A stretch of DNA of 35,172 nt from an archaeon (GTDB lineage Archaea > Aenigmatarchaeota > Aenigmatarchaeia > GW2011-AR5): contig JANQNA010000008.1 in assembly GCA_028279825.1 (NCBI GenBank), forward strand, positions 1-35,172, read 5' to 3'. A program made the position numbers and the translations under genes. A model generated the notes under the pieces. It was given only the letters and a program-made list of their open reading frames with translations. It did no database searches and was not told the origin of the DNA. Below, piece after piece: positions 1-35,172 of the stretch; position 1 is the stretch's first letter, and each line of letters opens with the position of its first letter.

Positions 1-397
1 CATGGCGACGGAAGTGCAGACGTGACAGTACTACTAACAGTATTAACAGTATGTAGATCGGCATGATATTCAGCTTCGTCATGAATGCCGCTGAAATCAG
101 AACTGCCCTTGCTGCATGGATGCTTGGAAAGGATGAATTGTCTATTCTCTCATAGAACGTTGTATATTTCTTTCTTTTTTGTCCTGGTCTTGGTTTGAAG
201 TAGGCAAACCTTATGGCTATGACAATCAGTGTTACTACAACCAGCGAAAGGGCTAGCTGGTAGGCAAACACATAATCCCTTAGGAACAGGGCTACGAGTA
301 TGGCTATACCGTAGAACGGAAACCCGCCATATGCACTCAAGTCCTTGAGAATAACAGAATATATCTCTTTGGACGTCTTTTCCATATCCAGTTTCAT
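1..397 (-). CDS. PAP2-family membrane phosphatase, C-terminus cut by window edge
   Basis: I translated this frame by hand: it is open from the ATG at 397 down to base 1, about 132 residues, and the rest lies outside the window. It carries the three phosphatidic acid phosphatase (PAP2) signatures. These are a basic residue followed by RP in YFKPRPG, a PSIH motif (usually PSGH) in SFPSIHAAR, and SRLHFRRH, the start of SRx5HxxxD. Hydrophobic stretches surround them, as expected for an integral membrane enzyme that dephosphorylates lipid phosphates such as polyprenyl pyrophosphate or phosphatidic acid. The substrate cannot be told. The start overlaps the stop of the preceding small gene as ATGA, so it is translationally coupled in the tfs operon. 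The family call is firm; the exact role is inferred. Confidence 0.8.
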   Translation of the reverse strand, partial: MKLDMEKTSKEIYSVILKDLSAYGGFPFYGIAILVALFLRDYVFAYQLALSLVVVTLIVIAIRFAYFKPRPGQKRKKYTTFYERIDNSSFPSIHAARAVLISAAFMTKLNIMPIYILLILLVVLSRLHFRRH

Positions 398-639
398 TTT
401 TTCAACCCTCTTGCTGTTATCCTAAGTCCTCTGGTCTTAAAGTACCTACGTCCTAATGTCCTGGTTAGCTCGTCCTGCTCTACATAATCAGGGAGTGAAA
501 AACTTATACCATCTGCGTCTTTATCTATTGGACCTTGTATACCGCGCTGATACATGAAATTCCTCACGGTCTGCCGTAGGGTACGCACATCTCCTACGTC
601 ATGTCTACGTGTGAATCTGGCAAAATAACGCACGCTCAT
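394..639 (-). CDS. small basic protein of unknown function (81 aa)
   Basis: This small gene lies between tfs and the PAP2 gene. The frame opens upstream with a TTG at 645, but the ATG at 639 (MSVRYFARF) is the more likely start. The product is basic, about 81 residues, with no membrane segment and no cysteines. I do not recognise the family. Its stop overlaps the next start (ATGA at 394-397), and only about 20 nt separate it from the tfs stop, so it is cotranscribed with a transcription factor. That position is compatible with a nucleic-acid or ribosome-associated role, but nothing in the sequence proves one. Confidence 0.6.
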   Translation of the reverse strand: MSVRYFARFTRRHDVGDVRTLRQTVRNFMYQRGIQGPIDKDADGISFSLPDYVEQDELTRTLGRRYFKTRGLRITARGLKK

Positions 640-659
640 ATACAAAATGGGGGGATAAC

Positions 660-956
660 TTACTTATACTCCCGCCAGGTATGCTTGCACACTGTGCAGC
701 GGAAAAATTGTGTCGGTGGCTCATCTGCACTTCTTGTCTGGATCAGCCAATAGTATGCCTGGTCATTTTCACACTTTTTACATTGCCTTTTCATGACCGG
801 CAGGTCGGGTTTGTTGTTCTCAATAACAACAGTCTCTTTTTGTGAAGCTTTGGAGGTTATCTTTACGTCTACTTTGTCGCCTTCTTTGCCGCATGTCCTG
901 CAGACAAATTTGTTGCCTTCGGCAACTAACAAGCCGCCACATTTACAAAATTGCAT
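660..956 (-). CDS. tfs: transcription factor S (transcript cleavage factor, TFIIS/RPB9-like)
   Basis: This 98-residue protein is close to the usual archaeal TFS length. It has two zinc ribbons: an N-terminal one with C4, C6, C19 and C22, and a C-terminal one with C59, C62, C87 and C90. The C-terminal ribbon holds the catalytic hairpin QTRSADEPPT with the acidic pair D78-E79. In the family this pair enters the RNA polymerase secondary channel and stimulates cleavage of backtracked RNA. It heads a three-gene minus-strand operon. The ATG at 956 lies 26 nt from a TATA-like element centred near 982, which the divergent gene at 1008 can share. A second TFS lies at 8186-8656. Confidence 0.95.
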   Translation of the reverse strand: MQFCKCGGLLVAEGNKFVCRTCGKEGDKVDVKITSKASQKETVVIENNKPDLPVMKRQCKKCENDQAYYWLIQTRSADEPPTQFFRCTVCKHTWREYK

Positions 957-978
957 TCTCTAAAGACATCTCATAACC

Positions 979-987
979 TTTTTAACC
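979..987. promoter_or_regulatory. shared TATA-like element between tfs and the 1008 gene
   Basis: The AT-rich element CTTTTTAAC is centred near 982. It lies 26 nt from the tfs ATG (956, minus) and 26 nt from the ATG at 1008 (plus). This is the spacing expected for leaderless archaeal transcripts in both directions. Confidence 0.55.
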
Positions 988-1007
988 TTATCTTGGTTTG
1001 TCTAAAT

Positions 1008-1229
1008 ATGGATGAAGTATCACGGAGACAGTGTGAGATAGCAGGATATGAGATAAGAAGAATTAAAGAATTTCCATACAGAGATGCACTCGTTTCAATA
1101 TTCAGGGAGGCAGTTCACGGAAATCTTGACCGGTTTTATCAGCCCAATCCCAAAATTAGAGGCGTTGGTGTAATAATAAAGAAGCACGGTAAAGGGGTAC
1201 GGTATGAAGGTGGAAGAACTCTTAACTGA
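1008..1229 (+). CDS. small protein of unknown function upstream of dph2 (73 aa)
   Basis: The frame is open from 951, but the ATG at 1008 (MDEVSRRQCE) lies 26 nt after a TATA-like element, so I take it as a leaderless start giving 73 residues. The protein is charged and soluble, with a Gly/Lys-rich tail (GVGVIIKKHGKG). I do not recognise the family. It overlaps the dph2 start by 26 nt in a different frame, so the two are probably cotranscribed. The overlap and the promoter position support a real gene, but a spurious frame cannot be excluded. Confidence 0.5.
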   Translation: MDEVSRRQCEIAGYEIRRIKEFPYRDALVSIFREAVHGNLDRFYQPNPKIRGVGVIIKKHGKGVRYEGGRTLN

Positions 1230-2091
1230 GATAAAGAAGAGAAACGTGAAGAAGGTTATGATCCAGCTACCTGAAGGGCTCAAGACAAAGGCAGCTGAGA
1301 TATCTGCCGCTTTGGTAGAGCATGGTATAGACTGTTTGATTTCTGCAGATCCGTGCTACGGTGCATGTGATCTTGCAGATGAAGATGCTCACGAGCGCGG
1401 ATGTGATCTTCTTGTTCACGTGGGCCACAGCAAGTTCTATCGCGACTTTGCCACAAAAGTTCCTGTGTTATATTTTCCATGGACAATCGATGTTAATCTC
1501 GAAGGTGTTGATTTTTCTGTCATTAAAGAACAAAGAATCGGCCTCCTTACAACAATACAGCACTTGTGGGCACTTTCGGAGATAAAAGTGGCCCTGGAAA
1601 AACAGGGAAAGGAGGTTGTTATAGGCGGGCAGGTTCTTGGGTGCTGGTTTGAGAACGCTGATAAACTGGATACAGACGCATTTTTGTACATAGGATCCGG
1701 CAGGTTCCATCCACTTGGTTACAGGGACAAGAAGATTTATGCCCTGGATGTGGAGAAGAAGACAATAGATGAAGTTGATACAAATCTTTTGGAGAAAAGA
1801 CGTTACGCGAACATTCATAATGCAAAAGATGCAAGAACCTTTGCTATTCTAGTAACAACGAAGAAAGGGCAGAATCAACTTCAGGGTGAAGTTGATTCAA
1901 TAAAAAAGAAACTTAGGGAGCATGGAAGAAATTACTGCGTAATTTCTTTGAACGAGATAAACGATACAAATCTTTTAGGAATCAGGGCCGATGCTTTTAT
2001 CAACACGGCCTGTCCTAGGATTATAGAAGATTCCTTCTCAAAACCGATTGTTAACGCCCAGGACCTGGAAGAACTATTCAGCCAAATGTAA
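1204..2091 (+). CDS. dph2: diphthamide biosynthesis enzyme Dph2
   Basis: 2-(3-amino-3-carboxypropyl)histidine synthase. It transfers the aminocarboxypropyl group of S-adenosylmethionine to a histidine of translation elongation factor 2, the first step of diphthamide synthesis. Three cysteine sites that hold the non-classical radical-SAM 4Fe-4S cluster are visible: C55 in PCYGACD, C147 in GQVLGCW and C270 in NTACPRI. At 295 residues it is shorter than the roughly 340 residues of well-studied archaeal homologues, but all three cluster cysteines are present. It starts inside the preceding small gene and overlaps the convergent DipZ-like gene by 14 nt. Confidence 0.95.
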   Translation: MKVEELLTEIKKRNVKKVMIQLPEGLKTKAAEISAALVEHGIDCLISADPCYGACDLADEDAHERGCDLLVHVGHSKFYRDFATKVPVLYFPWTIDVNLEGVDFSVIKEQRIGLLTTIQHLWALSEIKVALEKQGKEVVIGGQVLGCWFENADKLDTDAFLYIGSGRFHPLGYRDKKIYALDVEKKTIDEVDTNLLEKRRYANIHNAKDARTFAILVTTKKGQNQLQGEVDSIKKKLREHGRNYCVISLNEINDTNLLGIRADAFINTACPRIIEDSFSKPIVNAQDLEELFSQM

Positions 2092-3052
2092 ATGTATACA
2101 GTTCAAAACCCGGTTCTGCTGCTATTTCAACTAAGTGGCTATCAAAATCAGGCCTGGACACAATGTTGTATAACTTTTGTTCATTAATTTGCAGAGTTTT
2201 CTCAAACTTACCATCAACAAATATCTGTATACTTGCGGTTCCACCCGCTACTATGTTTACTTTTCTTGCACTGTAGACCAGAAATAACCGGGAATTTTCT
2301 ACAGCTGTTGAACTTTCAGGGCCATTTTTCCATTTACCTGACAGGTAGACAATATTTGGTTGTGTGATATTTACGGATTTGTAATCGACAACATTTCCGG
2401 GTGAGAAACCTTCCTCGTTACCCAGGGGTGCACGAGCAAAGCTATAACCAAGGTACAATTCGGGTGTGCCGGATTGTGGACGATCTACATTCGGCTTTTC
2501 GGCGTCTTCAAGATTTACACCTGTCTCCTTTAACAGTTCAATAATTGCCTGTTCTGTTTCCTGGTATGCACCTTCACCAATATGATCGTATCTTATGCTC
2601 CCATCTTTGTCTATCAGGTATTTTCTTGGCCAATAGTTATTTCCGTAGGCTCTCCATGTTTTAAAATCATTATCCTGGACTATTGGGTATTCTATTCCGA
2701 ACTGCTTTGCCGCATCCACCACATTATTGTAATCTTTTTCAAATTCGAATTCCGGTGTGTGTACACCTATAATTACGAGTCCTTTACCTGCGTATTTTTC
2801 ATGCCAACCTGTCAAATGTGGCAGAGTTCTTATGCAGTTTATACAACTATAAGTCCAGAAGTCAATCAAAACTACTTTTCCTCTTAATTCTGCTAACTCT
2901 AACGGCTCTGAATTTATCCATCTGCCTTCTGAAATTTCAGCTGCTTGACCCATGACCATCAGAGATGAATTTGTTACAGGAACCTGAAGAGTAAATGTAC
3001 CTACTAACACGAATACCGCAATAAGTCCAAAAACGATGACTTCTAATCTCAT
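2078..3052 (-). CDS. DipZ-like membrane-anchored thioredoxin with C-terminal DipZ domain
   Basis: The open frame extends to 3121, but the ATG at 3052 (MRLEVIVFGL) overlaps the ccdA stop as ATGA, giving 324 residues. It has an N-terminal membrane anchor or signal (about 4-22). A TlpA/redoxin-type thioredoxin domain follows, with active site C70-INC-C73 in TYSCINCIR. The C-terminal half matches the DipZ C-terminal region (FARAPLGNEEGFSPG, YLSGKWKNGPESS), a carbohydrate-binding-module-like fold. In mycobacterial DipZ these domains are fused to CcdA in one chain; here they follow a separate ccdA gene. CcdA probably reduces this protein outside the membrane. Its targets are unknown. Confidence 0.88.
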   Translation of the reverse strand: MRLEVIVFGLIAVFVLVGTFTLQVPVTNSSLMVMGQAAEISEGRWINSEPLELAELRGKVVLIDFWTYSCINCIRTLPHLTGWHEKYAGKGLVIIGVHTPEFEFEKDYNNVVDAAKQFGIEYPIVQDNDFKTWRAYGNNYWPRKYLIDKDGSIRYDHIGEGAYQETEQAIIELLKETGVNLEDAEKPNVDRPQSGTPELYLGYSFARAPLGNEEGFSPGNVVDYKSVNITQPNIVYLSGKWKNGPESSTAVENSRLFLVYSARKVNIVAGGTASIQIFVDGKFEKTLQINEQKLYNIVSRPDFDSHLVEIAAEPGFELYTFTFG

Positions 3053-3765
3053 TTTTTCAACTCGGTTGCCGTTGTCCCAGCCATGTAGGAAAAGAAGGCT
3101 GGTAATAAAGGAAGTATGCAAGGAGATACAAACGTTACCAGGCCTGCAATGAACGCTATGAAGAAGTTAAGCTGTCCTTCTATAACGGCACCTTCTGCAC
3201 TCACGAATAATGATGCAATTATACCAAGGTAGTTGAAGAACACAAGCAGACCTATTATGACAAGCAGAAGACCACCGATTATGTTGAAGTATTTGAGTAT
3301 TTTCTGTGACCTTTGCAGGAATCCTGATACTCTTGAAGTAAATGCTCCCGCTATCAGGAATGGTATTCCTATACCAAGTGAATATGAAAACAGAAGGAAG
3401 AATCCCGCCCCGGGTGATGTTGCGGCTAATGCATAAATCGCACCAAGGATAAATCCTACACAAGGTGTCCAGCCTATCGCAAAAGCAAGGCCGAATACGA
3501 ATGAGGTTATGTAACTATTGCTGAATCGTCTTATCTTAATCTTGTGTTCACTTGACAGAAAAGGTATTCTGTACCTTATTGCTGCTATCAACAGAAGACC
3601 AAACAGGGTTATTATTGTGCCGCCTATTATTCTCAGCAGGTTGACTGCATCAAATGCCACGTTTGCCAGTGCTGTTTGAAGAAGTACGCCAACTAAAGAG
3701 AATACTATTGTAAAGCCAAGAACAAAGAATACAGAGTTAAGAAATATGAGAGTTCTCTGATCCAT
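3049..3765 (-). CDS. ccdA: CcdA-type thiol-electron transporter, circularly permuted
   Basis: A six-helix membrane protein of 238 residues. It belongs to the CcdA family, which moves reducing equivalents from cytoplasmic thioredoxin to extracytoplasmic thioredoxin-like proteins through two membrane cysteines. The helix order is unusual. The chain begins with the segment normally seen as helix 2 (FFVLGFTIVFSLVG, about 13-26), followed by helix 3, helix 4 with C102 (GWTPCVG), helix 5 and helix 6 (about 159-180). It ends with the segment normally at the N-terminus, GLVTFVSPCILPLLP with C216 at about 208-222. Both redox cysteines are kept. It begins 4 nt after the upstream lipoprotein stop and overlaps the DipZ-like start by 4 nt, so no N-terminal piece is missing from the locus. 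Confidence 0.92.
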   Translation of the reverse strand: MDQRTLIFLNSVFFVLGFTIVFSLVGVLLQTALANVAFDAVNLLRIIGGTIITLFGLLLIAAIRYRIPFLSSEHKIKIRRFSNSYITSFVFGLAFAIGWTPCVGFILGAIYALAATSPGAGFFLLFSYSLGIGIPFLIAGAFTSRVSGFLQRSQKILKYFNIIGGLLLVIIGLLVFFNYLGIIASLFVSAEGAVIEGQLNFFIAFIAGLVTFVSPCILPLLPAFFSYMAGTTATELKK

Positions 3766-3769
3766 AACA

Positions 3770-4606
3770 TCACGACCTTGCTGCTTCTATTTTATCTATA
3801 ACATCTTGTTTCTTATAAGCTTGAAGGTCTTTTGTTACAACATCACCGTTAGAGTCCAGGATAACTTTTGTGTGCTGATAAGCAACCTGGTATTGTCTGG
3901 TGATATCTGTGTCAAAACTTTGAGTTTCATCATCATTGTAATGAACTTCAAATCCGACAATATCATCATAATTCAGCTCATTGAATGCAGCCACAATCTC
4001 CGGTTTTTCTGCTTTGCATGTAGGACACCAGTTTGCATGGAAATCAAGAAAAATTACTTTTCCTGCGTCACGTGCTTCATCAAACGCAGCAGGATCGTAT
4101 CTGTAATAATTATTTGCCAAACTTAAGTCGTCAACCATCATTACATCGTCAAGAACTGTCAATGTTCCCCAGTGGCCGTTTGCTCTATGACCAGGCTGAT
4201 TGCAGTAATAAATGAACTCACCTGCCTTGTCGGCGGTAAATTCCACAACAGTAACCTCACCTGTAGGTGTATCAGAAAATACGCTGAACTCGTCAAGCTT
4301 GAAATCGTGTGTACCGGATGTTGCGTTTATGTGCAGTCTGACCGTGTCGCCTTTGTTTACGGTTATGTCTTTTACAGAGAACTGAGGCTTGGGACCGTCT
4401 TCAAAGACAACAAAAGAATCCATGAATATCTCTATAACATTATCCTTTGGCTCCATGGAGTCTCCAGACTTTTCCATGGAGTCTCCTGTGCTTGGTTTCA
4501 TCGTAGGATCCTCTGTCGTTTGGTCGTTCATACTACCAGTCTGAGTAGTCGTGCAACCTGAAACGAACAATACAGACACAATCAGAAGAACAGCTATAAT
4601 TTTCAT
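3770..4606 (-). CDS. lipoprotein with cupredoxin and thioredoxin domains
   Basis: The 278-residue protein starts with a lipoprotein signal peptide (LFVSGC, acylated C18) and a Thr/Ser/Met-rich linker (about 19-55). A cupredoxin domain follows (about 56-153), with candidate copper ligands H100 (SGTHDF), C135, H140 and H145 (YYCNQPGHRANGHWG). The last position is usually the axial methionine, so a His there is unusual. A thioredoxin-like domain follows (about 165-278) with active site WCPTCK (C194, C197). It heads an operon with ccdA and the DipZ-like gene, so the thioredoxin domain is probably re-reduced by CcdA at the cell surface. A copper-linked thiol role is inferred. Confidence 0.9.
   Translation of the reverse strand: MKIIAVLLIVSVLFVSGCTTTQTGSMNDQTTEDPTMKPSTGDSMEKSGDSMEPKDNVIEIFMDSFVVFEDGPKPQFSVKDITVNKGDTVRLHINATSGTHDFKLDEFSVFSDTPTGEVTVVEFTADKAGEFIYYCNQPGHRANGHWGTLTVLDDVMMVDDLSLANNYYRYDPAAFDEARDAGKVIFLDFHANWCPTCKAEKPEIVAAFNELNYDDIVGFEVHYNDDETQSFDTDITRQYQVAYQHTKVILDSNGDVVTKDLQAYKKQDVIDKIEAARS
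4452..4486. repeat. short direct repeat TCCATGGAGTCTCC (two copies)
   Basis: The 14-nt unit occurs at 4452-4465 and 4473-4486, 7 nt apart. It lies inside the lipoprotein linker and encodes the repeated GDSME segments. It is most likely a small in-frame duplication in a low-complexity linker rather than a regulatory site. Confidence 0.7.
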
Positions 4607-4649
4607 ATTTTAAAATTTGTATTCTGAGTTTAAGAAGGTTGTTTGTAGG

Positions 4650-4657
4650 TTTAAATA
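4650..4657. promoter_or_regulatory. TATA box TTTAAATA between divergent genes 4606 and 4680
   Basis: The element contains the palindrome TTTAAA. It is centred 26 nt before the ATG at 4680, which fits a leaderless transcript. On the other strand it would start transcription about 20 nt before the lipoprotein ATG at 4606. Confidence 0.6.
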
Positions 4658-4679
4658 TTCCGCTTAACCATATTTCTGT

Positions 4680-5030
4680 ATGACAATGATTGCGTGGGCT
4701 TTGTTGGGAATAGCGGCATTGATAGTTATTTTGGCAATACTGATTTTTGTGTTCAAGAGGGACAAGTGGAAGGATAAACATGAGACTGATTATCGTGCTT
4801 TCTTCTGGATGGGTCTGATATGGACTCTATTTGGTGTAGGCTCGTTGTTTTTCTACCCAGGAGAGATGTTTTTCTTTTTGCCTATGGGAATAGCGTTTCT
4901 GGCTATAGGGGCTGCTAACAAGAAAAAGTGGAAGAAAAAGAAACGTACAAAGAAAGAGTTGTGGCTGGTTGTCGCAGGTCTTGTTGTGTTGCTGATTTTC
5001 GGTCTTCTGGCGTACTTTTTGATGGTTTAA
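4680..5030 (+). CDS. small integral membrane protein of unknown function (116 aa)
   Basis: The protein has about four hydrophobic segments (near 5-26, 41-60, 62-80 and 94-115). A strongly basic loop, KKKWKKKKRTKK, lies between the third and fourth segments and probably faces the cytoplasm. No catalytic motif is visible and I do not recognise the family. The ATG at 4680 sits 26 nt after TTTAAATA. It is divergent from the envelope thiol operon and upstream of rpoL with a 33-nt gap that has its own TATA-like sequence, so cotranscription with rpoL is uncertain. Confidence 0.7.
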   Translation: MTMIAWALLGIAALIVILAILIFVFKRDKWKDKHETDYRAFFWMGLIWTLFGVGSLFFYPGEMFFFLPMGIAFLAIGAANKKKWKKKKRTKKELWLVVAGLVVLLIFGLLAYFLMV

Positions 5031-5035
5031 AAACC
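5024..5035 (+). promoter_or_regulatory. TATA box for rpoL (GGTTTAAAAACC)
   Basis: A near-palindromic AT-rich element at the end of the upstream gene. Its centre is about 34 nt before the rpoL ATG, giving a predicted leader of roughly 8 nt. Confidence 0.5.
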
Positions 5036-5063
5036 TTTCTGTGCAAGAGATAAACTGGTTAAT

Positions 5064-5330
5064 ATGGAAATAGAAGTTCTTGAAAACGAGAAGGATAAAC
5101 TGAAGATAAGGGTGCATGATAATACTACTGTTCTGAATCTTGTTAACGAAAATCTCTGGAAACAGAAAGGTGTGGACCTGACAGCTGTTACGGTTGAACA
5201 CCCATATCTGTCTTATCCTGTTATAACGGTCAAATCAAAGACAGCAAAGAAGGCTTTGCTTGATGCGATTGCCCAGATAGACACGGACACAAAGGATCTC
5301 AGAAAGAAAATACAGGCTAAACTGAAATAA
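5064..5330 (+). CDS. rpoL: DNA-directed RNA polymerase subunit L (Rpo11/Rpb11)
   Basis: At 88 residues it is the normal length for the archaeal Rpb11 homologue, which pairs with RpoD (Rpb3) to form the alpha-like platform for RNA polymerase assembly. The start MEIEVLENEKDKLKIRV matches the family. So do the central NLVNENLW and VEHPYLSYPVITVK segments, which correspond to the conserved leucine-rich helix and the HPL-type strand. A C-terminal helix follows (ALLDAIAQIDTDTKDLRKK). It is followed after 37 nt by a DUF99 gene with its own TATA box. Confidence 0.93.
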   Translation: MEIEVLENEKDKLKIRVHDNTTVLNLVNENLWKQKGVDLTAVTVEHPYLSYPVITVKSKTAKKALLDAIAQIDTDTKDLRKKIQAKLK

Positions 5331-5337
5331 CCGTCTT

Positions 5338-5345
5338 CTATAAAA
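5338..5345 (+). promoter_or_regulatory. TATA box CTATAAAA for the DUF99 gene
   Basis: Centred about 26 nt before the ATG at 5368, which fits a leaderless start. Confidence 0.6.
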
Positions 5346-5367
5346 ATCTTCCGGGAAAGCCGTTCTA

Positions 5368-5910
5368 ATGAAACCGGAAGCACGGATAATTGCTTTTGAT
5401 GACTCATCATTTGGGTTCAACGACAAGAAAGTTGAAATAGTTGGGACTGTTTTCCGGTCCGGTACTCAAATGGACGGATTTGTCAAAACTATAATAGACA
5501 AGGATGGTATGGATTCTACGGAGAAGCTGATTTATTCCATTCTTACATCATGTCATTATGACCAGCTTTCTTACATAATGATAGACGGTATATGTCTTGG
5601 AGGATTCAACATCGTTGATATTGAAGCGTTATACAAGATAACAAAACTGCCCGTTATCGTTGTTATCCGGAAGCGGCCGGATATGTCAAAGTTCTTGGAA
5701 GCCATGAAGAATCTGGATGATTTTGTAAAGAGAATAATTATACTGAGTCATGCGGGAAATATATATACCTACCGTGATATATTCTATCAGAGAGCAGGAC
5801 TGACAATAAGGGAATGTGAGGAGATACTGGACAAGACCTGTGTAAATTCTAACATTCCGGAACCCCTGAGAGTTGCCCACATAATAGCTTCGGGTAAGGG
5901 CAGACCGTGA
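5368..5910 (+). CDS. DUF99 (UPF0215) family protein
   Basis: At 180 residues it is the typical DUF99 length. The hallmarks are the N-terminal ARIIAFDDSSFG, VEIVGTVFRSG, the central DGICLGGFNIVDIEAL and the following TKLPVIVVIRKRPD. DUF99 is an almost exclusively archaeal family with a fold related to endonuclease V, but no biochemical role is established as far as I know. The conserved acidic residue in AFDDS is present. It probably forms a transcription unit with the signal peptidase gene, which begins 5 nt after its stop. Confidence 0.88.
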   Translation: MKPEARIIAFDDSSFGFNDKKVEIVGTVFRSGTQMDGFVKTIIDKDGMDSTEKLIYSILTSCHYDQLSYIMIDGICLGGFNIVDIEALYKITKLPVIVVIRKRPDMSKFLEAMKNLDDFVKRIIILSHAGNIYTYRDIFYQRAGLTIRECEEILDKTCVNSNIPEPLRVAHIIASGKGRP

Positions 5911-5915
5911 TATAA

Positions 5916-6425
5916 GTGAAGAAGAAAAAACGCAGCGTGAACAAAGAGTTACTGGAGATAGTGTCAGCGTTTATCATAGCTTTCCTGGCATACCAGGCAT
6001 TGTCTCTGGCAACAGGTACTGCATTGCCGATAGTTTCCGTTGTTTCAGATTCAATGTATCATACAAATCACTTTGACGGCTGGTGGCTTGAGAACGGAGG
6101 ATTATATTCACAGTATGATATAGATGAAGAACAGTTCCGGATGTTTCCGGTGCCCAATGGATTGTCAAGGGGAGATCTTCTGTTTGTTATACAGGGCGAC
6201 GAGCCGAAAATAGGGGACATAATAATCTACAGGAAGTCAGGCTCTGCTTTCACAATTGTCCACAGATTAGTTGATATAGCAGATAATGGTGACTATATTA
6301 TAAAGGGCGACAATAACAAACAAGCTGACAGTCCTGTCAAGAAAGAATACGTTGTTGGCAAAGTTGTATTTGGTGTTCCTGTTTTAGGATATCCAAGGCT
6401 ACTTCTTCATGCCGCCGGTATCTAG
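5916..6425 (+). CDS. signal peptidase I, archaeal/ER type (S26B)
   Basis: The 169-residue protein uses a GTG start at 5916, just after the DUF99 stop. One N-terminal transmembrane anchor (about 12-34) is followed by the catalytic module. The nucleophile is S46 in VSDSM, H116 in TIVHRLV takes the place of the bacterial lysine, and D132/D138 lie in IKGDNNKQAD. This Ser-His arrangement is the eukaryote/archaea type. The enzyme cleaves signal peptides on the outer face of the membrane. Candidate substrates in this window include the subtilisin. The 3' end overlaps the convergent phosphoribosyltransferase gene by 27 nt. Confidence 0.92.
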   Translation: MKKKKRSVNKELLEIVSAFIIAFLAYQALSLATGTALPIVSVVSDSMYHTNHFDGWWLENGGLYSQYDIDEEQFRMFPVPNGLSRGDLLFVIQGDEPKIGDIIIYRKSGSAFTIVHRLVDIADNGDYIIKGDNNKQADSPVKKEYVVGKVVFGVPVLGYPRLLLHAAGI

Positions 6426-6866
6426 AACGGCAGCATCCGGAACGTTCTTACTGTCTCCATTAACAGAAGCTGCAAAATCTGCTATGCCTAGAAAATCATG
6501 TTCTACTGCAAATACTATATCTTCTACTCCCAGGGATTCTTTTTGTTCATCCAGAATTTTTCTCATTTCTCTGTATGTTTCACCTGTTGCTATTGCATCG
6601 TCTACAACTATGATTCTTCTGCCTCCTATGTTTTGTCGCTGATTTTTTGGAATTGGCTTTCCTTTTTCAAGTTCCAAATATATGACGTCTTTACCATCCT
6701 GAGTCAAGAATGTATAGACACCAAGACCATAGTACTTTCCGCCTGATCCGAGAGGTGCTACGCAACCGCGTGATCCTTCTAAGTATGCAGATAGCTTTGG
6801 ACCTATTTTTTCTATGAAGCCTCTTACTCTTGGATTGTCCATTGCAAACATGTTCATTATAATCAC
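6399..6866 (-). CDS. phosphoribosyltransferase (PRTase type I fold)
   Basis: About 155 residues with the type I PRPP-binding signature RIIVVDDAIATGETY (about 84-98). The preceding segments VYTFLTQDG and VIYLELEKG fit the PRTase hood and core. The substrate base cannot be assigned; orotate-like, purine or regulatory PRTases all remain possible. I chose the GTG at 6866 because it overlaps the stop of the upstream regulator gene as GTGA; an ATG at 6857 is also possible. Tight coupling to a winged-helix regulator recalls archaeal GfcR, where such domains are fused, and suggests a regulatory or salvage role. Confidence 0.85.
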   Translation of the reverse strand: MIIMNMFAMDNPRVRGFIEKIGPKLSAYLEGSRGCVAPLGSGGKYYGLGVYTFLTQDGKDVIYLELEKGKPIPKNQRQNIGGRRIIVVDDAIATGETYREMRKILDEQKESLGVEDIVFAVEHDFLGIADFAASVNGDSKNVPDAAVLDTGGMKK

Positions 6867-7795
6867 TCCAAAAATGTTACTGTATCAATTATTCCGTCAC
6901 CCTTTTTGTCTATTCCTCTAACAACTTTTGCTATTATCTTATTGTTCTCTACATTACCTTTTGCTATTTCATGCGGAAATTGCGTAAATGCTATTATTGC
7001 GCTTCTGAGGCCTCTGGAGCGTCTTCCAGCCAGTACTATGAGTTCCTTTTTCTTGTCGAAAGGGTTTTTAAGCTTTATAATTACTGCATCATCTTCGTAG
7101 TCATAAGAGTTGCCTGTGAGCTTTGACTTGATTAACCAGTTCTTTTCCACGTCAAAATAAATTGGAAGCTCTTCACTTATGCGTTCTGTTATTGTGTTTA
7201 TCTTTGGGCTGCCTATCAGAATCAAATTGTCTTTCAGGTCTTTTTCCTTTATTTCCGTATCGGCTTTGTAGTTCTGGGCTTTTGCTCCGTTTGTGAATTT
7301 TCCAAGGAATAAACAAAGATCTATGACGTGAATACCGTCCCTTGCCGTTGCCCCATGCTTTCCATGGGGTAAAGGGGCACCCATTATTATTTTTCCGTTG
7401 AATTCACCGTCTGTTATAAACGGAGTTAAGAATTTCTTTACAGAGGGATCTGTTATTTTGGTATTCTTTATCTCATGTCCCTCGTCGTATAATTTTGTAG
7501 AAATAACAGGTGATATCAGCTCAAACAACTTTGCAGTCATTCCATATCTCTGCTCTGTACCGTTCAGTTTTATTATACCAGCTTCTTTCATTTTCCTTAA
7601 ATGATAGTAGATTTTTTGTTCGTTTTGTTTCAGGTTCTTGGCAATATCCATTGCGCATAGCGGACGCTTTGCAAGTTCATTAATTATCTGAACCGCTAAC
7701 TCATTTGAGAATATGCCCAGGTGTTTTGTGTCTACTAATAGTGTGTTATATACACGTTGGGCTTCTTCTGTGTTCTCTATGAACATGGTCTTCAT
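6863..7795 (-). CDS. winged-helix (ArsR-like) regulator with S-layer-like C-terminal domain
   Basis: The 310-residue protein has an ArsR-type winged helix-turn-helix (about 30-90; LAVQIINELAKRPLCAMDIAKNL, then KIYYHLRKMKEAGIIK). The remaining 200 residues contain NLILIGSPKINTITERI and KELIVLAGRRSRGLRSAI. These resemble the nucleotide-binding-like repeats of archaeal S-layer proteins (pattern ILVGGPxxN ... AGxxxxxTRxA). No signal peptide is present, so this is a cytoplasmic regulator that appears to use an S-layer-type fold as its sensor half. It is coupled to the downstream PRTase by a GTGA overlap. A 10-nt palindrome upstream could be its own operator. Confidence 0.78.
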   Translation of the reverse strand: MKTMFIENTEEAQRVYNTLLVDTKHLGIFSNELAVQIINELAKRPLCAMDIAKNLKQNEQKIYYHLRKMKEAGIIKLNGTEQRYGMTAKLFELISPVISTKLYDEGHEIKNTKITDPSVKKFLTPFITDGEFNGKIIMGAPLPHGKHGATARDGIHVIDLCLFLGKFTNGAKAQNYKADTEIKEKDLKDNLILIGSPKINTITERISEELPIYFDVEKNWLIKSKLTGNSYDYEDDAVIIKLKNPFDKKKELIVLAGRRSRGLRSAIIAFTQFPHEIAKGNVENNKIIAKVVRGIDKKGDGIIDTVTFLE

Positions 7796-7995
7796 ATTTA
7801 TCGCCTAGAAGCAGCTATTATAGAGATAACAAAGTACTTAAGTATTTCGATTTGGTTTTTAATATTGAGAAAATTATCATAACATTATACTTAAATTAAG
7901 AGATTTTCCCGTGATTTTTTGAAGAAATTTTTAATTGAGTTTTCAAAGTCCCTTATATTCTTTGTTTCTGTTAGACTAGGCACGAGTGATTGACT
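7796..7995. other. 200-nt AT-rich divergent intergenic region
   Basis: It lies between the regulator (minus) and the zinc-ribbon gene (plus). It holds the palindrome at 7835-7844, a TATA-like TTATATT at 7953-7959 and several T-rich runs. I see no convincing structured RNA or open frame in it. Confidence 0.5.
7835..7844. promoter_or_regulatory. perfect palindrome TACTTAAGTA, candidate promoter/operator
   Basis: The 10-nt perfect palindrome lies about 45 nt upstream of the regulator ATG (7795, minus). It overlaps the position where a TATA box would give a short leader, so the regulator or another dimeric factor could bind here. Confidence 0.4.
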
Positions 7996-8151
7996 ATGAA
8001 TGAAGATGTCAGACCACCAAAGTGCTGTGGTCGTGAAATGAGCGTGAAGCTGGACATGGGAAAGTTCTGGGAGGTCCACTGCGGTGTTTGCGATGATGTT
8101 GTATTTGTCAAAAAATCAGAAATACCTAAACCGGAGATGATTGACGATTAA
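7996..8151 (+). CDS. 51-aa zinc-ribbon protein
   Basis: I translated this short gene by hand. The product starts MNEDVRPPKCCGREM and continues EVHCGVCDDVVFVKKSEIP. It has two cysteine pairs, C10-C11 and C29-x2-C32, forming a probable four-cysteine zinc ribbon. A TATA-like element (7953-7959) precedes the ATG by about 40 nt. It is followed after 34 nt by the second TFS gene, another zinc-ribbon protein, but the TATA box in that gap suggests separate transcription. I do not recognise the function. The regular metal-binding spacing and an intact frame with a good start argue that it is a real gene. Confidence 0.72.
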   Translation: MNEDVRPPKCCGREMSVKLDMGKFWEVHCGVCDDVVFVKKSEIPKPEMIDD

Positions 8152-8158
8152 AAATAAC

Positions 8159-8167
8159 ATATAAAAA
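8159..8167 (+). promoter_or_regulatory. TATA box ATATAAAAA for the second tfs gene
   Basis: Centred 23-24 nt before the ATG at 8186 and about 56 nt before the ATG at 8219, so it favours the upstream start if the transcript is leaderless. Confidence 0.5.
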
Positions 8168-8185
8168 GCTTGTACTCCATCAGTA

Positions 8186-8656
8186 ATGGACTGCAATACG
8201 TTCTCGTGGCGTGGTAAAATGGTGAAAAAGAAAGTAAAAAAGAAAATTTCTAGGATCAATAAAGCAACAAGGGTTAAGAAGATGAAGAGAGTTGTAAAAA
8301 AAGAGAAACCTAAGGCCCACAAACCCTCAACAATAGAGTTTTGTGTTAAATGCGGATCAATAATGGTTCCTGTAAAGAAGGGCAAATCCTCTTTTTGGAA
8401 GTGCCGTGGCTGCGGAAAAGAGAACAGAAAGAGTATTGTTAAGAAACTGAGAATAGTTGAGGAACAGGCAAGGACAAAGGGCGTAGCTGTTTTAGAAAAA
8501 GACCCAACGCTTCTTCCGACGACAGTGCGCGAATGTGACAAATGCGGTCATGGCCGTGCTTACTGGTGGATGCAGCAAACGCGAAGCGCAGATGAACCAC
8601 CAACCCAGTTCTTCCGCTGTGAAAAGTGCAAGTATACGTGGCGTGAATACAAATAA
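8186..8656 (+). CDS. tfs: second transcription factor S, with basic N-terminal extension
   Basis: The 156-residue protein has the two TFS zinc ribbons (C53, C56, C73, C76 and C117, C120, C145, C148). Its catalytic hairpin QTRSADEPPT (D136-E137) is identical to that of the TFS at 660-956. It differs by a Lys-rich N-terminal extension of about 50 residues (KKKVKKKISRINKATRVKK) and a longer linker. The start is 8186 by TATA spacing or 8219 (MVKKKVKKK). Because the acidic pair is intact, it should retain cleavage-stimulating activity. The basic tail may add nucleic-acid contacts. Confidence 0.88.
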   Translation: MDCNTFSWRGKMVKKKVKKKISRINKATRVKKMKRVVKKEKPKAHKPSTIEFCVKCGSIMVPVKKGKSSFWKCRGCGKENRKSIVKKLRIVEEQARTKGVAVLEKDPTLLPTTVRECDKCGHGRAYWWMQQTRSADEPPTQFFRCEKCKYTWREYK

Positions 8657-8664
8657 TACGGATC

Positions 8665-8684
8665 CTTTTTCTTGAAAGAAAAAG
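8665..8684 (+). terminator. inverted repeat with T-rich arm after the second tfs gene
   Basis: CTTTTTCTT, GA and AAGAAAAAG form a 9-bp perfect inverted repeat 9 nt after the tfs stop. The 2-nt loop is too tight for the full stem, so a few base pairs would open. The T-rich arm itself may act as an archaeal terminator. Confidence 0.35.
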
Positions 8685-8695
8685 TCTACGTATCA

Positions 8696-8748
8696 CCAAA
8701 AAGAATTATTATCCAAAAGAAACTATTAGCAGAAAGAACTATTGCTAA
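8696..8748. repeat. three imperfect tandem copies of an AAAGAA-CTATT unit
   Basis: Copies of about 17-18 nt can be read at 8696-8712, 8713-8730 and 8731-8748, each with AAAGAA followed by TATT or CTATT. They lie between the convergent tfs and DEAD-box genes and reach the helicase stop codon. Confidence 0.4.
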
Positions 8749-9920
8749 TATCGTCTTTTGTATGGCCTGCGGCCCTGTGGAGCTCTTCCATGCCGACTTT
8801 CTCTTAAACCAATGAACTTCAGCTTGAATCTTGTTGCATCGGATCTTGTGATGTCGAATCTTCCTACAATTTTCCGGAAAGCTTCATGGTCTTGCTTGCT
8901 CAAAAGAGAAATTGCTTTTCCCTCTTTGCCTATTCTGGCTGTACGTCCAATACGATGCTGATATTCATCAACAGTCTTGGGCACGTCAAAGTTGAAAACA
9001 TGAGATACGTCTTTTATGTCTAACCCACGGGCAGCTACGTCTGTGGCTACCAGGACATGCGGGCGGCCTTTGTGGAAGCCTTCCAGGACCTTTGATCTTT
9101 TTGCCTGTTCATGGCCTCCGTGTATGGCTTTTGCTTCAACGTTGTTGGCCTGCAGATGTTTTGCCACAATGTCTGTAGTTGTTCTTGTTGCACAGAATAT
9201 GATTGCCAGACTTGGTTTTTCCCGTTCTATCAACTGCGTGAGCAGAGAGATTTTGTATTCTCCCTTTACATCATAATAGAACTGGCGTAACAAGTGCTTA
9301 GCCACTTGTGCCTGCGTCTTTACTTTGACAGGCTCTTTCATGTTTTTTCGTGCTATATACATGATTTCATCGGGCATTGTTGCTGAAAACAGCATGCTCT
9401 GGCGTTCACGCGGCAATGCTCTTAGGATCTTCTTGATATCATCAATGAAACCCATATCCAGCATCCGGTCAGCCTCGTCCAGAACCAGCGTTTTTACGTT
9501 CTTCAGGCTTATTGTGCCACGCTGCATATGGTCTAAAATTCTTCCCGGGGTTCCTACAACAATCTCTGCCCTGCGAAGTGCATGAATCTGAGGGTTGATG
9601 GAAACTCCACCGAAGACCTCGCAAATGTAAACTTTCTTGTATTTGGATAATTTCTTGAATTCTTCAGAAATCTGATTAGCTAATTCTCGTGTAGGTGCCA
9701 AAATAAGAGCTTGTACACCTTTTTCGTGCTCTATCTTCTCTATTATTGGCACAGCGAAAGCTAATGTTTTGCCGGATCCAGTCATTGACTGGGCTATGAC
9801 ATCATTTCCAGAAAGAGCAGGAGGTAGTGCCTTTTCCTGTATTTCTGTTGGTTTGTCAAAATTCATGTCCCGGATAGCTTTCAGTACATCATTGCTTATC
9901 TTCATTTCATTGAATTTCAT
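8745..9920 (-). CDS. DEAD-box RNA helicase
   Basis: An ATP-dependent RNA helicase of 391 residues with all core motifs in order: Q motif (PTEIQEKALP), motif I (MTGSGKT), Ia (PTRELA), Ib (TPGR), II (DEAD), III (SAT), and VI (HRIGRTAR). The tail is short and basic (RGRRPYKRRY). The longest frame begins at 9932, but the TATA box at 9944-9950 lies only about 15 nt from that codon. The ATG at 9920 (MKFNEMKIS) sits 27 nt away, as a leaderless start should, so I use 9920. Likely roles are RNA remodelling, ribosome assembly or RNA decay. Confidence 0.95.
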   Translation of the reverse strand: MKFNEMKISNDVLKAIRDMNFDKPTEIQEKALPPALSGNDVIAQSMTGSGKTLAFAVPIIEKIEHEKGVQALILAPTRELANQISEEFKKLSKYKKVYICEVFGGVSINPQIHALRRAEIVVGTPGRILDHMQRGTISLKNVKTLVLDEADRMLDMGFIDDIKKILRALPRERQSMLFSATMPDEIMYIARKNMKEPVKVKTQAQVAKHLLRQFYYDVKGEYKISLLTQLIEREKPSLAIIFCATRTTTDIVAKHLQANNVEAKAIHGGHEQAKRSKVLEGFHKGRPHVLVATDVAARGLDIKDVSHVFNFDVPKTVDEYQHRIGRTARIGKEGKAISLLSKQDHEAFRKIVGRFDITRSDATRFKLKFIGLRESRHGRAPQGRRPYKRRY

Positions 9921-9942
9921 CTGCAAATACATGGATCGATGT

Positions 9943-9950
9943 GTTTAAAT
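9943..9950. promoter_or_regulatory. shared TATA box GTTTAAAT for the helicase and the SelB-like gene
   Basis: The palindromic core TTTAAA is centred near 9947, 27 nt from the helicase ATG (9920, minus) and 26 nt from the ATG at 9973 (plus). Both genes would be leaderless from one element. Confidence 0.65.
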
Positions 9951-9972
9951 GCGCATTGATCTATAGAAAAAA

Positions 9973-10854
9973 ATGCTTCATATGACTATTGGTGTTTTTG
10001 GAAATCACAGCTTCGCTAAAAAACTAGGTAAAGAAGGAACCACGAATGACATTGCTATATGCAATCATGGAAGTTCTGAGGGAGTCTTTACGTTTGTTTC
10101 GCCTAATTCTGAAAAAATACAATCGCTTTTACAAGTGATAAACATGATAGACGTACCAATTATAGTCATAAGCGAGCTAAATGCCCAGCTTGGTGAGGAG
10201 ATAATAGCTATAGCTGAATATGGCTTTGAACATGGATTTATAGTTCTGGACGGTGTCGTGAAAGAGCAGATTGATCCACTAATCAAAGGGACATGTATAG
10301 AGAATTTTAAGGTAACAGAAAATGTGATGGAGGACATAAAACAACTAAAGTTTGAATACAGTGACGAGCTGCTAATACCTATAGACAACTATTTTGACGT
10401 CAAGAGTGTTGGCACGGTTATATTGGGCATAATGAAGGGCGGCAAGATCAAGAAGTATGACAAAGTCAATCTGGATCCGTTGGGCAAAGAGGTTATGATT
10501 AAGGGTATTCAGTCCCAGGACAAAGATTTTGAGGAAGCAGAAGCAGGAATGAGAGTTGGACTAAACCTTAAAGGTATAACAGTAGAGGATCTAAAGCGTG
10601 GCTACATAATTGGCAAGCTTGAGAAAACTAAAACTGTGAAACTCAACTTTGAGAAAAGCAAATACACCAAAGAAGTAATCAAAGAAAACGATCCTGTTTT
10701 TGTATCATCTGGTCTACAGGTGGTGGCTGGTAAAGTTAAATCAGTTCAACCTCTAGAGGTTGAACTTGAAAACGAGTTAATGCTGAACAAGAAGATACTG
10801 GTTGCCTCTACAAAGCAGAACATGCCGAGAATACTTGGAAAAGCTACTTTATAA
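9973..10854 (+). CDS. EF-Tu/SelB-like protein with degenerate GTP-binding domain
   Basis: The 293-residue protein is built like the translation GTPase SelB/EF-Tu, but the G domain is short and lacks the P-loop. The first strand reads GVFGNHSFAKKLGKEG where GxxxxGK(S/T) is expected, and no NKxD motif is visible. An EF-Tu domain-II-like barrel follows (about 132-218; SVGTVILGIMKGGKIKKYDKV, GMRVGLNLKG), then a domain-III-like C-terminal barrel (about 220-290). It is probably a non-GTPase paralogue acting in translation or tRNA/ribosome binding. The ATG at 9973 is at leaderless distance from the shared TATA box; an ATG at 9982 is also possible. Confidence 0.8.
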   Translation: MLHMTIGVFGNHSFAKKLGKEGTTNDIAICNHGSSEGVFTFVSPNSEKIQSLLQVINMIDVPIIVISELNAQLGEEIIAIAEYGFEHGFIVLDGVVKEQIDPLIKGTCIENFKVTENVMEDIKQLKFEYSDELLIPIDNYFDVKSVGTVILGIMKGGKIKKYDKVNLDPLGKEVMIKGIQSQDKDFEEAEAGMRVGLNLKGITVEDLKRGYIIGKLEKTKTVKLNFEKSKYTKEVIKENDPVFVSSGLQVVAGKVKSVQPLEVELENELMLNKKILVASTKQNMPRILGKATL

Positions 10855-10855
10855 T
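10848..10855 (+). promoter_or_regulatory. TATA box TTTATAAT for the pentapeptide-repeat gene
   Basis: It overlaps the stop region of the upstream gene and is centred about 27 nt before the ATG at 10879, consistent with a leaderless transcript. Confidence 0.5.
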
Positions 10856-10878
10856 AGGTTTGTACATATACTAGTTAT

Positions 10879-11571
10879 ATGGGGTTTAGAGCAGTTCTTA
10901 GCAATGAATTTATTGATGATTATAAAGATGGCATGCGGATTTTTTCTGGTATTAATCTTCAGTACATGGATATATCGGGTATAGATCTTGATGATTTAGT
11001 CATTAAAGATTCTAAAATTTTCTTTGTCAATTTTCGAGGATGTAGTCTTTTGAATGCAAAATTCATAAACTGTGAGATATTCTGGGGTGGTTTCTATAAC
11101 AATAACATGAAAAATGTGATTTTTGACAGGTGCAAGATAGACATGACTTGGTTTGAGAATGTGATATTTGAGAATTCAAAAATGATTCAATCTACGGCGT
11201 CGTGGTCGGCTATGCTTAATTCTAATAGTAGAGAATTAGATACGAGTTCATCTACACTTTTCAAATTCTTTACTGATCCTTCTCAGGCTTCACCGAATGA
11301 TATAGAAGAATTTATGCACAAGATGGGTCCGGTTGTTGCTTCGCTTGATATGTCTATTCGAGCTAAGTTCATGGAGGGTCTGAAAAGCGATCTTGCGAGA
11401 TATGGTGTAGAGGCAAAACCTGTAGAAACACAGGATTCTGGATATGCCAAGGATACTGGTTACAAACAAACCCCGGTGAGTTATGGATCTTTTGTGTCAG
11501 ATTTTAGCAATGCCGTGATAAATGCGTATGGCATGCAGCAACAAAAGAAGAAAACACCTTATGAGCGGTGA
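10879..11571 (+). CDS. pentapeptide-repeat protein with unknown C-terminal region
   Basis: The 230-residue protein has an N-terminal pentapeptide-repeat region (about 25-110). The pattern of a small or hydrophobic residue every five positions is visible (NLQYMDISGIDLDDLVIKDS, FVNFRGCSLLNAKFINCEIF, VIFDRCKIDM). This should form a right-handed quadrilateral beta-helix. Residues from about 110 on are Ser/Thr-rich, then helical (DIEEFMHKMGPVV, AKFMEGLKSDLARYG), with a polar Gln/Tyr-rich tail. I do not recognise the C-terminal half. No signal peptide or membrane segment is evident. Its 3' end overlaps pgk by 13 nt on the other strand. Confidence 0.75.
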   Translation: MGFRAVLSNEFIDDYKDGMRIFSGINLQYMDISGIDLDDLVIKDSKIFFVNFRGCSLLNAKFINCEIFWGGFYNNNMKNVIFDRCKIDMTWFENVIFENSKMIQSTASWSAMLNSNSRELDTSSSTLFKFFTDPSQASPNDIEEFMHKMGPVVASLDMSIRAKFMEGLKSDLARYGVEAKPVETQDSGYAKDTGYKQTPVSYGSFVSDFSNAVINAYGMQQQKKKTPYER

Positions 11572-12671
11572 CGAATTGCTTCTATTGCAGGCAAAGGCTT
11601 TCCTGAAAGGAAAGTGATCATAGCTCCGCCGCCAAGTGTAACGTGAGAGAATTTCTTTGGTGGTATCTTTAGCGTTTCCAAAGCCTTATCGGTGTCACCA
11701 CCGCCTGCTATTGTGTAGGCACGTGACTTTGTCACGACTGTGAATAATGCTTTGGTTCCTTTTCTATAACGGGCATCTTCATACATGCCAGCCGGACCTT
11801 TGACTACTACACTGTTTGACTTTTTGATATACTTCTTGAACAACTTTATTGTCTTTGGTCCTATGTCCAGTATAGTGTTGTTCTTTTCTACCCAATCAAC
11901 AGGCAGTATTATTTTTCTTTTGTGACGCTTCAGAAGTTGCTTTGCAACTTTTACGTATTTTGTTAACTTGTTCTTCCTTATTATTGCTTCGCTGCCATGT
12001 CCAATGGCTACACCTGAGGCCTTCAGGAATATGTTGCCTGTGACTCCACATACTAATGCGTATTCCATTGACCGGGTTCCTAGCAGGTTTTTCATGATGT
12101 TGATCATGTCATCTGATTTGGCACCGCCAAAGATGAAAGTGTTTACACCTTTGGATCGCGTTGCCCGTTTCAAGGCTTTCAGCTCGCGTTCAGTGTAACG
12201 GCCAACGCAGGATTTTAACTTAAAACCAACCATGGATGCATGGGCACGATGGGAATTGGAAAAAGCTTCATTAACATAGTAATCAGCTAAATACTGTAAT
12301 CTATTGATCTTGCCTTTTCTTTTTTGTTCATCCAACAAACGTACGTTGTCTAGAAGAAGTACCTCACCTGGGCGTAGGTTGATTATGGCGTGTTCGGCCT
12401 TTTTTCCCAGGATATCACGAACAAATTGTACTTTGCCCACATGTTTAGAAAGTATTTTGGCGTGCTGGTCGAGATGGATGAATTCTTTTTTACTATGTCC
12501 CTGATGAGCTAATAGGACAATTTTTGCTTTCTTACGCTTTAGCTCCATGATTGTCTGTTTTACAGCTTCAAATCGTTCATTATCTTGTATTCTCCCATTA
12601 ACATGTGAGTTGATGTCTATTCTTACAAGTACTGTTTTGTTGCGAAAGTTGAAAGAATTTAGAGTTTTCAT
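11559..12671 (-). CDS. pgk: phosphoglycerate kinase
   Basis: It converts 1,3-bisphosphoglycerate and ADP to 3-phosphoglycerate and ATP, or the reverse in gluconeogenesis. At 370 residues it is shorter than the roughly 400-415 usual. Family motifs are clear: VLVRIDIN, LLLDNVRLL, NEAFSNSHRAHAS, FGGAKSDD, the nucleotide-binding GGGDTDKAL and TLGGGAMITFLSGK. One substitution stands out: the segment usually reading HxxRP is HQGHS, so H59 replaces a substrate-binding arginine, while the arginines in NVR and HRAH remain. The start overlaps the gap stop as ATGA, so the two glycolytic genes are coupled. Confidence 0.95.
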   Translation of the reverse strand: MKTLNSFNFRNKTVLVRIDINSHVNGRIQDNERFEAVKQTIMELKRKKAKIVLLAHQGHSKKEFIHLDQHAKILSKHVGKVQFVRDILGKKAEHAIINLRPGEVLLLDNVRLLDEQKRKGKINRLQYLADYYVNEAFSNSHRAHASMVGFKLKSCVGRYTERELKALKRATRSKGVNTFIFGGAKSDDMINIMKNLLGTRSMEYALVCGVTGNIFLKASGVAIGHGSEAIIRKNKLTKYVKVAKQLLKRHKRKIILPVDWVEKNNTILDIGPKTIKLFKKYIKKSNSVVVKGPAGMYEDARYRKGTKALFTVVTKSRAYTIAGGGDTDKALETLKIPPKKFSHVTLGGGAMITFLSGKPLPAIEAIRHRS

Positions 12672-13672
12672 ATACCCAAGCTCTTGTTTGTCTTGGTCAT
12701 TGATTTCTTTTGAGGTATGCCCATTAGTGCACGGATAGCGTCTATGTTTTCAGGCACGATTATTGCCTCAGAGTGTACAACATGGGCCCAGAATAATTTA
12801 TCACCGAAGACGTTGACAGTCTCTTCCCACACAGATGCTTCGTACATGTCATCCCTTGGTCTTTTGATATCACGGAACATTTCAAATATCTGTGCTGTTG
12901 ATTCATAACCATCAGCAGCTTTGAAGGTAAGGACTCTGTCTGTTTTTTTCAGAACATTCAATGCTTTCTGTTTTGTGCATTTCTGTGCCAGATCTACTAT
13001 TACAAAATGGGCATGATTCAGAGTTGTAGGTACTTTACAGGCCATTGTTGTGATCTTTATTGGTAAGATTGTTTGTACATCTGGTCCATGATGGGACGGT
13101 ACTGTGGCCACGGGCACGACAGAATTGATCGGACCCTTGCCTGCGTCATCAGGTGGGTCTGTGGCTCTTCTTACCAGAACAGCTGTTGCACACTTGATTT
13201 TCAGTGCTTTGCTGATGCTGTACAATGTTCTTGACAAAGAAGTGGTATTACAGCTTACTACGCGCGTTGATTTTTTGTTTAGCGAAGCATTGTAGTTGGC
13301 CAACGCGTTAAAACTGGTCTGTGCTATACTTTTGTCTGCCCCACCCTGGTAAATCTGCTTTATCTTGTACTTGTCATAGAGTTTCTTGAAAATTTTTTCA
13401 ATACCCCCAGGCGTACAGTCAATTATTACGTCTACTTTCTTTAGCAGTTGTTCCAAACTTCCTTTAGTTTTCCATCCCTTGATCTTTTTTCCGGAGTAGT
13501 ATAGTGGCGTCTTGTTTAGAGGTCCCTTTGGTCCTAACATGTGACGGACATTAATGTTTGCCGAACGGTTGGCTACTCCAACTAGAATCATATCGTCTTG
13601 CAGCGTGACAGCGTGTGCGACTCTTTTCCCTATGGTACCAAAGCCGTTTAGCCCGACTTTTATTTTAGCCAT
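12668..13672 (-). CDS. gap: glyceraldehyde-3-phosphate dehydrogenase, archaeal type II
   Basis: The 334-residue phosphorylating GAPDH of the archaeal class has a Rossmann start VGLNGFGTIGKRVA, the catalytic cysteine C141 in VVSCNTTSLSR, and the conserved VPVATVPSHHGPDVQ with H194/H195. It makes 1,3-bisphosphoglycerate for the downstream pgk or works in reverse in gluconeogenesis. Cofactor preference (NAD or NADP) cannot be read with confidence. The ATG at 13672 lies 26 nt from the TATA element centred at 13698, shared with the divergent aldehyde dehydrogenase gene. Confidence 0.96.
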   Translation of the reverse strand: MAKIKVGLNGFGTIGKRVAHAVTLQDDMILVGVANRSANINVRHMLGPKGPLNKTPLYYSGKKIKGWKTKGSLEQLLKKVDVIIDCTPGGIEKIFKKLYDKYKIKQIYQGGADKSIAQTSFNALANYNASLNKKSTRVVSCNTTSLSRTLYSISKALKIKCATAVLVRRATDPPDDAGKGPINSVVPVATVPSHHGPDVQTILPIKITTMACKVPTTLNHAHFVIVDLAQKCTKQKALNVLKKTDRVLTFKAADGYESTAQIFEMFRDIKRPRDDMYEASVWEETVNVFGDKLFWAHVVHSEAIIVPENIDAIRALMGIPQKKSMTKTNKSLGI

Positions 13673-13694
13673 AGTTATTTATTGGGGCGGAGTC

Positions 13695-13704
13695 ATTAAT
13701 AAAA
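13695..13704. promoter_or_regulatory. shared TATA element ATTAATAAAA for gap-pgk and the aldehyde dehydrogenase
   Basis: Centred near 13698, with palindromic core ATTAAT. It is 26 nt from the gap ATG (13672, minus) and 25 nt from the GTG at 13723 (plus), so one element can serve two leaderless transcripts. Confidence 0.6.
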
Positions 13705-13722
13705 TTTACAGGGGTGCTATTT

Positions 13723-15087
13723 GTGAAGGTACAATCGATAAATCCGTATACAGAGGATCCTATCAGGGATCATAAGGCCTTAGGAAGACCATTGGTGGAA
13801 GAGAAAGTTACGAATGCCAGAAAGGCTCTGGCTGAGTGGAGAGAATCAGATATTCTAGAAAGAAGGAAGATGGTCAAGCGTATTGCACGGAGATTGCTCA
13901 CAAAGAAAAAAGCTTATGCACAATACATAACAGAGGAAATGGGCAAGCCGATAAAAGAGGCTGTTGCTGAAGTGGAAAAGTCTTCTATGCTGTGCAGTTA
14001 CTATGCCAAGAATGTTAAAAAGTTCCTTAAGGACGAGCCGCTGAAGATAGGCGGCAAAAGTTATGTAAGATTTGAACCGATTGGTGTTATCGGCTCCATA
14101 ATGCCGTGGAATTTTCCTGTATGGCAGGCACTTAGATTTGTAATACCTTCTGTAATAGCGGGCAACGTACAGTTGCTGAAACCTTCGAGTGTGACGCCAC
14201 AATCAGGCGGTGTTATAATACAGGAGTTATTCCAGAGGGCAAGATTTCCGGATAATGTGTTTCAAGTGACAATAGGTGGAGCGTCTGTGGGAAACTATCT
14301 GGTTGAGTCGAAAATAGATGCCATATCTTTAACGGGCAGCGTACAGACAGGTATAGAAGTTGCAACCGCTGCTATGAAAGATCTTAAGAAGGTTGTTTTA
14401 GAGCTTGGCGGGAGTGATCCGTTTATTGTCCTGGATGATGCTGATATTGACAAGGCGGTAGCTGCAGGGGTTAGCGGACGCTATCGTAATTGCGGACAGT
14501 CATGTTTATCAGCAAAGAGGTTTATTGTAACAAAGAAAGTATCAAAAGAATTCACAGACAAGTACATAGAGACTGCCAAGTCCCTGACACTGGCTGATCC
14601 TATAAAGGAAGATACAGACATGGGTCCTATGGCCAGGAATGAGCAGAGAGACCGGATAGAGGAGCAGATAAACAAGTCTGTCGGGGAGGGTGCAAAGATA
14701 CTTCTAGGCGGTAAACGTCCTGATACAAAGAAAAAGGGATACTTCTTCCCGCCGACCGTGATGACTGCTACCAATGACATGACTATCTGCAGGGAGGAAA
14801 CATTCGGACCTGTGGCACCTATAATAACCGTTGAGAATAATGAGAAAGCCATAGAAGTTGCAAATGACACTGAATTTGGACTGGGTGCAAGTATATGGAC
14901 AAAGGATATTATCAAGGGCGAGGAGCTTACAAAGAAGGTACGGTCGGGTATTGTGTATGTAAATGACGTTGTTCATTCTGATCCTTCAATGCCTTTTGGC
15001 GGCACAAAAAAGAGCGGTTTTGGCAGAGAATTATCAAGATATGGCTTGCTGGAAATGCTTAACATAAGAACTGTTGTGATTAACTAG
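13723..15087 (+). CDS. NAD(P)-dependent aldehyde dehydrogenase
   Basis: The longest frame begins at a GTG at 13714, but the GTG at 13723 (KVQSINPYTED) is at leaderless distance from the TATA element and matches the family N-terminus, giving 454 residues. Motifs are intact: the coenzyme region IMPWNFPVWQ, LELGGSDPFIVLDDAD with the general-base Glu, and the nucleophile C261 in NCGQSCLSAKRF. REETFGPVAP and the C-terminal GGTKKSGFGRE follow. The sequence resembles succinate-semialdehyde dehydrogenases of the YneI type. Because it shares a promoter region with gap-pgk, a glyceraldehyde or glyceraldehyde-3-phosphate substrate is also possible. Confidence 0.93.
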   Translation: MKVQSINPYTEDPIRDHKALGRPLVEEKVTNARKALAEWRESDILERRKMVKRIARRLLTKKKAYAQYITEEMGKPIKEAVAEVEKSSMLCSYYAKNVKKFLKDEPLKIGGKSYVRFEPIGVIGSIMPWNFPVWQALRFVIPSVIAGNVQLLKPSSVTPQSGGVIIQELFQRARFPDNVFQVTIGGASVGNYLVESKIDAISLTGSVQTGIEVATAAMKDLKKVVLELGGSDPFIVLDDADIDKAVAAGVSGRYRNCGQSCLSAKRFIVTKKVSKEFTDKYIETAKSLTLADPIKEDTDMGPMARNEQRDRIEEQINKSVGEGAKILLGGKRPDTKKKGYFFPPTVMTATNDMTICREETFGPVAPIITVENNEKAIEVANDTEFGLGASIWTKDIIKGEELTKKVRSGIVYVNDVVHSDPSMPFGGTKKSGFGRELSRYGLLEMLNIRTVVIN

Positions 15088-15502
15088 CCTTTCTTGCGGC
15101 AGGAACAGACAGATATCTTCTTCCATTCAGAACCCGTATCCTGAAACTTTCCCCGGTTTCTAGTTTGCCTTTTTTTCTTGCTGCGTCCATTTTTTCAGTT
15201 CTTGTGTAATCGAGGGCCTTCCCTACCCTTCTAAGCTGCAGCCGGATTTCCTCATTTTCCGGATCGACAGACTGTGCTGCTGTTAAGCTTTCATATCTTC
15301 TGGTGTAGTTTCTTTCCATAACAGCTAGAGAATCTTCTTTACGTATGTAGTGTTCTCTTAATGCTGCCCTAAGGAACTCAGGATCTAATTCCCTTGCCGC
15401 TTCCAGTGCTTCAGGATTATAACCAAATAATCCTGTTTCGATTGAAGCAATTGGACTATAATTTCTATGCACTAGCTTCCTTGGAGGTATTTTTCCGACC
15501 AC
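15080..15502 (-). CDS. hypothetical protein, charged and helical (140 aa)
   Basis: I do not recognise this family. The 140-residue product is Arg/Glu-rich. Long predicted helices run through the middle (EALEAARELDPEFLRAALREHY, ending KALDYTRTEKMDAARKKGK), and a short beta-like tail follows (SFRIRVLNGRRYLSV). There is no signal peptide, membrane segment or cysteine. The ATG at 15502 is preceded by TTTAAATA (15530-15537), giving a leader of about 5 nt. Its 3' end overlaps the aldehyde dehydrogenase by 8 nt on the opposite strand. Confidence 0.65.
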   Translation of the reverse strand: MVGKIPPRKLVHRNYSPIASIETGLFGYNPEALEAARELDPEFLRAALREHYIRKEDSLAVMERNYTRRYESLTAAQSVDPENEEIRLQLRRVGKALDYTRTEKMDAARKKGKLETGESFRIRVLNGRRYLSVPAARKAS

Positions 15503-15529
15503 ATTATCACACTTATTACTGTAAAGTAG

Positions 15530-15537
15530 TATTTAAA
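15530..15537 (-). promoter_or_regulatory. TATA box TTTAAATA for the 15502 gene
   Basis: Centred about 31 nt upstream of the ATG at 15502 on the minus strand. It lies just before the 3' end of sua5. Confidence 0.5.
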
Positions 15538-15539
15538 GC

Positions 15540-16481
15540 TTATGATTTAGAAGATGCTTTCTTCAGCCTGTTCATGATTGCCAAACCAAGGCCCTTTTCC
15601 GCAATACCCTCCACGATTACAATGTCTATATTCTTCCGGTCAAACTTCCTCAAATTTGTGTAAAGGTTTTTTGCGAACTGTTTTTCATTACCAACGATTA
15701 TGTTTGTATCGGTATTGTATTTGTAGTTTTTACTCATTAATCCAACTCTTTTTCCCTGTTTCTTGTACTTTTCAATCAGGTTTTTGATATCGCTCTTCCT
15801 GGTTATCACTATCTTTGCCTTAGGTGCATAATGCCTGTACTTCATGCCGGGTGACTTTGCTACGCGTGAGCTTTTTTGTATGCCAGCTTTGAGCTGTTGC
15901 GGTGTTATCTTGCCCGGTCTGAGAACTTTGTTCTTTGTTACGTCAAGGACGGTTGATTCCAGACCAATTTTGCTTTTTCCACCGTCAATAATTATGTCTA
16001 CATCTTTCAGGTCTTCCAGTACATGTTCTAATGCTGTTGGCGAAGGTTTTCCTGATCTGTTTGCACTTGGTGCGGCTATCGGGCAGGATTGTCTGATCAG
16101 TTCGAGAGCAATCCTGTTCGCAGGCATTCTGATCGCTACGGTATCAAGACCGGCTGTAACTTCTTTGGGAACTAATTCGGATTTTTTCAGTACCATTGTC
16201 AGTGGCCCGGGCCAGAACCTTTTTGCGAGATCAATAGCCCTTTCCGGTACGTTCCGTGCCAGTACAAAAAGATCGCTTCGTTTTGCGATGTGAACTATCA
16301 TGGGATTGTCTGCCGGACGTCCCTTGACCTTGTATATTTTCCTGACGGCTCCTGGATTAAGTGCACTTGCACCCAAACCATAGACTGTTTCTGTAGGAAA
16401 AACGACCAGTTTGCCTGAAAGTATTGCCTTGGCTGCCGACTTGATTTCCTTTGCACCTGGATTTTTCAGAATTTTTGTCAT
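15540..16481 (-). CDS. sua5: threonylcarbamoyl-AMP synthase, Sua5 type
   Basis: It makes L-threonylcarbamoyl-AMP from threonine, bicarbonate and ATP for the t6A modification of ANN-decoding tRNAs. The open frame runs to 16607, but the family N-terminus begins at the ATG at 16481 (MTKILKNPGAKEIK), giving 313 residues. An N-terminal YrdC domain has VVFPTETVYGLGASA, the KVKGRPADNPM basic motif and IAAPSANRSGKPSPT. It is followed by the linker SPGMKYRHYAPKA and the C-terminal Sua5 domain, so this is the two-domain Sua5 form, not the short TsaC. It is divergent from the DUF475 gene. Confidence 0.94.
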   Translation of the reverse strand: MTKILKNPGAKEIKSAAKAILSGKLVVFPTETVYGLGASALNPGAVRKIYKVKGRPADNPMIVHIAKRSDLFVLARNVPERAIDLAKRFWPGPLTMVLKKSELVPKEVTAGLDTVAIRMPANRIALELIRQSCPIAAPSANRSGKPSPTALEHVLEDLKDVDIIIDGGKSKIGLESTVLDVTKNKVLRPGKITPQQLKAGIQKSSRVAKSPGMKYRHYAPKAKIVITRKSDIKNLIEKYKKQGKRVGLMSKNYKYNTDTNIIVGNEKQFAKNLYTNLRKFDRKNIDIVIVEGIAEKGLGLAIMNRLKKASSKS

Positions 16482-16524
16482 GCTAACCTTAAAAATATAG
16501 GAAACAATGTTAAAAAGGATATGA

Positions 16525-17460
16525 ATGGTGGATATACTGTTATTGGCCCTGACAATCGTCGGGCTTTCGCTGTTTGAGATTGTGAGCAGTATAGATAACG
16601 CTGTCATTAACGCTGATGTTCTCTATACAATGTCTGAATGGGCCAGACGCTGGTTTCTGTTATGGGGCATGCTGATAGCAGTGTTTGCCATCAGGGGACT
16701 GCTTCCTTTTGGTATTGTTTATTTTCTGAATCCCGAACTCGGTCTGGTGGGTACATTCACGGCAGCTTTCAGTAATGACCCTGGTGTCACGGCAGCTATA
16801 GAACAGTCAGCTCCGCCACTTCTTATGGCAGGTGGTATATTCCTGTTGTTTTTATTCCTTCACTGGTTGTTTATGCAGCCAAAAAACTTTGGACTGAAGG
16901 GAGAAGCGACCATACAAAAACATGGTGTGTGGTTCTATGCTATTGTGTCGATACTGCTGACCTTGATAGTCTGGTACTCTATACAGATCAACTCCATGAT
17001 GGCGTTTGGTGCGGCCGTGGGTTCCAGTATTTTCTTTATAACGCACGGGTTCAAGGAAAACGCCGCTGCAAAAGAAAAACAGATGATAGAAGGCAGTGCT
17101 AAAATGAGCGACGTGTCGAAAATACTTTACCTGGAAGTTATAGACGCGTCGTTTTCCATAGACGGTGTCCTGGGTGCTTTCGCGTTCACTTTCTTCGTGC
17201 CTATTATACTGATAGGTAACGGCATAGGTGCCATTGCAGTAAGGCAGATAACTGTCAAGAATATTGACAATGTGAAAAAGTACAAGTATCTCAAGAACGG
17301 TGCGATGTATTCTGTTGCATTCCTTGGCTGTGTAATGATTTCGAATGCATTTGGGTTACACGTGCCGGAATGGATATCCCCGGTGATAACTATATTTATA
17401 CTGAGTTACTTCTTCCTGAGATCCAGAAGGGAACTGAGAAAATCGTACGTGAAGAAATAA
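16525..17460 (+). CDS. DUF475/TerC-like integral membrane protein
   Basis: The 311-residue protein has about eight to nine hydrophobic helices and matches the DUF475 branch of the TerC superfamily. Two acidic membrane motifs typical of the group are visible: FEIVSSIDNAVINA (E18, D24, N25) and YLEVIDASFSIDGVLGAF (around 203-217). TerC relatives are linked to metal-ion (for example Mn2+) export or tellurium-resistance complexes, but no substrate is established for DUF475. The ATG at 16525 follows an AT-rich stretch (AAAAATATAG) at leaderless distance. It may be cotranscribed with the signalling gene that follows. Confidence 0.88.
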   Translation: MVDILLLALTIVGLSLFEIVSSIDNAVINADVLYTMSEWARRWFLLWGMLIAVFAIRGLLPFGIVYFLNPELGLVGTFTAAFSNDPGVTAAIEQSAPPLLMAGGIFLLFLFLHWLFMQPKNFGLKGEATIQKHGVWFYAIVSILLTLIVWYSIQINSMMAFGAAVGSSIFFITHGFKENAAAKEKQMIEGSAKMSDVSKILYLEVIDASFSIDGVLGAFAFTFFVPIILIGNGIGAIAVRQITVKNIDNVKKYKYLKNGAMYSVAFLGCVMISNAFGLHVPEWISPVITIFILSYFFLRSRRELRKSYVKK

Positions 17461-17485
17461 CGTAATTGAAACGTGATGTGTACGT

Positions 17486-17493
17486 TTTAAATA
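17486..17493 (+). promoter_or_regulatory. TATA box TTTAAATA ahead of the Walker-A-less KaiC-like gene
   Basis: It lies inside the longest version of the frame (TTG at 17466), so the true start is probably downstream at 17523 or 17535. A second candidate, TATATA at 17505-17510, would fit 17535. Confidence 0.45.
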
Positions 17494-17522
17494 TCATGTT
17501 TGACTATATAGTTCTTGGTAAC

Positions 17523-18059
17523 ATGATAGCAACAATGAGCACAAAGGGAGATCTTCTGCTGGTTTTCCTGAAGGAAGGGGACTACGTGAAGAAGGTTCGT
17601 GATGTTCTCCGGACAACATCGAGACATGACAAAAGGGTATGCTATGTTTGTTTGAGTAAGCCTTACAATGACACTCTCGAAGATCTGAAGAAGAATGAAA
17701 TAGATATTGAGAAGGTATTTTTTATTGACGTGCTTACATCCCACTACAAGGCTCCTGAGCCGAAAGATAACTGTATTTTCCTTGGTCCTGATGATGATCT
17801 TTTTGCACTTATTGGTGCTATAGGGAAGGCGATACAAAGGCATGATTGTGAGACAGTTGTTTTTGATGCTATATCCACTTTATTTGCACGGCAGGAGTCT
17901 GTCTCAGTGATGAAATTTACCAATCAGCTTGTAAAAGAGGAAGGACTTGGGAATGCAGACAAACTGTTTCTTTTCTTCAAGAATGGTGATGAAGCTGCTC
18001 TGGGGGATTACTCCAAGGACCTGGAGATGTTTGCAAGCAAGAAGCTTGACATGAGATAA
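17523..18059 (+). CDS. KaiC/RecA-like protein lacking the Walker A motif
   Basis: The frame is open from a TTG at 17466 (197 residues). TATA spacing and alignment with the paralogue at 22615 favour the ATG at 17523, giving 178 residues. The core strands resemble KaiC/DUF835-type signalling proteins: DLLLVFLKEGDYVKKV, VCYVCLSKPYND, VFFIDVLTS and the Walker-B-like VVFDAISTLF. No GxxGxGK(T/S) is present, so ATP hydrolysis is unlikely and a scaffold or ligand-sensing role is more plausible. It lies 31 nt before a response regulator. The homologue at 22615 shares (S/N)KPY, the IDIEKVFFID-type strand and FD(A/S)(I/L)STL(F/L). Confidence 0.65.
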   Translation: MIATMSTKGDLLLVFLKEGDYVKKVRDVLRTTSRHDKRVCYVCLSKPYNDTLEDLKKNEIDIEKVFFIDVLTSHYKAPEPKDNCIFLGPDDDLFALIGAIGKAIQRHDCETVVFDAISTLFARQESVSVMKFTNQLVKEEGLGNADKLFLFFKNGDEAALGDYSKDLEMFASKKLDMR

Positions 18060-18060
18060 G

Positions 18061-18070
18061 TATTTATAAT
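18061..18070 (+). promoter_or_regulatory. TATA box TATTTATAAT for the response regulator
   Basis: Centred about 25-26 nt before the ATG at 18091, consistent with leaderless transcription independent of the upstream gene. Confidence 0.6.
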
Positions 18071-18090
18071 TCCGAAAACAGGTATATCTA

Positions 18091-18453
18091 ATGAGTAAGA
18101 TAATGGTTGTTGACGATGAGGAGAGTCTTCAGGAGCTTGTAAGGGCTTTGCTTGAATCTGAAGGGTACGAGGTTGTTGTTGCTTCTGACGGTAACGAGGC
18201 TTTGAAAAAATTAGAAACGGAAACACCTGATCTTGTGCTTCTGGACATGATGATGCCGGGTATGTCCGGACGTGAGACATGTGCGAAGATAAGAGAGAAT
18301 CCAAAGACGAAGGATCTCAAGGTTATATTTCTTACAGTGGCCAAGTTTTCAGAGACAGGAAGGGATATTCTGAAGGAAATGAATGTTTCTGATTATGTTA
18401 CCAAGCCGTTTGACAACCAAGAGCTTATTAAGCGCATCAAGAAAGTTTTATAA
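18091..18453 (+). CDS. single-domain response regulator (CheY-like receiver)
   Basis: The 120 residues make up one receiver domain with no output domain. The acidic pocket is D8-D9, the phosphoacceptor is D52 in LLDMMMPG, T82 sits in FLTVA and K105 in VTKPF; all are canonical. It is probably phosphorylated by the convergent histidine kinase, whose stop codon ends 1 nt away. With no DNA-binding domain, it should signal by protein contact, perhaps with the KaiC-like proteins nearby; that link is inferred. Confidence 0.95.
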   Translation: MSKIMVVDDEESLQELVRALLESEGYEVVVASDGNEALKKLETETPDLVLLDMMMPGMSGRETCAKIRENPKTKDLKVIFLTVAKFSETGRDILKEMNVSDYVTKPFDNQELIKRIKKVL

Positions 18454-18454
18454 A

Positions 18455-21400
18455 TTATTTCTTTGCTGGTCTTGTATTTTTTGGGTTTCTTGGGGTTTTT
18501 GTGGCCCCTTTTATTGGCAGTGTGAAGTGGAATTCTGTTCCTTTTCCTGCATCACTGATGAACCATATTTTCCCGCCCAGCAGCTGAACAAATTCCTTTG
18601 TTAACGACAATCCTAGACCCACTCCGCCGGCACTCCTGGTATAAGAAGAATCAGCCTGGAAGAATCTGGAGAATATTTTTGACTGGTCCTTCTTTGCTAT
18701 GCCTATTCCTGTATCTTTCACAACAAAGTGAATAAACTCGTTCTCTTTGAACGCCTTTACGGTTATTTTTCCCTTTTGCGTGTATTTGATGGAATTGTTT
18801 ATCAGGTTAATCAGAATTTGTGTAAATCTTTCCTGGTCTGTCATTATTGCCGGCAGGCCTTTTTCGATTATATACTCCGATTCCAGTCCTTTATTTTTCA
18901 TCTGAACGTCAAGTTCTGTTTTTACAGTGTTTATTGTTTTTTCTAAATCTACTGACACTATATCGAATTTTATTGCCATGAGGTCTACTCTTGATAATTC
19001 AAGCACATTATTTACTAGATTAGCAAGTCTTTCTGTTTCATGATCGATAATCGTGAGATATTTGTTTCTTTTCACAGGATCTTTTGCTATATTCTCATTT
19101 TGCAACAGCTGTGAGAATCCATGTATAGATGTTAGCGGAGTTTTTAATTCATGGGCGGCTATGGACATGAATTCATTCTTTTTTATGTCCGTACGTTTTA
19201 GTTCCTCTACATTACCTTTCAGGGTTTCCTGGGTACCCATAAGATCCTTGTTTACACCCTCGTAGTCTTCCATCATGTTCATAAGAGCGGTTTTTATGTC
19301 CATCAGATCTTTGACCTTTGAATCAAGTTCTCTTGTTCTCTGCTTTACTTTACTTTCCAGTCCCATGGTATGTTTTTTTATTTCATCCTGAGATTTTTTG
19401 AGGTCTTTTGTCATCTGGGAGAATGCTTCTGCCAGTTCACCTGTTTCGTCACCTGTTCTCACCCTTATCTTTGTATCAAGTTTACCCCTGCTGATTTCTT
19501 TTGTTATATCTCTTAGCTCTGTTATTGGCCTTGATATTGACCTGGCTGTTACTGTTGATACACCAAATCCAAGAATCAACAGACCAAAGAATATAGTGAC
19601 CATGAAGCGTATCATTTCATTTGAAGGTTCAAATACTTCCGTCTCTTCTATTTCAGCTAATATGCACCATTTTTTTTCCAGCAAATATGAGTGTGCTCCA
19701 AATGTGCTTATGCCTCTGTAGTTTTTTTCTATCACAACAGGCTCTTCATGTTCCTTGACCTTTCCGTCTTTTACATGTTTTGCCACATGATTGATGCAAA
19801 TTCTTGAATTTAGGGTGTCTACATGCTGCTTAAGGATTGTATCTTCCGAAAATCTTGATTTTGAACGCATTAATCCATCCTGGCCGACAATATAAGTTTC
19901 ACCTGTTTTGCCCAGGCCTGTCGGATCCTGCATTATTGCGCTTATCTGTTCCACATCAATTTGCAGTATTATTGCACCAATCATTTCATTGTTTTCATAT
20001 ACAGGTCTTCCCACGAAAAATACAATTTTGTTTTCTCCCCCACAACGTTCAAAATCGGAGAATTCGGTTTGCTGCGTTTCTTTTACCTTTTCGTAGATTT
20101 CTGATAATCCTTTTTCGCATATTCCCTCCCGGTTTACATTTATTCTTATCTGATCCTTCTCTTTGCCGGACCACCATATATTTCCATGTTCATCGGCCAG
20201 AAACAGGTTTTGGTAACTGTATGTTTCCATGAAGTTTACCAAATAATCCTCGGATTCTTTTTCTATTTTTAACGTAGTCTCGTATTCATTCGTGTATGTT
20301 GTTGATGCTATGCTTAGGCCTGAGTCATCTGCAGTTCGTGTTTTGACAGGCGTGATATGGACGTATTTTTTTCTGATGGTGCCATCCGACTCTTCCCAAT
20401 CGTAAAAACCGCTTGCTTCTTTGCCGCCTATGGATTGCAGGCGTATTTCGTACACTTCCGGCAGCTTATCTTTCAGGTCATGAAAATTTATTCCTACCTT
20501 GTTTGGGGATTTGTGGAAAAGTATTACCAGGCTGTCATAATCGGCTATTGCCGTATACCCTGTCATACCAACCGGCTGGACTGCAACGGCCTGGAAGGCC
20601 GGATCATTTTGTAGATCTTTTACGGTCATATTGGGGTGGGATTTTATGTAGTCTTCTACTTCCTTTGCTACTTTTTCAGCAGTTTGTTTTATGTCCGCTT
20701 TGGCTAGATCTGTTTCGATACCAGTCCTCTTGTCAAGTATATTTGTCAGGGTTGGTGATGTTGCAAGAGCGAGTATGTCACCTTTTCTTTCTGATATGTA
20801 GTTATTTGCATGGTTTGCTTTCTGAAAAGCTGTTGAGACAAGTTTTTCTTCTGCCTGTTCCTGTAGAGTGCTGCGGGAGAGTACATAGCTTGTTGTCAAC
20901 ATTGCCATGCTTACGATTATAATTATTATGAAAAGGGTGCTCAATATCTTTTTTTGGATGCTATGTGAGCTTTGTTTTAGCATTCCATATTTTGTCATTG
21001 CATAAGCTATGAATATCGCTGTGCCTGTTGTTAACGCTGACGTCAATGGTATTATCAGAATATCCAGGACAGGGAAAATTAGTTCTGTTACAGAGCCTCC
21101 TGCCAGCGGTATCGTGACTCCCAGTATGATCAGCCTGGCTTGAGACTTTTCCCTTGGAGTGCTGGTGTTGCGGTAAAAGTTATAACAAATTTTTAACATG
21201 TATATCGTCAGGACGATAAGGTAAAATGATATTGGTATATTCAGTATTCCTCTTACATTCTCGTAACCCCAGTACACATGTTGTACCTCTCTTACGGACA
21301 GGTTCGTGAGTGCCGATAGGGAGCTTAGGATAACCGCCGGTATGTACAGAAACAAAATATTTCTTTTTTTCATCATGGATTTATGCTTTACAAATGTGAG

Positions 21401-21649
21401 AATGAAGACAGCCAGAGAAGTTACCGCAAGTGTGGAGCCGGTTGTGCCTAATCTGATCCATGGAAGGGCCGTTCCTGTTGATGTTGCTGTGAACGTCATG
21501 AAGTCTGACAACGACCATACAAGTATGCCTATCACGACCAACATGTAGAATTTGTTCAATGAAGGTTTCAGTCCTCTGTAGGCAATGTAGAAACCAATGG
21601 CCAAGTTTGTGATGATTGCCGCCAGTGGTAGAAGAGCATAAAAATTCAT
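18455..21649 (-). CDS. sensor histidine kinase with 7TM, extracytoplasmic Cache-like, HAMP and kinase domains
   Basis: The 1064-residue protein begins with a seven-helix histidine-kinase N-terminal region (about 1-230). A further helix follows (about 236-258), then a large extracytoplasmic region (about 260-675) of Cache type (GLGKTGETYIVGQDGLMRS), then a last helix (about 680-703). HAMP follows (SRPITELRDITKEISRGKL), a coiled coil (about 755-815), HisKA with H833 in AAHELKTPLTS, and HATPase_c. The HATPase_c motifs are the N box NLINNSIKYT, DTGIGIA and GGVGLGLSL. Autophosphorylation on H833 and transfer to the adjacent receiver is the expected reaction. The Pro/Lys/Thr-rich tail is short. The ligand is unknown. 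Confidence 0.93.
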   Translation of the reverse strand: MNFYALLPLAAIITNLAIGFYIAYRGLKPSLNKFYMLVVIGILVWSLSDFMTFTATSTGTALPWIRLGTTGSTLAVTSLAVFILTFVKHKSMMKKRNILFLYIPAVILSSLSALTNLSVREVQHVYWGYENVRGILNIPISFYLIVLTIYMLKICYNFYRNTSTPREKSQARLIILGVTIPLAGGSVTELIFPVLDILIIPLTSALTTGTAIFIAYAMTKYGMLKQSSHSIQKKILSTLFIIIIIVSMAMLTTSYVLSRSTLQEQAEEKLVSTAFQKANHANNYISERKGDILALATSPTLTNILDKRTGIETDLAKADIKQTAEKVAKEVEDYIKSHPNMTVKDLQNDPAFQAVAVQPVGMTGYTAIADYDSLVILFHKSPNKVGINFHDLKDKLPEVYEIRLQSIGGKEASGFYDWEESDGTIRKKYVHITPVKTRTADDSGLSIASTTYTNEYETTLKIEKESEDYLVNFMETYSYQNLFLADEHGNIWWSGKEKDQIRINVNREGICEKGLSEIYEKVKETQQTEFSDFERCGGENKIVFFVGRPVYENNEMIGAIILQIDVEQISAIMQDPTGLGKTGETYIVGQDGLMRSKSRFSEDTILKQHVDTLNSRICINHVAKHVKDGKVKEHEEPVVIEKNYRGISTFGAHSYLLEKKWCILAEIEETEVFEPSNEMIRFMVTIFFGLLILGFGVSTVTARSISRPITELRDITKEISRGKLDTKIRVRTGDETGELAEAFSQMTKDLKKSQDEIKKHTMGLESKVKQRTRELDSKVKDLMDIKTALMNMMEDYEGVNKDLMGTQETLKGNVEELKRTDIKKNEFMSIAAHELKTPLTSIHGFSQLLQNENIAKDPVKRNKYLTIIDHETERLANLVNNVLELSRVDLMAIKFDIVSVDLEKTINTVKTELDVQMKNKGLESEYIIEKGLPAIMTDQERFTQILINLINNSIKYTQKGKITVKAFKENEFIHFVVKDTGIGIAKKDQSKIFSRFFQADSSYTRSAGGVGLGLSLTKEFVQLLGGKIWFISDAGKGTEFHFTLPIKGATKTPRNPKNTRPAKK

Positions 21650-21667
21650 TTAGTATCCTCCAGCCCT

Positions 21668-22549
21668 TTAAATGCCGCTGAAGACTTCCTGATCAGGGAA
21701 TACTTCCATGCCGCTTTTCGAGACCCGCATAGCCACTATTTTTTTGACATGCTTAGTACCTCTCATTTTCAGTACTTCTATTGCGTTTTCACGTATGTCA
21801 CCTTTTCTCACGTTGTACAGCACTATTACACCGTCTGCAAGAAATTCTTCGACACCTGTTGGACTATAAACTGTAGGAACCTGTTCAGTTTCTGTTATCA
21901 GAAACGATGTTACTCCCAGGTTTTCAAAGTATCTGAACAGGTTTTCTATGTAACTTCTGTAGTTTGTATTGGTCCTGAATGCAGATGCAATCGCTGTCAG
22001 AGAGTCTACAACCACAACATCGGGCCTGAACCCGTGCGGGAGAACAATTGGTTTTATATCTATGAGCAGATCCCCCTCGGCTTTTGCCATAAGTGCCTCC
22101 AGTGATCTGTTAATATCAAACGTATTGAACATCTGTAACTTCAGACGACCCTTTTTTTCTAGTTCATGCGGGTTCCAGCCAAAGTTTTCCATGTGTTCCC
22201 TTAATCTACCTTCGCTCTCTTCGAAAGACATGTATAAGCATTTTTTTCCTTCCCTGGCTGCATTGTGCAGTATTTGCAGGCCCATTATCGTCTTCCCGGA
22301 ACCGGCACCACCGGCTACCAATACGGCAGATTTTTCGGGTATTCCCTTTTCGAATAATCTGTCAAATCCTCTTATGCCTGTCTTAATATGCTCTCTTTTA
22401 CGGACAGCTTTTTTAGAATGTAGTCTACCAATTTTTGTATGTTTCTTGATTTTTAAGGATCTTTTCGCTAGTTTTACCGGTTTTCCGGCTTTTTTTGGTT
22501 TTGGTGTTTCAGTCCTTGGTTTAGCCCTTTTAGATTTTCGCTTAACCAT
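21668..22549 (-). CDS. KaiC/RAD55-like ATPase with basic N-terminal tail
   Basis: A single RecA-fold KaiC-type domain of about 240 residues follows a very basic, Pro-rich tail (1-55; many Lys/Arg). Walker A is GGAGSGKT (80-87), the paired glutamates are E110-E111 in SFEES, and Walker B is VVVVDSLTAI with D182. TGIRGFDRLFEKGIPEKSAVLV is the usual KaiC entry strand. Such archaeal proteins are associated with signal transduction. It is upstream of the histidine kinase gene by 18 nt on the same strand, so the two are probably cotranscribed. The ATG at 22549 lies 27 nt from a TATA box. Confidence 0.92.
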   Translation of the reverse strand: MVKRKSKRAKPRTETPKPKKAGKPVKLAKRSLKIKKHTKIGRLHSKKAVRKREHIKTGIRGFDRLFEKGIPEKSAVLVAGGAGSGKTIMGLQILHNAAREGKKCLYMSFEESEGRLREHMENFGWNPHELEKKGRLKLQMFNTFDINRSLEALMAKAEGDLLIDIKPIVLPHGFRPDVVVVDSLTAIASAFRTNTNYRSYIENLFRYFENLGVTSFLITETEQVPTVYSPTGVEEFLADGVIVLYNVRKGDIRENAIEVLKMRGTKHVKKIVAMRVSKSGMEVFPDQEVFSGI

Positions 22550-22572
22550 AGTTAATTAATGCCTTTAACTCC

Positions 22573-22580
22573 TATATAAA
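22573..22580 (-). promoter_or_regulatory. TATA box (TATATAAA read on plus; TTTATATA on minus) for the KaiC-like/kinase operon
   Basis: Centred 27 nt upstream of the ATG at 22549 on the minus strand, consistent with a leaderless operon transcript. A separate AT-rich element at 22590-22599 may serve the plus-strand gene at 22615. Confidence 0.6.
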
Positions 22581-22614
22581 CTATTTTCGTAATAATATTC
22601 AGTAGGTATGAATA

Positions 22615-23127
22615 ATGAAGGTAGACAAGGTTATATCCGATAATCAGGTTGTTGTTTTTGTAGTCTCGAAAGCAAAATATCAGGCAAAAATCGTGCAGAT
22701 AGCAGCTGCAGCTGCCAAGAAGAAGGTGTCTTTTGTTTCTCTGAACAAGCCTTACACTGTACTGGGTGAGTCTTTCAAGAAGAAAAAGATTGATCTGAAA
22801 AATGTCGTGTTTGTTGACACTGTTTCCGGTGATTTGTCAAAGGAGAAAGGTTATGCTGTTATTCATGTTTCATCTCCCAGAGCTCTTACAGAGGTAAGTA
22901 TAGCTATGACAAAGGCTGCAAAAAAGACAGACGTGACTGTTTTTGACTCCCTATCCACATTGCTGGTCTATTCGGACAACGCTACGGCGATAAAGTTCGT
23001 TCATTCTGCTGTATCCAAGGTAAGGAAGACAAAAAAGAAGTTTGTGTTTGTATCTCTTTCAGATGACAGCAAGACAGCGCTGATGAACGATGTTAGCATG
23101 TTCGTGGACAAGGTTGTAAAAATCTAA
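22615..23127 (+). CDS. second KaiC/RecA-like protein lacking the Walker A motif
   Basis: The 170-residue basic protein is homologous to the protein at 17523-18059. Shared blocks are NQVVVFVVSKAKY, VSFVSLNKPYTVLG, IDLKNVVFVDTVS and the Walker-B-like TVFDSLSTLL, in the same order and spacing. There is no GxxGxGK(T/S) loop. It is divergent from the true KaiC-like ATPase at 22549, with start codons 66 nt apart. Its place beside a KaiC ATPase and a two-component system suggests a non-catalytic partner or decoy subunit; this is inference. The 3' end overlaps acs by 4 nt. Confidence 0.72.
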   Translation: MKVDKVISDNQVVVFVVSKAKYQAKIVQIAAAAAKKKVSFVSLNKPYTVLGESFKKKKIDLKNVVFVDTVSGDLSKEKGYAVIHVSSPRALTEVSIAMTKAAKKTDVTVFDSLSTLLVYSDNATAIKFVHSAVSKVRKTKKKFVFVSLSDDSKTALMNDVSMFVDKVVKI

Positions 23128-25043
23128 TGAACGATTTCTTTTAGTTTTTCAACAACTTCCGGATTCATCAGGGTCGTTATATTGCCAAGATTCTTGTCAC
23201 CTTTTACCAGACCTCTTAAAATTCTGCGCATAATCTTTCCTGAACGTGTCTTTGGGACGTCGTCTACAAAATAGATCTCAGAAGGCCGGGCCGTGGGTCC
23301 GATCGTCTTGTCTACATGCTTTACAATATCCTTTTTTAAATCCTCGTTTCCTTTGGAAGGATCCTTTAGTATGATAAAGGCCACCGGAACTTCCCCCTTG
23401 ATATCATGGGGTTTTGGCACGATGGCTGCTTCTCTTACAAGAGGATGCTCGTCTATGGCATTCTCAAGCTCAGCTGTTGAGAGCCTGTGTCCGGCTACCT
23501 TCATGACATCGTCAACACGACCTGTCAAACGGATTGTTCCGTCTTCACGTATCATTGCACCGTCACTTGAATCATAAAGACCAGGAAATCTCTTCCAGTA
23601 ACTTTCAAAGTACTTCTTCGGGTTTTTCCAGACACCCCTCAGCATACCCGGGGCGAAAGGCGGTTTCTGTACAAGGTAGCCTGTTCTGCCTTTCTCAACC
23701 TCACTACCTGATTCGTCTACAATCATCAGATGTGTACCAGGGAAACAACGACCTGCAACCGTGGGAATAAATGGTCCGATGCCCGGCAGCGAATTGATTA
23801 ATGTTCCGCCCGTTTCTGTCTGCCACCACGTGTCTATGACGGGGCAACGGCCGCCGCCTATAACGTTCAGATACCACATCCATGCTTCCTCGTTTATTGG
23901 TTCACCGACTGTTCCCAATATACGTAACGATTCTAAATTGTGTTTCTTCGGCCATTCGTCTCCGAACTTCATGAACATTCTTATGGCCGTGGGAGCCGTG
24001 TAGAACACAGTAATCTTATTCTTTTCTATTTCTTCCCACCAGCGACCCTCGTCAGGATAGTTTGGTGCGCCTTCAAACATGAACAGTGTTGCACCCAGTG
24101 ATAATGGTCCGTAACAGCCGTAAGTATGACCGGTTACCCAGCCTACATCTGCTGTGCACCAGAATATGTCTTCATCATGCAGATCAAAGTCCAGCTTGGT
24201 TGTCCAGTAGGCCTGGGTAAGATAACCACCTGTATCGTGGATAACACCCTTTGGTTTGCCTGTAGTGCCTGACGTGTATAGAATAAACAACGGTTCGTTG
24301 CTTTCCACGAATTCAGGTTCTGTTGGGTTGCCCTGTTCGAGTAGATCGTGGAACCAGATATCTTTTTTATTGAAGTTGACCTTTGTTTTTGTATGCTGGA
24401 CTACTATAACGTTCTGTAGATTTGTTCCTTCGGCACCAATGTCCGCGCTTTCCTTCAGGTTGATAGGTTTACCCTTGCGATAATAACCGTCGGCTGTTAT
24501 CAGGATCTTTGCCTCTGCATCAACAATTCTGTCCTTTAACGATTCGCCGCTGAATGCAGAGAAGCAAACAGAATGTATGGCACCTATTCTTGCGCACGCA
24601 AGCATGGAAATAATAACCTCAGGTATCATCGGCAAATATATCGAAACACGATCACCTTTTTGCACGCCTAATTTCTTTAGGCTGCCGGCAAATCTGGAAA
24701 CTTTTTCGTGGAGTTGCCTATAGGTAAGCTTTACACCTTCACCGGGTACTTCAGGTACCCACATTAGCGCAACTTTATCACCTTTGTCTTTCAGGTGCCG
24801 GTCCAACGCATTATGGGAAGCATTAATCTTTCCACCAAGGAACCATTTGAACTCGCCAGGGTCCTTGCCTTGTTCGTATATCTTTGTCCACTTTTCTTTC
24901 CAGTCCAACTCTTCGGCACGCTTCGCCCAAAATTTTTCAGGGTCTTTACCCTCTTCATAATAAGATTCGTCAGATACCCATGCTTTCTTTTTCATATCTT
25001 CAGACGGCCAGAAAATTTTTCCTTCCTGCTTTATCCAGTTCAT
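23124..25043 (-). CDS. acs: acetyl-CoA synthetase (AMP-forming)
   Basis: It activates acetate with ATP and CoA by way of acetyl-AMP. The open frame extends to 25082, but the ATG at 25043 (MNWIKQEGK) lies 24-26 nt from a TATA element, giving 639 residues, normal for Acs. Motifs are ILYTSGTTGKPKG (P-loop-like A3), DTWWQTETGG (A5, typical of acetate/propionate enzymes), DGTIRLTGRVDD (A8) and the C-terminal PKTRSGKIMRR with the catalytic, acetylation-prone lysine. The Trp in TWWQTE favours acetate. It is divergent from a 38-residue zinc-ribbon gene. Confidence 0.95.
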   Translation of the reverse strand: MNWIKQEGKIFWPSEDMKKKAWVSDESYYEEGKDPEKFWAKRAEELDWKEKWTKIYEQGKDPGEFKWFLGGKINASHNALDRHLKDKGDKVALMWVPEVPGEGVKLTYRQLHEKVSRFAGSLKKLGVQKGDRVSIYLPMIPEVIISMLACARIGAIHSVCFSAFSGESLKDRIVDAEAKILITADGYYRKGKPINLKESADIGAEGTNLQNVIVVQHTKTKVNFNKKDIWFHDLLEQGNPTEPEFVESNEPLFILYTSGTTGKPKGVIHDTGGYLTQAYWTTKLDFDLHDEDIFWCTADVGWVTGHTYGCYGPLSLGATLFMFEGAPNYPDEGRWWEEIEKNKITVFYTAPTAIRMFMKFGDEWPKKHNLESLRILGTVGEPINEEAWMWYLNVIGGGRCPVIDTWWQTETGGTLINSLPGIGPFIPTVAGRCFPGTHLMIVDESGSEVEKGRTGYLVQKPPFAPGMLRGVWKNPKKYFESYWKRFPGLYDSSDGAMIREDGTIRLTGRVDDVMKVAGHRLSTAELENAIDEHPLVREAAIVPKPHDIKGEVPVAFIILKDPSKGNEDLKKDIVKHVDKTIGPTARPSEIYFVDDVPKTRSGKIMRRILRGLVKGDKNLGNITTLMNPEVVEKLKEIVH

Positions 25044-25063
25044 AAGAATAATATCGTGTGCTC

Positions 25064-25070
25064 CATATAA
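25064..25070 (-). promoter_or_regulatory. TATA element for acs
   Basis: Reads TTATATGG on the minus strand. Its distance of about 24-26 nt from the ATG at 25043 decides that start over 25082. Confidence 0.5.
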
Positions 25071-25123
25071 GAAGATTTTCACGTCTGGGAATGCTTGTGC
25101 TTGATTTTTTGGTTAAACATGGG

Positions 25124-25132
25124 TTATAAATA
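25124..25132 (+). promoter_or_regulatory. TATA box TTATAAATA for the 38-aa zinc-ribbon gene
   Basis: Centred 26 nt before the ATG at 25154, an ideal leaderless spacing that supports the short gene. Confidence 0.6.
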
Positions 25133-25153
25133 CTCTGACTGCTTCTTGGTAAT

Positions 25154-25270
25154 ATGGAATGCCCATTCTGCAAGAAAGAAGTGAAAGAGGAATATGAGAG
25201 TATTAGCGGCTGCAATACCTGTGCTGATACATGGATGAGGGAAGAACAGGTGGATCATCCGGTAGATTAA
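25154..25270 (+). CDS. 38-aa zinc-ribbon miniprotein
   Basis: Translated by hand, this short gene gives MECPFCKKEVKEEYESISG followed by CNTCADTWMREE. It has two CxxC pairs (C3-C6 and C20-C23), a minimal zinc ribbon or knuckle, with an acidic C-terminal tail. The ATG sits exactly at leaderless distance from TTATAAATA. The 3' end overlaps the convergent alkD-like gene by 4 nt. Function is unknown; such miniproteins often act as adaptors in transcription, translation or degradation, but nothing here shows which. Confidence 0.7.
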   Translation: MECPFCKKEVKEEYESISGCNTCADTWMREEQVDHPVD

Positions 25271-25956
25271 TATTTCTTCATGTACTGTTTTCGCTTTGCT
25301 TCCGGAAACTTTTCTATCGAATATCTTAACATGGTTCTTGGCATTTTCTTGTGATATTTCTTAAGAAATTTCTCCAGTTCTTTCCGGTTCTTTTTGCCTA
25401 CTTCGCGCAGCATCCAGCCTACAGCCTTGTGAATAAGATCATGATCATCACGAAGAAGGATTTCTGATATACGTATTGTATCCCTGTACTGGTTGTTACG
25501 TATGAATGTATAAGTTGCCACGATTGCTATCCTTCTTTCCCATAGTTTATTTGACTCTGCAAGTGCATAGAGAACTCTACGTTTTCTCTTAAGCAGAAAG
25601 TCTCCCAGTATGTTTGGTGCTGTCAAATCTACAAGATCCCAGTTATTGACGTAATCTGTGTTATCCAGATAGAACTTTGCAAGCCGGGCGTCTTTTGTTT
25701 TCTGATAAAGTTTTACTAAAAATAACAAAGCTACAAGCCTATGTTCATGTATTTTGCTGCGCAGTAATGATTGGATTTCCCTCAGGGTTAATGTGTTGCT
25801 TTTTGTTATGGCTCTCATTTCCGGAACTGTCAGACCCAGGAATATGTCACCCTCACCATACTGACCAGGGCCCGTTTTGAAGAATCGCTGGTATATTGCA
25901 GCTTTTTTCCTGTTTCCCAGTAATCTGATTTCCTTCTTCACTTTTGCTAATGACAT
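25267..25956 (-). CDS. AlkD-like DNA alkylation repair protein
   Basis: The protein has about 229 residues and is a HEAT-repeat alpha-solenoid of the AlkD/DNA-alkylation-repair family, whose studied members are glycosylases for alkylated purines. Landmarks are FLGLTVPEMRAI near the N-terminus, the conserved NNWDLVDLTAP (Trp-Asp lining the DNA groove), ERRIAIVATYTFIR and HDLIHKAVGWMLREVGK. The frame opens at 25971, but the ATG at 25956 overlaps the previous stop as TAATG, the same coupling seen one gene upstream, so I prefer it. It is the last gene of the lipB-like operon. Confidence 0.9.
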   Translation of the reverse strand: MSLAKVKKEIRLLGNRKKAAIYQRFFKTGPGQYGEGDIFLGLTVPEMRAITKSNTLTLREIQSLLRSKIHEHRLVALLFLVKLYQKTKDARLAKFYLDNTDYVNNWDLVDLTAPNILGDFLLKRKRRVLYALAESNKLWERRIAIVATYTFIRNNQYRDTIRISEILLRDDHDLIHKAVGWMLREVGKKNRKELEKFLKKYHKKMPRTMLRYSIEKFPEAKRKQYMKKY

Positions 25957-26186
25957 TATCTTATTATCCATGTCTTGTTCTTAAGTATCTTGTTGCTTCT
26001 CAGGTATGGTTTTGAATCGAAGTGAAGATACTCTGCCAGACGTCCGTCTTTTGCTACAAGAAATTTTCTTTCATAACGGCCTTTTGTTATGCTGCGAAAC
26101 CATGCCGTCAGACGATCCTTTTTCTTGATACGACCATTTTTGAAGAACTTGCTGAATTTTATGTACCCTTTGCCCTTTATCATCAT
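25956..26186 (-). CDS. small basic protein of unknown function (76 aa)
   Basis: The product is strongly basic (GRIKKKDRLTAWFRSITKGRYERKF) with no cysteines or membrane segment. I do not recognise the family. Both ends are translationally coupled: its ATG overlaps the LipB-like stop as TAATG (26188-26184) and its stop overlaps the AlkD-like ATG in the same way. This makes it a genuine operon member. Its charge would suit RNA or DNA binding, which is only inference. Confidence 0.7.
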   Translation of the reverse strand: MMIKGKGYIKFSKFFKNGRIKKKDRLTAWFRSITKGRYERKFLVAKDGRLAEYLHFDSKPYLRSNKILKNKTWIIR

Positions 26187-26914
26187 TATTTCTTTACTGT
26201 GACCTTTTCATCGTCTAAAGTTACGTTACACTCCTCTAAACGACGATAACCAAAGTTCTTTTTTATTGCACGTATGGATGCTTTTTTGACTTCGTTCATG
26301 TCTATACTGCGCTCTGTCAGGTCTTCCATTGATATTGGCTTTGACTCCGGAGAACCATAAGGATGTATCATCCAGAAACCGTCTGTACCCACAGCGTTTA
26401 CATGCACATGGAAACTGTGTGAAGCAACCTTGTGTGTCATGTGAAATCTCTTGCTTCCAAGTATGGTGTTGCCCATGTTTATCATGTCTTCTGAAACCTG
26501 TGCCTCTAAGCCGAATTTTTTCATGACATCTGCTATTGCGTTATTTACCAGTGCATTATATTTTGTTGTATCGTATGGTTTGAACAGTCTTGTGTAATCA
26601 TTTATCGGACATATGAATAATTGTCCGGGACCCACGTAAGTTGCACTCTCCGCATGTTTTGTACCGTCGTGAAGTGTTACACCCAGGTTCCGGAGATGTT
26701 CCTCGGGAGATCTCCCCATAAGTTCTTTTACAAACTGATCGCTGAAGGAATTTTTCTCTTTTTCATGACCAAACAGGATAGCAGGATTATGCTCTGAAAA
26801 CAGTAACATATCTTTTATCTGGTCGGTATGTCGCATATCCACCAGTTCTCTATGAATTTTTAACATGTCTGCAAAATTAATGGTTCCAAGGTCTGCATAA
26901 TAAGCGATAGTCAT
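26186..26914 (-). CDS. LipB-like (octanoyltransferase fold) protein lacking the catalytic cysteine
   Basis: The 242-residue protein has the LipB layout: LLFSEHNPAILFGH near the N-terminus, ATYVGPGQLFICPI (usually GGDxTYHGPGQLxxY) and HKVASHSFHVHVNAVG (usually RKIASIGxxxxxxxxxHG) with the conserved K162. However, the acyl-thioester cysteine expected in the PCG motif is replaced: IHPYG has Y186. The His of YHGPGQ is Val. Canonical octanoyl transfer through a Cys-thioester is therefore doubtful. It may use an LplA-like adenylate route or have another ligase role. No lipA or acyl-carrier gene is nearby. The ATG is 26 nt from TTTAATATA. Confidence 0.75.
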   Translation of the reverse strand: MTIAYYADLGTINFADMLKIHRELVDMRHTDQIKDMLLFSEHNPAILFGHEKEKNSFSDQFVKELMGRSPEEHLRNLGVTLHDGTKHAESATYVGPGQLFICPINDYTRLFKPYDTTKYNALVNNAIADVMKKFGLEAQVSEDMINMGNTILGSKRFHMTHKVASHSFHVHVNAVGTDGFWMIHPYGSPESKPISMEDLTERSIDMNEVKKASIRAIKKNFGYRRLEECNVTLDDEKVTVKK

Positions 26915-26935
26915 AATTTGTTATTGTCTTGCAGG

Positions 26936-26944
26936 TATATTAAA
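26936..26944 (-). promoter_or_regulatory. TATA box TTTAATATA for the LipB-like operon
   Basis: Centred 26 nt upstream of the ATG at 26914 on the minus strand. It abuts the 3' end of the upstream zinc-ribbon gene, so the operon starts here. Confidence 0.6.
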
Positions 26945-26946
26945 CT

Positions 26947-27183
26947 TTAGGAATTTTCTTCTTCAGCTATTTTTTGCTCTTCTGTTACAATATCAGGCTC
27001 GCTTTTTGTCACTACTTCGACTGTCAAGCCTCCACCAACACCTTTGCCTACCAGATACTCTGTACTACATTTCTCACATGTTAGAGGTCGTGGCTCTTTC
27101 TGAACTATCTCTACCTTTATTCTGTCATTACACTGGATGCAGTGGAATGCATTTTCATCGGTTTCAAAAACTTGATCTTCCAT
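26947..27183 (-). CDS. 78-aa zinc-ribbon protein with acidic tail
   Basis: The open frame extends to 27225, but the ATG at 27183 (MEDQVFETDENAFHC) is at leaderless distance from the shared TATA box at 27204-27211. The protein has four cysteines in two CxxC pairs (HCIQCNDR and TCEKCSTE), a zinc ribbon, followed by a Gly-rich segment (GKGVGGGLTV) and an acidic tail (EEQKIAEEENS). I do not recognise the family. It is divergent from alaX and shares its promoter element. Confidence 0.72.
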   Translation of the reverse strand: MEDQVFETDENAFHCIQCNDRIKVEIVQKEPRPLTCEKCSTEYLVGKGVGGGLTVEVVTKSEPDIVTEEQKIAEEENS

Positions 27184-27203
27184 GATAAGAATATGCTGTG
27201 TAA

Positions 27204-27211
27204 TCTTATAT
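27204..27211. promoter_or_regulatory. shared TATA box CTTATATAAC for the 27183 zinc-ribbon gene and alaX
   Basis: The palindromic core TTATATAA is centred near 27208, 25-27 nt from both the ATG at 27183 (minus) and the ATG at 27235 (plus). Confidence 0.65.
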
Positions 27212-27234
27212 AACTTGGCTTCCAAAAGTCTTGA

Positions 27235-27948
27235 ATGGCAAAGCTTCTTTACATGGATGATTCGTATCAGAGAGAATTTGAGGGAAATGTTGTAAAAGTT
27301 GACGGCAAGAATGTCTGGCTAGACAAGACAGCTTTTTATCCCAACAGCGGCGGTCAGCCTAATGACGAGGGTACGTTGGAAAAAGACGGTGAAACATTTA
27401 AGGTAAAAGATGTAAAAAAGCAGGACGGTGATGTTGTTCATGTTGTTGACAAAGATGGATTAAAAGAAGGTGATACTGTATGGGGAAAAATAGACTGGGA
27501 AAGAAGATACAAGCTGATGAGAATGCATACATCTGCCCATGTTGTCAGCGGATTGCTGAATAAAGAAATGGGTGCTATGATAACTGGAAACCAGCTGAAC
27601 CTCGAGAAGACAAGAATTGATTTTTCTGTAGAGAACTATGATCCAGAAACCCTGAAGGGTTTCATTGTAAAAGCGAATGAGCTTATAGAAAAAGATCTGG
27701 GTATAAAGATATATTCCATTTCAAGGGAAGAGGCTGACAAGGACCCTTCATTGTTTAAACTGGCAAAAGGGTTCCCTCCTGAGATGAAAGTATTGCGGAT
27801 AGTGGAAATAGAAGGATTTGATAAACAGGCTGACGGCGGGACCCATGTAAAGAGTCTGAAGGAGATCGGGAAAATAGAATTTTTAAAAGCTGAGAACAAA
27901 GGGAAAACAAACAGAAGAATGTATTACAAAATTGAGACGGAAGCTTAA
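27235..27948 (+). CDS. alaX: alanyl-tRNA editing protein AlaX
   Basis: This trans-editing enzyme hydrolyses Ser-tRNA(Ala), and in some cases Gly-tRNA(Ala), related to the AlaRS editing domain. The 237 residues fit the AlaX-M class. The N-terminal half has TAFYPNSGGQPNDEG. Zinc ligands are H98 and H102 (MHTSAHVV) and H204 in ADGGTHVKS. The usual Cys of CGGTH is D200 here; I believe the Asp variant is common in archaeal AlaX-M, so activity is still expected. The leaderless ATG at 27235 uses the shared TATA box. Confidence 0.94.
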   Translation: MAKLLYMDDSYQREFEGNVVKVDGKNVWLDKTAFYPNSGGQPNDEGTLEKDGETFKVKDVKKQDGDVVHVVDKDGLKEGDTVWGKIDWERRYKLMRMHTSAHVVSGLLNKEMGAMITGNQLNLEKTRIDFSVENYDPETLKGFIVKANELIEKDLGIKIYSISREEADKDPSLFKLAKGFPPEMKVLRIVEIEGFDKQADGGTHVKSLKEIGKIEFLKAENKGKTNRRMYYKIETEA

Positions 27949-27974
27949 AACAAAAGAAAAAAATTCATAACAAC

Positions 27975-28004
27975 TTATCTCTTCTTCTTCTTTTTCTTTG
28001 CCAT
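27975..28004 (-). CDS. possible 9-aa lysine peptide (MAKKKKKKR)
   Basis: The minus strand reads ATG GCA AAG AAA AAG AAG AAG AAG AGA TAA. A TATA-like TTATATAG lies 23-25 nt upstream (28024-28029) and a GGAGGTG lies 6 nt before the ATG. Both signals point to a tiny peptide. The same bases read on the plus strand are a CTTCTTCTT/T-rich tract just after alaX and could simply be its terminator, so the call is tentative. Confidence 0.3.
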   Translation of the reverse strand: MAKKKKKKR

Positions 28005-28066
28005 GTGTGACACCTCCACTGTCTATATAATGTTTTCCGCTATTAATAAAGTTTTGGTTGATGTGT

Positions 28067-28573
28067 ATGAAAAACTTGATAATAATTTTATTGATGATAA
28101 TAGTATTTTTTTCCGGAATAAACGTAGGCGGATACTTTTATCGTCCGCCAACTGTTGATTATATTCTTGGTTACACGGAGTCTGTATCCAGGGATGGTTT
28201 TGTTGAAGTTGAACCAGCAATAAACTTTACCACAGTTCATCTGGTTTCTGATTGCAAGGATGTATTTTTTGATATAACAGTTGACCAGGCATATTCGATT
28301 CACAAAGGACTTGAAGGATCACTGGGCGTAAGACCTCTAACACATGATATAGCAGGAGACATCATGGAAAACTTTGATATAGAAATAACTCATGTCAGAA
28401 TAGACAGATTTGAGAATGATATTTACTATGCAACTATCTTCCTTCAGCGGGAAAACCAGATACTGGAGCTGGATGCAAGACCAAGTGATTCTATAGCTCT
28501 TGCACTGAGAACAGACACTCCGGTGTACTTCAAGAAATCTATTCTGGAGGAAATGGGAACGGATGTGTGTTAA
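28067..28573 (+). CDS. membrane-anchored bifunctional nuclease (BFN/DUF151) domain protein
   Basis: A hydrophobic N-terminal helix (MKNLIIILLMIIVFFSG) acts as anchor or signal and is followed by a BFN/DUF151 domain (about 35-165): RPLTHDIAGDIMENF, VRIDRFENDIYYATIFL and the hallmark LELDARPSDSIALALRTDTPVYF. BFN relatives in plants and bacteria have RNase/DNase activity; membrane anchoring on a possibly external domain is less common. Starts at 28061 or 28067 are both possible; 28067 suits the TAATAAA element near 28044-28050. The stop is 1 nt before the next ATG, so it is in an operon with the Lon-like protease. Confidence 0.88.
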   Translation: MKNLIIILLMIIVFFSGINVGGYFYRPPTVDYILGYTESVSRDGFVEVEPAINFTTVHLVSDCKDVFFDITVDQAYSIHKGLEGSLGVRPLTHDIAGDIMENFDIEITHVRIDRFENDIYYATIFLQRENQILELDARPSDSIALALRTDTPVYFKKSILEEMGTDVC

Positions 28574-28574
28574 T

Positions 28575-29321
28575 ATGAGAAAACGTAAAAAAAGGAATGA
28601 TATGATATTTCTGGTTGTCTTAGTCTTTCTTGTGGGATTTATACTTGGTGTAACATTTGCCCCGCAAAACCTGCAGGAACCTCTTACTTACTCAAATATA
28701 GGAGATGAACGTGTTGTAAGTACGCTGCTTCCGGCTGTAGACAACACAGGCAACGGAGTTGTTGCCAAGCTCTTCACGACGGTTAAGCCCGGTACCGGTA
28801 AAATACTTCTGGATACAAGCAATGTGCTTAACTACATTGACACACAGCTTTCCGGCAGAATAGCCGTGCAGGCTGCCAGTGATTATCTGCGAATCAATAT
28901 GAGTAATCTTGACGTTGCCTACACTATAGACGTGAACGCTTCACTTATTGAAGGACCTTCTGCAGGTGCTTCGATGGCCGTGTCTGTCCTGCTTGCGATG
29001 GATAATACAACTTCCGACAAGGTTGCTATCACAGGGACAATAAATCCTGACGGTACCATAGGACAGGTTGGTTCTATAGTCGAGAAGGCAAGGGCCGCCA
29101 AGGACCAGGGTATAGAGGTTTTTCTCGTGCCGGAGGGACAGGTGAAGGCAGAGAGCAGCAAGAGGGTAAAGTCATGCAATATTATTGGCTCAATGGAGAA
29201 GTGCAAAATAAGTTACAGTGCTGAGACAATAGATATAGGTAATCTGCTTAATCTGACAATAAAGGAAGTAAAAAATCTTGGAGAGGCATACTCATATTTT
29301 ACTGTAAACTCGACGGAGTAA
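28575..29321 (+). CDS. membrane-anchored Lon-like serine protease (S16, COG1750-like)
   Basis: About 248 residues from the ATG at 28575 (TAATATG after the BFN gene). A basic N-terminus and one transmembrane helix (about 11-29) are followed by a Lon proteolytic domain without any ATPase. The Ser-Lys dyad is S129 in EGPSAGASMAVSVL and K171 in VGSIVEKARAAKDQGI. Sequons and lack of an AAA+ module suit an extracytoplasmic protease, as in the archaeal COG1750 group. It lies in an operon with the BFN protein and just upstream of a subtilisin. Confidence 0.9.
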   Translation: MRKRKKRNDMIFLVVLVFLVGFILGVTFAPQNLQEPLTYSNIGDERVVSTLLPAVDNTGNGVVAKLFTTVKPGTGKILLDTSNVLNYIDTQLSGRIAVQAASDYLRINMSNLDVAYTIDVNASLIEGPSAGASMAVSVLLAMDNTTSDKVAITGTINPDGTIGQVGSIVEKARAAKDQGIEVFLVPEGQVKAESSKRVKSCNIIGSMEKCKISYSAETIDIGNLLNLTIKEVKNLGEAYSYFTVNSTE

Positions 29322-29322
29322 C

Positions 29323-29330
29323 CTTTTTAG
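29323..29330 (+). promoter_or_regulatory. TATA-like CTTTTTAG for the subtilisin gene
   Basis: Centred 26 nt before the ATG at 29353. It favours that start over the TTG at 29335 that opens the longest frame. Confidence 0.4.
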
Positions 29331-29352
29331 GTGTTTGTTTTCTATTTATACT

Positions 29353-32300
29353 ATGCGTTTCGTGTACATTTTTATTGCATTACTTGTTGTTATGCCTGTT
29401 TATGCAGCAAATGTTGACCCGAAGGTCATGGAGGCCTGGGAAAAGGGAGAAGATGTTCCTGTTGTTATCATGAAAGATGGTGAGATTCAGGAATATAATA
29501 TGTTCAGGCAAATGGGTGCTCTTTCGAAAGATATAGGCATCATGGACATGTATTCAATTCTTTCAGATCCTTCTGTAACAGCAGTCCAGCTTGACAAGCC
29601 TGTAAAGGCTTTCCTGGCTGAGTCAGCTTCCCTGATAAATGCCACAGGCGTGTGGCCCATTGACTTTAACGGGACTACTGTGACAGGAAAAGGCCAGACT
29701 GTTTGCGTTATTGATACAGGTATTGACTATATACATCCGGCCATAGCCGGTAGTTTTCTGGGAGGATATAATTATTGTGTCAATGAAAACTGTTCTGAAG
29801 AAAGTAGTGATCCGATGGATAACCATGGCCACGGCACACACGTTGCGGGTATAGTTGTGTCCAATGACTCTACTTACAGGGGTGTTGCGCCTGATGCAGG
29901 CGTTGTTGCCATAAAGGCTTTGAATTCACAGGGTAACGGCTGGGACAGTGATGTGCTTGCTGCCATAGGATGGTGCATTGCCAATGCTACTGAATACAAC
30001 ATAACTGTCATAAGTATGAGCCTTGGCGGAGGGCATTACTCCGATTATTGTGACGGGAATGAACCCGTTTATAGCCAGCTCATCAATACGGCTGTCCAGA
30101 ACAACATATCCGTTGTTATTGCCTCAGGGAACGATGCATACATAGGCGGTATTTCTGCACCTGCCTGCATAGAGAATGCAACTTCAGTCGGTGCTGTTTA
30201 TGATGATGACATTGGTACGGCTTCGTTCACTGTCTGTACGGATGTTACAACACATGCAGACAAGATATCGTGTTTTACAGACAGAAACCATCAGCTGGAT
30301 CTTCTGGCACCCGGATCAGAGATAACTTCCACTGTGCCGGGCGGATTTGCCAATGGTGACGGAACTTCCATGGCCACGCCATTTGTTTCCGGAGCCTCTA
30401 TACTTTTGCGCCAGTACAAAGAACTGGATAACGGTACGATACTCAAGCCTCTTGAGATGACAGCCATATTCAACAAGACGGGTAAGCTGATAAATGACGA
30501 GATCTTTACTTTCACTAACTTCAGCAGAATAGACATACTTGCGGCTATTTCATATGTTACTTCAGCTGATGCTATATCACCTATCGTGCAGATAACTTCT
30601 CCCGAGAACAGGACGTACAACACAAAGAATATAACTCTTGGGTATACGGCTACAGACAATGTTGGTATAGATTCTTGTCTGTTTACAATAAATGATACCC
30701 AAGTTGTCTGTGAAAACGCATCACTAACAGTGTATGAAGGCACCAATAATATTACGCTTTTTGTTAACGATACTAAAGGTAATAATGCTTCTGATGAAGT
30801 CTTTTTTTCTATAGACACGGTTTTTCCTGTGATTAATATTACAGAGCCTCAAAATGCGACGTATATGACTAACATGATTGACATTAATTACACCGTAGAA
30901 GAAAGTAACATTGACAGATGCTGGTATGACTTTAACGGTACGGTGTTTTTGAATAACGGAACAGGTGAAGCGTGTGAGAACACTTCTGCCATTACACCTC
31001 ATGGCTACTGGAACCTTACCATATATGTTAACGACACTGCCGGTAATCTTAACTGGTCAACCGTTTTCTTTACAGGTGACATACTCTATGCTACGATATG
31101 GAGCCCTATAGGTCCGTACAATATGTCCACGCTTTTCCTGAACTATTCCGTGTACAACATGAGTGAACTCAACCAGACATGGTATGTACTGGACAACGAG
31201 TCTGCTGTGATAAATGGAAGCATCTGGTTTAACGCTACAGAAGGTGAGCATAACCTGACGGTCAGTGTTACAGATGTTCTTGGAAGATATGCAGAAGATG
31301 TTGTCATGTTCATTGTTGATACAATATTCCCTGAACTGATTCTTTTCTCCCCGGAGAACATAACATATTCAACGAACTTTATTGAAATTGATTTTAATGT
31401 ATCTGAACAAATAGACTGTTATGCTGAATGGATAGGCGGTAATACAACTTTGTGTCACAACATGACCATTAACAACTCTGGCACTAATTACCTGAAGTTA
31501 TGGGTCTATGACCAGGCAGGTAACATGAATTTCTCGGAGGTTAACTTTACTGTAGATATAATGCCGCCTGAACTTTTTGTTTATAGTCCCTTGAACATAA
31601 GCTATAACAATACTATTATTGACCTGGACTTTAACGCAAGTGCATATGATTCATGCTGGGTGGAATACAATCATACCATTATGAACTGTACAAACGTAAC
31701 ATTTGTAAATCTGACTGAAGGTTTGTATAACATGTCAATTTCTGTTAACGACTCTCTTGGTAACGTGAATACTTCACGTATATTCTTTTCTATAGACCTT
31801 ACAGCACCAAGCGTTGCGTTTCTTCCGCCAACACCGCACAACCAGACAGTGAGCGTGAATACAGTCACGATAGCTGTTGCAACCAACGGATCTGCAGTTT
31901 TGGAGTGGAATAACGACGAGATAAGAATGAATGACAGCAGCATAGCGATGAATCCTCTGAGCAACGGGCAGTACAACTTTAGGGTCAGGGTAAATGATTC
32001 AGCAGGTAATGTTAATTATACGGAACATAGATGGGTTGTTGTGAATTTGCCTGCACCGGCACAAGCATCTTCAGGCGGCGGTGGAGGCGGAACTACAATA
32101 ACCAGGGTTGAAGAAGTAATAGAAGAGGAACCAATAATAGCAGAAGAACCAGTGGTAGAGGAAGTGGTAGAGGAAGAGCCAATAATAGAGGATGTAGTAG
32201 AGGAAGTCCCGGAAACGATTGTTAATGATACGGCTGAAGGTGAGGCAGACGGGGGTTTTACAATACCTATAGCTGGTCTGGCTACTGCTATTTCTGATAA

Positions 32301-32397
32301 TAGTACTGTAATTGCTGCAGCGGCTGTTGCTGTGGGAATTTTCCTGTTCTTCAGGCATCGTAAAGCTCCGCCTAAAAAGCGTAAAAGAAGACGTTAA
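29353..32397 (+). CDS. secreted, C-terminally anchored subtilisin-like protease with Ig-like repeats
   Basis: 1014 residues from MRFVYIFIALLVV, a signal peptide. The S8 catalytic triad is D121 (CVIDTGID), H160 (NHGHGTHVAG) and S339 (GDGTSMATPF), with oxyanion N260 (IASGND). About six Ig-like units of 80-100 residues follow (from about 405), each opening like SPEN-TY and ending VNDTAGN..FxID. Next come a poly-Gly joint (SGGGGGG), an acidic Val/Glu/Pro stalk, one transmembrane helix and a basic tail (PPKKRKRRR). Many N-glycosylation sequons mark it as an exposed surface enzyme. A propeptide region is short (about 20-95). Confidence 0.95.
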   Translation: MRFVYIFIALLVVMPVYAANVDPKVMEAWEKGEDVPVVIMKDGEIQEYNMFRQMGALSKDIGIMDMYSILSDPSVTAVQLDKPVKAFLAESASLINATGVWPIDFNGTTVTGKGQTVCVIDTGIDYIHPAIAGSFLGGYNYCVNENCSEESSDPMDNHGHGTHVAGIVVSNDSTYRGVAPDAGVVAIKALNSQGNGWDSDVLAAIGWCIANATEYNITVISMSLGGGHYSDYCDGNEPVYSQLINTAVQNNISVVIASGNDAYIGGISAPACIENATSVGAVYDDDIGTASFTVCTDVTTHADKISCFTDRNHQLDLLAPGSEITSTVPGGFANGDGTSMATPFVSGASILLRQYKELDNGTILKPLEMTAIFNKTGKLINDEIFTFTNFSRIDILAAISYVTSADAISPIVQITSPENRTYNTKNITLGYTATDNVGIDSCLFTINDTQVVCENASLTVYEGTNNITLFVNDTKGNNASDEVFFSIDTVFPVINITEPQNATYMTNMIDINYTVEESNIDRCWYDFNGTVFLNNGTGEACENTSAITPHGYWNLTIYVNDTAGNLNWSTVFFTGDILYATIWSPIGPYNMSTLFLNYSVYNMSELNQTWYVLDNESAVINGSIWFNATEGEHNLTVSVTDVLGRYAEDVVMFIVDTIFPELILFSPENITYSTNFIEIDFNVSEQIDCYAEWIGGNTTLCHNMTINNSGTNYLKLWVYDQAGNMNFSEVNFTVDIMPPELFVYSPLNISYNNTIIDLDFNASAYDSCWVEYNHTIMNCTNVTFVNLTEGLYNMSISVNDSLGNVNTSRIFFSIDLTAPSVAFLPPTPHNQTVSVNTVTIAVATNGSAVLEWNNDEIRMNDSSIAMNPLSNGQYNFRVRVNDSAGNVNYTEHRWVVVNLPAPAQASSGGGGGGTTITRVEEVIEEEPIIAEEPVVEEVVEEEPIIEDVVEEVPETIVNDTAEGEADGGFTIPIAGLATAISDNSTVIAAAAVAVGIFLFFRHRKAPPKKRKRRR

Positions 32398-32410
32398 TTA
32401 CGTTCACATT

Positions 32411-32420
32411 ACGTTTATTA
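32411..32420 (+). promoter_or_regulatory. TATA box ACGTTTATTA for the P-type ATPase gene
   Basis: Centred about 27 nt before the ATG at 32443, consistent with a leaderless transcript. Confidence 0.55.
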
Positions 32421-32442
32421 GTTTCTCTGTATAAGTTTAATT

Positions 32443-35073
32443 ATGCCCGACTGGCATGAAATTGACGTAAGAACCGTACTGAAAGAGCTTGACACCGGAA
32501 AAAACGGGTTGACTACCCGGGAAGCGGATGAAAGACTCAAAAATTACGGGTTGAATGAGCTAAAGAGATTAGAGACTATAAATCCTCTGAGTATATTCTT
32601 TAGCCAGTTCAAGAGCTTTCTTGTAATAATTCTTGTTCTTGCCACGATTTTTTCTGCATTCGTGGGCGAAATCATTGACTCGCTGGCCATACTGATTATA
32701 GTTATTCTGAATGCTGTATTTGGCTTCATCCAGGAATACAAGGCAGAAAGATCAATGGAAGCACTTGAGAAAATGACGAGCCAGGAGAGCGTTGTGATAC
32801 GCGACGGCGAGAAGGTCAGGATACCCAGCAATAAACTTGTTCCTGGGGATACAATAATAATTGAACAGGGAGACAAGGTTCCTGCAGATGCAAGAGTCAT
32901 TGAAGTTACGGAGCTGAGACTGGATGAATCAATGCTGACGGGCGAGTCTGCACCTGTGAAAAAGTCAATAGGTATATGCAAGACAAAGACACTTGCGGAA
33001 ATGAAGTGCATGGCCTTCATGGGAACTATTGTTTCTTACGGCCGTGCGACAGCAGTAGTTACAGATACAGGCATGAACACGGAAATGGGAAAAATCGCGA
33101 ACATGGTCCAGTCTACCGGCGAGGATTTAACACCTTTGCAAAAGTCACTGGACAAGTTCGGAAAGAATCTTGGTTTTCTTGTACTTTCTATATCGGCCCT
33201 TGTTATCATATCCAGCGTTATGAGAGGGTGGTTAATACCGGAGGCCATAATAATGGGTATTGCTTTGGCCGTGGCTGCTATTCCGGAAGGTCTGCAGGCT
33301 GTGGTTACAGTTACCCTGGCAGCCGGAATGCGGAACATGGCAAAGAGGAATGCAATAATAAGGAAGCTGCATGCCGTCGAGACTTTAGGAAGCGTAAGCG
33401 TGATATGTTCTGACAAGACGGGCACGCTGACGAAGAATGAAATGACTGTGAGAAAAGTATGGTACAACCATAAAACGACTGACGTTATGGGCATGGGTTA
33501 TGAGCCTAAAGGAGAATTTCTCACAGACGGTAAAGGAGTTCATGACGATACCCACCTGAATCTTCTCCTGAAAACAGGCACGTTATGCACAAACTCACAT
33601 GTAAAAGCTGCTACAGAAGGCTGGAAGGTTGTCGGAGATCCGACAGAAGCGGCAATCATGGTTGCTGCAGAGAAAGCAGGATTCAGGAGGGATGAAATAG
33701 AATCTACAAGCCCAAGGAAACTGGAAATACCGTTTACTTCTGAAAGGAAGATGATGAGTACCGTGAATAAATACGGAGAAAAGTTCATGATGTGCACGAA
33801 GGGTGCGGCTGAAAATGTTTTGGATTGTTGTTCAAGGATACAGGTTGGCGGTAAAACAACCCAGCTTACAAAAAGCATAAGGGAAGACATTCTTGAGGCA
33901 AACAGTGCCATGTCCAGCCGTGCATTGAGAGTACTGGCTATAGCTTACAAGGAGAGTGACAAAGTAAAAACAGACGAGAAGAATCTTGTATTTCTGGGAC
34001 TTGTGGGAATGATAGATCCTCCAAGACAGGAAGTTGTGAAGGACGTTGAGAGATGTACAAATGCCGGTATAAAAACAGTCATGATTACCGGGGATAACAA
34101 GGATACAGCGGTTGCGATTGCCAAGGAGATCGGCCTGCCGGAAGGAAAGGTTTTGACGGGAAATGAGCTTAATGAGTTAAATGAGAAGGAACTGGAAGAA
34201 GCTGTAGAGAATGTAAGCGTTTATGCACGCGTTAATCCTGATCACAAGGCACGTATTGTTGATGCGCTGAAGAAAAAGGGACATATAATTGCCATGACAG
34301 GCGATGGCGTAAACGATGCACCGGCCCTGAAGAAGGCGGATATAGGAGTTTCGATGGGGATAAAGGGTACTGATGTATCCAAGGAAGCAAGTGATATGGT
34401 CCTGGCGGACGATAATTTTTCCACAATAGTTGCTGCAGTCGAAGCTGGCAGGAGCATATATGACAACATAAAGAACTTTATCTTCTATTTACTTTCTGCA
34501 AATATTGCCGAAGTTATGGTTGTCTTTGCCGCTATTATCATAGGATTTACCGGATCTGACGGTGGTTATATAATGCCGCTTACAGCCATACAGCTTCTGT
34601 GGATTAACCTTGTTACAGACGGTTTCCCGGCCATGGCTTTAGGAGTAGATCCTGCTGCACCGAATATAATGAACAGAAAGCCAAGACAATCAGGCGAGAG
34701 CATCTTGACCCGTAAAATACTTTTCAATATGGCCATGGCAGCATCAATTATTGCTGTTATAACACTTTCCCTGTTTATTTACTACCTGCCTGATCCAAAG
34801 GCCGTTACGGTTGCATTCACGGCCATAGTCATGCTTGAATTGCTGCGTATATTCAAAGTAAGAGCCGACAACGGCCAGAAGTTGTTCTCTAATAACAAAT
34901 TGTTCCTGGCGATAGGCGTGTCGATTGTGCTGCATATGACAGCTGTTTACTTCCCGGGTGCCGGAGCCGTCTTTGACACGGTTCCTCTTGGCCTGAGTGA
35001 ATGGTCCGCCATAGGACTTGGTATGCTGATTTTCATAGTATACTCTATTGTTTCTGTAAAGAGAAAATCGTAA
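32443..35073 (+). CDS. cation-transporting P-type ATPase, Ca2+ (P2A) type
   Basis: The 876-residue protein has an N-terminal cation-ATPase domain, actuator loop TGES (about 166-169), phosphorylated D324 in DKTGTLT, nucleotide domain KGAAENVL, hinge TGDGVNDAPALKKADIG and ten predicted helices. The ion-site motifs are those of SERCA/PMR1-like Ca2+ or Mn2+ pumps: PEGL in M4 (281-284), NIAEV in M5 and LLWINLVTDGFPA in M6. One variation is Q285 in PEGLQ where PEGLP is usual. It likely exports Ca2+ or Mn2+ from the cytoplasm. A 17-residue Cys/His peptide gene follows. Confidence 0.95.
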   Translation: MPDWHEIDVRTVLKELDTGKNGLTTREADERLKNYGLNELKRLETINPLSIFFSQFKSFLVIILVLATIFSAFVGEIIDSLAILIIVILNAVFGFIQEYKAERSMEALEKMTSQESVVIRDGEKVRIPSNKLVPGDTIIIEQGDKVPADARVIEVTELRLDESMLTGESAPVKKSIGICKTKTLAEMKCMAFMGTIVSYGRATAVVTDTGMNTEMGKIANMVQSTGEDLTPLQKSLDKFGKNLGFLVLSISALVIISSVMRGWLIPEAIIMGIALAVAAIPEGLQAVVTVTLAAGMRNMAKRNAIIRKLHAVETLGSVSVICSDKTGTLTKNEMTVRKVWYNHKTTDVMGMGYEPKGEFLTDGKGVHDDTHLNLLLKTGTLCTNSHVKAATEGWKVVGDPTEAAIMVAAEKAGFRRDEIESTSPRKLEIPFTSERKMMSTVNKYGEKFMMCTKGAAENVLDCCSRIQVGGKTTQLTKSIREDILEANSAMSSRALRVLAIAYKESDKVKTDEKNLVFLGLVGMIDPPRQEVVKDVERCTNAGIKTVMITGDNKDTAVAIAKEIGLPEGKVLTGNELNELNEKELEEAVENVSVYARVNPDHKARIVDALKKKGHIIAMTGDGVNDAPALKKADIGVSMGIKGTDVSKEASDMVLADDNFSTIVAAVEAGRSIYDNIKNFIFYLLSANIAEVMVVFAAIIIGFTGSDGGYIMPLTAIQLLWINLVTDGFPAMALGVDPAAPNIMNRKPRQSGESILTRKILFNMAMAASIIAVITLSLFIYYLPDPKAVTVAFTAIVMLELLRIFKVRADNGQKLFSNNKLFLAIGVSIVLHMTAVYFPGAGAVFDTVPLGLSEWSAIGLGMLIFIVYSIVSVKRKS

Positions 35074-35077
35074 AATG

Positions 35078-35085
35078 TTTATATA
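35078..35085 (+). promoter_or_regulatory. TATA box TTTATATA for the 17-aa Cys/His peptide gene
   Basis: Centred near 35082, predicting a start near 35108 and a leader of about 9 nt. The leader carries AGGTGA (35108-35113) just before the ATG at 35117. Confidence 0.6.
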
Positions 35086-35116
35086 CAGGCCCCGCTAAAT
35101 AATAAAAGGTGAAAAA

Positions 35117-35170
35117 ATGAAAAAGAAAGCTAAAAAGAAAGGCTCATCGTGCCACTGCTGCCATTGTTAG
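35117..35170 (+). CDS. 17-aa Lys-rich, Cys/His-ending peptide
   Basis: The complete frame reads MKKKAKKKGSSCHCCHC and ends with TAG at 35168-35170. Six lysines in eight residues precede a C-terminal CHCCHC cluster: four cysteines and two histidines in six residues, which should bind a metal ion tightly. Its own TATA box and an AGGTGA Shine-Dalgarno 4 nt before the ATG argue for real expression. It follows the metal-type P-ATPase by 43 nt, but its promoter suggests separate transcription. I know of no matching family. Confidence 0.5.
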   Translation: MKKKAKKKGSSCHCCHC

Positions 35171-35172
35171 AG

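Follow-up and report, generated by a model that had tools for sequence, protein, structure and literature searches.

The membrane electron transporter CcdA occurs in an archaeon of the Aenigmatarchaeota as a natural circular permutation, in which the first transmembrane helix (TM1) follows the other five at the C-terminus. The probability of this reading, which includes that the permuted protein probably works as CcdA does, is put at about 0.9; its fold, cysteine pairing, electron transfer and partners we infer. The gene and its neighbors (Table 1) lie in a stretch of 35,172 nucleotides, here called the window.

Table 1. Features of the permuted ccdA locus, in positions of the window.
Feature	Position	Strand	Description
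Permuted ccdA	3049..3765	(-)	238 aa, order TM2-TM3-TM4-TM5-TM6-TM1
TM2-TM6 part, residues 8-169	3259..3744	(-)	DsbD_TM profile 46-208
Moved helix 1 with SPC motif	3067..3162	(-)	DsbD_TM profile 6-37
Downstream gene	2078..3052	(-)	Predicted signal-anchored protein, AhpC-TSA/TlpA-like thioredoxin domain and Thioredoxin_10 domain
Upstream gene	3770..4606	(-)	Predicted lipoprotein, cupredoxin-like and thioredoxin-like (CPTC) domains

The permuted ccdA is intact, with an ATG start and a single frame. Its product matches the Pfam family DsbD_TM in two pieces, the longer of which scores 42.1 bits (cut-off 27.1), and the second, at the C-terminus, corresponds to the beginning of the profile. It also scores 30.9 against DsbD_2, for which the curated Pfam cut-off is 24.9. 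A phmmer comparison with the CcdA of Thermus (TtCcdA, PDB 5VKV) gave the same arrangement, residues 8-187 aligning to 40-210 of the chain and residues 199-232 to 3-36 (E 5.7e-30). Since the blocks stand in swapped order against both DsbD_TM and 5VKV, the helix order is 2-3-4-5-6-1, which bears out the order claimed by the first-pass annotation. Just two cysteines are present, C102 in the TPC motif of TM4 and C216 in the SPC motif of the moved TM1, and P101-C102, S214-P215-C216, P219 and P222 are invariant in an alignment of 58 permuted proteins.

Like CcdA (PF02683 DsbD_TM/PF13386 DsbD_2; TtCcdA), the window protein has six helices, the SPC/TPC pair, similarity over all parts and thioredoxin-fold partner genes. 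Unlike CcdA, its chain runs TM2 first and TM1 last, and both its termini are predicted to be cytoplasmic rather than outside. It passes the Pfam cut-offs and has a proline-flanked cysteine in TM1 and TM4 and a thioredoxin-fold partner gene, but fails on the canonical order TM1 to TM6. By sequence, motif and context the predicted protein is a CcdA, as a permuted variant and not a canonical member. The search of the source genome, which is 91% complete, found no other DsbD_TM gene.

The order is not confined to this genome. Three block profiles (TM1, TM2-3 and TM4-6) were made from canonical proteins, and all frames of 256 loci were classified with them. This yielded 72 distinct proteins with the order TM23-TM456-TM1 (type I), each in one open frame, and 97 canonical proteins; no protein at the 256 loci carried TM1 at both ends. 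Type I order is found in relatives of the source genome (L004-L009, 65-77% identity), and homologues at 55-77% identity occur in many independently assembled genomes, including the archaeon GW2011_AR5 (L033). The first-pass annotation had suggested a search of related genomes, and homologues with the same order were indeed found in DPANN archaea, Ryanbacteria and Chloroflexota. The archaeal hosts comprise Aenigmatarchaeota, Micrarchaeota, Diapherotrites and Woesearchaeota. Confirmed type I loci number at least 29 from 371 genomes of the phylum containing Woesearchaeota and at least 21 from 295 genomes of the phylum containing Micrarchaeota. In Chloroflexota at least 14 are confirmed and contiguous matches indicate more. 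Within the CPR the order is found in the one Ryanbacteria genome only (1/287), and the Actinomycetota and Bacillota samples contributed one type I genome each among the places listed (L312; L299/L311). The gene, first treated as a single oddity, belongs to a class that is conserved and has recurred, and a different type of permutation exists elsewhere.

This recurrence bears on two readings that would remove the permutation. The source genome is a draft in eight contigs, so that a rearranged contig or a frameshift could mimic the swapped order, but the chance of such an assembly or annotation artifact is negligible: the order returns at 55-77% identity in genomes assembled independently, in single open frames and in the same operon context. 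The earlier argument against an assembly error is thereby upheld, a rearranged assembly being excluded by the recurrence. The C-terminal helix could also be an extra copy, with a normal helix 1 encoded in the same or a neighboring gene as a split CcdA. One Woesearchaeota-type locus (L219), where a second, divergent CcdA-like gene lies just upstream of the permuted one, speaks for such an arrangement. In the window, only seven sense codons (KQQGRDV) separate the previous stop from the ccdA start, so no N-terminal helix 1 is hidden there, and the gene is the sole DsbD_TM gene found in the genome. A search of 700 bases in three frames upstream of the 72 type I genes gave no convincing second helix 1 except in L219, where it belongs to a separate, complete paralogue. 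A split CcdA is therefore very improbable, and the additional N-terminal helix 1 that the first-pass annotation named as contrary evidence was looked for and excluded. Frameshift, assembly error and a hidden upstream helix 1 were each tested and rejected.

Some type I loci have unusual features. In L171 and L176, both from Chloroflexota, about 110 residues separate the TM2-3 and TM4-6 blocks, far above the usual number. The divergent, canonical-order CcdA-like gene just upstream of the permuted ccdA is found in some Woesearchaeota-type genomes, in L219 (motifs VCVLPLYPAF ... VIPCNP) and at the 5' ends of L211 and L212; it is possible that the two genes form a paired system. A Woesearchaeota genome (G066, L049) encodes a permuted ccdA (4980-5729) and a canonical one (10274-10711) 5 kb apart, together with two more DsbD_TM genes.

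In the window, the permuted ccdA sits between two genes for thioredoxin-fold proteins. The upstream gene stops 4 nt ahead of the ccdA start. Downstream, the next gene shares 4 nt with the end of ccdA (ATGA at 3049-3052); its best start is the ATG at 3052 rather than the TTG given in the mechanical ORF list. An intact gene tightly coupled on both sides, as first described, is what these boundaries and the single open reading frame amount to. The Thioredoxin_10 domain of the downstream gene is the part that is fused to CcdA in DipZ. The downstream product is likely an extracytoplasmic electron acceptor, and the upstream lipoprotein is likely a second extracytoplasmic partner. An apparent resemblance between the signal anchor of the downstream product and TM2 was set aside. 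The cupredoxin half of this lipoprotein was seen in the source genome alone among the loci compared, the relatives having the thioredoxin half only.

Canonical archaeal ccdA genes keep the same company. Of the archaeal loci, 52 of the 59 with permuted and 26 of the 28 with canonical order have a TlpA/Thioredoxin_10 gene within 500 nt downstream; a gene for a thioredoxin lipoprotein comes directly before ccdA at 16/59 and 7/28, respectively (the 59 include the Ryanbacteria locus, and flanks are short in many loci). In the source genome's own family, one genome (G012) combines this operon with a CcdA of canonical order (L010). The gene surroundings were thus kept while the order inside ccdA changed. 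At one canonical archaeal operon, a thioredoxin-reductase-like gene lies 2.5 kb upstream of ccdA (L055:1554-2486) and is a candidate electron source.

Related families offer partial parallels. DipZ uses the same two-domain reductase, TlpA-like plus Thioredoxin_10, as the downstream gene encodes, but in the window the reductase is a separate signal-anchored protein from an overlapping gene and not part of one chain. If the permuted C-terminus is cytoplasmic, a reductase fused to it would sit on the wrong side of the membrane. In two CPR loci (L285, L286), a canonical-order CcdA with APC/TPC motifs is fused to the same TlpA-Thioredoxin_10 module. DsbD and ScsB share the membrane domain and the thiol electron relay, but the window protein consists of the membrane domain only, lacks fused periplasmic domains and is permuted. 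The DsbD model NF001419 gives 14.7 bits against a cut-off of 330, which sets the protein apart from DsbD, and no NCBIfam model is matched near its cut-off. The permuted protein scores weakly against ArsG-like and other families of the DsbD type, which might hint that it has taken up a new job, such as transport of another substrate, and lost electron transfer. Such a change of function is improbable, since both cysteines and their flanking prolines are invariant, the thioredoxin-fold partner genes are retained, and the ArsG score (39.1) is far from the NF040495 cut-off of 200, by which the protein is not ArsG.

The lengths of the proteins indicate where the chain was cut. Median length is 242 aa for permuted and 240 aa for canonical proteins. 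The residues between TM1 and TM2 number 14 in permuted proteins, summed over both ends, versus 12 in canonical ones, and those between TM6 and TM1 number 24 versus 17.5. As judged from these counts, almost nothing is lost at the cut. Together with the 72 proteins of type I order, never with TM1 at both ends, the counts close the circle and bear out the circular permutation with a cut in the TM1-TM2 loop that the first-pass annotation had claimed.

The distribution of charges is consistent with unchanged helix directions. Over 58 permuted proteins, the loops predicted to lie inside carry on average 5.3 and 3.7 K+R, versus 0.0-0.8 for those outside, and both tails are short and slightly positive. 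This fits a topology in which both ends are cytoplasmic and each helix runs in its original direction, as expected if the fold and the TM1/TM4 pair are kept. CcdA has been described as a monomer whose six helices form two inverted repeats; TM1 and TM4, which bear the cysteine pair, move within a scaffold (PMC7329351). Under that scheme, there is no need for TM1 to come first. The linker of about 24 residues before TM1 could also reach a neighboring subunit, in which case TM1 would be swapped in a dimer or oligomer, each completing the CcdA fold of its neighbor. This is unlikely, as CcdA is described as monomeric (PMC7329351) and topology and linker permit closure in one chain, which makes swapping unnecessary.

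An AlphaFold model made with 58 permuted relatives reached moderate confidence (pLDDT 72.6, pTM 0.69). Its best Foldseek match in the PDB is 5VKV (probability 1.00, TM-score 0.49, E 0.013), in a sequential alignment that misses the moved helix, and no other PDB entry comes near. A canonical control of equal depth reached a pLDDT of 82.3 and a TM-score to 5VKV of 0.64. Some of this difference is to be expected, since Foldseek alignments follow the sequence order and leave the moved helix unmatched.

On the reading of a permuted but working CcdA, the chain would be cut in the cytoplasmic TM1-TM2 loop, and a short outside loop would link TM6 with TM1. The product would have six helices with cytoplasmic ends, and since the helix directions are kept, the same ring-like fold would be possible, with TM1 (C216) beside TM4 (C102). 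A C102-C216 disulfide would be reduced by cytoplasmic thioredoxin; the TM1/TM4 pair would then shift, and electrons would reach the operon's thioredoxin-fold proteins on the outer side of the membrane. The recipients would be the downstream reductase and perhaps the upstream lipoprotein. In the permuted form, the moving helix TM1 would have a free end on the cytoplasmic side.

A second permutation is found in Chloroflexota. A single 304-aa frame (L099:2757-3671) has the order TM4-5-6-1-2-3 (type II), as do six more genomes of the same order (L138-L143, 61-90% identity), seven in all, and sister genomes within that order have a canonical CcdA at about 55% identity. Type II resembles type I as a natural permutation with a new TM6-TM1 loop, but its cut falls in the TM3-TM4 loop. 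The new TM6-TM1 joint has a median of 24 residues in type I and 30 in type II.

A tree of 81 proteins, with the blocks rearranged into canonical order, was used to estimate the number of origins. Canonical and permuted proteins interleave on this tree. Forcing all type I proteins into one clade costs 189 log-likelihood units, and a single origin for all of them is rejected (p-AU 0.0015). Type II forms one clade with full support, apart from the type I proteins of Chloroflexota (joint clade p-AU 3e-5). The archaeal type I proteins without the Diapherotrites protein (L047) may have one origin, which is not rejected (p-AU 0.305); with L047 included, the p-AU is 0.788 on the full quick tree versus 0.01 on a careful subset. 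For Chloroflexota type I, a group picked after the tree was seen, a single clade is weakly rejected (p-AU 0.031). The rejection of one type I origin makes at least three permutation events likely: archaeal type I, bacterial type I and type II. The Ryanbacteria protein nests within the Woesearchaeota clade, which suggests that it was acquired by transfer. In L049, the permuted and canonical genes are not sisters, and a recent duplication there is rejected. Tandem duplication, the route proposed by the first-pass annotation, may have produced the permuted order, but about 310 loci yielded no intermediate.

Soluble proteins offer known cases of circular permutation, but the authors of an analysis from 2020 stated that they knew of none observed in membrane proteins (PMC7162841). 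The topological isomers SWEET and PnuC are likewise related membrane folds that differ in helix order (PMC7162841), but their relation is inferred from structure; the CcdA orders are linked directly by sequence similarity and operon context. Among the open-access papers covered, no relevant one was found that connects circular permutation with CcdA or DsbD. Automatic annotation likely passes the permuted proteins as ordinary or partial CcdA, because profile searches match them in two pieces.

It is quite probable that CcdA is a polytopic helical membrane protein that was naturally permuted at least three times, with cuts in two cytoplasmic loops that were both closed by a new outside TM6-TM1 loop, and that kept its job in the operon. 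The permutation is common, has long been conserved and has arisen repeatedly, all within one small protein for which a canonical structure is solved and redox assays are known. The extent to which fold and function are constrained by the order of membrane insertion can therefore be put to the test.
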